In this document: piece after piece, positions 1 through 64,000 of the stretch | Numbering within the stretch: position 1 is the stretch's first letter | Layout: the number at the start of each line of letters is the position of its first letter | Source of the DNA: an uncultured Clostridia bacterium | GTDB taxonomy: Bacteria; Bacillota; Clostridia; Lachnospirales; CAG-274 | Assembly (NCBI GenBank): GCA_947628755.1 | Contig: CANRBC010000001.1 | Location: 124,001 to 188,000, forward strand | Direction of reading: 5' to 3' | DNA length: 64,000 nucleotides | Position numbers and translations under genes: made by a program | The notes under the pieces: model-generated | Told to the model about the DNA's origin: nothing | Database searches by the model: none | What the model saw: the letters and a program-made list of their open reading frames with translations, nothing else

Positions 1-48
1 TGTTATTCACCCCTTAATATGATATGGGATAAATTTCCCATACCCTTT

Positions 49-444
49 CTATCCCTGTAATACTTTAATCAACGCTTCTTGCAAGAGTTTTGAAAAGTTT
101 ATATTTTTATCCAATGCGGCGGCATTCAGTCAAGCAGGCAATGTAATTGTTCTACTGACAGAACGGTTGTTTATTCTTTCCCTTACGGGCGGCATAAATA
201 TTTCCACCAAAAAAGGGAGGGCGTTTTTACTGCGTTCTATATTCTCTATTGACGTGGGTTCGGGTATGGGCTCGCCGTCCTGTTCCATTCCCCATAAATG
301 CAAACCCAAAGCTTCTTTTGCGTTCTTAACAGCTTTTTCCGTGGTGTCTGCGCAGGTGAAGCAGCCGGGCAGATCGGGAAAGTAAACGGAAATTCCGTCA
401 TCGGCATATTCCAGTACACCTATATAGGAATAATTGTCCTTCAT
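49..444 (-). pseudogene. hicB: HicB-family antitoxin, interrupted by a stop codon
   Basis: HicB antitoxins neutralise the HicA mRNA interferase and repress their own operon. The N-terminal part reads as a HicB fold: YADDGISVYFPDLPGCFT near residues 13-30, then a TTEKAVKNAKEALGLHL helix. After residue 104 a TGA (TCA at 130-132 on the plus strand) stops the frame exactly where ITLPA-W-LN normally has tryptophan. The same frame then continues as LNAAALDKNINFSKLLQEAL to a TAG at 49-51, which completes the expected C-terminal DNA-binding helices. TGA is used as an ordinary stop by many other genes here, so this looks like a TGG to TGA nonsense mutation. No HicA is visible in the window; it could lie just upstream of base 1. 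Sure of family, less sure whether the truncated 104-residue form still works. Confidence 0.8.
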
Positions 445-503
445 AGTTATTTCCTCCCTGTGAAATAACAGACTGCAATATATACAGCCTGTTATCCTCG
501 GTG

Positions 504-686
504 CTATTCCTTTATTCTGTCTATTTCCGTCAGGTTCGTTCCTGAGGCTGTGAGTATGATTTTAAGCTCTAAATATCTTTCCTTCATAGCCGCATAGGCT
601 TCCGTGTTCTTTTCCACAAGCAACATATAGCGCTGTATTCTTGAAAACTCTTCTATATTTATTTTCAACATCTCGGTTTCTGTCAT
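504..686 (-). CDS. Small hypothetical protein
   Basis: A 60-residue, charged, probably alpha-helical protein of unknown function. The start is supported by an AGGAGG-type site a few bases upstream on the minus strand. It belongs to the leftward run of small accessory genes. No motif is recognised. Confidence 0.6.
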   Translation of the reverse strand: MTETEMLKINIEEFSRIQRYMLLVEKNTEAYAAMKERYLELKIILTASGTNLTEIDRIKE

Positions 687-791
687 AGTATAACCTCCTT
701 ATAGGCATATTTTCCGCTAGTTCCTTAATTTAATTTTAACATATAGAACGCGTAAATTCAAGGAAATTTATTTTCCGATAAAACATCAATT

Positions 792-1094
792 TTATTCTGC
801 GACTTCTTTTTCCAGTGTTTCAATAACGTTGTCTGGTGTTTTATAATATCCATTCTGTGCGGTTGAGCGGAGCATATTGTCTGCCGTAAGCAACAAATCA
901 TTTATTGTATAACAAATGATTTTTCCGTCCATTCTGACTTTCTGCGGCTTTAAAATATGCAGATAGCCAGCTCGATTGATATACCAGTAAATGGTATATT
1001 CCACGTTCTTATATACCTTATTCGGTATATAGGGGATATTTTCCGTTATTCTATGCATTGTTTTATAGGCTTCTCCCGTGTATTTTCCTAGCAT
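792..1094 (-). CDS. Hypothetical protein, 100 aa
   Basis: A small soluble protein with a tyrosine-rich centre (YTIYWYINRAGYLHIL) and a charged C-terminus ending in LEKEVAE. A clear AAGGAGG site precedes the ATG. It is in the same leftward accessory operon as its neighbours. I do not recognise the family; small accessory proteins of this style are common on clostridial conjugative elements. Confidence 0.6.
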   Translation of the reverse strand: MLGKYTGEAYKTMHRITENIPYIPNKVYKNVEYTIYWYINRAGYLHILKPQKVRMDGKIICYTINDLLLTADNMLRSTAQNGYYKTPDNVIETLEKEVAE

Positions 1095-1138
1095 ATAAAA
1101 ACCTCCTTATTTTCCATAAAATCTTAGTTTTATACTGT

Positions 1139-1327
1139 TTATATCCTGCTGCCGATATAAAGACCAGCAGCGAGACAAATAATTGTTATTGTTATAAAGG
1201 CGGCGATATTTTCCGCCGCCTTTCTGCGTTTCTGTATTGCCCTTATTTTTTCCAGACGAGCCAGAACGATGTTATAATAGTTCTGACTTCCGGGAATTAT
1301 TAAAGGCGGTAAAGTGTATTTTTCCAT
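1139..1327 (-). CDS. Small single-pass membrane protein
   Basis: A 62-residue protein with a charged N-terminal half (RLEKIRAIQKRRKAAENI) and one hydrophobic C-terminal segment (IAAFITITIICLAAGLYIG), suggesting a tail-anchored membrane protein. GGAGG lies upstream of the ATG. Function unknown. Confidence 0.5.
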   Translation of the reverse strand: MEKYTLPPLIIPGSQNYYNIVLARLEKIRAIQKRRKAAENIAAFITITIICLAAGLYIGSRI

Positions 1328-1338
1328 TGCGCCGCCTC

Positions 1339-1407
1339 CTATTTACCGAGTTTTATTTCCTCAATAATTGCATATATTAAATAAATTATTCCAAGTATAA
1401 ATTCCAT
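1339..1407 (-). CDS. Putative 22-residue membrane peptide
   Basis: A very short frame, MEFILGIIYLIYAIIEEIKL plus two residues, preceded by a strong GGAGGAAGG site and almost entirely hydrophobic. It sits between two genes of the same strand with ordinary operon spacing. It could be a real membrane microprotein or a leader peptide; small size keeps confidence low. Confidence 0.4.
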   Translation of the reverse strand: MEFILGIIYLIYAIIEEIKLGK

Positions 1408-1438
1408 TGTTTCCTTCCTCCTTTATAAAATCATTCTT

Positions 1439-1681
1439 TTATGCTGTCGGGTCCGCAACATAAAAACTTCTTATTGCCCTTCCCGTGTACTTCTTTTTTC
1501 CGTTCTCGTCAATATTTCCCTTTACAATAACAACATCCGCCGAGGCGGCGTCCCTTGCGGGTATTTTACGCAAGGGAATAACAAAACGCTTTGAAAGGGC
1601 AGATTTTAAGGTCTGCCCTGAGATAATTTCGTTTTGTGCCGGGCGGCGTTCCAGATTGTTACGTTCTATTATGTAATTCAT
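1439..1681 (-). CDS. Hypothetical protein, 80 aa
   Basis: The start at 1681 is chosen because GGAGG lies just upstream, while the longer frame to 1732 lacks a site. The protein is basic (NNLERRPAQNEI, SKRFVIPLRKIPARDA) and ends in a KKKYTGRAIRSFYVADPTA tail. Function unknown; it is one of the tightly packed leftward accessory genes. Confidence 0.55.
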   Translation of the reverse strand: MNYIIERNNLERRPAQNEIISGQTLKSALSKRFVIPLRKIPARDAASADVVIVKGNIDENGKKKYTGRAIRSFYVADPTA

Positions 1682-1691
1682 TGCGCGCCTC

Positions 1692-1967
1692 CTATGCACA
1701 ATATAAATCATCGCTAAGCTTATAAGGTTCAAATTCTCCTGTTTTGCTTTCTACAAGATAGCAATAACGAATGTTCCCCTCTTCCGCTTTATATATAAGC
1801 GTTGCTGAAATTCTGACTTGTTCATCATCTCTTAAAATTCCGCCGTCAAGTATTTCTATTTCCCGCGTATTAAATGCTGCGGAGAAATAATATTTTCCGA
1901 TTTCTGCAAGTGTACCATTAATTCTTGTTATGATTTCATCATCTGCTAGTTTAATCATGATTAACAT
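1692..1967 (-). CDS. Hypothetical protein, 91 aa
   Basis: The start at 1967 (MLIMIKLADDEIITRINGT) is preferred because AAAGGAGG lies about ten bases upstream; the upstream extension has no such signal. The acidic protein alternates beta-like and loop segments (EEGNIRYCYLVESKTGEFEPY). Unknown family, within the accessory gene run. Confidence 0.6.
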   Translation of the reverse strand: MLIMIKLADDEIITRINGTLAEIGKYYFSAAFNTREIEILDGGILRDDEQVRISATLIYKAEEGNIRYCYLVESKTGEFEPYKLSDDLYCA

Positions 1968-2022
1968 TTTCTCGTCCTCCTTTAATGTTTTTATGATTTG
2001 AGGGTATGCAGTGCATACCCTC

Positions 2023-2169
2023 TTAAAATTCCGTTCTGATGTATAATACCTCGCCCGTCTCGTCGTCCATAATATAGGCAACGTCGGGATCCGTTTTTAG
2101 CAATTCTAAAATTGCTGTTGTGTATGTAACGGCTCGACCGTTACGAAAATATGCCGTTATTGTTTTCAT
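2023..2169 (-). CDS. Small hypothetical protein, 48 aa
   Basis: Reads MKTITAYFRNGRAVTYTTA and continues through ILELLKTDPDVAYIMDDETG. It has a GGAGG site and its ATG overlaps the TGA of the preceding gene (ATGA), so the two are translationally coupled. It has the form of the small beta-rich proteins found on clostridial conjugative elements; no function known. Confidence 0.6.
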   Translation of the reverse strand: MKTITAYFRNGRAVTYTTAILELLKTDPDVAYIMDDETGEVLYIRTEF

Positions 2170-2333
2170 TTGCTCGCCTCCTTGAATTTTTCTGCAAGCC
2201 CTCTATAAAATTTGATCTTGACTTGTAATTCGTTATTATTTCCTGTAACTTCCTTTTTCTCATCATTGCTTATTGCCGCAAGTATGCAACAATAGACTTT
2301 TTGCGCCTCTAAGGGCGTTAAATCAATTTTCAT
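2166..2333 (-). CDS. Small hypothetical protein, 55 aa
   Basis: Starts MKIDLTPLEAQKVYCCILAA and ends KFKEASK. It is helical and charged, with AAAGGAGG before the start. Its stop overlaps the start of the next leftward gene. Function unknown. Confidence 0.6.
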   Translation of the reverse strand: MKIDLTPLEAQKVYCCILAAISNDEKKEVTGNNNELQVKIKFYRGLAEKFKEASK

Positions 2334-2419
2334 TTTTTTGTCCTCCTTTAAATTAACTGCTTTAATTGCTTATTAATACCCCGGAACGAGTCCGGGGCAT
2401 TGTATAAACAATTAAATTT

Positions 2420-2595
2420 CTAAATTTCCGCTATTCGCTGCATTATTTCATTTTCTGTTATTAAATATCTTTTATACCAAGATAACATCCTATCAATATT
2501 TAATAATTTCTCTTGCTTAATATCGGATGACATCAAATCATTACTTGTAATACAAGCCTTTTATAGTTTGCAAATTCCTTTACAAATCTTTTCAT
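2420..2595 (-). pseudogene. Small conserved mobile-element protein, frameshifted
   Basis: The N-terminal frame MKRFVKEFANYK stops early, but shifting one base at the short A run after the NYK codons continues with ACITSNDLMSSDIKQEK and then LLNIDRMLSWYKRYLITEN to a TAG at 2420-2422. The repaired 58-residue protein resembles small MKxFVxxFANYK-type proteins I associate with Firmicute conjugative elements. One missing A would explain the break. It is coupled (ATGA) to the gene upstream. Either a decayed gene or a homopolymer sequencing error. Confidence 0.55.
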
Positions 2596-2924
2596 TTTGT
2601 CACCTCCTTGCATAAGGCAGTGATAAGAGTATTCAAGCGATCCCGTCTCTCCTCGTATGTAAGGCGTTCTGCTCTAACCTCCTCTGCTGCTCTCTCGTAC
2701 CTATCTAACAAGTTATACGGTACTGTCTCACCTATAGGCGCATAGCCGGTTGAGATAACCGCGCCGCCTATATCATAATAATCACACGCCCAGCCATACA
2801 CACCGGCGGAGTATGCGAACGGCTCGCTATAAGCGAGCAAATTCTGAAGTTCGCAATACGGAACTTTTAAAACTGTGTTATTTGTCGCCTTAATTTCCTT
2901 TTTTGATACTCTGTACTTTTTCAT
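2592..2924 (-). CDS. Conserved accessory protein, 110 aa
   Basis: First gene of the leftward run, behind AGGAGG. The middle (AYSAGVYGWACDYYDIGGAVISTGY) resembles a family of small proteins that I associate with Firmicute conjugative elements, where YxAGxYGWxxD recurs; the C-terminus is a charged helix (RAAEEVRAERLTYEERRDRL). No biochemical function is known. Its presence is the main reason to suspect that the left end belongs to a conjugative element or plasmid. Confidence 0.6.
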   Translation of the reverse strand: MKKYRVSKKEIKATNNTVLKVPYCELQNLLAYSEPFAYSAGVYGWACDYYDIGGAVISTGYAPIGETVPYNLLDRYERAAEEVRAERLTYEERRDRLNTLITALCKEVTK

Positions 2925-3538
2925 TATGAAAGCCTCCTTTATATTTTAAAATTTATTTACGTTTACTCTGCATTTATCCGGGCTTGTAACCGTCGCCAAT
3001 AAAGGCGGCTGCATTAAACTTTTTTACAAACGTAACGCTTGTTTTTTAGGTCAAACAAGCACCACCGCCGACGGCGGAGGGAAAATATAAACTGTAAACG
3101 CCTTTAGCCTCGTTTACTAGCTGTTACAGGTTGGACGCTACCCAACATCTACATACTGTAACTTACGATACCGTTTTTATACCCCGCTGCGACGGTATCA
3201 GCCGCGGGACCGAGCAAGCTCGGCGTATTAATATGTAGTTGTCAAAGTACGCGTCAGATTTACTACAGTTACTAGCCGCCAAACTGCTTGTTTGCTGCTC
3301 TTTAGCTTATATTTATTATATCAAAATATGTACCGGTATACAATGGGCAGAGTCACTAAAATATATACCGGTATATTGTGCAAATTATATACCGGTATAT
3401 ATTAAAAGTCTTTTTATTGTGAGAATATAACAATGGTATACCGGTATATAAGCATAATAATATACATATTTACTAATACCAGATTTACAAATAGAAATTT
3501 TGAATAAATAAAAAAATGCCCGCAACAAAACAGAGAAC
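2925..3538. other. Intergenic region with short inverted repeats
   Basis: No convincing gene. It separates the leftward accessory run from the rightward ribbon-helix-helix gene, so promoters for both directions must lie here. GC-rich short inverted repeats occur around 3070-3080 (CGCCGACGGCGG) and 3185-3210, followed by the AT-rich palindrome cluster described separately. Confidence 0.5.
3327..3450. repeat. Four TATACCGGTATA-type palindromes
   Basis: ACCGGT cores flanked by symmetric TAT arms occur at 3332-3337, 3367-3372, 3391-3396 and 3440-3445. Centre spacings are about 35, 24 and 49 bases. They lie upstream of a ribbon-helix-helix gene, the usual arrangement for an autoregulatory operator or a partition centromere. 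Binding by that protein is inference. Confidence 0.7.
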
Positions 3539-3568
3539 TTGACAAAATAAAAATAAATATGCTATGAT
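3539..3568 (+). promoter_or_regulatory. Sigma-A promoter of the RHH gene
   Basis: TTGACA at 3539-3544 and TATGAT at 3563-3568, 18-base spacer, with an extended TG at 3560-3561. It lies directly upstream of the gene at 3602 and just downstream of the palindrome cluster. Confidence 0.7.
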
Positions 3569-3601
3569 AATTTAGTAAATAAAAAAAAAGAGGTGTTAAA
3601 A

Positions 3602-3832
3602 TTGGCAATGACGCAAAACGAAAGAACGCGCAAATATACAGCAAAATTTACAAGGCTAGATCTAAGACTTAAAAAAGAACAGGCGGAGCAATACAAAGAG
3701 CATATTATAAATAAAGGCTATAACTCATTTAACGAATTTATTAATACAATAATTGCGGCTGATATAAAACAAGGCGGCATAATACCCAACAAAAAGGATA
3801 TAGCCCAGATAATACAGGACGCCGAGCAATAA
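3602..3832 (+). CDS. Ribbon-helix-helix-like DNA-binding protein
   Basis: A 76-residue basic protein. A beta strand (KFTRLDLRLKKEQ) is followed by two helices (AEQYKEHIINKGY, SFNEFINTIIAADI), the MetJ/Arc topology. Such proteins repress their own operon or act in plasmid partition and mobilisation. TTG at 3602 is preferred because GAGGTG ends six bases upstream; an ATG at 3608 is the alternative. Four palindromes and a strong promoter sit immediately upstream, which fits an autoregulated partition or copy-control factor. No ParA-like ATPase is next to it. Confidence 0.6.
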   Translation: MAMTQNERTRKYTAKFTRLDLRLKKEQAEQYKEHIINKGYNSFNEFINTIIAADIKQGGIIPNKKDIAQIIQDAEQ

Positions 3833-4541
3833 TATATTTGTTGCTTGCTCGCCTAAACCGTCGGACCGTAACGACGGCAACGGGCTACTGCCTGAACCGT
3901 CGGAGGCGGCAAGCCTTAACCCGTCGGAAATGCCTACACATTCAGACCGTCAGACCGTCAGCGGATCGGCTCAGTTAATACGGGAGAGCCGCAGAGGGTA
4001 AAAGCTCAGCAGGCAGCCGCCCCGCCTATATTGATAAGCTCGGCCAAGAGCCGACAGCCCAGCGCCGCCCAGAATAGGCGGAGCAAAACCGCAAAGCCCA
4101 AAGCAGACAAGGCAGCCGGCAAAGACAACAGACCAGCAGAGCAAAAAGCAGCCGTCAAGCTCGCAACGGGTAAGCTCGGCACATAAGCAGCGCACAATAT
4201 AAGCGGCGGCAACGCCGCCCCGAGCAGAACGACTAAAACGGGAAGGCATAAAGGCTCGGACGGTATAAAAAATGATGAAAAATATAAGCTCTGAACGGGG
4301 CAAAAAAGTGCATTCGGGAAATGTAGGAAATAAGCGGGATAGAGAGGAAAAAAGGCGCAAAAAACTATACTTCGGTAAAAAGGTTTTACACCGAAGCCCT
4401 AAAAAGTACCACAACGGCAGCCCTTGACCGCCTCAAAATCCGACGGCACAACAGCAGCCAAGACGCCTTTATAATCTGCCGCATAATTTATATATAAATA
4501 TTGCTATAAAATGGATATTTCAAGCCGTCAAAAACAGTAAA
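3833..4541. other. GC-rich gene-free stretch with CCGTCGGA-like repeats
   Basis: The composition shifts to higher GC than the surroundings. Short ACCGTCGGA-like words recur around 3857, 3894, 3918 and 3945. Open frames exist, but they lack ribosome sites and coherent protein sequence. It could be decayed coding DNA or part of an origin; nothing is firmly supported. Confidence 0.4.
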
Positions 4542-4578
4542 AAAACGGTTGAAAAAATAACAGTGTTTCAACCGTTTT
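4542..4578. terminator. Strong bidirectional terminator hairpin
   Basis: A 13-bp perfect stem, 4542-4554 against 4566-4578 (AAAACGGTTGAAA and its complement), with A and T runs on both sides, so it can terminate in either direction. Confidence 0.8.
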
Positions 4579-5188
4579 TCGGTTTATGCCTCCGCCGCCT
4601 ATATCACAACCGGGGGAACGTTTACATTTCAGCGGCTCCCAGCTCCCAGACGGCAGGCAGCTATCTACATCACTTCCACACCACACCCCAAAACTCCCCT
4701 TTTTATTCGGAGCTTCTTTCGGTACAATCCTCATTCTAAGCCGTTTTTCTCATTAATCACCCACGGAACACAAAATTTTCGCATATTTTAAACCCCTCAT
4801 AAACCCTTTATTTAAGCGACTTTTCTCCGAACAACAAAAATTCGTCTCAAAACACTCTCTCCCGAACGCAAAAATCTCGTCAAAATATTCGTTTTTTACC
4901 GTCCGAAAACCACGTAGAAATACATACCCTTTCCTTTACCCTTTCAAAGCTCACGATTTCTCTTTTCACCGAACGCACATTTTTCAGACGAATTTTTCAC
5001 TCCCAGAGAGAAAATTTTTACATAAAAAAGTGACCTCATCTCTTACAAAATCATCATAAGGGAATGTGGGTCACTTATTTTAATACCAACATAGGAATAA
5101 ATCATATATAAGTCATACTCTTCTCATATCAAAAATTATTTCTCTGAGAGATATTTCTATTACATTTTCAACTATTGGTATTTTTAAG
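4579..5188. other. AT-rich gene-free stretch with one hairpin
   Basis: No supported gene. It is pyrimidine-biased on the plus strand. AAGTGACC at 5028-5035 pairs with GGTCACTT at 5069-5076 and is followed by ATTTTAA, a possible weak terminator or operator. It precedes the conserved leader at 5189. Confidence 0.4.
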
Positions 5189-5229
5189 AAAAATATTTTC
5201 AAAACAGAGAATAGATATATAGCCCTTGA
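5189..5229 (+). promoter_or_regulatory. Conserved leader element, copy 1
   Basis: About 40 bases, AAAAATATTTTC then a CAGA-AATA-ATATATAGCCCTT core, closely matching a second copy at 8037-8078. Each copy lies 30-40 bases upstream of the first gene of an operon (5258 and 8109). Probably a shared promoter or operator. Confidence 0.5.
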
Positions 5230-5257
5230 AATATCAAAACAAAGGAGAGTACCAACA

Positions 5258-5479
5258 ATGGAAAATTCATCAGATGAGAATATGTCCTATGAACATGACA
5301 TAAAAGATTTTACAAATATAAAAAATATTTTTAATGCAAAGATGAAACATAGCCCTCAACTGTCATTCATGGAAGAAGTTACATATCTTACACTTAATGA
5401 GTTGATAGATATGGTACTTTATCTTTCAGAGCGTGTAAAAATATTAGAACAGGAGAAGGAACATTTCTATGGACAATAA
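5258..5479 (+). CDS. Small hypothetical protein with coiled-coil tail
   Basis: A 73-residue acidic protein whose C-terminal half (LNELIDMVLYLSERVKILEQ) is predicted coiled coil. AAAGGAG precedes the ATG. It overlaps the next gene by eleven bases and opens a three-gene unit ending in the ORF6N regulator. Function unknown. Confidence 0.6.
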   Translation: MENSSDENMSYEHDIKDFTNIKNIFNAKMKHSPQLSFMEEVTYLTLNELIDMVLYLSERVKILEQEKEHFYGQ

Positions 5480-5756
5480 TAACCACACAGAGGAATTTAA
5501 ACTCAATGAAAGACTTTCTGTTGTCTATACACAGGATAACAGAGTAAATAACACTATTGATAAAATCTTACAATGGATCACACAAGCTGAAAATGACATC
5601 ACAGATGAGCAATACCCTGATAGGTTGTATATTCACAACTTACTGATTATGGTCAAAGAACTATGCAATACCATACTCATTCAGGAAGAGAGATTTCAAC
5701 GCTTTGGAATGACCACAAGTCCACCCATACACAAAAACATTTCAGGAAAGGAGTAA
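5469..5756 (+). CDS. Hypothetical protein, 95 aa
   Basis: Overlaps the previous gene, with GGAGAAGG before its ATG. Helical protein (VNNTIDKILQWITQAEN, LLIMVKELCNTILIQEERF) with no recognised motif. Spacing to the ORF6N gene is four bases, so the three are co-translated. Confidence 0.6.
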   Translation: MDNNNHTEEFKLNERLSVVYTQDNRVNNTIDKILQWITQAENDITDEQYPDRLYIHNLLIMVKELCNTILIQEERFQRFGMTTSPPIHKNISGKE

Positions 5757-5760
5757 ATAT

Positions 5761-6573
5761 ATGCCTGACATTATAATCAATGATACCACTATCACAGTCA
5801 AGGAATACGATAACATAAGGGTACTGACATTCAAAGACATAGAAAAGCTTCACACATTATCACACGGTACAGTTTACAGAACGTTCAAAAAATATCAGAA
5901 GTATTTCACACCAAATGAGGATTATTACTTCCTGAAAACGAGTGACCTTACAGATACCAACAATCATATTGGTCTCAAAGATACGATTACCAACAGAGGA
6001 ACATACCTCTTAACACTGTCGGGATATTCACTCATTGCAAAGTCCATAACAGATGAAATATCATACCCTATAACAAAAGAGATAATATCCAAATATTTCA
6101 ATAAAGCTAAATCAGATACCAAAATAAAAAATGATGATAAATATATCTCCGTGAAGGACTTTGCCAAGCAAATGGGATATTCCACAGACTGGGTATACAG
6201 ACTCATAAAAAGAGATGAATTCAAAGACTTTATCAAAATCATAGATGGTAAGACTATGCTTCACATATGTGGTCTTGGCATACATAGACATAATCGCAGA
6301 CATAGGAAGCCTTATGCCAAGCCACGCTTTATAGACTATATTCCTGCAAGCCAAGTCCACATAGCCAATGAGAATATTGGTACTCTGTTATCTGAAATCA
6401 CTTCCTCATTGGCAGATATAACTAACAGGTTAGACAGATTTGAGAAAGAATTTGATAATAACCACAGAGATGATATGTTCACTAACTCACAATTCGAAAT
6501 CCCTGACCCTATAGATGAGCTTCAACCTAACCGCTCTTGGATTTCAAAATTGTTCTCAAAACGTATAAATTAA
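5761..6573 (+). CDS. ORF6N-type phage regulatory/antirepressor-like protein
   Basis: The N-terminus (VLTFKDIEKLHTLSHGTVYR, then FKKYQKYFTPNEDYYFL) matches the ORF6N domain found in phage antirepressors and regulators. Residues about 125-170 (YISVKDFAKQMGYSTDWVYR) form a second helix-turn-helix of the excisionase/MerR type. The C-terminus is acidic with a coiled-coil stretch. Such proteins act in phage lysogeny control or on plasmids. AAAGGAG precedes the ATG. It sits between the conserved leader and the replication-like gene, consistent with control of replication or immunity. Domain call fairly secure, biological role inferred. Confidence 0.65.
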   Translation: MPDIIINDTTITVKEYDNIRVLTFKDIEKLHTLSHGTVYRTFKKYQKYFTPNEDYYFLKTSDLTDTNNHIGLKDTITNRGTYLLTLSGYSLIAKSITDEISYPITKEIISKYFNKAKSDTKIKNDDKYISVKDFAKQMGYSTDWVYRLIKRDEFKDFIKIIDGKTMLHICGLGIHRHNRRHRKPYAKPRFIDYIPASQVHIANENIGTLLSEITSSLADITNRLDRFEKEFDNNHRDDMFTNSQFEIPDPIDELQPNRSWISKLFSKRIN

Positions 6574-6627
6574 TAATCATCATATATAGTATTATCAAAT
6601 TCATTCTTTTTGAAGTAAAATCTCTCT

Positions 6628-6655
6628 AAATATCTTACATAAATGTAAGATATTT
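6628..6655. terminator. 13-bp inverted repeat after the ORF6N gene
   Basis: AAATATCTTACAT at 6628-6640 and its exact complement at 6643-6655 are separated by two bases. The very short loop favours a protein-binding palindrome, but the position after a gene also fits termination. Confidence 0.5.
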
Positions 6656-6717
6656 AGAATCGTTAAATATTATTATATAGTTATATTATTAATAGAGTAT
6701 AGCTCACGACACATTTT

Positions 6718-6781
6718 TGTAGGTGAACTGAACCACGAAATGACAAATAATTGCAAAATTATGTAGGTCAACTGAACCACG
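6718..6781 (+). repeat. Two iteron-like direct repeats
   Basis: TGTAGGT-S-AACTGAACCACG occurs at 6718-6737 and 6762-6781 with one mismatch, start to start 44 bases (about four helical turns). They lie directly upstream of the replication-initiator-like gene, as expected for Rep-binding iterons or an operator. Confidence 0.65.
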
Positions 6782-6820
6782 GGCAAACTAAAAATATTTT
6801 TCGGGAGGTGGTGTATCGGT

Positions 6821-7573
6821 ATGGCAAAGGAATGGGTGTCTCGTATACCCAATCAGTATATCCAATGCGATATAAATAAAAAATATTCACTAAACCGTCA
6901 ATTCTATATGGTATATCTGCTCATAAGCCGCCATAGAAGTTATGAGGACAAAAGCTATATCACTATCGGACAGATATTCCGCATATACGGATATAAGACA
7001 AGCCCTCATAAGCCTAAAGCGTACTATGAGATAATATCCGTATTGGAGTATATGATTGAACATAAGATGATTGCAATCAGACAGGACTTAAAGAAAATAT
7101 CTTATGATGCCTGTATAGAGATAAATATCCTTCCTGCCTTTGGTTGCCGTGAGAATTATACTATCATATCCGCTTCACAGCTAGATACTATCATCTCCTG
7201 TGATACAAACAAGGACAATCTGCTGTTGGCGTTCCTTTATATACGGTCATACATAATCCATCGACCAAAGCATAGTGACGGAACGGAAATATTCACTGAA
7301 CCATATATGCACCCTGAAGCCTTTTATCGAAATATGAATACTATGGCAGAGGATATTGGTATGTCTAAAAATACCATAATACAATGCCTTGAATATCTGA
7401 CCACTTCAACGGGTGGCAGACAAGCCCTGTTATGCAAAAAAGAATTTGAAAGTGTGAAAGAGGATAAGGCTCCGCCGCTTAACATTCCTAATATATATGT
7501 ACTTAACAAAAAGGGTTGGGAGCAGGAAGCGGATTGGGCGTATAACAAAATAATTAAGAATACTAAAAGATAA
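6821..7573 (+). CDS. Replication-initiator-like winged-helix protein
   Basis: A 250-residue basic protein. The N-terminal part (SLNRQFYMVYLLISRHRSYE, ITIGQIFRIYGYK) reads as a winged helix like that of phage replisome organisers and plasmid Rep proteins. A second helix-turn-helix is at about residues 180-200 (TMAEDIGMSKNTIIQCLEYL). GGGAGGTGG precedes the ATG and two iteron-like repeats lie in the 100 bases upstream. Likely binds them to start or control replication. It lacks an ATPase domain. An alternative is a DnaD-like loader or plain transcription regulator. Confidence 0.55.
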   Translation: MAKEWVSRIPNQYIQCDINKKYSLNRQFYMVYLLISRHRSYEDKSYITIGQIFRIYGYKTSPHKPKAYYEIISVLEYMIEHKMIAIRQDLKKISYDACIEINILPAFGCRENYTIISASQLDTIISCDTNKDNLLLAFLYIRSYIIHRPKHSDGTEIFTEPYMHPEAFYRNMNTMAEDIGMSKNTIIQCLEYLTTSTGGRQALLCKKEFESVKEDKAPPLNIPNIYVLNKKGWEQEADWAYNKIIKNTKR

Positions 7574-7659
7574 GTTTATGAGAATTTATAAGAAAGTTCG
7601 CGAAAAATATTCGCATAAAAATATTTTTCAGATAAGGAATATATAAGTGTAAAAACAAG

Positions 7660-7675
7660 GCTGTCAAAAGACAGC
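7660..7675 (-). terminator. Terminator of the small leftward membrane gene
   Basis: GCTGTC-AAAA-GACAGC. Read on the minus strand it is followed by CTTGTTTTT, so it ends transcription of the gene at 7686-7892. Confidence 0.65.
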
Positions 7676-7685
7676 TCTGTTAAAA

Positions 7686-7892
7686 TTACTGACTAAGCTT
7701 AATGCCTGTATGGGCATCATTCTTGTCAATATTAATATTTGCCTTGCGGTAATGCAGAACTAAATCACATATACGACTGACAATGGCATATGCGATTCTG
7801 CCCATTTCTATGTAGAAACAGGCAACTATTAACAGTCCTGCAATCTGCAAGACAGTGTTGCACTCAACGCCAACACTAAAAATGTCTGCCAT
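7686..7892 (-). CDS. Small single-pass membrane protein, possible type I toxin
   Basis: The start at 7892 is chosen because AAGGGAGGG ends a few bases upstream; the longer frame to 7982 lacks a site. The 68-residue product begins MADIFSVGVECNTVLQIAGL, has one hydrophobic segment (LQIAGLLIVACFYIEMGRIAYAIV) and a charged tail. It stands alone on the minus strand with its own terminator and an 11-bp inverted repeat at its 5' end. Size, topology and isolation resemble type I toxins or small lysogenic-conversion membrane proteins; no antisense RNA is proven. Confidence 0.5.
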   Translation of the reverse strand: MADIFSVGVECNTVLQIAGLLIVACFYIEMGRIAYAIVSRICDLVLHYRKANINIDKNDAHTGIKLSQ

Positions 7893-7973
7893 AGCAGCCC
7901 TCCCTTCAAAAAGATTTTCCCGTAGGGGTTTAATAAGGGTTTCAAATTTGGCTGTTTCTATGGCAATACTATT

Positions 7974-8018
7974 ATACCGCACTCTTTATGACTTTTCAAC
8001 AAAAACGGAGTGCGGTAT
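7974..8018. repeat. 11-bp inverted repeat in divergent region
   Basis: ATACCGCACTC (7974-7984) and its exact complement (8008-8018) are 23 bases apart, between the leftward toxin-like gene and the rightward polymerase operon. Candidate operator for a divergent promoter pair. Confidence 0.55.
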
Positions 8019-8036
8019 ATAGCATATCATTTTGAG

Positions 8037-8078
8037 AAAAATTTTTTTGCAAAATCAGAAATAATATATAGCCCTTAA
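8037..8078 (+). promoter_or_regulatory. Conserved leader element, copy 2
   Basis: Matches the element at 5189-5229, sharing AAAAAT-T rich DNA followed by CAGA-AATA-ATATATAGCCCTT. It lies about 30 bases upstream of the operon that encodes the polymerase-like protein. Confidence 0.5.
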
Positions 8079-8108
8079 TACAACAGGAAGGAGGATATTC
8101 AACCTTCA

Positions 8109-8315
8109 ATGGATAATTTGAAGTCGTTTGAAGAAAGACAGCTTATGAAAGCACGACATTTTTCAGGACTTATTCACGCCAGAGATTTTTGCACTAGCGC
8201 CCCTTGTGGAAATATTGTAAGCAAAATAGTAGCTACTGAGCGATTTAATAAAGAATTACAAAAACGAGCTGATAGGATACAACAATACAAAAGCCGAGAG
8301 GAGTGTTGTGAGTGA
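8109..8315 (+). CDS. Small hypothetical protein, 68 aa
   Basis: Basic helical protein (SFEERQLMKARHFSGLIHAR) with GGAAGGAGG upstream. Its TGA overlaps the start of the next gene (GTGAG), so translation is coupled. First gene of the polymerase operon; function unknown. Confidence 0.6.
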   Translation: MDNLKSFEERQLMKARHFSGLIHARDFCTSAPCGNIVSKIVATERFNKELQKRADRIQQYKSREECCE

Positions 8316-8656
8316 GATATATCAATATTGGCGACTTGGCTATAAAAATAGACCTTCAAGAAGTGAATTACGAAGTCATAGCTATGGCTAAATGGGACAA
8401 GGACATAAGAAAGTATATTGCAGCGCTATACATAAAACGTTATGACATAGAGCAGTTTGACTTAATGCAAGCATATGCAATCTTAACGTTTCATGCCAGC
8501 AGGCACAACATAAAACCTACTATTACTCATTTTGTAGAAAATGAATACCGCAAAGGCAAATTGCAATATTACATAGACAGATATGAATATTATCTTAAAT
8601 GCTTTGACAAGGGAAATGATTATTTTGAAAATAATGGATTTCAGCATAGGGGTTGA
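8312..8656 (+). CDS. Hypothetical protein, 114 aa
   Basis: Starts with GTG overlapping the upstream stop, with GAGGAGTG nearby. The protein is mixed alpha/beta (YINIGDLAIKIDLQEVNYEV at the start) with a basic C-terminal half. Its TGA overlaps the TTG proposed for the polymerase-like gene. Conserved position directly before the large protein suggests an accessory role, but no family is recognised. Confidence 0.6.
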   Translation: MRYINIGDLAIKIDLQEVNYEVIAMAKWDKDIRKYIAALYIKRYDIEQFDLMQAYAILTFHASRHNIKPTITHFVENEYRKGKLQYYIDRYEYYLKCFDKGNDYFENNGFQHRG

Positions 8657-11454
8657 GGCGTATAGCACTTGACACTCAAATTAATTTATATTCCGTAGAT
8701 ACAGGCTTCTTCTATTCCCATAGAGAAGCCTATCTGCACAATATGAATTGTAAATATAGGCAGGAAAGAAATTATATATGCAATAAGCTTCCTGAATATG
8801 AGGAATTGCTTTGCGAATATGGATATACCAAGAGAGACTTATCTAATCTCAAAAACGGTCACATAGAAGATATGAATATCATATATGGGACTAATGACCT
8901 GCTCTATGAGTATATGCACTGGCAACACCTTATAAAACATAAAAGAGAAAAAGCAAAGCGGTCAAAAGCGAAGTTATTGCAATTATTACAAAACAAGGCA
9001 GATATAAATACGGCAATCAAAGAAATGTCTGACAAACAGCCCTTGAACAGACGTGGTTCACAGCGAAAATTACATCACAACAGGTATCTGGCAAGCGATA
9101 TGCTCGGCGATAACTGTGTAATATCGCTATTTGAGTCAGCCCTTACACGTCTTATAGGAATAGAACGGGACGAACTGACCGATGCCCTTGTGGTCGTTCA
9201 GATATTCTATTTGGATATGTTCAGAGATTTGTTGTATAACGGATTTTATTACAACGGTGAAAAGTATATTTACTATACTTCCTCTGCCGGACAGATACGA
9301 AAGAAGAAAGCCGTATTTATAAAAGAGACTATATGGCAGCAACACGAAAAAACTATTATGTGCGGTCTGACTATAGACTCTATAAATGCAAGCGGAGGCA
9401 ACAATGTAAACAAACACCTTGCTTACCTAGCCCTTACAAACTCCGCGACTGATGAATGGGTTAATTTCGATATAGATAAATGTATCGTTATTGACGACTT
9501 TGAAACGGACGTACAGGGAACTTATGACTTTATAGATGAAACCGACTACTCTATTACAAGAGAAACGGGAGTTATTCCCATACCTCATACGGACGGCGCA
9601 GGAATGATATTACCTTATGCTTTTGGCGAAAGTCAAAAGAACACTATGGTAAGACTAAGTTGGATAAAAGGTCTTTTAGGTGTATTTGATTACAGAAAGT
9701 TTATAGAGGAACATCACTGTCCTACCGTTATAAAAGATATATACGGCTGTGAACACGATATTGTGAAAGAGGACATACAAGTCATATTCACAAAGTCACA
9801 ATTCAAGATGCACTCTCATTATGCAAGTTGGCAGGAATATAAGGATAACTATAAAAAATATCATTGTACCGCAGGGCGATGTAACATCGAAGAGGACAGA
9901 ATAAAGTCCTCTAAAATAAATTATCAAATGCTGCAATCCTTAACGGATATAAACGATGATGAGATACATCAACTGGCTCAAAGGTCGATTGACAAAATCA
10001 ATAATCTATGCGGCTCTCAAAAATCTATGATGGAGGCTCTGGGCATTACGCCATACAATACAAATATGACGTACTTCCAACAAGCGGTCAAAATATACCC
10101 TGCCCTTCTCAACGACACATTTGCCAAAGATACTTTACGAGACATTAAAAACAGCCTTGTAAAAAAATACAGAAGCGGAAAGCTTGAAATCAACGGTAAA
10201 TTTACATTTGTACTTCCCGACTTCTATGCTGCCTGCGAGTATTGGTTTATGCACACGGAACAGCCCAAAGGATTATTGGCAGACAGGGAGGTATTCTGCG
10301 AACTGTTTAATCTGTATGACAAATTAGACTGCCTGCGTTCTCCCCACTTATACAAGGAACACGCAGTTAGATATAATACAGCTCATCAAAGTTATGACGA
10401 CAGGGCGGAAAATATTCGTAAATGGTTTCAGACCAATGCAATATATACAAGCTGTCACGACCTTATAAGCAAAATATTACAGTTGGACGTAGACGGCGAT
10501 AAACTATTGGTAGTCGCCGACCCTCTGTTTATAAGCATAGCGGAACGCAATATGAACAATATTGTACCCTTGTACTACAATATGAAAAAAGCAGAGTCCG
10601 TAGAACTGAACAGCGAAAATATGTATAACGGGCTTCACGCTGCCTTTGTTGGCGGAAACATAGGTCTATACAGTAACAACATAACTAAGATATGGAATGA
10701 CGAAGTATTTATAAACGGCACAGACGCCGATAAACAGATAGCGACTGACTGTGTAAAGAGATTATGCTGTCAGGGCAACTTTGTAATAGACTATGCCAAG
10801 TCGCTGTATAAACCTGAGTTTCCCGACGAGATAAAGAAGCAGGTGTCTGTATTTACGAACAAAAAACTGCCTGCCTTCTTTGAGTTTGCCAAGGATAAAA
10901 AGAAATCACAGGTGGCGAAGAGAAACAAAAGCTTTGTCAATAAACTATATAAGCTTATTCCCAACAGAGGAATAAATACCCGTCTGTTAAAACTTGACGA
11001 GTTGGACTATCATAAACTGATGAACGATGTCAATACGGTATGCTTGCCCGAGGTTTCTGACTTGTATAATGAACTGAATAAACAGTACAGATATAAGTTT
11101 AATTTGCAGAACGACTACTTAATGCACGCAAGATATTTGTCCTGCAAGATAAGAGACCAGTTCGCAAAATTAGGCTATACGGGAAGCCATATCACAGATA
11201 TGCTTGTTAAATATGCTTACGGGAACAATATAAGATATAAAGAACTATTATGGTTCTGTTTTGGCTCTTATATCGTGGATAATCTGCGCCGTAATGTAAT
11301 AATAAAGCAAACTAAGTACATACAATGTCTCGACTGCGGAGAGTGGATAGAGGTTGATATAGACAACAGAAGAACATACAGATGCCCTTCCTGTCAGGAT
11401 AAATTTACACGCACGACCAAGACCAGAAGGCAGAGAAAATACCGTCAGAAATAG
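8653..11454 (+). CDS. YonO-like single-chain RNA polymerase (putative)
   Basis: A 933-residue protein close to the roughly 900-residue length of phage SPbeta YonO. The decisive motif is LDVDGDKLLVVAD near residue 615, the DxDGD metal-binding signature of two-barrel RNA polymerases (beta-prime subunit, QDE-1-type RdRPs, YonO). Upstream, PIPHTDGAGMILP, then RLSWIKGLLGVF and FTKSQFKMHSHYASW resemble the DG.G, R..KG and SQ.K motifs that precede it in the RdRP/YonO superfamily. The C-terminus is a zinc ribbon (CLDCG, CPSCQ) with a basic tail. YonO transcribes SPbeta late genes, so a late-transcription role is plausible. The TTG at 8653 touches the AGGGG site; an ATA at 8662 has better spacing. Family assignment rests on motifs only. 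Confidence 0.6.
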   Translation: MRRIALDTQINLYSVDTGFFYSHREAYLHNMNCKYRQERNYICNKLPEYEELLCEYGYTKRDLSNLKNGHIEDMNIIYGTNDLLYEYMHWQHLIKHKREKAKRSKAKLLQLLQNKADINTAIKEMSDKQPLNRRGSQRKLHHNRYLASDMLGDNCVISLFESALTRLIGIERDELTDALVVVQIFYLDMFRDLLYNGFYYNGEKYIYYTSSAGQIRKKKAVFIKETIWQQHEKTIMCGLTIDSINASGGNNVNKHLAYLALTNSATDEWVNFDIDKCIVIDDFETDVQGTYDFIDETDYSITRETGVIPIPHTDGAGMILPYAFGESQKNTMVRLSWIKGLLGVFDYRKFIEEHHCPTVIKDIYGCEHDIVKEDIQVIFTKSQFKMHSHYASWQEYKDNYKKYHCTAGRCNIEEDRIKSSKINYQMLQSLTDINDDEIHQLAQRSIDKINNLCGSQKSMMEALGITPYNTNMTYFQQAVKIYPALLNDTFAKDTLRDIKNSLVKKYRSGKLEINGKFTFVLPDFYAACEYWFMHTEQPKGLLADREVFCELFNLYDKLDCLRSPHLYKEHAVRYNTAHQSYDDRAENIRKWFQTNAIYTSCHDLISKILQLDVDGDKLLVVADPLFISIAERNMNNIVPLYYNMKKAESVELNSENMYNGLHAAFVGGNIGLYSNNITKIWNDEVFINGTDADKQIATDCVKRLCCQGNFVIDYAKSLYKPEFPDEIKKQVSVFTNKKLPAFFEFAKDKKKSQVAKRNKSFVNKLYKLIPNRGINTRLLKLDELDYHKLMNDVNTVCLPEVSDLYNELNKQYRYKFNLQNDYLMHARYLSCKIRDQFAKLGYTGSHITDMLVKYAYGNNIRYKELLWFCFGSYIVDNLRRNVIIKQTKYIQCLDCGEWIEVDIDNRRTYRCPSCQDKFTRTTKTRRQRKYRQK

Positions 11455-11634
11455 GCGTGTGGAAATTTTCAGCTTTTCAAAAAGATACAGTAAAACAATA
11501 GGTTAATTTTTTGGTAATTTTTGGTAATTGCATGATTTCACATTGTTATACTGTCGTTTTCTCGATTTTGGCAAATGTGCATAGAGGGAAGAAGAATTTA
11601 ATGTTCTTATCCTAATATTTTTAGGAGGAATTGT

Positions 11635-11931
11635 TTGAAGTATAATCAGGACGATGTTGTAAAAATGGTGGCAGCCAAAACAGGGATAGGCGCAAAGACA
11701 ATCCGTAAAATTCTGTGTGAAACGGAAGAGGTCGTGTTTAACTGTTTGTCCTGCGCTTCGCCCGATAATGATGTTGCAATAAAACCTTTGAAGGGAATTA
11801 TAATACATAGCAGATATTTACCCTCAAGGGATTTTCGCAGCGGTACATTTAACGGAATGACCGCTGAAAAGATAAAGGCTAAAGCTAAGGTTACTGCTCA
11901 TTTCAACGACAAACTCAACGGCAAATTATAG
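11635..11931 (+). CDS. HU/IHF-like DNA-binding protein
   Basis: A 98-residue basic protein, TTG start behind AGGAGG. The first 40 residues (VVKMVAAKTGIGAKTIRKIL) form the helix-turn-helix dimer core of HU, followed by a beta-rich part (KPLKGIIIHSRYLPSRDFR) where the DNA-binding arm would be, and a closing AKAKVTAHFNDKLNGKL helix like the HU C-terminus. HU proteins bend and compact DNA and help replication and transposition. The match is divergent, so a host-HU mimic or specialised architectural factor is possible. Confidence 0.6.
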   Translation: MKYNQDDVVKMVAAKTGIGAKTIRKILCETEEVVFNCLSCASPDNDVAIKPLKGIIIHSRYLPSRDFRSGTFNGMTAEKIKAKAKVTAHFNDKLNGKL

Positions 11932-11975
11932 GCATAAGCACCTATAACGTGACTTTATAGGTATATTCGCCTATA
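11927..11975 (+). terminator. Nested inverted repeats after the HU-like gene
   Basis: An outer TATAGGC/GCCTATA pair (11927-11933, 11969-11975) encloses an inner ACCTATAA/TTATAGGT pair (11940-11947, 11955-11962). It overlaps the gene's stop codon. Likely a terminator or processing structure. Confidence 0.5.
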
Positions 11976-11992
11976 TAAATAATAAGAGATAG

Positions 11993-12022
11993 CACAAGGG
12001 AAAGTATACGCTTTCTCTTGTG
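11993..12022 (+). other. 12-bp hairpin just upstream of the tRNA
   Basis: CACAAGGGAAAG pairs with CTTTCTCTTGTG (one G-U) around a six-base loop, ending ten bases before the tRNA. It may guide 5' processing or terminate upstream transcripts. Confidence 0.5.
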
Positions 12023-12032
12023 TTACATATAT

Positions 12033-12106
12033 TGCGGTGTAGAGAAGTCCGGTATCTCGCAAGACCCATTATCTTGAAAACGGAGGTTCAAATCCTCCCA
12101 CCGCTA
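12033..12106 (+). tRNA. tRNA with CAU anticodon, atypical
   Basis: A full cloverleaf can be drawn: acceptor 12033-12039 with 12099-12105 (first pair U-U), D stem 42-45/55-58, anticodon stem 60-64/72-76, T stem 82-86/94-98 with TTCAAAT loop, discriminator A at 12106. The loop CCCATTA puts CAT at 34-36. Odd points: C at 33 instead of U, U at 37 instead of a purine, and a mismatched 1-72 pair. CCA is not encoded. Met or lysidine-Ile identity cannot be decided. A terminator follows. Confidence 0.75.
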
Positions 12107-12131
12107 CTATCAAAATAATACATTAATTTTG

Positions 12132-12156
12132 AGAGTAGGACTGCCCTACTCTTTTT
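12132..12156 (+). terminator. Rho-independent terminator after the tRNA
   Basis: AGAGTAGG pairs with CCTACTCT around a five-base loop, followed by TTTTT. Confidence 0.75.
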
Positions 12157-12172
12157 GTAGTGTAAATAATTA

Positions 12173-12370
12173 ATGAAACGAGGAATATTTATAGTAAAAA
12201 TAAGCAAGGACGAGGCGCAGTTCTTACAGAGCAAGGGTTTTAAATACGGTTCAGACCTATGCCATACTTGGACTAAACATAAGACTTATTATGCTGTGGA
12301 GAGAAAATCTATTTTAACATTGCTTAATAATTACAGACGAAGTAAAATCGCTAAAGAATACACAAATTAG
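12173..12370 (+). CDS. Small basic hypothetical protein
   Basis: A 65-residue basic protein (VKISKDEAQFLQSKGFKYG, then WTKHKTYYAVERKSILTLL). No strong ribosome site is seen before the ATG. Two small genes then lead into the metallophosphoesterase. The layout is similar to small DUF5659-type phage proteins (aromatic and KSE/KS-type motif), but this is uncertain. Confidence 0.55.
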   Translation: MKRGIFIVKISKDEAQFLQSKGFKYGSDLCHTWTKHKTYYAVERKSILTLLNNYRRSKIAKEYTN

Positions 12371-12388
12371 TCAGAAAGGATTGATTAT

Positions 12389-12604
12389 ATGGCAAAGAGC
12401 CAATATACATTGACACATTCTGTAATAGACAAGTTAGCCGTAAAAGGTATACTGTCAGACGACGGCACTGCTATTACATACTTAGACGAAGAGAAAATAG
12501 AGCGTAAGGTCAAGGTTGCAGACTGCTTTGAAACATTCAAAGGTCAGGCCATAGAATTATCTATAATAGCAAAGAACAGCGACTTTGAAAATGCCGCTGA
12601 GTAG
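12389..12604 (+). CDS. Small hypothetical protein, 71 aa
   Basis: Reads MAKSQYTLTHSVIDKLAVKG and continues as a beta-rich chain (AITYLDEEKIERKVKVADCF). AGAAAGGA precedes the start. It ends three bases before the phosphoesterase gene and is co-transcribed with it. It may be a YonK-like small phage protein, but I cannot confirm that. Confidence 0.55.
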   Translation: MAKSQYTLTHSVIDKLAVKGILSDDGTAITYLDEEKIERKVKVADCFETFKGQAIELSIIAKNSDFENAAE

Positions 12605-12607
12605 GGA

Positions 12608-13585
12608 GTGTCCGTCATTATTACATATCAGGAAGTTAAAAACTTAGTTGAAAATAAGCTTATAAATAAAACCGAGACCCGTTCCTATGAGGAGCTTAGC
12701 GAGTATTTATTCGGCGAGGGACAGTGTTTCAATGAATCAGAAGTACGCAAAAGAATGTATGGTATGAAACGGCTCATTGAAATAATAGAGAATAATAAAG
12801 CCTCTGCCGATGTAGCTACAAGGATATTATCGCTTTCCGATTTCCATATACCTTTTAATCTGCCTTTGGAAACATTTGAGGAATACAGCGGTAAGGTAGA
12901 TGTGTTGGTGCTGAACGGCGACATAGAGGATTGTCAATCCTGCTCTAAGTTTCCAAAGAAATATAGAGTAAATATCGATGAGGAAATGGTTATGACCCGT
13001 ACATTTATAATCAATCTCATCAATATGATAAAGCCTAAGACAGTATATATAGTTAAAGGCAATCACGAATATAGACTTGGTAGGTATCTGTCAGACCGAT
13101 TAAATGAGGATTTATTATCTATAATGCCTGAAACACCTATGGATTTGATTGTAAACGAAGGTTTTAACGTAAGGGATTATATAAATAAAACAAAGATATG
13201 GTACACACCTTTAGCCGATGTTTATAAAGAACAGGGTATAGATATTGTATACACGGGAGAATGGTACGCCAAAGTCGGCAAAACTATTTTCGTACACCCT
13301 CTGACATATTCAACGGCTATGCTCAAAACTACGGAAAAGGCTGTCAACTATTTTTTAAGAACAGACAGAGATTTTGACTGCATAGTGTTAGCGCATACTC
13401 ATAAGCTGGGAAGCTATATACAGGGCGATATAAGAATGTATGAACAAGGTTGTCTGTGTGATTTGTCTAAGATAACGTATAGGGACGGTTATCTGACAAT
13501 ACCTCAACAGAACGGTTTTATTTATATGGGTCAGGATAAAGAGGGACATATAATTGACGATTGTACCAAGTTGGTGAATTTGTAA
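12608..13585 (+). CDS. Calcineurin-like metallophosphoesterase
   Basis: The full motif set of the superfamily is visible: SDFHIPF (D-x-H, near residue 77), NGDIED (GD), KGNHEYR (GNHE, about residue 150) and LAHTHKLGSY (GHxH-like) near residue 263. These ligate two metal ions. Phage members may act on nucleic acids or nucleotides; the substrate is unknown. The N-terminal 70 residues are helical and may bind DNA. The GTG at 12608 sits inside the GGGAG ribosome site, while an ATT at 12617 has eight-base spacing and could be the true start. Confidence 0.8.
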   Translation: MSVIITYQEVKNLVENKLINKTETRSYEELSEYLFGEGQCFNESEVRKRMYGMKRLIEIIENNKASADVATRILSLSDFHIPFNLPLETFEEYSGKVDVLVLNGDIEDCQSCSKFPKKYRVNIDEEMVMTRTFIINLINMIKPKTVYIVKGNHEYRLGRYLSDRLNEDLLSIMPETPMDLIVNEGFNVRDYINKTKIWYTPLADVYKEQGIDIVYTGEWYAKVGKTIFVHPLTYSTAMLKTTEKAVNYFLRTDRDFDCIVLAHTHKLGSYIQGDIRMYEQGCLCDLSKITYRDGYLTIPQQNGFIYMGQDKEGHIIDDCTKLVNL

Positions 13586-13596
13586 ATATGAATGTT

Positions 13597-13677
13597 AATG
13601 CTTGTCTGTGATTAGGTTATAACCATAGTGATCGTGATATAGATACTCGTGAGGACTATATCCCACAGACAGGCATT
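13597..13677 (+). ncRNA. Structured intergenic RNA candidate
   Basis: A 14-bp closing stem (13597-13610 with 13664-13677, one G-U) encloses a GGTTATAACC palindrome (13615-13624) and a 7-bp hairpin (GATATAG 13636-13642 with CTATATC 13656-13662). No T tract follows, so it is not a simple terminator. It lies in the 5' region of the gene at 13699. Confidence 0.6.
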
Positions 13678-13698
13678 GATATATAAAAGGGGATTTTA

Positions 13699-14265
13699 AT
13701 GCAAAAGAAAGTTATATACATAGATGATTATTACCAGTTATTTAAGGCTATAAGAATTTTAAGCGCAGATAAAAAAGAGCCTTATGCTTTCATAAGTAGT
13801 GCAGATGTATGTGAATATGCCTGTTATCACTTCATTACAGACGAGTTTATGGATATAGGCAAAATAAGCATTGATACGCATGATGAGAAAAATGCTTATA
13901 TTGTACTGGTAGACAATAAAAGTGTGTCCGTATCACCTATTATGACGGACAATAACGCACTGCTCAAAAAAGCGTCAGGCATATACATAGACATTGATAT
14001 AACAAAACAAAGTATAGTTGATGCCTGTAACAAGGCGGGCAAGAAAGTAGTATTATTCACTCTTGACGAAAACTACGACACTAAAGAAGAAACAGACGTC
14101 AAGAATAATGTTAAGATAAAAAGGGATAATGATGGAGATATAAAAGGCTTTTCGGTGTCTTACAGCACAGATAATAGATTTAGCAGTTTTAGTTTCTACT
14201 CATTTGACGAAAAAATAGTTAACTCAATGATAGACAAGGTACAAGCTATAATCGGCAGAAAATAA
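13699..14265 (+). CDS. Hypothetical protein, 188 aa
   Basis: A mixed alpha/beta acidic protein (VIYIDDYYQLFKAIRILS at the start, DGDIKGFSVSYSTDNRFSSF near the end). AAAGGGG precedes the ATG. Its mRNA leader contains the structured element at 13597-13677, so it may be regulated post-transcriptionally. No family is recognised. It lies between the phosphoesterase and the beta-helix gene, all on the same strand. Confidence 0.6.
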   Translation: MQKKVIYIDDYYQLFKAIRILSADKKEPYAFISSADVCEYACYHFITDEFMDIGKISIDTHDEKNAYIVLVDNKSVSVSPIMTDNNALLKKASGIYIDIDITKQSIVDACNKAGKKVVLFTLDENYDTKEETDVKNNVKIKRDNDGDIKGFSVSYSTDNRFSSFSFYSFDEKIVNSMIDKVQAIIGRK

Positions 14266-14303
14266 TATTACAATGTCTAATCCTAAAGGAAGGAGGTAAG
14301 TAA

Positions 14304-15500
14304 GTGGCATTTAGTATAACGCAAATTGGAAACGACAAAAATTCAGCTATTTATAAAGAATATACGGTAGATTATAAGAGCGATATAGCCCTACTGCCTA
14401 CATCTACAGCCCTTGGTAAGCAGACAACAGGCAGTCTCGTAGACAATGATTATTGTGCTGTTGGCTCAATAGCAATCGTTATTGAAGGTAACGGTAAATG
14501 GATATTAGGCAATGACAATGTATGGCACGAAATCACACAGTCATCTTCGTCTGCCGTCATACCACAGGATTTGATTGATAAGGTCAATGAGCTTGAAAAA
14601 GAACATAGCATTTACGAAAATAAATTGACTGAAATTGAAGCAAGTATGCCTACTCCTATTCCTTTAAGTGAAGTAGTTAAATTGCTTAATTCATCTACCG
14701 TGACTTTAGGCAGCGGTACGCATGACGACCCTATAAGTCTGTCCGCAAGCTGTCAAATACTTGGGGCACAAATGAATGTAACGGCTAACAGCGGTAAACG
14801 TTGTACCGATGAAGATTTGGAGGATGAAACTGTTATCACAGGAACGATAACGATTCAGGACGGCGCCTGCGTTGTATTCAACGGATTAACATTATCCGAC
14901 AAGGCAAAGATAACTTTAAAAGGAAAGTGTTGTCTATCATTGATAAATTGTAGAATATTAAATATAGGCAACGGCAATACTCTTATTTCGTCAGACTTTG
15001 ACTGTAACGCAGAAATGTATATCAGCGATTGCTATTTCGGTACAAATGCAGGTAATATATATAATGCTTTAAATCTGAATTGTAAATTATCTGATACTGT
15101 TATTGTAGACAATTATTTTGCCGCTGACGTATGTACTCATAATATTATCAATATCTATAACGCTGACGATAATGCACAAATATACATTTATAGAAATACG
15201 TTTGAGAAGTCTGCAAATGCAATTCGTGTAGGCATTATCGGCGAACCTGTATGTCGTATACGCTGTGATGGTAATACTTATAATTCTACAGATGAAAATG
15301 AAAGGTATGCAGGACTTATGATAATACAACCTTATGAGAAGCATACTACAAGCTTTGCAAATTGTCATATAAGCATTAACAATACTACACATAGCGACCC
15401 ATATCCTGTGTATTATTTATATGCGGATAAGAATGATATGCAATTTGACGACACCAATAAGCCTGTGATAACAATAGACGGACAGAAAGAAAATTTATAA
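14304..15500 (+). CDS. Beta-helix, tail-spike-like protein
   Basis: A 398-residue protein with GTG start behind GGAGGT. The N-terminal 80 residues (SITQIGNDKNSAIYKEYTVD, ending GNGKWILGNDNVWHEI) resemble a domain common at the front of phage baseplate and spike proteins. A short coiled coil (LIDKVNELEKEHSIYENKL) follows, then repeated NGLTLSDKAKITLKG- and NCRILNIGNGN-type rungs typical of a parallel beta-helix. Likely a virion surface or receptor-binding protein, or a secreted polysaccharide-binding factor. It lies before the recombinase, about 34 kb from the other distal-tail genes, and has its own terminator. Confidence 0.55.
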   Translation: MAFSITQIGNDKNSAIYKEYTVDYKSDIALLPTSTALGKQTTGSLVDNDYCAVGSIAIVIEGNGKWILGNDNVWHEITQSSSSAVIPQDLIDKVNELEKEHSIYENKLTEIEASMPTPIPLSEVVKLLNSSTVTLGSGTHDDPISLSASCQILGAQMNVTANSGKRCTDEDLEDETVITGTITIQDGACVVFNGLTLSDKAKITLKGKCCLSLINCRILNIGNGNTLISSDFDCNAEMYISDCYFGTNAGNIYNALNLNCKLSDTVIVDNYFAADVCTHNIINIYNADDNAQIYIYRNTFEKSANAIRVGIIGEPVCRIRCDGNTYNSTDENERYAGLMIIQPYEKHTTSFANCHISINNTTHSDPYPVYYLYADKNDMQFDDTNKPVITIDGQKENL

Positions 15501-15508
15501 TAAGTTTG

Positions 15509-15546
15509 AAAGGGGGATTAGTTTAATACTGACTCCCCTTTTATTT
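15509..15546 (+). terminator. Terminator after the beta-helix gene
   Basis: AAGGGG pairs with CCCCTT with an inner TTAGT/ACTGA extension, followed by TTATTTT. Confidence 0.7.
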
Positions 15547-15567
15547 TGGTAAAAGGTGGTGAAATAG

Positions 15568-16521
15568 ATGGCGGAACGAAGCAAACGGATAAGATTATAC
15601 GACCAAGACAAAGCACAGAATATAAATGCTGAAACATTACAGTTTTTTCAGAAATATCAAATCGATATGTCAATAAGGGATTTGTCTGAAAAAACTATAA
15701 AGCAGTATAATTCTGACCTAATGCAATGGTTCATTTATATGCACGATAATCAATTCAATTTATCTGTGAAAGAAGCGACGGACGATGATATAGAAGCATA
15801 TATCTACTGGCGCAAGCAACAGGGAAATAATGTAAATCGTCAAAAGCGTATAATGTCATCTATTTCGGCATTTTACAAATTTCTTCGCAAAAAGAAATTA
15901 ATAGAAACCTCACCTACGGAATTTCTGGAAAGACCTAAACAGGGACAGCCTGTTGTAAAGCAGACGTTTCTTACCATAGAACAAGTGAACGAACTGAGGG
16001 AGAAACTGACAGAATATGGAGATATACAACTAAAAACCTATATACTGTTCGGGCTATCCACAATGGCAAGAGTGAACGCCATAGCTCATCTGAGATGGGA
16101 ACAAGTTGACATTGAAGAAAGAATATGTAGTGACATACTTGAAAAAGAGGGTAAAATCGTAGACCTGTATTTTTCGGAAGAGGTTGCGGAACTGCTGACA
16201 GAATTAAAACGATATAGAGAAGATAATAATATAAATGACTATGGTTGGGTATTTATCACGGGACACGTTGATGAAAAGAATTGTATAAGCAACAGCACTC
16301 TTAATAGTTGGTGTAAAAAAGCAGGAACTATGATAGGTGTACCGTCCCTGCATAATCACGATCTGCGACATTCGGGTAGCAATATACTAAAAGAGCTGGG
16401 AATGGAAGTACAGGATATTGCAGAGCTTTTACATCACAACAGTACAGAGACTACTGTAAGGCACTACCTGACCAGTAACAAGAAAAAAGTAAAAGAAAAT
16501 AAGGATAAATTCGTGTTCTAA
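15568..16521 (+). CDS. Tyrosine recombinase (XerC/D-like integrase)
   Basis: A 317-residue protein with a SAM-like core-binding domain (SEKTIKQYNSDLMQWFIYM, about residues 38-110) and a catalytic domain. Catalytic residues are visible: Arg in TMARVNAIAHLRW, His-x-x-Arg in HNHDLRHSGSN, His in AELLHHNS, and nucleophile Tyr in VRHYL near the C-terminus. AAAGGTGG precedes the ATG. Its position in front of the packaging genes and its compact Xer-like length fit either prophage integration or dimer resolution of a plasmid-like genome. No attachment site was recognised nearby. Confidence 0.85.
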   Translation: MAERSKRIRLYDQDKAQNINAETLQFFQKYQIDMSIRDLSEKTIKQYNSDLMQWFIYMHDNQFNLSVKEATDDDIEAYIYWRKQQGNNVNRQKRIMSSISAFYKFLRKKKLIETSPTEFLERPKQGQPVVKQTFLTIEQVNELREKLTEYGDIQLKTYILFGLSTMARVNAIAHLRWEQVDIEERICSDILEKEGKIVDLYFSEEVAELLTELKRYREDNNINDYGWVFITGHVDEKNCISNSTLNSWCKKAGTMIGVPSLHNHDLRHSGSNILKELGMEVQDIAELLHHNSTETTVRHYLTSNKKKVKENKDKFVF

Positions 16522-16566
16522 TTGAGTAAAATTCAAGTTTTATTGCAAAAGCGAGGAGGTGTTTGA

Positions 16567-17544
16567 TTGACAGACAGCAAGGTAAAGCTTGTCAAGAAAA
16601 GTCCCTCTCCTAAAAGTACCAAGGTACAAAAGGTATTCGCCGAGGAAAAAGAGGAAGAGCCTAGCTTTTATAAATGTACCGTATGCGGACAGCACTATAA
16701 AAGACTTGACAGGAACTTCCCTGCCTCCCAAAGCGAATTATATGCAGGCTGGAATTATCATTTGCCTATATGCCGTCATTGTATGGATAAACTGTTTGAA
16801 CACTATACAAGGGCGTATGGTGGCGATGAGGAGAGAGCTATAAGACGTATATGCTCTATGTATGACATCTATTATAACGAAAGCCTGCTTCATTCCAGTA
16901 AGAAAATAGATAAAGATAGGTCGAGAATACAAGGCTATATAAAAAATGCAAACTTAGCGCAGTACAAGGATAAGACCTATGATACCACATTAGATAATGA
17001 ACAGACGAATCAGATAATCAATTCCGTTGAGGATATAGAGGAAACTAACGAATATAAGGTAACTCCCAAAATGATGAGGTTTTGGGGAACGGGTTATAAA
17101 GCAGAAACCCTGCGAACGTTACAGGGATATTATGACGAATTGCTGAAATTATGCGACGGCAAACCCGATGTGCGACAGCAAAAGATGATGAAAAATCTAT
17201 GTCTATTGGAATATCAGCAACAGCAAAATATACAGAACGGAAAGGACATAGGTACTCTTTCAAACTCCTATAAATCTATGTTTGAAGCTTCGGGGCTTAA
17301 AAATGACGAAGCAGATGTGTCTAACGATACTTACGGCGTATGGCTTGCGGCGATAGAAAAATATTGCCCCGCCGACTATTACAAAGACAAAAAGAAATAT
17401 CACGACTTCTTTGGGATAGGAGAGTACATAGAAAGGTTTATGTTCAGACCGCTGAAAAATCTGATATTCGGCACCAAGGAAAAAGAAAAAGAATACTGGA
17501 TAGAGGACGACCCTGATGATATAGACGGCAGAGGTAATAACTAA
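16567..17544 (+). CDS. Putative terminase small subunit, zinc-finger protein
   Basis: A 325-residue basic protein, TTG start behind GAGGAGGTG. Residues about 37-70 hold a treble-clef-like zinc site: CTVCGQHY and later CRHCMDKL. The rest is helical and charged. It ends on the first base of the large-terminase ATG (TAATG overlap), the classical place of the DNA-recognition subunit that directs packaging. Assignment rests on position plus DNA-binding appearance, not on a known fold. Confidence 0.55.
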   Translation: MTDSKVKLVKKSPSPKSTKVQKVFAEEKEEEPSFYKCTVCGQHYKRLDRNFPASQSELYAGWNYHLPICRHCMDKLFEHYTRAYGGDEERAIRRICSMYDIYYNESLLHSSKKIDKDRSRIQGYIKNANLAQYKDKTYDTTLDNEQTNQIINSVEDIEETNEYKVTPKMMRFWGTGYKAETLRTLQGYYDELLKLCDGKPDVRQQKMMKNLCLLEYQQQQNIQNGKDIGTLSNSYKSMFEASGLKNDEADVSNDTYGVWLAAIEKYCPADYYKDKKKYHDFFGIGEYIERFMFRPLKNLIFGTKEKEKEYWIEDDPDDIDGRGNN

Positions 17545-19364
17545 TGTTAGACAAATATCAGAAAGTCATCTACAAAAAGTTTCCTCAAAACTCTTGGCTG
17601 TCCAGCAAGGAACATTGTGAACGTCTTTTTGAATGGACGACCGCCTACCGCAGAAACTTACCTTTATTCGTTGAGCATTATCTGGGTATTAATTTATATT
17701 GGTATCAAATACTATGGTTGTATTTGTTAAATATATTCATAACAATAGTGATAATAGCAGGCAGAGCCTCCGCTAAGTCCTTTGTAATAGCTGTATTTGC
17801 CTGCGCTAAATGTATATTATATCCCAATACAAGGGTAGTAATCGTATCGGGCACTAAAAACCAAGCTTCGCTTATCGTTAAAGAAAAGATACAGAAGGAG
17901 CTTATGCCAAGGTCTGAAAACCTCCGTCGTGAAATTGAAAAAATTGCAACAAGCGCCCACGATATAGAGGTAATATTCCGTAATGGCAGTTCTATCGTTG
18001 TGGTAGTAGGCAATGAAAATGCTCTTGGTTACAGAGGTACGGTTTTAATATACGAAGAGTTTAAACGAATACCAAAACATATTATCGATAAAGTCATTAT
18101 GCCTTTTGCAATGACAAGAAATGCAGAGTTCAGAGGCAATGAAGAGTGCGAAAAATACGGCGTTAAGTATAAGGATAACAAAGAATTTAATGAAGAGCCT
18201 GTTAATATTTATATCAGCTCAGCCGCTCCTACAAGCCACTGGATGCATAAACTCTTAAAAGATACCGTAAAGAGTAAATATACAGACAACACATCTTGTA
18301 TGTTGGCAACGGATTATTCTATCACTCTGAAACACAATATAAAGACAAGGGATTATCTGAAAAAGGCTAAAAAAGGCGCAGACCCAATCACTTGGCGGGA
18401 AGAGTATGAAAATGAGATGTTGAAAGAAAACAGCGACGCTTATTTTACATACGCCTTGCTAAATAAGAACCAAGTAAACAGACAGGCTTTTTATCCAAGA
18501 ATTACAGAGGACATAAAGAATAAACGCAAAAATCCCTACGCTATTCCTAAACAGGCAGGCGAAATAAGGATATTAAGCTGTGATATAGCGTTTGTGGAAA
18601 GAGCAAATAAAAACGATAATTCCTGTTTTACTTGTATAAGAGCGCTGCCTGAAAGTATTAAGTATAATGCAGATAATATAGACGGCAAAAGTATAGAAGT
18701 AAAGAATGGATACAGGCGTCTCGTACCGTATATAGAAGCCAGTCCCGGTAGTGATGTTGATAAACAGGCTATAAGGATAAAGCAATTATTTTACGACTTT
18801 GAAGCCGATTATTTAGTGTTAGATACACGAAACGGCGGTATATTAGTCTATGACAGACTGGCAAAGGTTTTATATGATGAGGAAAGAAACTGCGAGTATC
18901 CCGCTTGGAAGTGTATGAATGATGATACTATCGCTAACCGTGTACGTGTAGAAGGCGCAACAGAAAATATATATGTAATCAATGCAAGCGCAAAATTTAA
19001 TAATGACATTGCTATCGCTCTGCGTGGTGTACTTAACTCAAAGATGATAGACTTACTTGTTGACTTTGATACAGCGCAGGATATATTGCGAAAAAATATA
19101 CCTGAATATAACGTTGATGAAAGCGGAGATGTTATGCTTTTCTATGAACGTCCGTATCTCGAAACAAGAGCTTTGATAAACGAAATGGTGTCTTTGGAAT
19201 ACACAAAAAATCCGCAAACAGGCGTTATACAGTTATATGAAACAGGAAGCAATACAAAAGACCGTTATGTAAGTTTGGCGTATGGCAGTTACTTCATAGG
19301 GCTACTTGAACAGGATTTATTATCCGACAGAAGCGAATACGATTATTGTTGTATTATAGACTAG
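17544..19364 (+). CDS. terL: Terminase large subunit
   Basis: The ATP-driven DNA packaging motor and nuclease. Walker A is AGRASAKS near residue 75, in which the usual central glycine is alanine; the Walker B-like segment is VLIYEEFKR near residue 170. The RNase H-like nuclease half starts at ILSCDIAF (about residue 345), with further acidic residues in YLVLDTRNGG and near the C-terminal DYCCIID. At 606 residues it has the normal length. It overlaps the preceding gene and precedes the portal gene by 15 bases. Confidence 0.85.
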   Translation: MLDKYQKVIYKKFPQNSWLSSKEHCERLFEWTTAYRRNLPLFVEHYLGINLYWYQILWLYLLNIFITIVIIAGRASAKSFVIAVFACAKCILYPNTRVVIVSGTKNQASLIVKEKIQKELMPRSENLRREIEKIATSAHDIEVIFRNGSSIVVVVGNENALGYRGTVLIYEEFKRIPKHIIDKVIMPFAMTRNAEFRGNEECEKYGVKYKDNKEFNEEPVNIYISSAAPTSHWMHKLLKDTVKSKYTDNTSCMLATDYSITLKHNIKTRDYLKKAKKGADPITWREEYENEMLKENSDAYFTYALLNKNQVNRQAFYPRITEDIKNKRKNPYAIPKQAGEIRILSCDIAFVERANKNDNSCFTCIRALPESIKYNADNIDGKSIEVKNGYRRLVPYIEASPGSDVDKQAIRIKQLFYDFEADYLVLDTRNGGILVYDRLAKVLYDEERNCEYPAWKCMNDDTIANRVRVEGATENIYVINASAKFNNDIAIALRGVLNSKMIDLLVDFDTAQDILRKNIPEYNVDESGDVMLFYERPYLETRALINEMVSLEYTKNPQTGVIQLYETGSNTKDRYVSLAYGSYFIGLLEQDLLSDRSEYDYCCIID

Positions 19365-19379
19365 GAAAGGAGGTAGTTT

Positions 19380-20996
19380 GTGGCAGACATAAATACAAAT
19401 TCAAATAAACCAAATACTGATGTAAACGATAATCACGAATATAGTAGCCAATATACAACTATTCCTTTCAATCTTGATAAGATATATCGTTGCAGTATAT
19501 CAACGGCGTTCTCATCAGACGAGATAAAACTTATATTACACGACCCTATTGTCAATCATTCGCTGACAAGAAAACTTGCTATGTTTGTATATAACTCGGA
19601 GGGAGTTGTTACAAACGCTATTGATTATATGGTGTCTCTGCCCTGCCTTGACCGTGTGGTATACGGAAAAAAGCGATTATTCGGAAAGAATAAATTAAAC
19701 AAAAACAAAGACCTGATGTTGTCTACTTTGGAGAAAATAAATGATAAGCAATTTATAAGGGACGTCCTTTTTACAGATATGAATGAAGGAACGTCTTTTT
19801 ATTATTTTGAAACAACATCTTCAAAGGTTGATAAAACAGAGTTTATGCGTGATTATGATGTTGAGAATGTAGTTGAAATAAACGATTTGGGGCTTAATGC
19901 CAGTATGATACCCCTACCCTATGAATATTGCAAAATAGTGGGAAGGCGTAACGGCAGATATGTAATAGCGTTTAACTTAGCATACTTTGACGAGTGCAGC
20001 GCCAACGATGAGGATAAGCAGAGAAAACTTAAAAAGAACCCTGCCGAAATCAGAAATGCTTACGTTAAATGGTCAAAATCTAATAAGTCCACAGGAAGTT
20101 GGAAGATATTAGACAATGACCATACTATTGCCCACAAAATAAAGTGTAAAATAAGCGAGCCTTGGGGTAGACCTTTGGCTATAGCCGCTATCCCCGATAT
20201 ACTGTATGAGGACGAATTTGTTGATACGAAGCGAAATGTACTTAGAGAAATAAATTCAAGAGTGGTTGTACAGACATTCCCAGAAGGCAAAGATAAAGGA
20301 AGCTGCGCTTTAACACAAACTCAGCAGAAAAATCAACACGAAGCCGTCAAGGGTGCTATTATGACAAAGAACAACAGAGGCGGATCCACATTCGTGTCTG
20401 TGGCAGCAGGAACTAAAATAGACTCTCTGAAAATAAACGATACGGATATATTTGATGAAAAAAATGAAAAAGATTTAACGGACAAGATAGCGCTTGACTT
20501 AGGTATAGCAGCAAGTCTGTTGAACGGTTCGGGAAGTGGTAACTACTCTTCACAACAACATAATTTGGAGCTTATAAATTCACAAATATACACATGGATT
20601 CAAGAGATACAATATGAGCTTAATTATGTGATAAACGCTTGTATCATAAAGGACAAGCGAAATAAGGTTGAGGTATATTATCTGCCTACATCATTGGTAA
20701 ACCGTGATAAATTCTTTAATATGATGAAGAGTTTGTATACCGAGGCTTCAGGTTCGCTGTCATTCCTTATCGCCTCCGCAGGCATAACTCCCGATGTATA
20801 TTTCAATATACTTGACGAGGAAATAGAGAACAAAATCTATGATAAGTATACACCTCATCAAACAGCTTATACCGTATCGACAAACAATGGCGGAAATACA
20901 GGCGGTAGACCCACAGACGATACAAGCGATAATCCTTCGACTATACAGACGAAGGCTAATAATAGCAACAATCAACCAAAGCCGTCAACATCATAA
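19380..20996 (+). CDS. Portal protein
   Basis: A 538-residue protein with GTG start behind AAAGGAGG. It lies directly after TerL and before the protease/scaffold, the usual place of the dodecameric portal. Typical traits are the helical stem region and the LDLGIAASLLNGSGSGNYSS segment (about residues 375-395), which resembles the conserved G-S-N-Y-S loop of SPP1/HK97-like portals. The C-terminal 40 residues are Asn/Thr/Pro-rich and disordered. A terminator hairpin follows. Confidence 0.75.
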   Translation: MADINTNSNKPNTDVNDNHEYSSQYTTIPFNLDKIYRCSISTAFSSDEIKLILHDPIVNHSLTRKLAMFVYNSEGVVTNAIDYMVSLPCLDRVVYGKKRLFGKNKLNKNKDLMLSTLEKINDKQFIRDVLFTDMNEGTSFYYFETTSSKVDKTEFMRDYDVENVVEINDLGLNASMIPLPYEYCKIVGRRNGRYVIAFNLAYFDECSANDEDKQRKLKKNPAEIRNAYVKWSKSNKSTGSWKILDNDHTIAHKIKCKISEPWGRPLAIAAIPDILYEDEFVDTKRNVLREINSRVVVQTFPEGKDKGSCALTQTQQKNQHEAVKGAIMTKNNRGGSTFVSVAAGTKIDSLKINDTDIFDEKNEKDLTDKIALDLGIAASLLNGSGSGNYSSQQHNLELINSQIYTWIQEIQYELNYVINACIIKDKRNKVEVYYLPTSLVNRDKFFNMMKSLYTEASGSLSFLIASAGITPDVYFNILDEEIENKIYDKYTPHQTAYTVSTNNGGNTGGRPTDDTSDNPSTIQTKANNSNNQPKPSTS

Positions 20997-21024
20997 TATC
21001 ACAACAGAATAATACAACAATTCA

Positions 21025-21050
21025 AAGTCGGTCAACAGCCGACTTTTTAT
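21025..21050 (+). terminator. Terminator between portal and head protease
   Basis: AAGTCGG pairs with CCGACTT, followed by TTTATTAT. Confidence 0.7.
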
Positions 21051-21076
21051 TATACAAAAAAAGGAGGATGATTTAT

Positions 21077-22231
21077 ATGCTAAATGGAATCCTCGAAGTT
21101 GCAAAAAGAGCCTCTAAAGGCGGAAAAGTTCCGATAAAAATAGCTTTACTTAAAATACATACCGATATAAACGAAACCAATGAGAATGGCTTGCACTGGA
21201 ATAAGGAATATGTAACCAACGCCAGTGAAAGCGCCAAAATGATACCTATATGTGCAGAGTTCTGTGACGATACAAAGTCTGTGCCTTTTGGTCATGGGCT
21301 GACAGGTGAAGCTCGTAACGCAGAAGGACTTGACGAGCCGTTATTTGAAAACTCCGATGTTGTAGGCGTGATAGAAAGCACAAGTGTTGAAAATATACAG
21401 ATAAAAGATACAGAAGTTTTAGCATTAGTTGGTTCGGGATATTTGTATAATCAGCGTTATCCTAAACTTGTTAAGTGGGTAAGGGATAACTATGCCTTGG
21501 GTACGGTAGACACGTCTATTGAAATAATGGGCACGGCAGAGAACAATAACAAAATCGTATATCTTGAAGGTACTCCCGCTCCTGAATACCGCACACCAAA
21601 GGAATTTGTATTTACGGGTACTGCCATTTTGTCGGTCGCTCCGGCAGATACAAACGCTATCGTATTAGAGGTTGCAGAAAAGAAAGTTGAAAAGGAGGAC
21701 AACAAAATGGGCGACAACGAGTTAAAAGCTCTTATTCAAAACACTATTGCGGAGGCTTGCAGTAAGAATGATGAGCTGACTGCAAAAATCACTGAATTAA
21801 ACGAAACTATTACAAGCAAAGACAGTGAAATCGCTGAATTAAATGCCAGTGTAGAAAAGCTGCAAAAGGATTTGGACGACGCTAAGAAAGAGCAGGAAGG
21901 CGCTGTAAGCGAAAGAGAAGCTTTAGAAAAGCAGCTTGGTGAAATGAAAACATCTCAGAAGTTAGCTGAACTCAATACTTTGCTTAAAAAGTATACAGAA
22001 GATGAGCAGGCTTTCGCTTCAAATGAAATCAATGCTTTCAAGGAAAAGCCATTAGAAGGAGATTTAAGCGAGATAAAGTCTAAGATTTGTGTAGGCATTG
22101 TTGAGAAACAAAAGAGCGAGGAAAAGACATCTGAAATCAATTCAGCAAAAGAGGAGACTGTTGAGGATATATTTGCTGAGATGTGTTCCGTAGAGGACAA
22201 GGTGTCTGATGGCGATGTAAGTATTTTCTAA
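21077..22231 (+). CDS. Fused prohead protease-scaffold protein
   Basis: ATG at 21077 is preferred over 21068 because AAAGGAGG ends ten bases upstream. The N-terminal half looks like a herpes/HK97-type assembly protease: candidate His in VPFGHGLTG and Ser in TVDTSIEIMG (compare the SIE motif of S78 proteases). After about residue 205 the protein becomes a long coiled coil (LTAKITELNETITSKDSEIA and following), typical of scaffolds. A strong internal ribosome site and ATG at 21707 probably yield the scaffold alone. The order protease, scaffold, decoration, capsid is normal. Confidence 0.7.
   Translation: MLNGILEVAKRASKGGKVPIKIALLKIHTDINETNENGLHWNKEYVTNASESAKMIPICAEFCDDTKSVPFGHGLTGEARNAEGLDEPLFENSDVVGVIESTSVENIQIKDTEVLALVGSGYLYNQRYPKLVKWVRDNYALGTVDTSIEIMGTAENNNKIVYLEGTPAPEYRTPKEFVFTGTAILSVAPADTNAIVLEVAEKKVEKEDNKMGDNELKALIQNTIAEACSKNDELTAKITELNETITSKDSEIAELNASVEKLQKDLDDAKKEQEGAVSEREALEKQLGEMKTSQKLAELNTLLKKYTEDEQAFASNEINAFKEKPLEGDLSEIKSKICVGIVEKQKSEEKTSEINSAKEETVEDIFAEMCSVEDKVSDGDVSIF
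21707..22231 (+). CDS. Scaffold protein from an internal start
   Basis: In frame with the protease-scaffold fusion. AAAGGAGG at 21691-21698 is eight bases before ATG at 21707, a better site than those of many genes here. The product (about 174 aa, starting MGDNELKALIQNTIAEACSK) is the coiled-coil scaffold domain. This nested arrangement is known from phage lambda C/Nu3, where the inner product is made in excess. Confidence 0.65.
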   Translation: MGDNELKALIQNTIAEACSKNDELTAKITELNETITSKDSEIAELNASVEKLQKDLDDAKKEQEGAVSEREALEKQLGEMKTSQKLAELNTLLKKYTEDEQAFASNEINAFKEKPLEGDLSEIKSKICVGIVEKQKSEEKTSEINSAKEETVEDIFAEMCSVEDKVSDGDVSIF

Positions 22232-22249
22232 TAGAGGAGGTATGAATAA

Positions 22250-22666
22250 ATGATAAAGTTTTCAACTATCGGTCAGATCGAAAAGGTATACGCATTTGAG
22301 GACGCTATTTTAGAGAGAGATGCTTTTAACGGCGACTTTGTTTCCGTGACAGAAGGAAAGGCAAAGCCTGCGGCAGACTCTATGAAGGTAATTATGCAGA
22401 AGGAAGTTGGCGATGACGCTTATAAGGATAAGTATCCTATTACAGCAGGCAGCCACGTAAGAGTATTGGATTTAGAACTTCTTGACGAACAGTACCCTAT
22501 CAAGACTGTTGAGATATATGGCAAGCAGGTACCAGACAAGGTAAAGGTCGGCGATAAGTTAAAGTCTGACGAAACAGGCTCTCTGGTAACAGGCGGTACT
22601 AAGCTTGAAGTAACAGAGATAATCGGCAACAGTCTTGGCATAGAAGTCAAGATAATTTCAGAGTAA
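22250..22666 (+). CDS. Capsid decoration/head-stabilisation-like protein
   Basis: A 138-residue beta-rich protein (FSTIGQIEKVYAFEDAILER, later VKVGDKLKSDETGSLVTGG) located between scaffold and major capsid genes, where decoration or head-fibre proteins are encoded. AGAGGAGG precedes the ATG. Family not certain. Confidence 0.55.
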   Translation: MIKFSTIGQIEKVYAFEDAILERDAFNGDFVSVTEGKAKPAADSMKVIMQKEVGDDAYKDKYPITAGSHVRVLDLELLDEQYPIKTVEIYGKQVPDKVKVGDKLKSDETGSLVTGGTKLEVTEIIGNSLGIEVKIISE

Positions 22667-22687
22667 TAGAGAAGGAGGGAAATATTG

Positions 22688-23803
22688 ATGTCATATACAA
22701 TAGAGTTAAACAACCTTATAAAAAGCGCAAGTCATGTACATAATGAAATAAAGCCTACTTCAAGAGTTGTCGAGGTATTCTCTGCTATGTCTAAGGGTCA
22801 GGATTTATCTCACTTTAATAAGACAGTGGCCGACAGTTCAGTAAAGTATATACAGGAAACTGCCGCAAGAGCGGCAATGGGCGATATTATAGCTTTATCT
22901 GAGCTTAACGAAATCAGAAAATTCGTTATACAGCCTGAACTTTTAAAGGAAATACAACTTATTAGCGTATTTGGTACATATAAGGCTCTTAAATATTATG
23001 AGTCTCCTGAAGTGGAAATCACAGAATATGTGCCAAGAGGCGTTAAGGAACAGGCTCTCGGTGAGGACGTTGGCTTTGGCACAATGAGAAAAAAGAAGGA
23101 GACCGTTGCAACAACAAGCTTTTCAGGCGGTCACGCTGTAGATTACAGAAAGATGCAGTTCGGCGATATGAGCGACGAAAATGCTTTACAGGAAGAGATA
23201 AGAAAGCAGATAAGAAATAAGTTTGCCAAGCATATCGTTGACACTGTATACAATGCAGTAATAAATGCAAGCGGCGTTACTTATACATTCGAGGGCGCAG
23301 GTCTGACTAAGACAGGAGTTGACGAAGTATTAAACAAAGTAAGACGTTTTGGTAAACCTACTATCGCCGGCTCATATGCCCTTCTCTCTCAGTTCAACGG
23401 GTTTGCGGGTTATGCAGGCACAACCCCTGTCATAAACGGTATTTCTGAGGCTGTTATGAATCAAATACAGCAAACAGGTCTTATCGGTATGTATAACGGC
23501 GCTGTCCTTCAGGAAATACCTAATCCATACGATTTAACATCTGTAGTAACGGGCAAGGACGAGAAGTTAAACTTTGCTACTATGCTTCCTGACGGTTTAG
23601 GCTTTGTAATTCCTACAGGCACAGCTTCTCCTGTTTACAATATTACAAGGGGTGGTCTTACTTCATTTACGGGTAATGACGTAACCACGGGCGAAGTAAT
23701 CACAAGATATGACCTTGAAGGTGGTACATTGGTAGCACCGGGTCAGGAGTACAAGCTTGCTCTTATCCACGATACTAACCTTGACGATTTAGCAGGCAAG
23801 TAA
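22688..23803 (+). CDS. Major capsid protein
   Basis: A 371-residue protein with GAAGGAGGG upstream. Position after scaffold, length and content (N-terminal helical arm, long E-loop region GVKEQALGEDVGFGTMRKKK, C-terminal beta domain) fit an HK97-fold capsid subunit. Codon choice is conspicuously optimised for abundant synthesis compared with the connector genes. A hairpin directly follows. Confidence 0.75.
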   Translation: MSYTIELNNLIKSASHVHNEIKPTSRVVEVFSAMSKGQDLSHFNKTVADSSVKYIQETAARAAMGDIIALSELNEIRKFVIQPELLKEIQLISVFGTYKALKYYESPEVEITEYVPRGVKEQALGEDVGFGTMRKKKETVATTSFSGGHAVDYRKMQFGDMSDENALQEEIRKQIRNKFAKHIVDTVYNAVINASGVTYTFEGAGLTKTGVDEVLNKVRRFGKPTIAGSYALLSQFNGFAGYAGTTPVINGISEAVMNQIQQTGLIGMYNGAVLQEIPNPYDLTSVVTGKDEKLNFATMLPDGLGFVIPTGTASPVYNITRGGLTSFTGNDVTTGEVITRYDLEGGTLVAPGQEYKLALIHDTNLDDLAGK

Positions 23804-23815
23804 TACATAAACAAA

Positions 23816-23837
23816 AAGGGTGGCTCAGTCCGCCCTT
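23816..23837 (+). terminator. Hairpin after the major capsid gene
   Basis: AAGGGTGG pairs with CCGCCCTT around a six-base loop. No long T tract, so partial termination or 3'-end protection of the capsid mRNA is likelier. Confidence 0.5.
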
Positions 23838-23858
23838 ATATAGTCAAATGGTGATTAT

Positions 23859-24032
23859 ATGAATATATTCTATTGCTATTCTAAGAGAATGATGTTGTTT
23901 CTGCGGTCTATGAACGAGCAATACATATCATATAGTGTAAACAAATCAACGAATACGCCCTTCTGGACTTTCAATAAGTCTGAAAGACTGGACGAATTAA
24001 TAAGGCTTTGGAATACTATAAAAAATAAATAG
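23859..24032 (+). CDS. Small DUF5659-like phage protein
   Basis: A 57-residue frame: MNIFYCYSKRMMLFLRSMNE, then YSVNKSTNTPFWTFNKSERLDELIRLW in segments. The pattern Y-C-Y-S, N-T-x-x-P-F-W-x-F-x-K-S-E-x-L matches DUF5659-type small proteins scattered through clostridial phage structural operons. The ribosome site is weak (TGGTGAT). Function unknown. Confidence 0.6.
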   Translation: MNIFYCYSKRMMLFLRSMNEQYISYSVNKSTNTPFWTFNKSERLDELIRLWNTIKNK

Positions 24033-24070
24033 TTGTAAACAAGATAATTAATTGTAACGGAGGACATAAT

Positions 24071-24580
24071 ATGGCAGAAAGTACACAAGAGAATAAGGCC
24101 GAAACAACAAGAGCCAAAAAACAGCCCGATATAAGAATGGACGATAAAATTCCCGTAAAAAGTTTAGCTCCGTGGCCAACAGGCGCGGCAAGAAAAACTT
24201 CTATGGGCGATATAAATATGCCTGCAAAGGGCATTGTTTATATTACAAGAGAGGAAGTTATTGCGCAGGCACAGAGCGGCAACAGGCTATTAAGCGGTAC
24301 TGACGGCTACGGTAGTCATAGCACTTGGTATATTGACGATGAATATACAAGGAAGGACTTAGGCTTTGAAAGCGCAGGTAAACCACAGAAGTTTTTGACT
24401 ATGGATAAGGTTAAAGTGATATTTGCTGAAAGCACTCAGACAAAGTTTGAGAAAGCTATAAGGGATAATGTGGTAACAAGAGCAGAAAAGGTATTCTTAA
24501 TGGATAGCATAAAAACTCTGAATATAAACGATTATGCAAAAATAAAATTTTGCACTGATTATACAGGCAATAAGATATAA
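24071..24580 (+). CDS. Head/connector-region protein, 169 aa
   Basis: Starts with a charged, disordered tail (ESTQENKAETTRAKKQPD) then a mixed fold (PAKGIVYITREEVIAQAQSG and onward). GGAGG precedes the ATG. By position after the capsid it may be a capsid-associated or head-completion protein. No motif supports a sharper call. Confidence 0.5.
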   Translation: MAESTQENKAETTRAKKQPDIRMDDKIPVKSLAPWPTGAARKTSMGDINMPAKGIVYITREEVIAQAQSGNRLLSGTDGYGSHSTWYIDDEYTRKDLGFESAGKPQKFLTMDKVKVIFAESTQTKFEKAIRDNVVTRAEKVFLMDSIKTLNINDYAKIKFCTDYTGNKI

Positions 24581-24592
24581 GGAGGCGATGCA

Positions 24593-24985
24593 ATGGCTAA
24601 CACTAAAGCCAAAGAGGTTATTGACAGTTTTGAATCTACATTTGCCGACAAACAGCAATTACCCTATGAATTAGAAATTGCTTGGCTAAAGAAAGCTGTT
24701 GCACGTTATTCTTTGGAGCTTGACGAAATAAACTATAATGCTGAAACTGAGGAATTTGACAGACAGTTGAGCGGTGTAATAATAATGACTCTCGGTGTAT
24801 TTATGAAGCAATTCTACCAAGAAAGACAGGTTGCATTAGCTAACAAGCGTGTTAGTATTGTAGGAAAGGATTTATCTATTGACGGTGGTAACGGCACAAA
24901 AACCGCTGAAAAAGCACATCTGGCGTATGCGGAAAGCCAATCTATTGACTGGGTGGAAAACCAAAAAACTACGGCGTATGCCTAG
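24593..24985 (+). CDS. Head-tail connector-like protein
   Basis: A 130-residue mostly helical protein (LEIAWLKKAVARYSLELDEI, FMKQFYQERQVALANKRVS) with an internal loop IDGGNGTKTAEK. Size, helical content and place fit a gp6-type adaptor that binds the portal. AAGGAGG is upstream. Inference from context. Confidence 0.55.
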   Translation: MANTKAKEVIDSFESTFADKQQLPYELEIAWLKKAVARYSLELDEINYNAETEEFDRQLSGVIIMTLGVFMKQFYQERQVALANKRVSIVGKDLSIDGGNGTKTAEKAHLAYAESQSIDWVENQKTTAYA

Positions 24986-24994
24986 GAGGTGTAT

Positions 24995-26044
24995 ATGAAA
25001 GAGTGGTATTTAATGTCACAGAATACACGTCCTAACAGTCTTGGCGGATATGAAAATCAGGGCTTTATCGACTTTAAAGACGACGCATTTTCGGAAGCTC
25101 TTGAAACTGAAATAGCCGATACTGTCACTGTGTATAACTATGATCTGACCGAGTCGATAACAGTCAGATGTATAATACAGGGTAGGACGGCAGATACGCA
25201 CTTAAAGTCTTTGGAAAGACACTTTCTGTTTCAGATAGGTACAGCCAAAGCGGGTATGTATGTATATTATGAAGGCGTATATTGGCTGCTTACAGGATAT
25301 AACGGAAATAACGGTATATATGAAAAGCTGACGGGAACATTGTGCGTATATAAACTGCGGTGGCAAAACAGCGTAGGCGATGTAATAGAACGTTGGATAA
25401 CGGCAACATCAGCGGCTAAGTATGACGTAGGTGAGGACGCTAATTATACTCTTATACTTACTTCCAACAATATGACAATAGAAATGCCTATTGATGAGGA
25501 AAGTATGGAACTTGACGAAAAGAGAGTATTTATCGATATAAAAGAACACAATCCTACAAAGGTATATAAAATCACGAGAAACGATGATGTTCCATACCAT
25601 TACGGAGATACGCATTTCGGCATACTAAGCTTTATTGCAAGCAAGACAGAAATAGATATGACAAGGGATAATCAGGAATTGAGGATATGCGATTATTTTG
25701 AGCCTGAAACACCAAGTCCTGTAAAGCCCGAACCGTCAGAACCCGATAAAAGTAATATTTTATGCAATATAAACGGGCGTACTACAATAAACATAGGCTC
25801 GTCAAGAACATACGCTGTAACATTTACCGATACTGAAGGTAAAGATATACCATATACAGATATAGATTATAAATGGAATATTAAGTCTGATTTCAGCACC
25901 CAGATAGAACAACAAATAACAGACAATACTCTGACTTTGCGTGTTACCAACAGCGAACTTGCATATGAAATGTTTGCTCTGCAAGTCATAGTAAATGATG
26001 TTGTTGTCGATGAGGTGCAAATAATGATAGAGGATATATATTAG
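24995..26044 (+). CDS. Head-tail joining protein with C-terminal Ig-like domain
   Basis: ATG at 24995 is chosen because TAGGAGG is just upstream. The first 220 residues are beta-rich (SITVRCIIQGRTADTHLKSL) and include a VYYEGVYWLLTGYNGNNG segment like head-closure (stopper) proteins. A Pro-Glu linker (PETPSPVKPEPSEPDKS) leads to an Ig-like domain of about 90 residues, the type displayed on phage surfaces to bind glycans. Next gene follows in 12 bases. Confidence 0.6.
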   Translation: MKEWYLMSQNTRPNSLGGYENQGFIDFKDDAFSEALETEIADTVTVYNYDLTESITVRCIIQGRTADTHLKSLERHFLFQIGTAKAGMYVYYEGVYWLLTGYNGNNGIYEKLTGTLCVYKLRWQNSVGDVIERWITATSAAKYDVGEDANYTLILTSNNMTIEMPIDEESMELDEKRVFIDIKEHNPTKVYKITRNDDVPYHYGDTHFGILSFIASKTEIDMTRDNQELRICDYFEPETPSPVKPEPSEPDKSNILCNINGRTTINIGSSRTYAVTFTDTEGKDIPYTDIDYKWNIKSDFSTQIEQQITDNTLTLRVTNSELAYEMFALQVIVNDVVVDEVQIMIEDIY

Positions 26045-26056
26045 GAGGTGTAAAAA

Positions 26057-26638
26057 ATGAGTTTAGCAAACCTCGACGGCCTTTATAAAGAACGTATAAT
26101 CAAACTGCTGTTGGCAGATGATACGGTCGTTAAACTGATAAACCCAACTTCTAATCCCCTACTGGACATATCTGAGGTATTGCTTGGCGGCGAATGGAAT
26201 ATAAACGGCGAACTGATAAAAGAGCAGGGGCATATATTTGACCACGACTTTGTTGACGACACCATAACGGAGCAAAAAGCCTTTATATTCGTAGAAACGC
26301 AAGTACCAAGCATAGATAAATATAAACCATACCTAGTCGATATAAACTTATATATATCTGTGTTTGCCGATAACAGACTTATAAGACTTAGTGACAAAAC
26401 TGCGCCTACAAAGGGCGAAATGAGAAAGCTCGGCTTCCACGGCAATAGAATAGATATGCTATGCGCAAGAGTTGATGAGATATTAAACGGCAGAGGTAAT
26501 GTAGGACTTGGTGATATAAAGCCCTATGAAAGAAACTATACTTCTGTATATAAGCCAAAGGTCGGATATTATGGCAAGATACTTCACTACTATGTAAAGG
26601 GATATAACACCGAAAATGATGAGTGTGGTGAAGTATGA
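26057..26638 (+). CDS. Tail terminator/completion-like protein
   Basis: A 193-residue protein with TAGGAGGTG upstream. It follows the putative stopper and overlaps the next gene by four bases (ATGA). The N-terminus (LYKERIIKLLLADDTVVKLI) and a beta-sheet core (YLVDINLYISVFADNRLIRL) suit a tail-terminator fold. Positional inference. Confidence 0.5.
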   Translation: MSLANLDGLYKERIIKLLLADDTVVKLINPTSNPLLDISEVLLGGEWNINGELIKEQGHIFDHDFVDDTITEQKAFIFVETQVPSIDKYKPYLVDINLYISVFADNRLIRLSDKTAPTKGEMRKLGFHGNRIDMLCARVDEILNGRGNVGLGDIKPYERNYTSVYKPKVGYYGKILHYYVKGYNTENDECGEV

Positions 26639-27429
26639 CACTTGACAAGGAAACCCGTGACCTGAAAGCCACATTGGAATTGCAGTTGCCATACAGTCTG
26701 CCAATGGAATATATGGGTATTACTATATATCCTGTGACTATGAAGGATTATTATTCCTTACAGGCGTTTTCTGAAAGTATCACGTTCAGAAAAGAAAGCC
26801 GTCTGCCAGACATCAATATGATAAAAATGACATATCTTGAATTCTTGTTATATACAGCTAACAATACGGAATTGGCAGAAAAGTATGAGATACCGCACCT
26901 TCCTATGTTTTGGACTTATGCATTGAGCCTATTGTGCATAGCTTGCAAAATAGAGCCAAAACAAATAGGCGTTGAGATAGATAAAAATGATAATAAGATA
27001 TATCTTATCTTGAACGGTATTAAATTCAACTCCAAACAGTTTGACAATTTAAGACGTATCATTATTGCGCAGAACGGCATTGAATATGATATAGACACTT
27101 TTATTAATTATGATACGGAAAAAGCGTTAAATGCCCCCGATCCTTCCGTCAAGAACGACAGGAGTACATTAGAAGACTATATAGACTCTCTCTGTGTTGC
27201 TATCAACTGCTCCGCTAAAGACGTTGCGGATATGCCCGTGCGGAAGTTTTGGCGATATATACAGCGCATTAATTTATACGATATATATAAAATATGCAAG
27301 ACGGGCGAAGCCGGCGGAATGGTTACTTATAAAGAGCCTATAAGACACTGGATGAGCAACATCAATAACATTGATAAATATAAAGACAAGATAATAGATG
27401 AACAGACATTGAAGAACAAGATAGGCTAG
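26635..27429 (+). CDS. Tail-region protein, 264 aa
   Basis: Translationally coupled to the upstream gene. Helical protein with a motif-poor sequence (GITIYPVTMKDYYSLQAFSE near the start). Proteins with an N-terminal ITIYPVTMKDYY-like strand recur next to tail-tube genes in Firmicute phages; the function is unknown. Confidence 0.5.
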   Translation: MTLDKETRDLKATLELQLPYSLPMEYMGITIYPVTMKDYYSLQAFSESITFRKESRLPDINMIKMTYLEFLLYTANNTELAEKYEIPHLPMFWTYALSLLCIACKIEPKQIGVEIDKNDNKIYLILNGIKFNSKQFDNLRRIIIAQNGIEYDIDTFINYDTEKALNAPDPSVKNDRSTLEDYIDSLCVAINCSAKDVADMPVRKFWRYIQRINLYDIYKICKTGEAGGMVTYKEPIRHWMSNINNIDKYKDKIIDEQTLKNKIG

Positions 27430-27463
27430 TCTTGTTCTTTTTTAATGAGAAAAGGAGGCAAAA

Positions 27464-28489
27464 ATGCCAGAGGTAAAGAACAAATCAAAGGACTTTGTTG
27501 TAAGCACTTGTAATGCTGCCTTTTACGACCCATCAGACATACTTATTTGTACGGGTACTGCTAACTTAAATACTTCTATTGAGGCTGCTATGGAGGAGTT
27601 GGAGCTTAGAGCTGGTCAGGGCAAACAGCTTGAATATACTCTTAAATACGGCAGAACTCTTAACGTTACTTGGCAGGCACAGGACTGGAAGCTTGAATAT
27701 ATCGCTATTAATACAGGCTCTGCAATCGCAGAAGGTCTTACCGATGTATACTCTATTGACGAGTGTGTTGCGTTAGACGGTTCTATCGGTACTCTTAAAA
27801 ATGAGCCAGTCGGCAAGGTTGCTGTAAAACTTCCTAACGGCAATATCATAATGGTAGAGGCAGAAGGCAAGACTATTGACCTTAAGAATAACAATGTAAG
27901 CGGCGGTACTGTAAGAGCCACATATGCCTTTAATACACAGGCAAGAATGCTTACTATTGATACGCAGACTCAGCCATTGATCGGTAAGCTTGTACTGACT
28001 GCCCCGAAGCACAACAACAACAAGGGTCAGGTCGGCGAAGTTCAGACTATAATTCCTAAGTATCAGGCTTCAGGCAACTTTACTATGGAATATACACCTG
28101 ACGGCGCACTTTCTACCAACATTGACGGTAAGGCTCTTGCATACGAGGGCGATACCTGTGATAATGGTAACTCTGTATACGCATACCTTAAGGAGTTTGA
28201 TTACTCTGCGCAGGCTACCACAGTAAATCAGATTGCAGCTAACTATCAGGAAGTCACCCTTAAGCCACAGGAAACTTGTACTCTTATAGTATACGGTATC
28301 AAGGGCGGCGTATCCTCTAATATCCTTATTGACAATGATAAGTGTAGCTTTACGTCTGACCAAATCTCTTACGCTTCTGTTGGCGAAAAGACGGGCGAAA
28401 TCAAGGGCGTAGCTGAAGGTAATGCAGTTATTACCGTTGATTACAACGGCGTTAAGGACTTCGTACACGTTACCGTTACGGGCGAATAA
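27464..28489 (+). CDS. Major tail tube protein with Ig-like C-terminus
   Basis: A 341-residue protein behind AAAGGAGG. The first 250 residues are beta-rich with high-expression codons, as for tail-tube subunits (LEYTLKYGRTLNVTWQAQDW). The last 85 residues (EVTLKPQETCTLIVYGIKGG to GVKDFVHVTVTGE) form a bacterial Ig-like (Big_2) domain, a common carbohydrate-binding decoration on tail tubes. A strong hairpin follows. Confidence 0.7.
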   Translation: MPEVKNKSKDFVVSTCNAAFYDPSDILICTGTANLNTSIEAAMEELELRAGQGKQLEYTLKYGRTLNVTWQAQDWKLEYIAINTGSAIAEGLTDVYSIDECVALDGSIGTLKNEPVGKVAVKLPNGNIIMVEAEGKTIDLKNNNVSGGTVRATYAFNTQARMLTIDTQTQPLIGKLVLTAPKHNNNKGQVGEVQTIIPKYQASGNFTMEYTPDGALSTNIDGKALAYEGDTCDNGNSVYAYLKEFDYSAQATTVNQIAANYQEVTLKPQETCTLIVYGIKGGVSSNILIDNDKCSFTSDQISYASVGEKTGEIKGVAEGNAVITVDYNGVKDFVHVTVTGE

Positions 28490-28496
28490 TTGATAT

Positions 28497-28531
28497 TATA
28501 GAGGGCAGATTGTTAAATTTGCCCTCTTATA
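28497..28531 (+). terminator. Hairpin after the tail tube gene
   Basis: TATA-GAGGGCA pairs with TGCCCTC-TTATA (one bulge), ending at the ribosome site of the next gene. Attenuator or partial terminator after a highly expressed gene. Confidence 0.6.
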
Positions 28532-28543
28532 AGGAGATATATA

Positions 28544-28882
28544 ATGGCAAAGAAAAGCACAAAGACAGTTACCAATGAGAATATAACCGAGGCATCTGTT
28601 GCCACTGATGCCATGGCAGAGGCGACTGAAAATGAGGTCTTTACAAATAACGAAACCAATACTGCTGCCGAAACCGTTATGGTTGAGCCTATAACATACA
28701 ACACAGTCATAGCTACCGTTATAAGCTATGACAAATACAGAAAAAGGCTTGCATTAAATATAGACGGCTATGGCGTTATGCTTGACAATGTGCAGGACTA
28801 TAACGGCACAGATACTTATATTGTAAAATACACAGGTACCATTGGCGAAGCGGATTGTAGGATAATATCTGATGTGTGCTAA
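28544..28882 (+). CDS. Tail-region hypothetical protein, 112 aa
   Basis: The Lys/Thr-rich N-terminus MAKKSTKTVTNENITEASVA resembles that of the protein at 29642, suggesting a shared interaction segment or ancestry. The C-terminal 60 residues are a small beta domain (VIATVISYDKYRKRLALNID). TAAGGAG precedes the ATG. It may be a tail-assembly factor given its place after the tube gene. Confidence 0.55.
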   Translation: MAKKSTKTVTNENITEASVATDAMAEATENEVFTNNETNTAAETVMVEPITYNTVIATVISYDKYRKRLALNIDGYGVMLDNVQDYNGTDTYIVKYTGTIGEADCRIISDVC

Positions 28883-28883
28883 T

Positions 28884-29048
28884 ATGTATACAGGCATTAA
28901 TACAAAGACCAACAGACAAATGTATTATTGCCGATTATTTGATAACAAGACCAATGAAATGGAAAGGTTATGTCTGTTTCAGAGGTTTTGTGCTAAAGAA
29001 CAACGCTATCTTTTAAACAATCCGCAAAACTGTAAAAATTATACATGA
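28884..29048 (+). CDS. Small DUF5659-like protein
   Basis: A 54-residue frame, MYTGINTKTNRQMYYCRLFD, with FQRFCAKEQRYLLNNPQNC near its end. An in-frame ATG at 28872 would overlap the previous gene. It shares the N-T-K-T-N, aromatic style of small phage proteins such as that at 23859. No strong ribosome site; likely coupled. Confidence 0.45.
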   Translation: MYTGINTKTNRQMYYCRLFDNKTNEMERLCLFQRFCAKEQRYLLNNPQNCKNYT

Positions 29049-29055
29049 TATTGGG

Positions 29056-29160
29056 AGGGTGGTACTTTATGTACTGCCCTTTTGATATTTCTGTCAAAGA
29101 AGGTTCAGCCTTTTGACAGGGATATTATTGAGGGCGGTGTAAGGCTGAACCACTGCCCTT
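29056..29160 (+). ncRNA. Three-hairpin leader with complementary (kissing) loops
   Basis: Hairpin 1: 29056-29065 with 29071-29080 (10 bp). Hairpin 2: 29084-29098 with 29112-29126 (15 bp, three G-U), 13-base loop. Hairpin 3: 29131-29139 with 29151-29159 (9 bp), 11-base loop. Loop 2 GTTCAGCCT is the exact complement of loop 3 AGGCTGAAC, so a 9-bp kissing helix can form. Directly precedes the RusA-like gene. Confidence 0.7.
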
Positions 29161-29190
29161 CCCTGATATTACTTTGAAAAGGTGGTTAAT

Positions 29191-29625
29191 ATCAGTAATA
29201 TTAAGCTTGTTATAGATAACGATGTTCTTGACGATTATTTTGAATATTATAAATCCATACACCCAAGAGCTAAAAAGAAACCTATAACTACGCCCTATCA
29301 CCCTTCTATCAACTCTTGGTGCATACTACCGAGAATGTCAATGAATAACCTAAAGCAAAAATGGAAGGATTTTATAATATGGTTCGTGTCGATTAGTGGG
29401 TATAATGACTTACAATTAGACGATTTTGACGTGAAATATGTAGCGTATTTTAACACTAACCGCAGACACGACGTAGATAACCAAGTCCCTAAATTTATAC
29501 TTGACGGACTGACGGAGTCGGGAATGATAGTTGACGATGATGATAAGCACCTGCATAAGCTGACTTTGGCTACGGGGTACGACAAGGATAATCCAAGAGC
29601 AGAACTCACAATATTAGTTAAATAA
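29191..29625 (+). CDS. RusA-family Holliday junction resolvase
   Basis: About 144 residues. The RusA signature is clear in the C-terminal half: DVDNQVPKFILDGLTESGMI followed by DDDDKHLHKL, in which Asp residues bind the catalytic metal. RusA enzymes cut four-way junctions during recombination or before packaging. It is unusual among tail genes. The GTG at 29182 lies inside the AAAAGGTGG ribosome site; ATC at 29191 has five-base spacing and is proposed as the start. The structured leader just upstream may control it. Confidence 0.8.
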   Translation: MSNIKLVIDNDVLDDYFEYYKSIHPRAKKKPITTPYHPSINSWCILPRMSMNNLKQKWKDFIIWFVSISGYNDLQLDDFDVKYVAYFNTNRRHDVDNQVPKFILDGLTESGMIVDDDDKHLHKLTLATGYDKDNPRAELTILVK

Positions 29626-29641
29626 GGAGAGATTTACATAT

Positions 29642-30571
29642 ATGGCAAAGAAAGATGTAAAGACTACAACAGAAAATAACGTAACAGAAATACCAGAAAA
29701 CGGCGATAAAGAAACGGCGATAAAAAACGGCGATAACTTTAAGACAATCAGTCTTGCAGATACCAACTATGCCAATGCTTCTTTCGGCGTGACATTAGAA
29801 GGCGATGGCAGTAAGAAAAAAGATACACAGGTCATTATAAAGCAGTCTGTCACGTTAAGTGATATGTTGAGCATAGTTGAAGAAACGTATCAGGCATTAA
29901 TGGTAAATGCTGAAAATTTATATGCCCTTAAACGACCATTCCTTGTGTTCTATATTCTCAACGGTATGTCTAATGTTGACGTAAGTGATGTGATAGAAAA
30001 GATAGAGCCTAATACGGAAAACACAGAAAATGATACGGAAAAGATAGAAAACGATACGGAAAGCGTAAAAAATGATGCAGAGAAAAGTCCTCAGTATCGC
30101 TTAAATGCAGATAAACTTATGGCTCTTAGCGTAAGCGCATATGGACAGGTAATAGACAGAATGCTTGACAGAACAAGCGGTATGCCATATAACGCAGTAT
30201 ATGTAATAGGACAATTATTGGATAAGAGGCTTGAAATATTTGAAAAGGCCGTAGAAGGATATTCACCAAGCGATAATGTGCTGAATGAGATATATAATGC
30301 CTTTTCTAATTTGAGTACATTCTTTAATACGCTGACTGAAAAGGTTAATAAGTTTAATGTTGAAAAGTTAGGAGAGCAAATTGCCGACCTCAATCCGCAG
30401 GCTATAATAGCTGCGTATCTTAATTCAAAAACTGCAAAAGATAATAAGGAGTCTGTATTACAGGCTAAAAATGAACAGATACAGGAATTAAAAACAGAAC
30501 TTAATACATACACCGCAAGAAATGTCATGGCAGATAATGTGATAAATATGCCCGACAAAGGTAAAAAATAA
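29642..30571 (+). CDS. Tail assembly protein with low-complexity repeat
   Basis: A 309-residue acidic protein located where tail chaperones are usually encoded, just before the tape measure. Residues about 125-150 repeat ENDTEK/ENDTES/KNDAEK, a flexible charged linker that may vary by slippage. The last part is coiled coil (ESVLQAKNEQIQELKTELNT). Its N-terminus resembles that of the gene at 28544. The stop overlaps the next ATG (TAATG). No frameshift product was evident. Confidence 0.5.
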   Translation: MAKKDVKTTTENNVTEIPENGDKETAIKNGDNFKTISLADTNYANASFGVTLEGDGSKKKDTQVIIKQSVTLSDMLSIVEETYQALMVNAENLYALKRPFLVFYILNGMSNVDVSDVIEKIEPNTENTENDTEKIENDTESVKNDAEKSPQYRLNADKLMALSVSAYGQVIDRMLDRTSGMPYNAVYVIGQLLDKRLEIFEKAVEGYSPSDNVLNEIYNAFSNLSTFFNTLTEKVNKFNVEKLGEQIADLNPQAIIAAYLNSKTAKDNKESVLQAKNEQIQELKTELNTYTARNVMADNVINMPDKGKK

Positions 30572-30999
30572 TGCCTACTGTAACAAATATGGCTCAACTG
30601 GAAGCCTTGATAATGTCAAAAGTTAGTATTGCCGTTGCAAAGACAAGAGACGATGTACATGAAGTAATTCAGGCTTATATTGACAATTATTATGCGGAAT
30701 ATAGCCCTAAAGTATATGCACGTTTATATCACTTTGCCGACAGTCTTGTAAAACTTGATGTAAGAGTATCGGGGACAAGCGTATCTGCGGAGGTTAAAAT
30801 CGATGAAGGTTATCTAAATTATACATATCCCAGAGGAGAACAACTGACAGGCTTGCAGGTCGTTGAATATGCCGATGCAGGAACACATGGCGGCTGGGGG
30901 ACAGGCACACGCTTTTGGACAGAGGCTTTAAATCTAATGGGTGGCGAAGAAGGAATAAAAGAATGGCTGATTGCCCATCTGAAAGAACAAGGGTTATAA
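30571..30999 (+). CDS. HK97 gp10-like tail protein
   Basis: A 142-residue protein whose layout (amphipathic first helix AQLEALIMSKVSIAVAKTRD, then beta sheet, and GTHGGWGTGTRFWTEALNLM near the end) resembles HK97 gp10-type completion proteins. It overlaps the upstream gene and is followed by a strong terminator, closing this operon before the tape-measure gene. Confidence 0.5.
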   Translation: MPTVTNMAQLEALIMSKVSIAVAKTRDDVHEVIQAYIDNYYAEYSPKVYARLYHFADSLVKLDVRVSGTSVSAEVKIDEGYLNYTYPRGEQLTGLQVVEYADAGTHGGWGTGTRFWTEALNLMGGEEGIKEWLIAHLKEQGL

Positions 31000-31026
31000 C
31001 ATAAAATAAAATGAAACTGTAATTTT

Positions 31027-31063
31027 AATGGATAGATCGCAAAATATGGTCTATCCATTTTTT
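31027..31063 (+). terminator. Strong terminator before the tape-measure gene
   Basis: AATGGATAGA pairs with TCTATCCATT (10 bp), followed by a T run (TTTTTTT). Confidence 0.85.
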
Positions 31064-31088
31064 TAAGTTGAGGAGGTGGGGATAGTTT

Positions 31089-32936
31089 GTGAGCGATTTT
31101 ACTATTAAGTTAAATGCGGAACTTGATTTACAAAATATCAAAAAGCAGATTGAAAACTTAGATACCGCTTCCCTTAAACTCACAAATATTAATATTGATA
31201 CGGGTAAGATTTCTAAATCTATAACGAAGGCTTTTGATAAATCTTATACTGTTAAAATTGATACAAGCAGTATTACAAAACAAATAGAGGGTGCTGTTAA
31301 GGCAGGGCTGAATACCACAGGCGGAAATAAAATGCCTAAGTCAACCAGTCCGTCTACGGGTGTAGATAAAAGTCTCGCCAAAATTGAAGCTCAAAAGGCA
31401 AAGCAGATAGCTATTGAAAATGCTAAACATCAAAATAGGCTGGCGTATATTGAAGCCCAACGAGCAAAACAAGCAGCCGTTGCAGAGGCTAGAATTCAGT
31501 TAGAACAAGTTAGGGCAGCAAACAGGTTGGCGGCACAACAGCAAGCCCATCAACAAAGACTAGAATTACAGCAATCCAGAGCTGAACAAACAACAGTAAG
31601 AAATGCTAATCGAATTAGGCGTAGGATTGACGATAATACATATTACGCTCGCAATCAGGCTGTCGCTGCCAAGCTAACGCCCTTTTCGGGATTATCGGAC
31701 ACTACCGAGTTCAGGAATGTCCAAGCTTCTATAAGTAATGCTACGGAGGCATATCAAAGCCTGTTAAATGCAAGAAATGCCTTTGATAACGGCAGTATAG
31801 GTGTTAGGGAATTTTCGGCGGCTTTTGATGAATACGACATAGCAATAAGCAAGGCTAATAATGACACAAAACTATTCCTTACAACGCAAGGTCAGTTATT
31901 AACGGAAAGAAAGAAATCGTCGCTTCAAAACAGCATAATGCTTTTCGGAGAAAAGAATACCAAGGCTGTAAAGGCTTATAGGCAAGAATATGAAGAGCTT
32001 GTAAGATTAGCCGAGCGAATGGAGTATACGGGCGAAGGCAACGTAGTACAAGACAGATTTGCGCAACTTCAAGCTAGAGCTACTAAAGAAGGCAATCTTG
32101 GACTGACGAGTTTTGACCAGATTAAACGCGGCTTTAAGCAAATAGGTCAGTTTGTCGGTACATATGGTATATATCAGCGTTTGTTAAATACCGCTGAAAA
32201 AATGGTGCAGAACGTTGTAGACGTTGATACTGCTATGACAGAACTGCGCAAGGTGTCTGACGCTACCGATACGCAGATAGACAACTATCTGCAAAACGCC
32301 ACCGTTCACGCCAAGGAATACGGTGCGGCTGTTTCTGACGTAGTAAATGCTACGGCGGATTGGTCAAGGCTTGGATATAGTTTGCCTGAAGCGGAACAAC
32401 TGACAAAAGCGTCATTATTATATAAAAATGTTGGCGACAATATGACTATGGACGATGTAAGCGAGAACTTGATTTCGACCTTACAGGGTTTCCAATTAGA
32501 CTCTAATGAAGCCGTTAGTATCATTGATAAATTTAATGAAGTAGGCAATAACTACGCCATTGATACTAAAGGCTTGGGCGAAGCGCTTAAACGGTCGGCT
32601 GCGTCTTTTAATGCCGCAAATACCGACTTGTCACAGGCTATCGCCTTGGTAACAGCGACAAATGAAGTGGTGCAAGACCCTGATGTTGTTGGCACAATGT
32701 GGAAAACTGTGTCTATGAGAATTAGGGGCGCAAAGTCAGAATTAGAAGAAGCTGGCGAAGATACCGAAGGTATGGTGGAAACGACAGCAAAGCTTCGTGA
32801 CCTCGTAAAAGGTATGACTGGCTTCGATATAATGGCTGACGAAGCAGGCACTCAATTCAAGTCAATATACGATATTGTACTCGGTATAGGTAAGGAATGG
32901 AAGAACCTTACCGACGTAGAGCAGGCAAACACAGCT
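31089..32936 (+). CDS. Tape-measure protein, segment 1 of 3
   Basis: The N-terminal 616 residues of the tail tape measure, which sets tail length and forms the tail core. GTG start behind AGGAGGTGG. A Lys/Gln/Ala-rich coiled coil covers residues 95-175; residues about 380-615 (FVGTYGIYQRLLNTAEKMVQ, VVDVDTAMTELRKVSDATD, FKSIYDIVLGIGKEWKNLT) match the conserved TP901-type tape-measure N-domain. The frame runs into nonsense (CLCVQKCA, stop at 32961) where the family continues ANTALLE.LAGKRQ. That continuation is found at 33361. The exact boundary may be anywhere from about 32936 to 32941. Confidence 0.8.
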
Positions 32937-33360
32937 TGCCTGTGTGTACAGAAATGTGCATAATAGAACACATCTAAAACCAGTAAAACCTAAAGCTTTA
33001 TCGCCACAGTATGGAATGAAATATGTCTGTACGAAGGTAACGAAAGTAAAACAACGATAAAGATACCATATGGTCAAAAGCCTAAGTGGTGTAACAATGG
33101 TAGTTTGGTCGCGAAGCTCCGAATAGGAGTGTGTCAGACGGTCATTCCCGTGTAGGGTTGCAGACCAGAGAATACATATCTGCAACAAAAGAAGTACGGC
33201 GCAAATATATGGCGTGGGTGAAAACCCCTTAAATGGAAAAGGTGTGGCTGCTATTTGATTTTATCAAATGTGGTTAAGAAATGACCTAAACATCTATGGA
33301 AACATAGAGAAGTTATAAAACAACTCATAAGCGTTATGAACTTATGGAATATATTGAAGC
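32937..33360 (+). other. Intron-like interruption of the tape-measure gene, 0.42 kb
   Basis: Removing about 424 bases restores the family sequence QANTA-LLETLAGKRQGNALSA across the gap, and all frames inside contain stops, so this should be spliced RNA rather than coding DNA. It starts near GTGTG (32942-32946), the group II 5' consensus. Complementary helices are visible: GTACAG near 32946 with CTGTAC near 33039, CTTTATCG with CGATAAAG, and CTATG-GAAA-CATAG near 33295. No classical domain V or group I core was found, so the ribozyme class is open. It carries no protein gene. Confidence 0.6.
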
Positions 33361-33728
33361 CTTCTTGAAACGCTTGCAGGAAAGCGTCAAGGCAACGCTC
33401 TTTCTGCCGTATTAAACAATATCGACACATTACAGGCTGCATATCAGACAGCCGAAACATCTGCGGGATCCGCTATGCGAGAAAACGCAAGATACCAAGA
33501 AAGTATACAATATTCTTTAGACAGATTTAAGGCTTCCTTCCAAGAACTGTCTACAGACTTTATTGGATCAGATTTCTTAAAGGGAGTAGTTGACGGCGGC
33601 AACTTAGCTATCAACGTACTCGACAAATTAATAGATGTAGCCGGAATGACAGGAACTGTGCTTCTTGGTCTTGGCGGTTACAAATTATTTAGTGGTGGTA
33701 AGCCCAAGGGCTTCTTAAATGAAAACTC
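33361..33728 (+). CDS. Tape-measure protein, segment 2 of 3
   Basis: About 123 residues (LLETLAGKRQGNALSAVLNN to LDKLIDVAGMTGTVLLGLGG and YKLFSGGKPKGFLNEN) that continue the tape-measure N-domain in the correct phase. It has no start codon of its own in a sensible place. The frame ends at TAA 33733-33735, after which a structured noncoding stretch starts. Joining TC at 33727-33728 to 43021 (or to 39364) keeps the frame. Those junctions are inferred from protein continuity, not observed splicing. Confidence 0.75.
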
Positions 33729-34180
33729 AAATTAAATTCATACAGGAGTGTGCCACCAGTCCGTTTAGCCGTGAGGTGTACGAGTCGGCAGCATAGCCGA
33801 CAAGGACGGGCATTGTAAAAGTGTGCGAAAATGATCAATTCATAACAGAATTGGTATACCTTTATAGCGAGGTATCGGGGAAGTCTTGTAAATATCAGAT
33901 ACCAAGTTATATCTGAAAGGATATAATGGCAAATGCGAAAGCACGAGGTATGGTAAAAATTCTGATACTGAGATAATCCGCAGGCGACAGTCCTAAGTGT
34001 AAATACGGACTAGCCTCCCAGAATAGTAAGCGCTGTCGGACCGTAAGGTTCGGCAAGGGGTATTCGGAGACTTGTTGACAGCAAGAATAAAATGCTATGG
34101 CAGATTACCAACTGTCGTTGTGGAGAAGTGTGTTCCTGCGCTTTTGGTAAAGGGGAAATAAGTTGAATTGTTATATTGTC
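33729..34180 (+). other. Structured RNA-like start of the large tape-measure interruption
   Basis: About 450 gene-free bases, richer in GC than the genes around it and dense in paired segments: GTCGGC/GCCGAC near 33785-33805, AGTCC/GGACT and AGGC/GCCT near 33970-34015, CGGACC-GTAA-GGTTCG near 34038, and an enclosing GCTGTC/GACAGC pair (about 34032 and 34077). GGAGTGTGCC near 33744 resembles group II 5' ends. This looks like the 5' part of a self-splicing intron into which cargo genes were inserted. I could not identify a complete group I or group II core. Confidence 0.5.
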
Positions 34181-34188
34181 GAAAATAG

Positions 34189-34217
34189 TTGATTTGTTGT
34201 GAACAATAGTATATAAT
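34189..34217 (+). promoter_or_regulatory. Sigma-A promoter, first cargo gene
   Basis: TTGATT (34189-34194), 17-base spacer, TATAAT (34212-34217). The sequence is duplicated almost exactly in front of the next gene at 34549. Confidence 0.7.
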
Positions 34218-34239
34218 ATAGAGGAGATAATGAAGCTTA

Positions 34240-34512
34240 GTGATAAGATATATAGACAAAGACCGTCATAATGACTTTACTTGGTTTGTTAAGCATTATG
34301 ATGAGTTCTATAAACAATATGGCGTTTCACATATCGCCATAAGACATCAGGAAATCTTAGGAGTTTTTGATACAGATACGGAAGGAATAGATAGTCTAGC
34401 GGAAATATATCCATTAGGCACATATAGTTTACAATATTGTAATGGTGATGAGTCAGGATATACAGGTTATATTTACTCTCCTAAAATTGCCAGAATGGTA
34501 TTGGGATTATAA
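34240..34512 (+). CDS. Cargo protein, 90 aa, paralogue 1
   Basis: Starts with GTG and reads MIRYIDKDRHNDFTWFVKHY, then AIRHQEILGVFDTDTEG and IARMVLGL. It is about half identical to the next gene over its whole length and has its own promoter. The RHQEILGxFD core resembles small proteins described with aspartyl-protease genes of the next-but-one type, but function is unknown. A moron-type gene inside the tape-measure interruption. Confidence 0.6.
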   Translation: MIRYIDKDRHNDFTWFVKHYDEFYKQYGVSHIAIRHQEILGVFDTDTEGIDSLAEIYPLGTYSLQYCNGDESGYTGYIYSPKIARMVLGL

Positions 34513-34548
34513 GTTTATGAGGGCATTATAAGTAAAATTTGAAAATAG

Positions 34549-34577
34549 TTGATTTGTTGTGTATGATAATATATAAT
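34549..34577 (+). promoter_or_regulatory. Sigma-A promoter, second cargo gene
   Basis: TTGATT (34549-34554), 17-base spacer, TATAAT (34572-34577). The 20 bases around the -35 box repeat those at 34189, showing tandem duplication of promoter plus gene. Confidence 0.7.
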
Positions 34578-34593
34578 AGAGAGAGGTTAATAG

Positions 34594-34866
34594 ATTATAA
34601 GATATACAGAAAAAGATAGTAATAATGATTTACAATGGTTTATTGAACATTACGATGAATTGTATAAAAAATATGGACGTTGTTATATTGCTACAAGACA
34701 TCAGGAAATTTTAGGTATTTTTGATAACCAAACTGAAGGCATAAAGGAAACAAGTAAGATTTATCCTTTGGGAACATTCCTTGTGCAACATTGTAATGGC
34801 GATGAGTCGGGATATACAGTTTATATTGCTTCGCCTGAAATTGCTAGAATGGTATTAGGATTATAA
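34594..34866 (+). CDS. Cargo protein, 90 aa, paralogue 2, ATT start
   Basis: A paralogue of the gene at 34240 with the same length. A TAG stop (34591-34593) lies immediately before the ATT at 34594, and no ATG, GTG or TTG occurs until codon 23, so alignment with the paralogue forces translation to begin at ATT (IRYTEKDSNNDLQWFIEHYD follows). AGAGAGG ends seven bases upstream, ideal spacing. This is one of the firmest non-AUG starts in the window. Function unknown. Confidence 0.65.
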   Translation: MIRYTEKDSNNDLQWFIEHYDELYKKYGRCYIATRHQEILGIFDNQTEGIKETSKIYPLGTFLVQHCNGDESGYTVYIASPEIARMVLGL

Positions 34867-34884
34867 GTTATCATAGAGGACATT

Positions 34885-35310
34885 ATGAGCAACATAGTCA
34901 TGAAAGCATTTACAGTAGAATATAATACAATTGCAAATAGGCTTATTACTCATGCAGATATTGTATATAATAGAAAGAAAGTATTTCATACGTTCTCTGC
35001 TTTATGGGATACAGGGGCTACTGATACATGTATATCTAAAAAAGTAGTAAACGCATTAAATTTAAAGCCTGTTAATAAAAAAATGGTAGCTTCTGTATTG
35101 GAAATAAAGGAATGCTGGGTTTATACTGTGGATATTATATTAGATAACGATGTGATGGTTAGTAATGTGCAAGTATGCGAAACCGTCATTGACAATCAAA
35201 ATATTGACTTGCTTATCGGTATGGACGTAATACAACGTGGTAATTTCATAATATCAAACAGCGAAGGCAAAACAAAATTCAGTTTTTCTATGCCTGCTAA
35301 AATAGACTAA
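34885..35310 (+). CDS. Retropepsin-like aspartyl protease
   Basis: A 141-residue single-domain protein with the retropepsin active-site loop ALWDTGATDTCIS (D-T-G-A, about residue 42) and the second conserved block LLIGMDVIQRGNF near residue 110. Bacterial and retroviral enzymes of this clan work as dimers and cut peptides. It follows the paralogous 90-residue pair, which could be its partner or substrate. A strong terminator closes the unit. In phages this domain is uncommon; no processing target is evident. Confidence 0.75.
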   Translation: MSNIVMKAFTVEYNTIANRLITHADIVYNRKKVFHTFSALWDTGATDTCISKKVVNALNLKPVNKKMVASVLEIKECWVYTVDIILDNDVMVSNVQVCETVIDNQNIDLLIGMDVIQRGNFIISNSEGKTKFSFSMPAKID

Positions 35311-35321
35311 CAAATAAAAAT

Positions 35322-35362
35322 CCACTGAACAAATGACTGCTCTATTTGTTGAGTGGTTTTTT
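35322..35362 (+). terminator. Strong terminator after the protease gene
   Basis: CCACTGAACAAAT pairs with ATTTGTTGAGTGG (one mismatch), followed by TTTTTT at 35357-35362. Confidence 0.85.
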
Positions 35363-35413
35363 ATTGCAAAAAATTATTGGTTCATTATAGAAATAATATA
35401 TGAGGTGATTTTT

Positions 35414-35851
35414 ATTATTGAGTTGTTAACTCTTGCGTTACTAGCAAAAAGTTTACTAATATTATTCGTCTGTTGGTTGATGTATTGGGTATTTACAAAG
35501 TTATGCAATAGTGTTGACCCTCACGATGAAGGAATTGGAAAGCCGAAAAAGCCGCGAGAAATGACCGACGAGGAAAAATTTGCCTCCAGAGAAGCCGCCA
35601 AGCGTAATCTTGAATTCTTAAAAGAAAAGGAACGGTTAAGAGGAAATATACATTATACATATTTCGATGATACAAACCGTAGCTCTAAAATGAATATAGT
35701 TTGTAAAAACGGCGACAAATATGAGGGTGTTTTTAAGGGATGTACAGGAGGCGGATCGGGTTCGTGGGTTGTATTAATTGACTCCATAACAGGTAAAGAC
35801 TCTAATACTATTTTAATTAAATTTGACGATATAATGACAGTTGAAATGTAA
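35414..35851 (+). CDS. Membrane protein with CKNG domain, ATT start
   Basis: About 145 residues. The frame upstream runs through a terminator hairpin, so the ATG at 35333 cannot be the start; GAGGTG at 35402-35407 is six bases before ATT at 35414. One hydrophobic segment (LLTLALLAKSLLILFVCWLM) is followed by a charged region and a C-terminal beta domain (MNIVCKNGDKYEGVFKGCTG, ending SWVVLIDSIT). That domain recurs in the protein at 37257. Cytoplasmic domain anchored to the membrane; function unknown. Confidence 0.6.
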   Translation: MIELLTLALLAKSLLILFVCWLMYWVFTKLCNSVDPHDEGIGKPKKPREMTDEEKFASREAAKRNLEFLKEKERLRGNIHYTYFDDTNRSSKMNIVCKNGDKYEGVFKGCTGGGSGSWVVLIDSITGKDSNTILIKFDDIMTVEM

Positions 35852-35866
35852 AAAAGAGGGTTGATT

Positions 35867-36085
35867 ATGAATAGTCAAAAATCTATGCTGAATAAGTTAA
35901 TTATTAAACGGTTACATCGTATGTATGACTATCAAATATCCTGTGGTAGTCTACAATGTAAATTATGCGAAACACCGAAAAAGTATTTGCGCAAAAGATT
36001 TATTATAAAGTTTAGAACACTCAAATGTTCCATCAGTATATTATGTTCGGCGTTGTTCATTAGGTGTTATCGCTTATTATATTAG
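35867..36085 (+). CDS. Small basic cysteine-containing protein
   Basis: A 72-residue very basic protein (MNSQKSMLNKLIIKRLHRMY) with several cysteines, C-x4-C-x2-C around YQISCGSLQCKLCE. A weak GAGGGTTG site precedes ATG 35867. Its end overlaps the convergent peptidase gene by 26 bases. It may be a gene remnant. Confidence 0.4.
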   Translation: MNSQKSMLNKLIIKRLHRMYDYQISCGSLQCKLCETPKKYLRKRFIIKFRTLKCSISILCSALFIRCYRLLY

Positions 36086-36809
36086 CCTTTTGTAATTTTT
36101 GCATCGCTATTTCGTTTTGGAGTGATAAATATAATATAGCTTTTCTTGAAGGCATTACATTATATTTAAATACAGTTAAGACTTTGAATATTTTTTGAAA
36201 TTCTTCGGCGCAAGGGTCAATAAAAGGAATAGGCGATACATCTATATGTATAATATTCTTCAAAATAGATGTTATACCCAGATAATACATATATAAAGCT
36301 CTTAATCGATAATATTCATTTACCGAAGGAAATGTATTAAAGCTTTCTGCTGCAATAATATAATTGTTCTCTTCTTGCGCTTGTTGTTTTGTTAAACCCT
36401 CAATAACATTATCATCTACATAGGGTTTAATGTTATAAAGTTTTAGTATTTTATATTGATACATAAATCCTATTTGTGTTGCGTGGTATTCAGTATATAA
36501 CATTACCCCATCTATAAAATCATTGCATATACTTTTAAAATACAAGGTGTCTGTTATATGTGTAAATTCGTGAAATAAAATTGCATCTATTCTGTCTTTA
36601 CTTAGTTTGCTTATTAAATATGTATTAATAGACAATACCATTGGTTCCGTATTAACGCTTGTTAAAGCGTAATAATACGCAGAAGGGGCATTTTCACTAC
36701 TTATATATTCTATTGTAAATTCGGGTGCATGAATTAAACCCATAAAAAAGCAATAGTGTGTATATAAATCATAAATATAGTTATCGTTTATCATAGAAAC
36801 ATTTGCCAT
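36060..36809 (-). CDS. Zinc metallopeptidase-like protein 1
   Basis: A 249-residue protein with the zincin motif HEFTH (AILFHEFTHITDTLYF, about residue 78) and a candidate third ligand Glu in MLYTEYHATQIGF about 30 residues later. No signal peptide, so it acts inside the cell. It resembles small Firmicute HEFTH proteins and is paralogous in design to the one at 38000. AGAGGT precedes the start. It faces opposite to the tape measure. A role in anti-host or anti-phage activity is possible but unproven. Confidence 0.65.
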   Translation of the reverse strand: MANVSMINDNYIYDLYTHYCFFMGLIHAPEFTIEYISSENAPSAYYYALTSVNTEPMVLSINTYLISKLSKDRIDAILFHEFTHITDTLYFKSICNDFIDGVMLYTEYHATQIGFMYQYKILKLYNIKPYVDDNVIEGLTKQQAQEENNYIIAAESFNTFPSVNEYYRLRALYMYYLGITSILKNIIHIDVSPIPFIDPCAEEFQKIFKVLTVFKYNVMPSRKAILYLSLQNEIAMQKLQKANIISDNT

Positions 36810-37100
36810 AACAGATACCTCTTATAGAAAGGACAGCATTTGTGAAGAACTTTCACCAAAAATTACGGATATTAAAATGTGATATTTGTATATTGTATTT
36901 ATCAATATGCACCAAAACGCTTGAAATATTAATGCGACTTTCGAGAGAATTATAGAATATGAATATCACAGAAGCTTCTTATAAGACATTATAACGGCGA
37001 AAGAAGAATTTATCAAGTGTGGCTTTTAATTTATTGTTGATATTTGTAATATTTTGCTCTATAATATTGTTATAAATAACAAATTATGGAGGTATACAAA
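36810..37100. other. Divergent intergenic region
   Basis: Between the leftward peptidase gene and rightward small genes. Only the rightward promoter at 37037 is clear; no gene is seen. Confidence 0.5.
37037..37065 (+). promoter_or_regulatory. Sigma-A promoter of cargo operon 37101-37889
   Basis: TTGATA (37037-37042), 17-base spacer, TATAAT (37060-37065), about 35 bases before ATG. Confidence 0.7.
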
Positions 37101-37250
37101 ATGAGTGACAATAATGATTTCACTAACAACATTTCCGAGTGGCATTCTTTCGCAGGTCAAGATGACGGCAGTATAACTGTTGATGATATTATTGAAACAT
37201 ATCACGACTTTTATGACTCAAACAATCAAACAGATTCTCCAGAGGAGTGA
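37101..37250 (+). CDS. Small acidic protein, 49 aa
   Basis: MSDNNDFTNNISEWHSFAGQ, then DDGSITVDDIIETYHDFYDS. Very acidic, with TATGGAGG upstream and its own promoter. It is seven bases from the following ATT-start membrane gene, so the two are one operon. Size and acidity resemble small inhibitors or antitoxin-like proteins; function unknown. Confidence 0.6.
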   Translation: MSDNNDFTNNISEWHSFAGQDDGSITVDDIIETYHDFYDSNNQTDSPEE

Positions 37251-37256
37251 TGAGAT

Positions 37257-37889
37257 ATTAATATTTTAGATATTATAACAAATCTGCCATTGCTATTGAA
37301 GTATTTTATTCCCGGCTTTTTATTTATGAGGATATTATTATTTTTAATATCACGTCGAGCAAACGACAGCATAGTCATTAGTAGTGTTATTATGAGCTGT
37401 ATCTCTAATACCATATTCTCTTTTATTCTTGACATTATACGGTTAATACCATTTTTAAACGCAATTTTGAAATACATTATGAATAATAATATATATTTAT
37501 TGTTAAGCTCTGTATTTGCAATACTACTTGCGGTATTAGTTGCTAGAATATATGATTGCAAGTGGATAAGTTATATTTTATCTATTTTTACTTATAAGGC
37601 TAAATATGATAGCGTGTGGCGTGAGTATATTAATCTGAAAAACCAAGGAACTATAATGAAAATTGCCTGTAAAAATGGCAATACATATATGGGTCTTTTT
37701 GATTACTGTGAAGAAAATGGTCTAGACTCTTGGTTTGTTTTAAAAGAATATATAACTATAACCCCAGAACAAAAAATTACTAAAATGCCAGAACGCTATA
37801 CACATGCAAGATTATTAATCAATTTAAAAGACGTAGAATTGGTTGAACTATTGTATAATACTAAGAAAGATATTGAAGAGCAGACTTAA
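37257..37889 (+). CDS. Membrane protein with CKNG domain, ATT start
   Basis: About 210 residues. A TGA at 37251-37253 is two codons upstream and no ATG/GTG/TTG occurs before codon 12, while GAGGAG ends nine bases before ATT at 37257; the resulting N-terminus (M)NILDIITNLPLLLKYFIPGF is a natural membrane-protein start. Two or three hydrophobic segments (FLFMRILLFLIS, LNAILKYIM, IYLLLSSVFAILLAVLVARI) precede a cytoplasmic domain MKIACKNGNTYMGLFDYCEE like that at 35414. A terminator overlaps its stop codon. Confidence 0.65.
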   Translation: MNILDIITNLPLLLKYFIPGFLFMRILLFLISRRANDSIVISSVIMSCISNTIFSFILDIIRLIPFLNAILKYIMNNNIYLLLSSVFAILLAVLVARIYDCKWISYILSIFTYKAKYDSVWREYINLKNQGTIMKIACKNGNTYMGLFDYCEENGLDSWFVLKEYITITPEQKITKMPERYTHARLLINLKDVELVELLYNTKKDIEEQT

Positions 37890-37902
37890 CGTCTGCTCCT
37901 TT
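37878..37902 (+). terminator. Terminator overlapping the stop codon
   Basis: GAGCAGAC pairs with GTCTGCTC around TTAAC, followed by CTTTTAA. Confidence 0.75.
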
Positions 37903-37999
37903 TAATATATTAAAAATCTCTATTCCCTACCCTACTTTTTAGGGTCGTACTTAAAACCGCAGTTTAAACAATAAATCCGATGAGACTATATAATTTACA

Positions 38000-38653
38000 T
38001 TACGCTTTAGATGGTCGCTTATATGTATTTATAAACTCTTTCATATTGCCAATGTGTACTTGTGTTTTTAGATCACAGAACAACAAGGGGATTTCCTTAC
38101 CGTTATTATCATATAAATCCTTAACTATTTGTATAAATATTGATTTATATGGCTCTATAACATTTTGGATATGTTTTATAAAATATTCATCTCCATATCG
38201 TATTAATTTTGTCGCTCCGCAAGCATACATAACATTGTAGTTTAATATTTGTGCATACATACGAGTCCAGCGCATATATGGTATTGTTTTATATAGAGTA
38301 ATATAATCTGATGAGCTAATACCTGCTAAATACCTTACTTGAATTTCGTGGCTATTTATTTCTGATACAGAAGGCATATAATATTCTCTTTCGGTCTCAT
38401 TTGTATTATTAGTAAAATCATATATATGGGTAAATTCGTGCCAAAGTATAGATTTTTGATACACAGGAAGATATTTGTCATTATTAGGATTTAAATATAA
38501 TGTGTAATTGTCTTGTATTAAATCTGACCCTTTTACTTCCCCATGTGTATCGCCCATATTATTATATTTAACATTTTGTATATATGGAATATTTTTACCT
38601 GTATGTTTAATATATTTATCAACTTCGTTATTAATCTCGTCTAATGTAAACAT
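38000..38653 (-). CDS. Zinc metallopeptidase-like protein 2
   Basis: A 217-residue protein with HEFTH in KSILWHEFTHIYDFTNN (about residue 70) and a following Glu/His region SEINSHEIQVRYLAG about 30 residues on, matching the layout of the peptidase at 36060. No signal peptide. Start behind AGGAGG. The two enzymes are diverged paralogues in one interruption, each in the leftward direction. Substrate unknown. Confidence 0.65.
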   Translation of the reverse strand: MFTLDEINNEVDKYIKHTGKNIPYIQNVKYNNMGDTHGEVKGSDLIQDNYTLYLNPNNDKYLPVYQKSILWHEFTHIYDFTNNTNETEREYYMPSVSEINSHEIQVRYLAGISSSDYITLYKTIPYMRWTRMYAQILNYNVMYACGATKLIRYGDEYFIKHIQNVIEPYKSIFIQIVKDLYDNNGKEIPLLFCDLKTQVHIGNMKEFINTYKRPSKA

Positions 38654-38682
38654 AGCTTCCTCCTATATGAAAGGGTGATGTA

Positions 38683-38907
38683 ATGACTGAAACGATAAAA
38701 TCTATAAAGGCGTTGTGTAGGGATATTCATTTAGATCATTTAATATCAGATGAACAATTACAATCGTGTGATGAATATACATTAAATGCCTTATTAGATT
38801 ACTGCCAACAGTGGTGGAATTTTCTTTATATATATAGTGACCCTGTTGATGAAGAAATGGCTAAAGAACTTTTGTCAGTTGACTGGAGAACGTACTTTAC
38901 TTCTTAG
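38683..38907 (+). CDS. Small acidic protein, 74 aa
   Basis: MTETIKSIKALCRDIHLDHL and an acidic, Trp-containing second half (NALLDYCQQWWNFLYIY). GAAAGGGTG precedes the ATG. It diverges from the peptidase at 38653 with 29 bases between starts and overlaps the convergent zinc-ribbon gene. Function unknown; size and charge suit an inhibitor of a neighbouring enzyme, which is speculation. Confidence 0.5.
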   Translation: MTETIKSIKALCRDIHLDHLISDEQLQSCDEYTLNALLDYCQQWWNFLYIYSDPVDEEMAKELLSVDWRTYFTS

Positions 38908-39292
38908 GGTTCCATTTGTGTCCACAATTAGCACAATAATTCAGCGTTTTACCACTTCCAACAAATCCAGTTATTAAGCTGAAACCTTTTTGAACTGGAT
39001 GTATAGCTGTTGAACCGCATTTAGGACACGTTGGATTATTTATATCTTGGGCTTTGTTGTTTTTAGGTTTTACATATACATTAGGTGTTTTGTCTATTGT
39101 ATAATCAAATTTTGCTTCTTCCTCTTGGTCAATTTCCAATAGCAAATCTTTTGTGTCTTTTGGTTTAATTTTGCCACATTCTTGACATATAACTGCATCA
39201 TATGTAAATTTATTATCTTTAACGGTTGTGCGAATATTATGAGTTTCTTTGTTACATATATCGCAAAAAGATGTTTCTATCATATAAATCAC
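38897..39292 (-). CDS. Double zinc-ribbon protein 1
   Basis: A 131-residue protein with an N-terminal C-x2-C pair set (SFCDICNKETHN, VICQECGKIKPK) and a C-terminal zinc ribbon (CPKCGSTAIHPVQKGFS, LNYCANCGHKWNPKK). Start behind GAGGTG, own promoter at 39302-39330. A broken near-copy is at 41239. Similar C-terminal ribbons occur in phage and bacterial small proteins next to membrane genes. It lies outward-facing right before the spare tape-measure segment, the same place as the ribbon gene at 42631 before the active segment. Confidence 0.65.
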   Translation of the reverse strand: MIYMIETSFCDICNKETHNIRTTVKDNKFTYDAVICQECGKIKPKDTKDLLLEIDQEEEAKFDYTIDKTPNVYVKPKNNKAQDINNPTCPKCGSTAIHPVQKGFSLITGFVGSGKTLNYCANCGHKWNPKK

Positions 39293-39301
39293 CTCAACTC
39301 A

Positions 39302-39330
39302 ATTATAACATACTGTTTCAAATAAATCAA
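39302..39330 (-). promoter_or_regulatory. Leftward sigma-A promoter of zinc-ribbon gene 1
   Basis: On the minus strand TTGATT (39330-39325), 17-base spacer, TATAAT (39307-39302) with an extended TG. Confidence 0.7.
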
Positions 39331-39363
39331 ACACTATATTCTCCACATATGTTTGTTGACACT

Positions 39364-39892
39364 CAAAAGTTTATTTGAAAGTTTTAAATTAGTTAGAGCT
39401 GCAAATATGGCAGAAACTCTTGATGAAGCCGAGATTGCCATCAATAATATTTTTAATGCGCAGGGTAGAACCAAGAGTTTTGCAAATACCTTTTTGGATA
39501 TAAGTCACGCTTTTTCATCAGGTGGCTTTATAAAAGGTATGGGTGCTTTAGCCAAAGGCATAGGCTCTCTTGTTGCTGCCCACCCGATTATAGCTTCTTT
39601 AGCTGCTGCCTTTGCAGCCTACAAAGTTGCAGATAAATTCATATTCACATATGATGAGGACTTAGAAAAAGCTCAAAAAGCTTTAAGTGATTACCAATCA
39701 ACTCAACAAGAAATTGAAAGCGTAAACAATGAGTTATCTACAACAAGTGCAAGAATGGACGAACTTCTTGCTAAAGACAGCCTGACGCTTGTTGAAAAAG
39801 ATGAGCTAGCTAAGTTACAGAGAAGTAATGACGAATTAGAGCGCAGAGCTAAAATACTTGACATACAGGAAACAATGAGATATTACTCATAA
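39364..39892 (+). pseudogene. Spare tape-measure segment 3A, truncated
   Basis: Encodes a variant of the beginning of tape-measure segment 3: KSLFESFKLVRAANMAETLD, then HPIIASLAAAFAAYKVADKF and on to RRAKILDIQ, aligned with segment 3B from 43021. After ILDIQ (39868) homology stops and seven unrelated residues end in TAA. The first 75 residues differ strongly from 3B, the last 90 are nearly identical. Both copies are preceded by TCTCCACA-ATGT-GACACT. It is either a dead remnant or an alternative allele that could be activated by recombination or splicing. Confidence 0.7.
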
Positions 39893-39927
39893 TTATAAAA
39901 TTTCCTAAAAAATTTTCAAAAATCCTC

Positions 39928-39969
39928 TTGACTTTTTGAGTTCCATTTATTATAATGAATTTATGGAAC
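39928..39969 (+). promoter_or_regulatory. Promoter and operator of the RHH cargo gene
   Basis: TTGACT (39928-39933), 17-base spacer, TATAAT (39951-39956). The inverted repeat GTTCCAT / ATGGAAC (39940-39946, 39963-39969) brackets the -10 box, a likely autorepressor site. Confidence 0.75.
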
Positions 39970-39990
39970 ACAGAAAGTGAGGTGATCAAT

Positions 39991-40173
39991 ATGTGTCCTA
40001 GAACTGGCAGACCCAAAAGTAAAAACCCTAAAAACATTGATGTTAAGGTTCGTCTTGACGAAGCGACCAATCAAAAGCTGCTGGAATATTGTAATAAACA
40101 TAATATTACAAGAACCGAAGCGATCAGACAGGGAATACATCTGCTTTTAGCTGACGGAAAACCAGTATCTTAA
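39991..40173 (+). CDS. CopG-type ribbon-helix-helix regulator
   Basis: ATG at 39991 is chosen because GAGGTGAT lies just upstream. The 60-residue protein (CPRTGRPKSKNPKNIDVKVR, LDEATNQKLLEYCNKHNITR, TEAIRQGIHLLLADGK) has the N-terminal GRPK arm, the DVKVRL strand and two helices of clostridial CopG/Arc proteins. It probably represses its own promoter through the flanking inverted repeat. It heads the second cargo block, right after the spare tape-measure segment. Confidence 0.75.
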   Translation: MCPRTGRPKSKNPKNIDVKVRLDEATNQKLLEYCNKHNITRTEAIRQGIHLLLADGKPVS

Positions 40174-40179
40174 CAAAAA

Positions 40180-40272
40180 ATAGACACCCACAAGCCTTGA
40201 CAAACCGTTGAGTGTCTATTCTCATTTGGAGGTTACCCTCTAAAAATATTATACCATTTAGAGGGCAATCTT
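40180..40272. other. Two hairpins between cargo genes
   Basis: AATAGACAC / (A)GTGTCTATT around 40180-40222 and CCCTCT / AGAGGG around 40237-40266. Probably a terminator followed by a leader hairpin. Confidence 0.5.
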
Positions 40273-40309
40273 TCAAGTAAAACACAAAATTTTAGGAGGT
40301 CTTATAATT

Positions 40310-40583
40310 ATGAGTAATCGTGCTATTGAAAGATTGTTTTTTTGAAGAGTGTGAGGCAATGGCGTCAGATAGCGAAGTCTTAGCCGTAGCAGACAAGGTA
40401 AAAGAACATACAGCCCCAATTATGAACGCTATCTTGCGTAGTGTTGACGACGACAAAAAGGGCGATGTAGAGGATAGTGTAAGTGAGATAGCGTTTTATT
40501 ATCAGAAGGCTTTGTACGAAGTCGGTTTTCGCAGAGCTATGTTAATTATTCTTGATGTTTTCAGTAAGGGGGCGTTTATATGA
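40310..40583 (+). pseudogene. Small cargo protein, frameshifted at a T7 run
   Basis: With AGGAGG upstream, ATG at 40310 starts MSNRAIERLFF and then hits TGA. Dropping one T from the seven-T run continues EECEAMASDSEVLAVADKVK through VSEIAFYYQKALYEVGFRRA to TGA at 40581-40583. The repaired protein is about 90 helical residues, coupled (ATGA) to the BRO fragment. Either decay, slippage-controlled expression or a homopolymer error. Confidence 0.55.
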
Positions 40584-40745
40584 GCGATGTCCTTACGGTA
40601 TTTACAAATGAACGGTTTGGAAGAATTAGAACCACAATCATAAATGGTGAACTTTGGTTCGTTGGGAAGGATATAGCCGAAACATTTTGGGTATTCTGAT
40701 ATATCAAAAATGTTAAGACGAATTGATGATGAAGATAAAATATAG
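40580..40745 (+). pseudogene. BRO-N antirepressor fragment, frameshifted
   Basis: MSDVLTVFTNERFGRIRTTI then NGELWFVGKDIAET is a clear BRO-N/antirepressor N-terminus. An extra T in the ACATTTTGGG codons breaks the frame; correcting it continues FGYSDISKMLRRIDDEDKI to TAG at 40743-40745, where a terminator abruptly ends the gene. So it is both frameshifted and truncated to about 55 residues. Confidence 0.7.
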
Positions 40746-40785
40746 AAATAAGAGTAGGACATGGACATATGCCCTACTCTTATTT
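40746..40785 (+). terminator. 13-bp terminator after the BRO fragment
   Basis: AAATAAGAGTAGG pairs exactly with CCTACTCTTATTT around a 14-base loop. The core AGAGTAGG / CCTACTCT is the same as in the terminator behind the tRNA. Confidence 0.7.
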
Positions 40786-40833
40786 GTGTGTTTATTTTAT
40801 ATGCATACAAATTGAAAGGAGTAAAAATGTATA

Positions 40834-40983
40834 ATGACAAAGACAACACCCAATCAAGAATGTAAATGCAACAGTTGTGTAAATTATCAAACTGAAAAAA
40901 TGGGTATTGACCAGTTTATTGAGACTGTATGTAATCCGCCCAAAATGGTTTCGATGTATCAGAAACACAATGCTACTCATTAA
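40834..40983 (+). CDS. Small cysteine-containing protein, 49 aa
   Basis: MTKTTPNQECKCNSCVNYQT, ending MYQKHNATH, with a C-x-C-x2-C cluster that may bind metal. AAAGGAG precedes; a nearer ATG at 40827 reads only 12 codons. It converges with the gene at 40973 and overlaps it by 11 bases. Function unknown. Confidence 0.5.
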   Translation: MTKTTPNQECKCNSCVNYQTEKMGIDQFIETVCNPPKMVSMYQKHNATH

Positions 40984-41164
40984 GCCATTTGTGATATAAT
41001 TCTAAGGCACGCAACGTGTAGTAACGACTGGCTAAAAATGTTCCTGCATTAAATTTCATCGAGTTTTCTCCGCTTTGAGTTTCCTCGACTAATGCTTTAA
41101 AATCTAAAAGAATGTTTTCGTGTTCCTTGTCCATTAAATCATAAAAATCATTAAAATCCTTCAT
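40973..41164 (-). CDS. Small hypothetical protein, 63 aa
   Basis: MKDFNDFYDLMDKEHENILL, then ETQSGENSMKFNAGTFLASR and a final helix. TAGGAGAA precedes the ATG. Acidic and helical, unknown function, part of the second cargo block. Confidence 0.55.
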   Translation of the reverse strand: MKDFNDFYDLMDKEHENILLDFKALVEETQSGENSMKFNAGTFLASRYYTLRALELYHKWLNE

Positions 41165-41238
41165 AATGTTTTCTCCTATGTAAATTATAATTTTCTTGAA
41201 AGGGGTGTTGCCTATGCTCTAAATTATCTTACCCATTG

Positions 41239-41585
41239 TTATTTTTTAGGACTCCATTTATGACCACAGTTTAAACAATAATTCAAAGTCTTACCGCTTC
41301 CTACGAAACCAGTTATCAAGCTAAAACCTCTTTGAACCGGATGTATGGCTGCTGAACCGCACTTGGGACAACGTGACGTATTTATATCGGATTTCTTTGC
41401 CTCGTTTTGAATATAATCTGTCTGTGTTTTATTAACAGTTTGTGTATATTTTACAGATTGCTGTGTTTTTTTTGAGGTTTCTTTCTATTCCAACACTCAA
41501 CACACGTTATAAAATTGCCGTCTATAATGCTATAGGTATCTTTTTTACAGTATTCACAATAAGATTTGTTTGAATTTGATTGCAT
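41239..41585 (-). pseudogene. Double zinc-ribbon protein 2, frameshifted at an A8 run
   Basis: The start at 41585 has GAGGTGG upstream. The N-terminal half (SNSNKSYCEYCKKDTYSIID, CVECWNRKKPQKK) runs into a stop unless one base of the A8 run near 41475 is re-read (-1). The other frame then gives RCPKCGSAAIHPVQRGFS and LNYCLNCGHKWSPKK, nearly identical to the C-terminus of the gene at 38897. A8 is a typical site for polymerase slippage, so this may be a decayed gene, a slippage-expressed gene or a sequencing error. Confidence 0.65.
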
Positions 41586-41714
41586 TAATACCACCTCTTG
41601 AAGCTATCATAACATATCTTTAAATTATTTTTGTATAGCTTAGTAATAATGGTGATAAAATACATAAAATACTAATATATTTTTATTATATATAACTGAA
41701 TGCGAGGTAATATA

Positions 41715-41864
41715 ATGTCAAAAAAACATAAAAAAGGCACATTGGAGTATGCGTCAGAACTGCCACCCGATATGCCTTCACCGCCAAAAATAAAAATTTA
41801 TAAAGAAACTTTTGGTGCTATTATAGATATTACAGAAGAATGGCACAAAGCCAATCCAGATTAA
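41715..41864 (+). CDS. Small ELPPDMP-motif protein 1
   Basis: MSKKHKKGTLEYASELPPDM, then PSPPKIKIYKETFGAIIDIT. 49 residues, GCGAGG site. It shares ELPPDMP...(I/K)...ETF...II with the gene on the opposite strand at 41861, whose stop codon it overlaps tail to tail. Function unknown. Confidence 0.55.
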   Translation: MSKKHKKGTLEYASELPPDMPSPPKIKIYKETFGAIIDITEEWHKANPD

Positions 41865-42028
41865 TCGTCGTTATTATCGTTTTTTACAATAATTTGTGAA
41901 AATGTTTCTGTTATCATTTGTATAGGTGCAGCTTGTGGCATATCAGGAGGCAGTTCAAAATCATTGCTATCAAGATTGCCCATTAAATTCATATTGTTAA
42001 TTGTATCAAAGTCGTCGTTGTTATTCAT
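41861..42028 (-). CDS. Small ELPPDMP-motif protein 2
   Basis: MNNNDDFDTINNMNLMGNLD, then FELPPDMPQAAPIQMITETF and QIIVKN. 55 residues with AAAGGA upstream. It is related to the convergent gene at 41715 through the ELPPDMP core. Acidic. It is probably co-transcribed with the membrane gene at 42043-42567, whose start lies upstream on the same strand. Confidence 0.55.
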   Translation of the reverse strand: MNNNDDFDTINNMNLMGNLDSNDFELPPDMPQAAPIQMITETFSQIIVKNDNNDD

Positions 42029-42042
42029 AACATATGTCCTTT

Positions 42043-42567
42043 CTAAATAAATTTTAAAATATTGCTTTGAATAATAATGTCATATCCATAACATAGAAAT
42101 ACAGATATAATTGATAAAACAATCCACCTATTTAGTTTTCTATGTGCATTACTTTTTAATAAATTTTGTTCTCTGTTTATTATCGCACATTTCATATAAT
42201 TAAGAGCAAACTGATTTTCAATATTTATTCTGATACTGTTCTTATAATTAGGATTAGATTTCATCTTAGACAGAGATTGGTCTACGTAATCTTTTGTTTC
42301 TTTAATTGGATAGTACCCATAGGTATATTTAGAATATGCTCTATAGAACTTATATAAGGCTATCAAAAAACATTGTAAGGATAACAAACATAATATAAAA
42401 AGAATAATATTGAATGGTGTCTTATTTAAACAATCATTCCATACCAATATTTCTCCAGCACCAACAATAGTAAGCATGGTAATTGAGTTTGATATTTTTT
42501 GATTTAATCGATCAGAAAATTTCATTTCGTGATAATATAATTCTTTGTATTCATCAAATAAATTCAT
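42043..42567 (-). CDS. Membrane protein with three predicted helices
   Basis: A 174-residue protein. Hydrophobic segments are ISNSITMLTIVGAGEILVW, FNIILFILCLLSLQCFLIAL and WIVLSIISVFLCYGYDIIII-like at the C-terminus, with a central soluble helical region (ETKDYVDQSLSKMKSNPNYK). The layout recalls SLATT/2TM effector proteins of bacterial conflict systems, but I see no diagnostic motif. ATAGG precedes the start. Possibly an exclusion or abortive-infection factor; inference only. Confidence 0.5.
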   Translation of the reverse strand: MNLFDEYKELYYHEMKFSDRLNQKISNSITMLTIVGAGEILVWNDCLNKTPFNIILFILCLLSLQCFLIALYKFYRAYSKYTYGYYPIKETKDYVDQSLSKMKSNPNYKNSIRINIENQFALNYMKCAIINREQNLLKSNAHRKLNRWIVLSIISVFLCYGYDIIIQSNILKFI

Positions 42568-42630
42568 AATATATCCTATACCCTATCTAATTGCTTAACA
42601 CTTCACCAATTTTGTTAATAGTATGTTCAA

Positions 42631-42933
42631 TTAAAAATCACTATTACAGTTATTACAATGCCACTGCTTAGCTATCTGCCCTGCTGCGGCATTTCCCCAA
42701 AAGGCTACTTTCAAGCCTTTTGCTAAGCCTGAGATTTTCTTAGTATTAGTTGAGTGACAATATGGACATTCCACTGTAAGGGCAGAGTTCGTGTTTCTCA
42801 AACTCTCCTCATAGTTTTCCACCAAGCTAAAATCAGTATTGCCGCACTGTGGGCAAATATGAGTTTCTATGGCTTCATTTTTATCATAAACATATCCGCA
42901 TTGTTTACAACAATATCTATATACCATGCCCAT
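42631..42933 (-). CDS. Triple zinc-ribbon protein
   Basis: About 100 residues with three C-x2-C pairs or more: YCCKQCGYVYDKNEAIETHI, CPQCGNTDF, CPYCHSTNTKKISGLAKGLK and a final CNNCNSDF. It resembles double zinc-ribbon proteins that often accompany membrane sensors. GAGGTG and a promoter at 42954-42982 precede it. It faces away from the active tape-measure segment, as zinc-ribbon gene 1 faces away from the spare segment. Confidence 0.65.
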   Translation of the reverse strand: MGMVYRYCCKQCGYVYDKNEAIETHICPQCGNTDFSLVENYEESLRNTNSALTVECPYCHSTNTKKISGLAKGLKVAFWGNAAAGQIAKQWHCNNCNSDF

Positions 42934-42953
42934 TTTGTATCACCTCTAGTAGC

Positions 42954-42982
42954 ATTTTATCACATTTAGTGACAGTGTTCAA
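42954..42982 (-). promoter_or_regulatory. Leftward sigma-A promoter of the triple ribbon gene
   Basis: On the minus strand TTGAAC (42982-42977), 17-base spacer, TAAAAT (42959-42954). It lies within 40-65 bases of the resumed tape-measure coding segment. Confidence 0.65.
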
Positions 42983-43020
42983 CATTCAAATCTCCACAAA
43001 TGTTGACACTAATCGACACT

Positions 43021-46000
43021 TGAAAAGTTATTAAATGTCTTAAAAGCTGCACGGGCTGTATATGATTTTAGAACAACAGGAAATCAAAATGCAACAAAAG
43101 GATTTAGTTCAGAACTTACTAACACATATAATAAATTAAATGGTATTGTACAAGTATTTAGTTCCCAAGGTACTTGGGCTGGACTAAAAAATGTAGGTAA
43201 GGAACTTGGCAAAGGTGCATTAGCCTTAATCAAAGCTCACCCAGTTATTACAGCTTTAGCCGCTGCCTTTGCAGCCTACAAAGTTGCGGATAAATTCATA
43301 TTCACATATGATGAGGATATAGAGGACGCCAAAAAAGCTTTAAGTGATTATCAGGCTACACAACAAGAAATTGAAAGCGTAAACAACGAACTGTCTACAA
43401 CAAGCGCAAGAATGGACGAACTTCTTGCCAAAGACAGTTTAACACTTGTGGAAAAAGACGAACTTACTAAGTTGCAGAGAAGCAACGATGAGTTAGAGCG
43501 TAGAGCCAAAATACTTGATATACAGCAAAAGGCACAGGCAGAGGAAGTTGCTGCAACAGCTAAAGAGGCTTTAGGTAAAAGGCGGCACTTAGCAAATATT
43601 CTTGGCTTCCAAGATTATAGTGTTCCAACGCTGAACGAAGATGGTACTGTTTATAAAACTCGTGACGGACAGCCTGTTATGAAAACAGGAAACGTAATGG
43701 AAGCAGTAACATCTTGGGCTAAAAATGCACAAGGACTTCAAGACAGTATAGATAATTATACGGAGAGATTGACCAATCCGAATTTATCTAAAGGTCAAAG
43801 AAAGAACTTAGAAAATCAAATTGAGCTTTGGCAAAAAGAATACGACGGCTACGTTGAGGATATTAATGAGAAGTTATCCGATACAGACCTCTTTAATGAA
43901 AACATCGACCTTATCAAAGACCCCGCAATAGTCAGACAGTTAAATACAATGTATGACGCTGTTGATGAATTGTTCGGGACTTCTGGTTCTTCAACTACAG
44001 CTAAAATCGAGGGTGCTGTTGCCAAGTACAAGGATTTAAGAGATAATCTTATTGATTTAGCGAATGCAGGACAATTAACAGGCAAAAATCTTAAATCGGC
44101 AGGCGGCGACTTTAGTGCGTTCTATGATGATATGGTTCGCAAAGGTGTTTCCATTGACGATGTTATAAGTCATTTTCAGTCAATAGCTGATCCGTCGGGA
44201 TATAACTTTGATACCCTCAGAAAACAGTTTAAGGAAACTCTTAAGGGTGCAGGGAAGGATGCACAAGATTTTGTTGACGGACTTTCGGAGGAAGAGCTTA
44301 CCGCTTATGCTCAGATAAAGGCAGAGGATATTGACACTTCTGAATGGGATACAGGCGTATGGAAGGAACAAATCAAAGAACGCCTTGAAAGTGAAACTAT
44401 CGAAGTTGATATAAATGCTACGCCAAGACTGGATAAATTCAGAGAAGCCGTAAAGAAAGAAAGCGAAGCCGAGGAAAAAGGTAATAGCGACAATTACAAA
44501 TTCATACAAAGCAACCTTGAAGACATTATAAAAATGCGCAAGGACGGCTTGATAGGTACTGATATTTTTCGCTCATTTACAAGTTTTATATCTCCAAACG
44601 GCATAGACACTCTTAAAGAATATGACAAAGCCATAGGCAAGATAAAGAGGTACTTTACAGAGGATAATACAGGCATAGGAAATTTCGTTACCGACCTTAA
44701 GAGTTTAGGTATGCTTACGCAAAGCGGCAATCAACTGTCTTTACAGATAGACGATGTTGGACAGGCTGCAAAGGATATGGGCGTATCTGTCGAAACCTTT
44801 GTAGCGGTGTGTCAGAGACTCAATGACTACGGCATATTCACAGGTATTTATAACAATGCGGAAGAAGCCAAAGAGGAAATACAGGGCTTCTATGACGAAT
44901 ACAGTAAACTGGAAGCCGAAAGAGACGCTCTAACTTATGCTATCAACGATAAGAAAAATCCGTTAAGTGCTGATGATAAGAGTGCAGCCTTAGACAAAGT
45001 AAACGCTCTTAATGGGAAAATTAATGAGCTTAAAGGCAATATAGATGCTGCTATGGACTCATATCTGAGTCTGCTGTCAGGCGGTGACAGCGGTGATACC
45101 ATAGAGGATATTGCCAATAATGCCGAGGCTGCTATTGGCTCTGCTCAGCGTATGGCTTTTAAGACGGTCGAGGAGTTCAATAACTTAGACTGGTCTAAGT
45201 ATAAGAACGCAAGTCAAATTCAGGAAACCATCAAAGAAAACCTTGCGCAGTTAGGCAAAGAGGCAGGCGGCGAGTTTACCCTTAACGGCGGTAAACTGAC
45301 GTTTGAAATAGATAAAGAAGCCGCTCAAAATAAGGGCGTAGAGGCTGCACAGGAAGCTCAAAAGGGTGCAGATACAAATCCTGTAAGGCTTAGCACTGAA
45401 ACGCAAATCTCATCTACGGACAATGTTGAAAGTGAGTTAGAGAATTTAGCCAACTTATGGGCTGAGTCGGACGACATTGTTACACGAGGCGGTATAACGC
45501 AATCCCTTGACGAAGTTATATCTAAGTTGAAAGAGATGAACTTAACGTCAGAGGATATAAATGATATACTTGCCGAAACCAATAAAGAGCTTGAAAATGT
45601 TTCTTTGGTATATGATAACGGTGAAATTTCTATTGTCCCTAAAGTTGATTTTTCAGAAGTAGAAGCGTCCGAAGCCGAGTTAACTTTATTAACGCAAAAA
45701 TTAGCAGAATTAGGTGTTGGTACATCAATTTCTGTAACGGTCGACAGCGGACAAGCATATGCGACTATTGATGGTATCAAATATCAGGTAGATACATTGC
45801 CCGATGGTCAGATACGACTGACAGCGTTAGACGGAATAAGTCCTACGCTTGTGCCAATAGAAGGGAAGCTTCAAGTCGTAAATCAAGGTGCTAATGCACA
45901 TATTACTGTTGATGCTGGTAATGCCTTATCTACATTAAGCAGTATTGTAAGTTTGCTTAATCGGGTCGTTGGTAAAAATGTTGTCGTTACTGTAACAAGA

Positions 46001-49000
46001 AATATCATATCTCGTTTGACTGGCGGCGATGAGCTATACGGCAATGCTAAACAAAACGGCAATGCCAGAGCAGGCGGCAACTGGGGCGAAGTCAGAGACG
46101 TAACCGCTCTTGCCGGCGAAATAGGCTCTGAATTGGTCGTCAGAGGAAATAACTGGTTTACAATAGATTATCCTCAATTCTTTAAGTTTAAGAAAGGCGA
46201 CATTATATTCAATGCCGACCAGACAAAAGCCATATTGGAAGGCAGGCATACGTCTTTCGGTCGATCTCTTGCACAGGGCAACACAGGAGAAGCAAGAGCC
46301 GCTGCTTCGGGATATGGTGAAAATCCCGTACTTGCAGGACTTATAACCAATCCTAAAGCGGCTAAAGCAACCGAAAAGGCGGCAAAAGCTGTTGAAAAAG
46401 CAAGTAAGTCTGCTTCTAAGGACTCTAAGTCTAAAGTGCAGACCAATAACAACGTATATAACTGGTGGCAGGCATATCTTGACGGTGCTTCCAAGACTCT
46501 GAATAACTTTAAGTCCGAACTGGATAAGCTTAACTCACAGTATGAGGACGCTATTGCTCACGGTTGGGACGAAAGCGCAAAGTTTATTGAAGAAAGATTA
46601 AAGAAGTCCAAAGAGAAATACGACAAGAACTTTATGGACACTCTTAATGAGCTTAAAGCTGATGAACAGGAAAACCTTAATGCTCTTGTCAATATACGTC
46701 CTGAGTTTAAGGGCAAGTCTGCACTTGATATTATCAATGACGAAACATTGGAAATGCAGATAACCAAAGGCTATGAGGATAAACTTGCCGCAACTACAGA
46801 TGACAAGACTAAAGAAAAGATACAAAAAGAGTTTGATACATTCAAGTCATATCTTTCATCTTTAGAGAGTATTCGTAACGAAATATCCTCAATGGAAGGA
46901 AATATAAGATATGTAAGTGATGAGTATAAACTCAAAGTTATAGGCAATGCTATAAAACTCTTTAATAACGGCGATGCTTCACAAGTCGAGGAATGGGCTG
47001 CCAAGTATGGCTATGAAAGCGCAGAAGCATTTGTAGACGCTTGGAACAGACAAGACCCCGACCTTATGGGTTGGTTTAAGAAAGCCGAAGTATTGGACGA
47101 CGGCGTACTTGAACGCAGAATAGCCGCTTTACAGCATACAGTTGACGGAAACGATTTCAGTCTTGACGTATTGGCTGACGACTCCTCTAACAATGGCAAG
47201 CGTATTGAACTGTTGAAACAACAGCAGGCGCTTTACCACGAAATGGCGAATGAGTATAGAGCTTTTAACTACGACGAGGACAGCGATGAAATCCAAGACC
47301 TCCAAAGCAAGTGGCGAGACAGCGCCAAAGAGATATATGAAATCGAAAAGGATATAGCTGAAACGCGCAGAGAAGGTATACAGAGCCGAATTGACGACTA
47401 CGACTGGTTTATAGACCAAGCGGGCGAGGAAAGTGAGGAGGCAAGACATAAGTATACCTTAAGGGCTTTGGGTGATGAAGTCAACTTGTATGATGATATA
47501 GCAAGTCGAATTGCTGAGTGCAATCGTGAGTTGAAAAATGGCGCAATCAATGTTGACGAAATCAAGGAAGAGCTTGCCGATTTAAGAGAGCAGCAGAAAG
47601 ACGCTATATCCAAGATAATTGAATATATGCACGCTCTCTATGACGTTGAGTATGAAAAAATCGACGACAAGATAGAGGACATCAAGGACGACAACGATGC
47701 CATTGTTGATAGTCTTGAAGAGCAGATAGACGCTCTTGAAAAAGAGAAAGACAAGTTAGAAGATATAAGCGACAAGTACAAGCAGGCTGCTGAGGCTGTA
47801 AAGAAGTGCCTTGATAATGAAAAGAAAATGCTCGAACAGGAAAAAGAGCAGAAGGAAAATTATTGGGACGCTCGCCTTGAAGCTCTTGAAAAGGCTAACG
47901 ACGAACAGACTAAGGCTTATGACTTAACTAAGAAACAGCAAGCCTTAGAGGAAGCGCAGAGTCAAAAGAATACGGCTATATACAGAGACGGTAAAATTGT
48001 ATATGAGTCTAACTTCAACGACGTAAGGCAGGCTTCACAAGACTTAGCCGAGGAAAAACGTCAACAGCAGTATGAGAAGCGGAAAGCGCTTTTAGAGGAC
48101 GAAAGAGATGCTGAAATTCAAGCCATAGAGGATAGAATGAAATCTCTTGACAACTACGAGGATTTATGGAGCGAGGTATTTGATAAATACACCGACGAAA
48201 TAAATGAACAGAGTGCTTCTGAGTTAATTAGCGCTGATTGGCAAAAGAGAGTCCTTGCTATGAGAAAAGATACATGGGAGGACTTCAGGGACGCTTATTA
48301 CAATGTTGAAAGCCGTATAGAGGGTTATCTTGAAAGTGAGATAGAAAAACTCAACGACTCCAAGGACGCAGCGCAAGAAAGCTGTGATAAGCAAGTGGAA
48401 GCTCTTGAAAAATCCAAGAAGGCTTTAGAAGAGCAGGAAAAGACAGTAGACGACTTTGCTGCTAAGTTTGCAGAAGCCTTTATCACGGGCGACAACAGCG
48501 CGTTAAACTCTTTCTTGAAGTTTGTAGAAGGTATTGCTGTGGGAAGTACCGAAGTTAGCAACAACATACAGTCTATTATCAGCAGCATTAAGGATATGTC
48601 TGATAATATTTCAGAGGATAAGCCTATTGAAGACACATCTTCCTCTAAGGCTAAATCCAAGAGTGCTGTAAAGCAGGCAGCATCAAAGAAATTTGGAAGT
48701 GCGTTTGCGAGTAAATTATTAGGCTACGCTTCGGGAACAAGCAATGCTCCAAGAGGCTTAAGTTTAGTTGGTGAACGTGGCGCAGAGCTTATCAACTTCC
48801 AAGGCGGAGAACAAGTGCTTAATGCACAGGACACTTCTAAACTGCTTGGCGCAGTAGGAAGTATAAGCAACGGCGATATATTGGATATTGTGAAGAATGT
48901 ACCGTCATTAAGCAAATTAATGGGTAGTATGGGTATAGGCGAAGCAAAGTCCAACATATCTAATGACAGCAGTGTTCACATGGGCGATATAAATGTAGCG

Positions 49001-49087
49001 TATGACGGAGAAAGCCTTGACAAATTTATGGATTTGGTTATTAAGCAGCTTCCGTTTAAAATGCAACAAATTATCAGCCGTAAATAA
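43021..49087 (+). CDS. Tape-measure protein, segment 3 of 3 (3B)
   Basis: About 2,020 residues in one frame with no convincing start of its own: the frame is open from 43021 (EKLLNVLKAARAVYDFRTTG) though the first ATG is at 43412. It contains a hydrophobic stretch (HPVITALAAAFAAYKVADKF), long coiled coils, the conserved GEIGSELVVRGNNWFTID and FKKGDIIFNADQTKAILEG blocks, and the C-terminal LSLVGERGAELINFQGGEQV typical of tape measures. Joining 31089-32936, 33361-33728 and 43021-49087 gives 8,283 bases, 2,760 residues, in frame. By the usual 0.15 nm per residue this implies a tail of roughly 0.4 micrometre. Confidence 0.8.
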
Positions 49088-49100
49088 CTATATTAGCAGT

Positions 49101-49133
49101 ATAAACAAGAGGGTGCTAAGCCCTCTTGTTTAT
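49101..49133 (+). terminator. Terminator-like hairpin after the tape measure
   Basis: A 13-bp stem, 49101-49113 with 49121-49133, followed by ATATTATAT. Confidence 0.7.
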
Positions 49134-49156
49134 ATTATATGGGAAGTGAGTTGTTA

Positions 49157-49417
49157 ATGGATTACAACAAAACAAACAGATTTTCAGAAATGTTATCTAA
49201 TGTTATTAAAAACTGTGTTAACGAAACGATAAGTAAATATAAATTTGATGAGTCTTACAGAGGCATGATAACAGCGGACTTAGGCGATAATTATTACGAA
49301 GTTGAGATTAACGGTAAAAAATATAAAATAAAGTGTAAGTCCAGAAAATTAACAGTGGGAGAACCTGAATGGGTGACAGTTCCCAAAGGAAATTGGAATG
49401 AGTTATTTATAAGATAA
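49157..49417 (+). CDS. Small tail protein, 86 aa
   Basis: ATG at 49157 (MDYNKTNRFSEMLSNVIKNC) follows GGAAGTGAG at good spacing; the ATG at 49139 lies before that site. The C-terminal 45 residues form a small beta barrel-like pattern (NYYEVEINGKKYKIKCKSRK, EWVTVPKGNWNELFIR) similar to the OB-type proteins placed after tape measures in clostridial phages. Its TAA is followed at once by the site of the ATC-start gene. Confidence 0.55.
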   Translation: MDYNKTNRFSEMLSNVIKNCVNETISKYKFDESYRGMITADLGDNYYEVEINGKKYKIKCKSRKLTVGEPEWVTVPKGNWNELFIR

Positions 49418-49429
49418 GGAGGTGTTCAT

Positions 49430-50605
49430 ATCAAACCGATATTACAAGCAATAAAGACTTTTGACGCCACAAAAGAACAAACCTTATCTTTTCAATATAT
49501 AGGAAATATTCAAGGCAGTATCTTAAGAATATACAGAAAAAAGAAAACAACCGTAAGTTATACCTTTTGGAAACAAAATATTAACACATCAATAGAACCG
49601 GTACATATTATTGAGGCTAACACACTGGAAAACAGCTATCAATATAAGGTTGAAATTATAGTGTCTTATCTTAATAATGAAGGCATAACACAACAGTCGG
49701 AAGTATCCGATGCGGTTTACTTTGATTGTTTTGTTACTCCTGTTTGTCAAATTACTTCCTTGTCAACGGGAGAAGAAAATATACTTGATACTTCTGATTT
49801 TAACAGTGTGTTACAAATTACACAGTGTACAGAACAAACGCCTATAAGGGCTAATATATCAGTATATTTGGACAGTGCCTGTACCCAATTATATACCGAT
49901 AAAATATATAAGGATTTTACCAAATCTAGCGTTAATTATAATTGTAATATATCTTTGCACGGCTTAGAGAGTTCTAAGACAAATGCCCTTCTCGGTACTT
50001 ATTACATAGTTGCAAAATGTATTACCGATTATGATATGGAGTTTACATCAGATATATATAAAATCACTGTTGACTACAAGGAAAATTTGCCTTCTGTATT
50101 TCAGGCAGAGGTAGACGACGGACACGTAAATCTGACGGTAAAGGATTATAAAATAGAGGGCTACTATTTGCCGACACCTTATGGCGACTCTTTCTGTGAT
50201 GAAAGTACCGTACACGTAGCAGAGGGTGAAAGTCTTAATTATGACGTAAATCTTGTAAATGATTTTTGTATAACTCTTAAAGCATTATCGCCTGTGGAAA
50301 TTGACGATATTACACCGGGCATAGAGTTATACGGCGAAGATGGATTTCACTTACAGATAATCGGAGAATTAAGAGATTATAATATTAAGGATTTGGCTGC
50401 TACTCAAAATCTAAACGAAAGCAAATGGGCTTATGTACGATTTGTTCTATTGACAAACAATCGTAATAAGATAGTGAAATATAGCAACGCATTAGGAGTA
50501 AACGTGATAAAAAGCGGTAACGCTAAATATAGAATAGGTTTATCCAGCGTGATTTTTAATATAAAAAGAATTGACGGATACTACAATATTACGTGGTCGA
50601 GTTAG
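49430..50605 (+). CDS. Distal tail protein with ATC start
   Basis: 391 residues. The previous gene's TAA (49415-49417) is in frame, and no ATG, GTG or TTG occurs from there until 49661. AAGGAGG ends seven bases before ATC at 49430, and the residues after it (KPILQAIKTFDATKEQTLSF, QYIGNIQGSILRIY) form the expected first strands of a fibronectin/Ig-like baseplate protein. So initiation at ATC is strongly indicated. The rest is beta-rich repeats (VSDAVYFDCFVTPVCQITSL). Likely baseplate or distal tail component. Confidence 0.65.
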   Translation: MKPILQAIKTFDATKEQTLSFQYIGNIQGSILRIYRKKKTTVSYTFWKQNINTSIEPVHIIEANTLENSYQYKVEIIVSYLNNEGITQQSEVSDAVYFDCFVTPVCQITSLSTGEENILDTSDFNSVLQITQCTEQTPIRANISVYLDSACTQLYTDKIYKDFTKSSVNYNCNISLHGLESSKTNALLGTYYIVAKCITDYDMEFTSDIYKITVDYKENLPSVFQAEVDDGHVNLTVKDYKIEGYYLPTPYGDSFCDESTVHVAEGESLNYDVNLVNDFCITLKALSPVEIDDITPGIELYGEDGFHLQIIGELRDYNIKDLAATQNLNESKWAYVRFVLLTNNRNKIVKYSNALGVNVIKSGNAKYRIGLSSVIFNIKRIDGYYNITWSS

Positions 50606-50621
50606 GGGAGGCGATAATTAA

Positions 50622-51557
50622 ATGTGGCTTCCAAGCAAAACGTATTATACAGAAGATGTATACAGTGGCTATACGGGACTGATAAAGCCCGAAAAGATAA
50701 CAAGAATAAAGATAAATTCTGGCGTTTATGATTATCTTGCAGTAAACAATAGCGGCAATGATATAAACGTGGATTCCGCCGAGTGGCAGAACGATACTGT
50801 GCTTATTGCCCTTTTCAACGGCAATCTTAAAGCGGGACAAATAACATTTGACTATGATACTGTGGGACAGATAATAATATACCGCAAAAAGCCGAATGAA
50901 GTAAGATATACTCCTATTGATATAGTTGAAAACGTCAATAAGTCATTAACGGAAGGTTATACCTATATAGATAGAACAGTGCAAAGCCGTCAGGAGTATG
51001 AGTATGCTATTATATTTAAAGATAAAAACGGAGCTGACATAGGACTTATCACAGCTATGTGGAACGGCAGCAATAAGGTTAAATTTGACGGATATTATAT
51101 ATATGACGGAGAAACGGAATACCACGGAGATATAAATGTTGGTCTGTCTGACACCCGAAATGTAAGACGGAATGTGGTAGAGCCATTGTACAGTAAATAT
51201 CCTTATGTGATACAAACATCGGCAACAAACTATACTACCTTTGAGATACAGACGCAATACATAGAAAAGAATAATGAACATATTTCGGGACTTGACTTAG
51301 AACATCAGGCGCTATTCCGTGAGCAAGTCATAGACTTTCTGACAAACGGCAAAGCTAAGTTATTTAGAAATAATGACGGACGGAATAAAATAGTTGTTTT
51401 ATCCGATTCTGTATCTAACACGTCTGACGGCTATATTAACGCAGTAAGTTCCTCTTATCCTATGGTTGAAATAGCAGACGCTTATAATCAGCAGGACTTA
51501 TATGACTATGGCTTTACAAAATATAATCCTATGACAGACAAGGAGGACGTAATATGA
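50622..51557 (+). CDS. Distal tail/baseplate protein, 311 aa
   Basis: ATG behind GGGGAGGCG. Beta-rich protein with Fn-like strands (GQITFDYDTVGQIIIYRKKP) and a second domain that resembles a distal-tail fold (PYVIQTSATNYTTFEIQTQY). It overlaps the following large gene by four bases (ATGA). Position between Ig-like and tail-lysin-like proteins suggests the hub. Assignment by context. Confidence 0.5.
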   Translation: MWLPSKTYYTEDVYSGYTGLIKPEKITRIKINSGVYDYLAVNNSGNDINVDSAEWQNDTVLIALFNGNLKAGQITFDYDTVGQIIIYRKKPNEVRYTPIDIVENVNKSLTEGYTYIDRTVQSRQEYEYAIIFKDKNGADIGLITAMWNGSNKVKFDGYYIYDGETEYHGDINVGLSDTRNVRRNVVEPLYSKYPYVIQTSATNYTTFEIQTQYIEKNNEHISGLDLEHQALFREQVIDFLTNGKAKLFRNNDGRNKIVVLSDSVSNTSDGYINAVSSSYPMVEIADAYNQQDLYDYGFTKYNPMTDKEDVI

Positions 51558-54500
51558 GTTATACCCCTACTGAAAAGGATTATAAACTGTTACAGCAGAG
51601 GAATAAAGCGTCTGTAATGAAACTAGTGTTCTTAAATAAAAACACAATGCTTCCTTATGGAGATTTAAGCGGAAATATAATTGATTATGAATGTACGGTA
51701 GAAGCAAGCAGTACATATAGGCGTATTTTCAGAGCAGATTTAATTATTAATAATCGGGACATAGCTTTATTCCATAAAGACACCGTAATATTAAATTGGA
51801 TTGTGCAGCCTTATGTTGGATATGTTAATATGCAGAATGATGAAACAGCATGGTATTTACTCGGCACTTTTGCTTTCTGTGAAAAGTCTTATAAATACGA
51901 CAAAGACTCCAACACCCTAAGTATAAACTGTAACGATTTGATGTCTTATTTAGACGGTACATTAGGCGGAAATATAATGGGCGTCAACAATGTTACAATA
52001 CAATCTTATCGTGATGGCTTGTACTATGGATTGGCAAAGAGTATATATTTACAAGATGCAAGCGAGCCTTATGGCTTATATATCAGTTCTAACACCAAAA
52101 TCATTATGTCGCTGCCTTACGACATTTACGATACGGCATATCTAAAGGAGGACACGTTTCATATATGCGGGCATACAAACAAAAAGAATATAGGAGATTC
52201 CGGAGGGCGCATAGACATCAAAATCAACAATAGGGACGAATTGAAAGATTCGGACGTATTTGATGTCTATGATATGGATATGAATAAATCTCAGGGTTTG
52301 CCCTCTTCTATTGATAATATTTATTCTTACGTTTTAGACGATACTACGGGCAATGCGTTTAAAATAACCGCATTACAATCGGTCAATATATCTTGTATTG
52401 AGGTATATGATTATTTTGTGTCTAGAGAATACCCTGTTGCTGTGTGGAATTTTGGAAAAAGCTATACCACACACGACGGATATAGTTCTGTCTATCCCGT
52501 TGCTCAACAATACCAGATACAAAATATCGCTATATCAAATACAGACGGTGTACAGGGAGTATTGACCGATTTATCTTTAAAAGATGAAAGATTTACCATA
52601 TACGGAAAAGATGTATCAATAGAACATATAGCAAGAAGGTATGCTGTCAGAGGATATGATTATGATTATACAAATGACCATAATAAATACTATTATATAG
52701 CACAATGTATGGTTATGACCATTGACACGACAGAGGGCGATCAGGTAAGTTTAAAAGAAGTCATAAAGGCTTTGTTGGAACAAGCAGGCATTACAAGATA
52801 CCGTATTGACGATATATACGAAGTAGTTCCTTACGACCAGACGCTATCGTCTAATTTAACTTATTATAATATTTTGGAACAACTTATATCTTTGTATAGC
52901 GATATAGAAATGTTTTTTGATACTGACGGAGTATTGGTCTTTCGTCACATACCAACCGTTGATGAGGATTCAATATCATTATCAAATCAGGTATTACAAC
53001 CTTTGGTTATTGATGAGGAATACAAAGAGGATTTAACAACATTTTATAACGTAACGGAGGTATGGGGAAACAATATCGAGGCAGATTATTTTATCGCTAA
53101 CAGTGATGATAATATATGCGTAAACTTTGATGAGTCCGACAATATGTTGGTTTTATACTGCGATAATCTCCCTGTTTCAGATGAAGGAAAAATCGTGAAC
53201 GGAACGGTATTGGCTGTATCTATGCCGGATAACATAAGCGGACATTCCGCCGGTATCAAAGCAAGCGTTAATAATACCAATGATATGCCTATCGACATAC
53301 AGTCTGAAAAGATAAATCTTAGCATTGTTTGGCAATCAGACCAGCAGTTGTCTGATAAGATACGTGATAACTTTCCAAGCAGTGTAAACAGTTTACCGTG
53401 TAATGACATAGTTATTTATGGACGACTTTATGAGGAGCATATCGAAAACAATGAAAGCAAAAAGATATATATCATAGACCGTGGCTTACATTCTTTGCCT
53501 AAACAGGATTGCATAGTAAACGGAATTGATTTTTCTGAAAAGTTTATGCAGAATTCAGAGCGGTTTTTTGCTGTTATTACAATAAAATTAAGACGTCCAA
53601 ATTATATTTACGACTACACGGAAAACGTTAAACGATTAGACGTAGATAAGCTTGCAAACTGCATACGTTTTAAGGCAAAAGCAGGAGAAGTTATAAGGTT
53701 TTATTTTATACAGTCCGAGTTGTCCGTCGCCGATGAATATGGAAATATTTTAACTCAGCAGGTTTCAAGTATTAATGTTGATAATTATATTTGGTATATG
53801 GATTTTTATGCCAGAAACAAAGAGGAAGCCTTCTTTTATGTATTTGACGGCATAACCGACTCCGTTTCATATCAAGACGACTATACGTGTGTTGAAATGC
53901 TCGGTATGAGCAAATTTACATATAAAGCTCCTTCAATACCAATCAAAGATACGTATACCGACCAAGTATTAGACAGCGGATTTTTAGAAGCAAATACATC
54001 ATATTGCTTCCAGTTTTCTCAAAACACATTATGGTATCTGGGACAATGGCAAATTCACGCTGTCGCTATTGAAATGAAAGACATACCGTCCGACTTTGAT
54101 GAGTATTACAAAAAATATAACACAAAAAATCTTATTATCACTCAGTATAGTCCGCCAAACGCTATTGATGTAGTCGGAGAAAAAAATCAAGTGCTGAGCG
54201 GAGGAGATTATGAGAATATTTACTCGGACGGTTTAGCTTTGGAAAGAGCGGATTGGGAAAATTGGAAAGCAACGCATATAGGCAAATCGCTGAGCCTTAC
54301 CTCAATATCTATTCCATGGTTGGAGTGTAATACAAAAATTACATATCAGTCTAACGGCGATAAGATAAAACCGTATATTATAAACTCAATTAATTATAAT
54401 AGCAGCGGGACAATGTCTTTAGGTATAACTCCGTTTTATCCAAGATATAAAAACGCAAGCGGGTTAAACGTTAAAAATATTATTTCAACCGATGGAATGG

Positions 54501-54988
54501 TTAATGCGCTTCCTAGCGACAACACAATGTTTTCAAATTCATTATGGAATTATAATCTATTTGATTATAAGTATTATGCAAATAAATATAGCGATATAAA
54601 AAACGCATACGGATATAATGCAAAGCAGTTATGGAATCATTGGTGCTTACATGGCATTGCAGAAGGTAGGCAATGCAGCATAGTATATAACGCCCTTATA
54701 TATTCAAATTACGCTGCTTTTCTATCAGAACAGACTACATATATAAATAAAATCAAATCAGCTTTTGGATATAATTACACAAATGATAACGGCTATAAAA
54801 ATATGGCTATGTATTTGCATTTTCTTGATAAGGGTATTAACGATTATAACGTAGTATGCTCAAATGAATTTAATATAAAAATATATGCAGCATACGAAGA
54901 TTTAAAAGAAAAATATGACGACGAATGGCGCAAATACTATGAGCATTGTGTGAAATATAACTACGTTGAGAACAGAGTATGTATATAG
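51554..54988 (+). CDS. Large tail hub/adhesion protein
   Basis: An 1,144-residue protein, coupled to the upstream gene. The first 500 residues (YECTVEASSTYRRIFRADLI and TYYNILEQLISLYSDIEMFF) resemble the gp27/gp44-like hub of siphovirus tail-associated proteins. Near residues 1000-1060 it has DYKYYANKYSDIKNAYGYNA followed by WNHWCLHGIAEGRQCS, the YYxxYxDxxxA...HW...G...EGR repeat found in bacterial surface proteins, with a degenerate second copy later. No peptidase motif is evident, so a lytic role is not claimed. Confidence 0.6.
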   Translation: MSYTPTEKDYKLLQQRNKASVMKLVFLNKNTMLPYGDLSGNIIDYECTVEASSTYRRIFRADLIINNRDIALFHKDTVILNWIVQPYVGYVNMQNDETAWYLLGTFAFCEKSYKYDKDSNTLSINCNDLMSYLDGTLGGNIMGVNNVTIQSYRDGLYYGLAKSIYLQDASEPYGLYISSNTKIIMSLPYDIYDTAYLKEDTFHICGHTNKKNIGDSGGRIDIKINNRDELKDSDVFDVYDMDMNKSQGLPSSIDNIYSYVLDDTTGNAFKITALQSVNISCIEVYDYFVSREYPVAVWNFGKSYTTHDGYSSVYPVAQQYQIQNIAISNTDGVQGVLTDLSLKDERFTIYGKDVSIEHIARRYAVRGYDYDYTNDHNKYYYIAQCMVMTIDTTEGDQVSLKEVIKALLEQAGITRYRIDDIYEVVPYDQTLSSNLTYYNILEQLISLYSDIEMFFDTDGVLVFRHIPTVDEDSISLSNQVLQPLVIDEEYKEDLTTFYNVTEVWGNNIEADYFIANSDDNICVNFDESDNMLVLYCDNLPVSDEGKIVNGTVLAVSMPDNISGHSAGIKASVNNTNDMPIDIQSEKINLSIVWQSDQQLSDKIRDNFPSSVNSLPCNDIVIYGRLYEEHIENNESKKIYIIDRGLHSLPKQDCIVNGIDFSEKFMQNSERFFAVITIKLRRPNYIYDYTENVKRLDVDKLANCIRFKAKAGEVIRFYFIQSELSVADEYGNILTQQVSSINVDNYIWYMDFYARNKEEAFFYVFDGITDSVSYQDDYTCVEMLGMSKFTYKAPSIPIKDTYTDQVLDSGFLEANTSYCFQFSQNTLWYLGQWQIHAVAIEMKDIPSDFDEYYKKYNTKNLIITQYSPPNAIDVVGEKNQVLSGGDYENIYSDGLALERADWENWKATHIGKSLSLTSISIPWLECNTKITYQSNGDKIKPYIINSINYNSSGTMSLGITPFYPRYKNASGLNVKNIISTDGMVNALPSDNTMFSNSLWNYNLFDYKYYANKYSDIKNAYGYNAKQLWNHWCLHGIAEGRQCSIVYNALIYSNYAAFLSEQTTYINKIKSAFGYNYTNDNGYKNMAMYLHFLDKGINDYNVVCSNEFNIKIYAAYEDLKEKYDDEWRKYYEHCVKYNYVENRVCI

Positions 54989-55003
54989 GGAGGTGACATA
55001 TAA

Positions 55004-56359
55004 TTGAGTTATAAATATTCAAATTTTCCAGACAAAGAGGATTTTCAAGGTTGGGAATACTTTGAGAATATCAACAATACAGATAAAGATAATATAATAG
55101 CGGACAGAGAATATCTGGTTGATGACAACAAAAGATTAAGCGCTCAGTTTGTAAATATCGTGTTGGACGCTATAAGAGCGATAGAAAAATTCGTACAGGA
55201 TTTAAGCAAGAAAAAGCCTAATATGTCTGATGTAGTCGGTACTCTGCCTATTACACACGGAGGTACAGGCGCAACGACTGCCGCCAATGCTTTAAAAAAC
55301 TTAGGATTAACGGCTACAGCTACAGAACTGAATTACACAGACGGCGTAACGGGCAACATACAAACACAGCTAGACAAAAAACTTAATATTGTCGGCAGCG
55401 AACGTGGTTATATATCGTATAGCAATTTTGATATAGACGTTAATACGCAGTTTAATGTTGATGTCGGAGACGAAGGCACAACCGTTTTATCTGTAGACAT
55501 AAATGGGTTGGACGTAGGTGGCAGTATTCAATGCGGACAAATAAACGCGCATGAATTACAGGTATACGACACTACAACAAATGGTAGCAATGTATATGCA
55601 ATCAGTACCGCCGTTGCGCAAAATCGCCTTGATTTGTTTAAGATTACAGGCGGAGATAGTTTGGTGAAGATGACATTTCAGCCGAAAGACTTATCTGCTA
55701 ACGGACGTGTAGAAATTAACGGAGATGTGCATATTGATAACGCAAACACCATAAGTTGTGGTGAAATTTCCTGTCAAACACTTTCAAGCTATAATGAGCT
55801 TAATATGTTATATCGCTCATCATTTTATATTAATAAGACGTTTCAATATGAATGGGATACTCCCGTGTCATTCAGTATTGAGAGTGATAAATACGACGGA
55901 CCCCCTGCCGAGCAATCAAAAATAAGAAATGGCGGCACGTTAAAATTTAAAAGGGGAGACAAGAATGTTTTAGTTATTGGGGAAAAAGATGACAACAAAG
56001 GTAGCCCGTACAATAGGCTCAGATTTGAGGGTAACGAGGTTCATTTCCTTTTAAACTCAACAGGCAGTATGTTTCAAGCAAAATCCGATCAAGTGCAGAT
56101 AAGGCATTCTGACAAAGCTAAGTTAATACTTAGCGAAAACGGAGTACAAACTACAGAATTATATTTTCGTAACTTAGGATTTACGGGTTCATCTCCAGAA
56201 ATGGAAGACTATCTTAAAGGTAACTCTGTACAAAAAATAACCTATGATATTTTGAAACGTCTTGAAGCTCTTGAAAACGGTTCATCTGGCGGCAGTGGTA
56301 ACTGTGAAGCAATAACAGAAGCAGAATTAAATGCTATGTTTGAGGAAATAGGCTTATAA
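55004..56359 (+). CDS. Tail fibre protein 1
   Basis: 451 residues, TTG start behind GGGAGGTGACA. Near residues 85-105 it has the classical tail-fibre motif THGGTGATTAANALKNLGL. Beta-rich repeats follow (NVDVGDEGTTVLSVDINGLD). The C-terminus (QKITYDILKRLEALENGSSG) is a trimerising helix. Expected to form a trimeric receptor-binding fibre. A terminator follows, the only one inside the distal tail block. Confidence 0.65.
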   Translation: MSYKYSNFPDKEDFQGWEYFENINNTDKDNIIADREYLVDDNKRLSAQFVNIVLDAIRAIEKFVQDLSKKKPNMSDVVGTLPITHGGTGATTAANALKNLGLTATATELNYTDGVTGNIQTQLDKKLNIVGSERGYISYSNFDIDVNTQFNVDVGDEGTTVLSVDINGLDVGGSIQCGQINAHELQVYDTTTNGSNVYAISTAVAQNRLDLFKITGGDSLVKMTFQPKDLSANGRVEINGDVHIDNANTISCGEISCQTLSSYNELNMLYRSSFYINKTFQYEWDTPVSFSIESDKYDGPPAEQSKIRNGGTLKFKRGDKNVLVIGEKDDNKGSPYNRLRFEGNEVHFLLNSTGSMFQAKSDQVQIRHSDKAKLILSENGVQTTELYFRNLGFTGSSPEMEDYLKGNSVQKITYDILKRLEALENGSSGGSGNCEAITEAELNAMFEEIGL

Positions 56360-56390
56360 ACTAAATACATAAATGGAATAATGCACATAC

Positions 56391-56417
56391 TTAACAGGGG
56401 TATTCCCTGTTATTTTT
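56391..56417 (+). terminator. Terminator after tail fibre 1
   Basis: TAACAGGG pairs with CCCTGTTA around five bases, followed by TTTTTA. Confidence 0.8.
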
Positions 56418-56472
56418 ATGCTTATTTATAACAACATAAAACAAACATTTTATTCAAAAGGAGGAAAACACA

Positions 56473-57333
56473 ATGAGTAAATTTTTAGACTTAACAGGAT
56501 TAGAAGCTTTAGTAGGTCATGTTAATACGGAGCTTGACAAGAAGGTAGATAAGGTCGGCAACAAGCAATTATCAACAGAGGACTTTACTACCGAATTCAA
56601 AAACAAGCTTGAAGGTCTTGACCCCGAAGCGCACAAGGTTACCGTAGACGAAACAATAACCGCTGAAGGTACAAATCCCGTACAGGGCAAGGCAATAAAG
56701 GCGGAGCTTGACAAGAAGCTTGACGTTTCATTAAAGGGCACTGCAAGCGGACTGGCAGAGCTTGATGCACAGGGTAAAGTGCTTATCTCTCAGCTTCCTT
56801 CTTTTGTAGATGATGTTGTTTACGGTTACTACAATGAGGACAAGTTCTACGAGGAAGCAGAATACGAAACACCTATTGAGGGCGAGGACAGCAAGATATA
56901 TGTAGACGTTGCTACAAACAAGACTTACAGATGGGGCGGCGAGTCCTTCGTTGTAATCGGCAGCGATTTAGCTATAGGTGATACTGCTACAACAGCGGGT
57001 CGTGGTGACTGGACTAAAGCTGCATACGAGCACTCACAGAAAAATCACGCTCCCGAAAATGCAGAGGAGAACCAGAAGGCATACAGCACCGTTACTGTTG
57101 GTGAAACATCTGTAGCGGCTACAGACAAGACAGATACAATCAAGTTCACTCAGGGCAAGAATGTAACTCTTAGTGCTGATGCTGGTTCTAAGACAATAAC
57201 TATAGAAGCCACAGACACTACATATACAGAAGCAACACAGAGCGAGGCTGGTCTTATGAGCGGCAATGACAAGAAAAAGCTTGACGAGATAGAGTCAATC
57301 ACAAATGAGGAAATCGAGGCGCTCTTTGAATAA
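56473..57333 (+). CDS. Tail fibre module protein 2
   Basis: 286 residues behind AAAGGAGG. It starts with a head motif (FLDLTGLEALVGHVNTELDK) shared with the next two genes and with the gene at 63097. The middle block VDDVVYGYYNEDKFYEEAEY to GDTATTAGRGDWTKAAYEHS is duplicated in the gene at 57347 (residues about 215-300). It ends with the GLMSGNDKKKLDEIE fibre motif. Codons are of the highly expressed type. Probably a receptor-binding fibre or its connector. Confidence 0.6.
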   Translation: MSKFLDLTGLEALVGHVNTELDKKVDKVGNKQLSTEDFTTEFKNKLEGLDPEAHKVTVDETITAEGTNPVQGKAIKAELDKKLDVSLKGTASGLAELDAQGKVLISQLPSFVDDVVYGYYNEDKFYEEAEYETPIEGEDSKIYVDVATNKTYRWGGESFVVIGSDLAIGDTATTAGRGDWTKAAYEHSQKNHAPENAEENQKAYSTVTVGETSVAATDKTDTIKFTQGKNVTLSADAGSKTITIEATDTTYTEATQSEAGLMSGNDKKKLDEIESITNEEIEALFE

Positions 57334-57346
57334 GGAGTTGATGTAA

Positions 57347-60040
57347 ATGAAATTTTTAGACTTAAACGGTCTTAAAGTTGTCCTTCAAAAGCTGTTGTCC
57401 AAAGTGGCAACAGCCTTTGACAGCTTAGACTATAGGGTTGAAAACCTTGAGGGCAATTACCTCTCCAAGAAGGACAGCGCCGCAAGTGCCAAAAAGCTTG
57501 ACACAGACGCAGGCACAGAAAGTCAGCCCGTCTACTTTGAAAACGGAATACCCGTTGCCATAGGTCATACAATAGACTCCGATGTACCCAAAGACGCTAA
57601 GTTTACCGATACCACATATACAGACGCTACTACCACACAGCACGGTCTTATGTCCGTAGACGACAAAAAGAAACTTAACGGCATAGCAGAAAACGCCAAT
57701 AACTACGCTCACCCTACGTCAAGCGGTTATAAGCATATACCAAGCGGCGGAAGCGCAGGTCAGTTCTTAAAATGGAGCGCTGACGGTACGGCTGAATGGG
57801 CTAACGACAACAATACTACTTATGTTCCCGCGACTACTTCACAAGACGGTCTTATGAGTGCTAATGATAAAAAGCAGTTAGACAATATGCCTACAGAGCT
57901 TAACAAAAAGCTTAACACAAGTCAAAAGGGTGTGGCAGGAGGTTTGGCAGAGCTTGACCAAACAGGCAGAGTACCCGCTAATCAGCTTCCTTCCTTCGTT
58001 GACGATGTAGTTGAAGGTTATTACTACGACAGCAAGTTTTATAAGGAAAGCACTCACGGAACAGTCATAGACGGCGAAGCGGGAAAGATATATGTTGACC
58101 TTTCAAGCAATAAGACTTATCGTTGGGGCGGTACAGCCTTTACTGTAATATCCGAAACACTTGCTATAGGCAATACGGCTACTACGGCAGGACGCGGCGA
58201 CTGGACAAAAACGGCTTACGAACACTCACAGAAAGCTCACGCTCCTTCCAACGCACAGGCAAATCAGAACGCCTTCAGCAAGGTAGCTGTAGGCGACACA
58301 ACTATAAATTCGGGAAATGCCACAGATACATTGACGCTTACGGCAGGAAAGAATGTTACCTTAACTCCCGATGCAAGCGGAAAGAAGATAACTATTGCTT
58401 CCGATGATACGACTTATGGCATAGTATCATCTACAGCTAACGGTTTAGCTCCTAAGTCTGACGGAAGTACAAACAAGTACCTCAGAGCAGACGGAAGCTG
58501 GCAAATACCTCCTAACACAGATACGAAGTACAATAACTTTGTGGGAGCTTCTGCCAATGCAAACGGTAACGCAGGCTTAGTTCCTGCGCCTAATATGGGC
58601 GACCAGAATAAGTTTCTGAAGGCTGACGGAAGTTGGTCTACGCCGACCGATACCAATACCGATACTAAGGTATCACAGACTGTTACTACAACTACGGGCA
58701 ATTACCCGATACTTTTAGGCAGTGCAGGTCAGACAGGTAATGCAACTCAAGGCGCATATTTCGGTAAGGGCATTACGGCAAATCCTAATACAAGCACGAT
58801 TACGGCTACAACATTCAGCGGAAAGGCGACGTCGGCGGGAACGGCTGATAGTGCTAATAAGGTAAACAATAAACTGAGCATATCCCTTAACGGCGGTACG
58901 GCTACGACTTATGACGGAAGCTCTGCTCAGACGATAAATATAAATCCTTCCACTGTTGGTGCGGCAACAAGCGGACATAACCATGACAACAAGTATCTGA
59001 AATTGGCTGGCGGTACTGTAACGGGAGATGTTACTTTTAATAAGTATGTTAAAATTAACGCATGGACTAATTATGGCGAGGGAGCCGCTGAATTATGGTT
59101 TGATGGAAATAAAAAGGCTATATGTGCAGACCATGGTAGTGCCACTGATATTGAATTAAACGCTTCCAGTGCTACAAAAGTGAAGAATGCGCTTACATTC
59201 ACGGGAGCGGTTTCAACTAGCTATGACGGTTCTGAGACTAGGAGTATAGCGATCCCCACAGTATCTGACAAAAAGATAACCATTACACAGGGCAGTTCTA
59301 CAAAAGGTTCATTCACCCTTAACCAAAACAGTGATTTAACAATAAACCTGACAGACACAAACACTTGGACGCCATTTAAAGGTGCGACTTCTACCGCCGC
59401 AGGAACGGCAGGCTATATAAGCACTGTACCAAAAATGGGAGAAACGGGACTGTATTTCAAGTCTGACGGTACTTGGGGTACGCCTACAAATACCACTTAT
59501 AATGACGTTACCACAACTAACCACGGTCTTATGACAGCGACAGATAAGGTCAAGCTGAACGGTATACAAGCCAATGCTACGGCTGTATCATTCAGCAGCA
59601 GTTTATCATCAGGCACTAAAATAGGTGCTATCACAATAAACGGCACAAGCACAAATATATACTGTCAGACAAATATGGACACACATCACGCTGCTTATCT
59701 GTATACAGGAGCAAGCAGTACAGCTACGGCAAACGCACAGGCATCTAACGGCAGCCTTTACCTTAATCTTGTTGAAAACGGTACTGTAAGAAACAGCCAC
59801 AAGATAACGGGAAGTGGGGCTACATCAGTTACAAGTGATACAAGCGGCAACATTACTATAAGCAGCACAAATACAGTTTATACTCACCCGACTACGGCAG
59901 GAAACAAGCACATACCTACAGGCGGTTCATCAGGACAGTTGCTCGGCTATTCTGCAAGCGGAACGGCACAATGGGTAGAAGGCTTTACGGCTATAACCGA
60001 TACGGAAATAGACGATATGATAACAGAAGTTTTCGGGTAA
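57347..60040 (+). CDS. Long tail fibre protein 3
   Basis: 897 residues. Head motif FLDLNGLKVVLQKLLSKVA, then repeated fibre elements: GLMSVDDKKKLNGIAENANN, GLMSANDKKQLDNM and GLMTATDKVKLNGI, and two copies of YKHIPSGGSAGQFLKW-like HIPTGGSSGQLLGY. Residues about 215-300 duplicate the VDDVV...GRGDWTK block of the preceding gene. The centre is Thr/Gly-rich beta structure. Likely the main side fibre. Internal repeats make it recombination-prone. Confidence 0.65.
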   Translation: MKFLDLNGLKVVLQKLLSKVATAFDSLDYRVENLEGNYLSKKDSAASAKKLDTDAGTESQPVYFENGIPVAIGHTIDSDVPKDAKFTDTTYTDATTTQHGLMSVDDKKKLNGIAENANNYAHPTSSGYKHIPSGGSAGQFLKWSADGTAEWANDNNTTYVPATTSQDGLMSANDKKQLDNMPTELNKKLNTSQKGVAGGLAELDQTGRVPANQLPSFVDDVVEGYYYDSKFYKESTHGTVIDGEAGKIYVDLSSNKTYRWGGTAFTVISETLAIGNTATTAGRGDWTKTAYEHSQKAHAPSNAQANQNAFSKVAVGDTTINSGNATDTLTLTAGKNVTLTPDASGKKITIASDDTTYGIVSSTANGLAPKSDGSTNKYLRADGSWQIPPNTDTKYNNFVGASANANGNAGLVPAPNMGDQNKFLKADGSWSTPTDTNTDTKVSQTVTTTTGNYPILLGSAGQTGNATQGAYFGKGITANPNTSTITATTFSGKATSAGTADSANKVNNKLSISLNGGTATTYDGSSAQTININPSTVGAATSGHNHDNKYLKLAGGTVTGDVTFNKYVKINAWTNYGEGAAELWFDGNKKAICADHGSATDIELNASSATKVKNALTFTGAVSTSYDGSETRSIAIPTVSDKKITITQGSSTKGSFTLNQNSDLTINLTDTNTWTPFKGATSTAAGTAGYISTVPKMGETGLYFKSDGTWGTPTNTTYNDVTTTNHGLMTATDKVKLNGIQANATAVSFSSSLSSGTKIGAITINGTSTNIYCQTNMDTHHAAYLYTGASSTATANAQASNGSLYLNLVENGTVRNSHKITGSGATSVTSDTSGNITISSTNTVYTHPTTAGNKHIPTGGSSGQLLGYSASGTAQWVEGFTAITDTEIDDMITEVFG

Positions 60041-60064
60041 TAGAATTGGAGTTGATAGAATAAA

Positions 60065-61456
60065 ATGAAAGTTTTAAAGGATACCGAGTTAAAAGCTTTG
60101 CTGACCAAGTTAAAGAGTAAGTTTGCTCTTGCTAATCACACCCACACAGGCTATGCGAACAGTACGCATAGCCATAGTGTGGCTTCCACTACTGCGGCAG
60201 GCTTTGCTCCTCAGAGGACGGGTACCACTACTAAATTTTTGAGAGATGATGGTACTTGGGCTGTGCCGCCTGATACAAAAGTGACCATAGACACATATCT
60301 GAACGCTTCAAGTACAAATCCTGTAAGAAACAGCGTGGTTACAAATGCTCTTAACGGAAAGGCGGGTACTTCCGTTGCTACTACATCGGCAAACGGTCTT
60401 ATGAGCGCTGCGGACAAGACGTGGATTGATAAAGTAAAGGGAGAAGATTGCTCGCAAACGGGAGATTATTCTCATGCAGAAGGAAGTTGTACTACAGCTA
60501 GTGGCGCATATTCTCACGCAGAAGGACTGAACGCTCGCACAATAGGAGAGTATTCTCATGCTGAGGGCGAGGAAACTGAGACACAAGGAGATTATTCTCA
60601 TGCCGAGGGTGCTTATACTATAACACAAGGAGAGTATGCGCATGCAGAAGGCGAGAATACTACAGCGAATGGACTCTATTCTCACGCAGAAGGAAATGGT
60701 ACTAATGCAAAAGGCAATTATTCTCATGCTGAGGGCATAAGCACCATAGCAAGTGCTTATCAGCACGCCGAAGGTTGCTTTAATGTAGAAAAAGCAACTG
60801 CGGGTGTAATGTATTCTAATACCTCTAACAGCTTATTGATAGTAGGTAATGGAACAAGTTCAACCCGTTCCAATGCATTTAGAGTGACCATGGAGGGTAA
60901 ATGTTATGGCAAGAGTGCCTTTGTATCAAGCGGGGCAGATTATGCAGAATACTTCGAGTGGATCGACCGAAATATTGAAAATGAGGACAGGAGAGGGTTA
61001 TTTGTAGCCCTTGAAGGCGAAAAGATAAGAATAGCAAAGCCAACAGATGATTATGTGTTGGGAGTTATCTCCGCTACCCCTCTTATTGTAGGTGATACGC
61101 AATCTGAGACTTGGAAAAATATGTATAAGACTGACATATACGGGTCGCCCATAATCGAAACAAAAGAAGTGGAGGAAACAACAGATAAACGGGGTCATGT
61201 TATACCAGCTCACACTTCTACTCAGTTTGTGGTCAATCCAGACTACAACCCTAATCAGGAATACAAGTCAAGAGAAGAGAGACCCGAATGGGGCGCTGTG
61301 GGTATGTTTGGCAAGCTCATTGTGAGAGATGACGGTAGCTGCCAGGTAAACGGTTACTGCAAGCCTGCCGAGGGCGGTATCGCTACAAAGGCAGATACCG
61401 GTTATAGGGTACTTGCAAGGCTTGACGATACCCATATAAAGATACTTATCAAATAA
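60065..61456 (+). CDS. Tail fibre with YadA-like repeats and G2 peptidase domain
   Basis: 463 residues. Head motif VLKDTELKALLTKLKSKF, fibre motif NGLMSAADKTWIDKVKG, eight 14-residue SHAEG repeats (about residues 135-237) forming a YadA-head-like left-handed beta roll, then a Peptidase_G2-type domain starting at SGADYAEYFEWIDRN and running to the end (PEWGAVGMFGKLIVRDDGSC). In phage GA-1 this domain is an intramolecular chaperone that folds the trimer and then cleaves itself off. So the mature fibre is probably shorter than the gene product. Confidence 0.75.
   Translation: MKVLKDTELKALLTKLKSKFALANHTHTGYANSTHSHSVASTTAAGFAPQRTGTTTKFLRDDGTWAVPPDTKVTIDTYLNASSTNPVRNSVVTNALNGKAGTSVATTSANGLMSAADKTWIDKVKGEDCSQTGDYSHAEGSCTTASGAYSHAEGLNARTIGEYSHAEGEETETQGDYSHAEGAYTITQGEYAHAEGENTTANGLYSHAEGNGTNAKGNYSHAEGISTIASAYQHAEGCFNVEKATAGVMYSNTSNSLLIVGNGTSSTRSNAFRVTMEGKCYGKSAFVSSGADYAEYFEWIDRNIENEDRRGLFVALEGEKIRIAKPTDDYVLGVISATPLIVGDTQSETWKNMYKTDIYGSPIIETKEVEETTDKRGHVIPAHTSTQFVVNPDYNPNQEYKSREERPEWGAVGMFGKLIVRDDGSCQVNGYCKPAEGGIATKADTGYRVLARLDDTHIKILIK
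60467..60775 (+). repeat. Eight tandem 42-bp SHAEG-coding repeats
   Basis: Each unit encodes Y-S-H-A-E-G plus eight variable residues. The DNA words for SHAEG are reused with few changes, so unit number can change by recombination. Confidence 0.75.
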
Positions 61457-61478
61457 CAGATAAAACAAGGAGTACATA

Positions 61479-61940
61479 ATGGATTACATAAATATTTTGC
61501 TCAACACAGGACTATCTCAGGTAGTTCTTATTTTATTTGCGGCAATTTTTGTACTTCGTTCTTGTGTTGAGGTTATTGACTGGCTCTTGTGTCGATTTGG
61601 AATAAAAACCAAGTCGGCACTTGCCAAAGAGGGTATATACAAGGATATGGAACAGCTTAAAAAGGCAGACATAGAAGCCGATAAGAAATTTGCGGCTATA
61701 GAGTCTACCCTTGACAAGCTGATGATAGCAAGCAGAGAAAGTCTTGCTTATAAAATAAACGAAAAGTATAGAAAATATCTACATCTTGGCTATATACCCT
61801 CTGATGAACTGGGCGAATTTATGAATTTACACGACGCATATCAGGGCGTAGGCGGTAATCATAGCGGAGATGCGAAGTTTGATTATTGCGTTAATAACCT
61901 AGAAGTAAAAGACGAATTTGAAAGGGAGTCTGAAACGTGA
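61479..61940 (+). CDS. Membrane protein before the holin
   Basis: A 153-residue protein with one N-terminal hydrophobic segment (GLSQVVLILFAAIFVLRSCV) and a helical soluble part ending DEFERESET. Phages of Firmicutes often have such a protein in front of the holin, possibly a second holin or pinholin regulator. Its TGA overlaps the holin start (GTGAAAA). Confidence 0.6.
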   Translation: MDYINILLNTGLSQVVLILFAAIFVLRSCVEVIDWLLCRFGIKTKSALAKEGIYKDMEQLKKADIEADKKFAAIESTLDKLMIASRESLAYKINEKYRKYLHLGYIPSDELGEFMNLHDAYQGVGGNHSGDAKFDYCVNNLEVKDEFERESET

Positions 61941-62200
61941 AAACAGAATACAAAGTTGAAACAGGCACTATCATAAGACTTATTGTGTTGGCTATAGCCT
62001 TTGCCAATCAGATATTGACAATGACGGGACACCCCGTATTGCCTATTGACAGTGACGAGTTTGCCAATGCGGTTGCTACTATTATAACCGCAATAGCCGC
62101 TCTTTGGGGCTACTGGAAAAACAATTCCTTTACAAAGAACGCAATTAAGGCAGACGAGGTATTAAAGGAATTAAGAGAGTCTGACAAAATCGGGGAGTGA
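61937..62200 (+). CDS. SPP1/Dp-1-type phage holin
   Basis: 87 residues with two hydrophobic segments (GTIIRLIVLAIAFANQILTM and FANAVATIITAIAALWGYW), the linker motif PVLPIDSDE, and a charged tail KADEVLKELRESDKIGE. This is the standard small holin that opens the membrane for the endolysin. Coupled upstream; the endolysin ATG is five bases after its stop. Confidence 0.8.
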   Translation: MKTEYKVETGTIIRLIVLAIAFANQILTMTGHPVLPIDSDEFANAVATIITAIAALWGYWKNNSFTKNAIKADEVLKELRESDKIGE

Positions 62201-62205
62201 TAAGT

Positions 62206-63084
62206 ATGGGATATACGAACAGCCCTTTAGTTGACTATACAAGGATTTCTCCTAACAGATATGTAAACAGAAAACACACCATTGACAGGATAACGCCCCA
62301 TTGTATTGTGGGACAATGGACGGTCGAACAAATAGGGAACTGTTTTGCGCCTACTAGCAAAGGGGCAAGCTGTAACTACGGCATAGCGAAGGACGGAAAG
62401 GTCGCTCTGATAGTTGAGGAAAAAGACGGCTCTTGGTGTTCTTCAAGTGAGAGTAACGACCGTCGTGCCGTTACTATCGAATGTGCAAGCGACACGACAC
62501 ATCCTTATGCTTTCAGAACCGAAGTATATGAAAAATTAATCAAGCTGTGTGCGGATATATGCAAGCGTAACGGCAAAACAAAGTTATTGTGGCTTGGCGA
62601 CAAGACGCAGACTTTAAACTATGCACCCAAGTCAAATGAAATGGTATTGACGGTTCATAGGTGGTTCAAGACCAAGGCTTGTCCGGGCGACTGGCTTATG
62701 GCGCGAATGGGCGACCTAGCTTCAAAGGTCAACGCACTGCTGAATACAGACGAGGCAAAAAAGGAGGACGATGAAGTGGTCAGCGAAGGTAAGATAATTA
62801 CTAATGGCAAGGAATACAAGTGCGACAGAATACTGAAAAATGATGAGAATTTTGTCAAGATAGGTAATTTTAGAAATATGGGCTTTAATGTAGGCTATAA
62901 TGCAAACACTAAGGCTTTTACCCTTGACAACAAGGTAAATGACATAACCGTCAATTTTGACGGTCAGGATAAGCCTGTGAGAGCCGTTAATATCGGAGGG
63001 TATAATTATATCTCTGCTAGGGATTTGGCGGCTGTGATAGGCAAAACAATAGATTTTAAAGACGGTAAAATCGTAATTGAATAA
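62206..63084 (+). CDS. Endolysin, N-acetylmuramoyl-L-alanine amidase
   Basis: 292 residues. ATG at 62206 is preferred because GGGGAGTG lies upstream. The amidase_2 domain spans residues about 20-180: first zinc ligand in DRITPHCIVGQW, second His and the Cys in LTVHRWFKTKACPGDW. It cuts the bond between muramic acid and peptide. The C-terminal 85 residues (KEYKCDRILKNDENFVKIGN, YNYISARDLAAVIGKTIDFK) form a copper-amine-oxidase-N-like wall-associated domain. Works with the holin just upstream. Confidence 0.85.
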   Translation: MGYTNSPLVDYTRISPNRYVNRKHTIDRITPHCIVGQWTVEQIGNCFAPTSKGASCNYGIAKDGKVALIVEEKDGSWCSSSESNDRRAVTIECASDTTHPYAFRTEVYEKLIKLCADICKRNGKTKLLWLGDKTQTLNYAPKSNEMVLTVHRWFKTKACPGDWLMARMGDLASKVNALLNTDEAKKEDDEVVSEGKIITNGKEYKCDRILKNDENFVKIGNFRNMGFNVGYNANTKAFTLDNKVNDITVNFDGQDKPVRAVNIGGYNYISARDLAAVIGKTIDFKDGKIVIE

Positions 63085-63096
63085 AGGACTGATTGA

Positions 63097-64000
63097 ATGG
63101 AATTTTTAAGTAAAGATGGGCTAAAACATCTACTTACGAAAATGAAGCCTGCGATTGAGGAAACTTCTCGCGGGGGGGGTGTAGCGGGTACTACAAGGGA
63201 GTAGACCTTACTGTACGCCATAAGAACGAAATACAGACCTCTTATAATGGCAACGCTTGGGCTTGGATAAACGACAGAGTACAAAAACAGAACTATGAGG
63301 GTATATTTGTAGGGGATTATATTCCCGTTACGCTGACGGAAACACAGGACGGCTGTGGTACTAACGTACATCATATGCAGGTAATGGGGATAAATACTCA
63401 TACGGGAAGTTTAACACATCAAAGCGGAGGCGGATATTTAAAGGGACATATTGATTTTTGTGCTTTGGAATGTTATGGCGCAGAATATCATATGTGGAAT
63501 CAAAATGGTACGAACAACGGCACAAAAGCAGAAATCTGCCCGTATATGGCGTCCGATTTAAGGACATATCTGACGACTACGGTTTATAATGCCCTGCCAT
63601 CAGAGCTTAAAGCTGTCATAGTAGATAAATACGCATACATAGAGGGTAGATATTCCGCTTCAGGACAACTGAAGGACAGTGGTAACTACTTCAATAAAAG
63701 AAATTTAGGTAAGGTATGGGCGCCTACCGAGTATGAAGTATTTGGCTCTACTATATATGGAACTGAATCAAGATCGGAAGGACAGGCTGTACAGTACCCA
63801 TTATTCAGAAGTCAAGGCGGAAGAAATCTGCTCGGTTGCTCAGATGATGGAAGCGGTATATGCGGTTCTATATCTTGGTGGACGGCTTCTGTTGCTTACA
63901 ATTCGTCTGAGAATTGTATTTATGTACACGACTGGGGCTATGCTTGTATCGATTGCGCTGACTGTGAATTTTATGTTCCTCTCTGCTTCCGAATCGCACA
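63097..64000 (+). pseudogene. Tail fibre/adhesin, out of frame at an 8-G tract, cut by window end
   Basis: ATG at 63097 gives MEFLSKDGLKHLLTKMKPAI, the same head motif as the fibre genes at 56473-60065. At the G8 tract (63172-63179) the frame fails and stops at a TAG after nine more codons. Adding one G continues open to the window end: CSGYYKGVDLTVRHKNEIQT, many Gly/Asn-rich strands, and a last domain (SWWTASVAYNSSENCIYVHD, YVPLCFRI) like DUF6273/C-lectin-type variable adhesins. So the gene is OFF in this copy but looks intact otherwise, suggesting phase variation. The 3' end is outside the window. Confidence 0.7.
63172..63179 (+). repeat. Poly-G tract (G8), candidate phase-variation switch
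   Basis: Eight G in a gene that otherwise uses AT-rich codons. Nine (or six) G restore the reading frame; eight stop it. Confidence 0.7.

What the first reader, a model, noticed from the sequence alone, without database searches (positions are those of the whole stretch)
63097..64000. Phase-variable tail adhesin behind a G8 tract
Seen: eight G put the gene out of frame; nine restore a long, coherent adhesin frame with the same head as the fibre genes. The C-terminal WWTASVAYNSSENCIYVHDW region is of the DUF6273/C-lectin type. Known: poly-G slippage switches surface proteins; such C-terminal domains are targets of diversity-generating retroelements. Both mechanisms could act on one protein. 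The end of the gene and any template repeat or reverse transcriptase lie beyond the window.
Basis: partly seen in the sequence, partly recalled or inferred. Interest (0 to 1): 0.78.

Follow-up and report, generated by a model that had tools for sequence, protein, structure and literature searches.

The report
Phage tail adhesin with poly-G switch
A prophage in a gut bacterium carries a tail adhesin gene that a run of eight G's puts out of frame, most likely as a reversible on/off switch, and this adhesin belongs to a family normally diversified by a retroelement that this phage has lost.

Summary
G8 at 63172-63179 breaks a gene (63097-64007) that G6 or G9 would keep open. The head matches the phage's fibre heads; the C-terminal part is DUF6273. 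The same gene in another species of the genus carries G9 and is also out of frame. Both sides of the break are under purifying selection in the predicted frames. Across five species of the genus, exact G7 runs number 3 and exact G9 runs 25, so these runs are not the tail of a random distribution. Slipped-strand ON/OFF switching is the best reading (0.72). Programmed -1 frameshifting or transcriptional slippage is not excluded, because both genes sit in the same register.

The gene stops 7 bases after the window, followed by a 69-aa ORF and a host gene. No template repeat was found; the genome's only reverse transcriptase is a type II-A retron. Seven relatives (Roseburia phage Shimadzu among them) do have Avd, an A-biased template repeat and RT right after the same gene. 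This looks like a DGR target that lost its DGR and sits behind a poly-G switch. Tract-length variation within one population was not tested.

The parts
63083..63088 (+). AAAGGA, likely ribosome-binding site 8 nt before the ATG
   Evidence: read from the sequence
63097..63171 (+). fibre-type head, MEFLSKDGLKHLLTKMKPAIEETSR (25 codons)
   Evidence: score 37 and 35 against the heads of the fibre ORFs at 57347 and 60065; shuffles mean 10, max 34; dN/dS 0.08 against G004
63172..63179 (+). G8 tract; G6, G9 or G12 would join head and body; OFF as assembled
   Evidence: homologue in G004 (L022:5970-5978) has G9, OFF, ON = G7 or G10
63180..64000 (+). adhesin body, DUF6273 domain; gene stop lies at 64005-64007 (L002:1005-1007)
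   Evidence: Pfam DUF6273 E 3.1e-9; end read; first 65 codons: 11 of 13 differences to G004 at codon position 3, p 2e-4
63864..63983 (+). segment that aligns with the variable repeat of the DGR-bearing relatives (fossil variable region, no template repeat here)
   Evidence: aligned with the Shimadzu TR/VR; 10 of 12 template-Asn positions are NNY codons; no second copy in G000 or G004
62197..63084 (+). endolysin (Amidase_2), directly upstream
   Evidence: Pfam 1.5e-13 and PHROG endolysin; dN/dS 0.03 against G004
61937..62200 (+). holin
   Evidence: phrog_263 holin E 3e-27
60065..61456 (+). tail fibre/appendage protein with the same kind of head; Peptidase_G2 autoproteolytic C-terminus
57347..60040 (+). 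tail fibre-like protein with the same kind of head

Best explanation
The gene encodes a tail adhesin: a short fibre-type head for attachment to the virion and a DUF6273 receptor-binding body. The G8 tract between them is a contingency switch. Slipped-strand mispairing at replication adds or removes a G, so that some prophage or phage copies make the full adhesin (G9 or G6) and others only a 35-residue stub (G8, the assembled state). The body descends from proteins that in related phages are rewritten by a diversity-generating retroelement (DGR); in this lineage Avd, template repeat and reverse transcriptase are gone, so it varies by ON/OFF switching and by allelic exchange of its C-terminal part. 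Shown here: tract, frame break, second out-of-frame homologue, selection on both frames, DGR in seven relatives and its absence here. Inferred: that the tract length actually switches, that the protein is on the virion, that it binds a receptor, and that the DGR was lost rather than never present.
For: Tract and frames. In G004 the homologue (68% identical body) has G9, also out of frame. Differences fall on codon position 3 in both frames: head 5 of 7, first 65 codons after the tract 11 of 13, pooled p 2.5e-5; dN/dS 0.08 and 0.10. So the out-of-frame part is not decaying, and selection acts upstream of the first internal ATG (63375). Genus-wide excess of G9 over G7 (25 vs 3 in five species). 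Other coding tracts in these genomes lie out of frame in the other direction (acyltransferase, G004 G9, ON 8 or 11; helicase, G000 G8, ON 7 or 10) or in frame (DUF11 protein G9, methyltransferase-like G9). DGR relatives: Avd, RT and TR/VR with nearly all mismatches at template A (8 of 9 up to 15 of 15; 9 of 12 in L018), VR at the C-terminus. DGR-less group on one branch, 97/94. Precedents: poly-G tracts in Campylobacter phages (Sorensen 2021, known here only by title, from the reference list of PMC10877375) and a Bifidobacterium poly-G slippage switch (PMC9187656).
Against: No length variation within one population was seen, as no reads or further strains were available. The two homologues sit in the same register (83 nt from ATG to the first downstream codon), which a constitutive -1 recoding event would also predict. 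The run itself could have been kept by shared descent. No G-tract version of the gene was found in 2.9 million viral contigs.
Confidence: 0.72

Rival explanations
1. Programmed -1 ribosomal frameshifting, or transcriptional slippage, on the G run. The gene is always out of frame in DNA and a fixed fraction of product is full length.
For: Both homologues need the same -1 shift. Slippery strings read in frame: G GGG GGT in the window, G GGG GGG in G004. A conserved GAGGA lies about 10 nt upstream, at a distance at which an internal Shine-Dalgarno can stimulate shifting (sequence).
Against: No downstream stimulatory structure: folding z -0.79 and -0.68. The alternative product is only a 35-aa stub. 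Other out-of-frame tracts in these genomes need the opposite shift. Same register has a one-in-two chance if both are OFF.
Confidence: 0.15
2. Assembly or sequencing error in the homopolymer: the true sequence is G9 and the gene is simply ON.
For: G runs are error-prone; both homologues are one G short of an open frame.
Against: Two separately assembled genomes would need the same error. Other G9 tracts in G000 are called in frame (L063, L067), and the acyltransferase and helicase tracts would need a different error, so there is no uniform under-calling.
Confidence: 0.08
3. A fixed frameshift: the adhesin is a pseudogene in a decaying prophage.
For: Out of frame in both assemblies; no DGR left.
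Against: No other stop in 275 codons in either species and strong purifying selection in the disconnected frame; neighbouring lysis genes intact.
Confidence: 0.05

Closest known systems
Campylobacter phages with hypermutable poly-G tracts (Sorensen et al. 2021, Cell Rep 35:109214; full text not held, known from its title as cited in PMC10877375 and PMC11868660)
   Same: phage genes carrying poly-G tracts proposed to generate variants by slippage; host genus also rich in poly-G contingency loci
   Different: here a temperate phage of gut Clostridia, and the switched protein belongs to a family that is normally a DGR target
DUF6273 DGR target proteins of Faecalibacterium prophages Roos, Pioen, Lelie and CP11 (PMC11792537) and Roseburia phage Shimadzu orf22 (LR596903.1)
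   Same: same domain, variable region at its extreme C-terminus; Shimadzu orf25 homologue follows here too
   Different: here no Avd, template repeat or RT; fibre-type head of 25 residues instead of the tail-collar N-terminus; poly-G tract at the joint
Bifidobacterium breve sortase-dependent pili switched by a G-tract (PMC9187656)
   Same: gut Gram-positive; G tract splits one coding sequence into two frames; replication slippage joins them
   Different: chromosomal pilin, not a phage protein
Major tropism determinant of Bordetella phage BPP-1
   Same: phage receptor-binding protein with a C-terminal variable repeat (from PMC11792537 and general knowledge)
   Different: active DGR there; no DGR and no shown C-lectin fold here

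Membership tests
Simple-sequence-repeat (poly-G) phase-variable gene | homopolymer longer than the genome's background allows | tested here: met
   exact G7 1, G8 5, G9 8 in G000; five species of the genus G7 3, G9 25; window run lengths
Simple-sequence-repeat (poly-G) phase-variable gene | repeat in the 5' coding part, so that a one-base change switches the frame | tested here: met
   tract at codons 26-28; ON lengths 6, 9, 12
Simple-sequence-repeat (poly-G) phase-variable gene | the out-of-frame part is maintained by selection | tested here: met
   11 of 13 differences at codon position 3 before the first internal ATG, p 2e-4
Simple-sequence-repeat (poly-G) phase-variable gene | tract length varies between cells or strains | not testable with these tools
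   no reads or second strain; G8 against G9 between species, but in the same overall register
DGR (diversity-generating retroelement) target | target domain with variable region at its C-terminus | tested here: met
   DUF6273; aligned with VRs of seven DGR loci
DGR (diversity-generating retroelement) target | A-biased template repeat | tested here: not met
   no second copy of the VR segment in G000 or G004, none by the TR/VR scan of L002, L022, L076
DGR (diversity-generating retroelement) target | DGR reverse transcriptase (and Avd) nearby or in the genome | tested here: not met
   nothing but a 69-aa ORF and a host gene follows; only RVT_1 in G000 is a type II-A retron; Shimadzu RT finds no match in G000-G004. 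The PF05635 search for Avd is uninformative, as Shimadzu Avd does not match that family
C-type-lectin fold receptor-binding domain | C-lectin fold | tested here: inconclusive
   model pLDDT 65, pTM 0.72; no Foldseek match at E 0.001; one VIA match, Thomasclavelia ramosa IgA peptidase, Z 8.4, rmsd 4.0, 180 residues
Phage tail fibre/adhesin | head shared with other fibre proteins of the phage | tested here: met
Programmed -1 frameshift gene | slippery heptamer plus stimulator | tested here: inconclusive
   slippery string and GAGGA present; no stable downstream structure

The most novel reading that the evidence does not exclude
A phage lineage of gut Clostridia has exchanged one diversity generator for another on the same receptor-binding protein: retroelement hypermutation was lost and poly-G slippage took its place, within a bacterial lineage that itself uses poly-G switches in coding sequences and, between -35 and -10 boxes, in promoters of secreted carbohydrate-active enzymes.
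Probability: 0.35. Interest if true: 0.75.

Novelty: new variant of a known kind. Interest (0 to 1): 0.6.

Why it matters
Phages diversify receptor-binding proteins by retroelements, inversions or slippage, and it is not known how a lineage moves from one to another. Here the same protein family is found with an active DGR in relatives and with a poly-G switch and no DGR in a gut prophage, which makes that question testable by comparison. If the host-wide excess of G8-G9 tracts is functional, phase variation is also an overlooked trait of these gut Clostridia.

Tried and rejected
Active DGR in this prophage: rejected. Internal translation start at 63375 as the real gene: rejected, because the 65 codons before it are conserved as protein and it has no ribosome-binding site. 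Searches of IMG/VR with the body, the head, the first body stretch and a G7-plus-YxGxDLT pattern (seven chance hits) found no second G-tract version. PHROGs and NCBIfam have no family for the body. PDB by sequence: one weak match (E 0.17), not meaningful. Foldseek gave no significant match. att repeat: only a 16-base AT-rich match, not relied on. Preservation of the G run by selection between G000 and G004 is not claimed: at dS about 0.3-0.4 three GGG codons could survive by chance.

Full report
What is there. The window is positions 124001-188000 of a 189,875-base contig of a 2.5-Mb bacterial genome, G000. Its last gene starts at 63097 after an AAAGGA site, directly behind a holin and an Amidase_2 endolysin of a prophage. 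After 75 nt comes G8 (63172-63179). The starting frame then ends after 35 residues. The other frame, from 63180, runs 275 codons to a stop at 64005-64007, seven bases outside the window. G6 or G9 would join the two.

Is it more than chance? By dinucleotide shuffling a G8 somewhere in the window is not rare (22% of shuffles). Real runs thin out faster: lengths 3, 4, 5, 6, 7 occur 559, 76, 6, 0 and 0 times, which extrapolates to about 0.02 runs of eight or more. In the whole genome exact G7 occurs once, G8 five times and G9 eight times. Over the five species of the genus G7 totals 3 and G9 25. Other genera of the family show the usual decline (for example G022, G019, G028) or the same excess (G006, G008, G067). 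G8-G9 runs are thus a separate class in this genus.

The homologue. Among 392 genomes of the order, one same-genus genome (G004; the same locus is L022, a metagenome assembly titled 'Lapin-004') has the same gene after the same endolysin, with a body 68% identical. Its tract is G9 and it is also out of frame: two bases are missing before the tract and one T is added after it, so G7 or G10 would be ON. Head and first 65 body codons differ almost only at third codon positions (5 of 7 and 11 of 13, pooled p 2.5e-5; dN/dS 0.08 and 0.10). The rest of the body is far more diverged (dS above 1), as if its receptor-binding end had been exchanged. The disconnected frame has therefore been translated, joined to its head, over evolutionary time.

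The DGR question. The nearest phage relative, orf22 of Roseburia phage Shimadzu (42%), is annotated with Avd and reverse transcriptase behind it, and its template and variable repeats differ at 17 places, 16 of them A in the template. Six further relatives (L016, L017, L018, L020, L023, L024) show the same order and A-biased repeats, the variable repeat always at the C-terminus. This agrees with the report that variable regions of Faecalibacterium phage DGR targets map to the C-terminus of DUF6273 (PMC11792537). In G000 and G004 the gene is followed directly by a 69-aa ORF whose homologue in Shimadzu lies after the RT, then a terminator and host genes. No template repeat and no DGR-type RT was found; the only RT in G000 is a type II-A retron. 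The window's codons at the 12 template-asparagine positions are NNY in 10 cases (gene background 150 of 275, p 0.04; in G004 9 of 12, p 0.13), a weak trace of past mutagenesis. The DGR-less bodies lie on one branch (97/94). G067, in a neighbouring genus, also lacks an adjacent DGR and has no G tract, although its genome has a DGR elsewhere. Loss of the DGR is the simplest reading, but the tree is unrooted.

How it works. The best explanation is slipped-strand switching of a tail adhesin. The strongest rival is -1 recoding on the G run: both homologues need the same shift, and a slippery string and an upstream GAGGA are present. Against it, there is no downstream structure, the stub has no evident use, and other out-of-frame tracts in these genomes (acyltransferase in G004, helicase in G000) need a different change. 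Systematic under-calling by the assembler is unlikely for the same reason and because other G9 genes are in frame. Actual switching was not observed and needs reads.

Novelty. Poly-G tracts in phages are known from Campylobacter phages, and DUF6273 as a DGR target is known. Their meeting on one protein family, with the DGR gone, was not found in the papers searched, which are a limited library. I rate it a new variant of a known kind.

Noticed in passing
G000:C19:19446 (L056), G004:C39:16696 (L060), G000:C11:31186 (L066), G004:C4:109511 (L072), also G000:C44:8357, G000:C5:57754: G9-G11 runs abut a -10-like box (ATTTA-G9-TATAAT in the orthologous pair L056/L060, with TTGACA upstream). Downstream genes include secreted proteins, a pectate lyase with CBM77 (L066) and a GDSL esterase (L072): candidate phase-variable promoters.
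   Followed up: partly
five species of the genus (G000-G004): Run-length inversion: exact G7 3, exact G9 25; most G9 runs are flanked A...T. Several other genera of the family show the same excess, others do not.
   Followed up: partly
G004:C14:19952 (L074) and G000:C17:48733 (L068): Acyltransferase (Acyl_transf_3) and a helicase split into two frames at G9 and G8; a DUF11 secreted protein (L063) and a methyltransferase-like gene (L067) have G9 in frame.
   Followed up: partly
G004:C29:27313 and 28207 (L075): Two adjacent related ORFs on the opposite strand each have a poly-C run near their start.
   Followed up: no
window 8653-11454: 933-aa protein matching the eukaryotic-type RdRP family (PF05183, E 4e-13), probably a phage single-subunit RNA polymerase.
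   Followed up: no
window 60065-61456: Fibre with a series of SHAEG repeats and a Peptidase_G2 autoproteolytic C-terminus.
   Followed up: no
G000:C41 (L004): Type II-A retron: RT and NDT effector (PADLOC).
   Followed up: yes
window 63375 onward against L022: Sharp rise in synonymous divergence after body codon 65 (dS 0.27 to above 1.5), suggesting allelic exchange of the receptor-binding part.
   Followed up: partly
adhesin body model: Only structural match is the N-terminal part of the Thomasclavelia ramosa IgA peptidase (9qa6), Z 8.4 over 180 residues, 14% identity; the model is of modest confidence.
   Followed up: no
G000:C1:112341 and C1:188362: 16-base direct repeat TTTATGTATATTATAC on both sides of the prophage, a possible but weak att candidate; an integrase lies at C1:122695-123591.
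   Followed up: no
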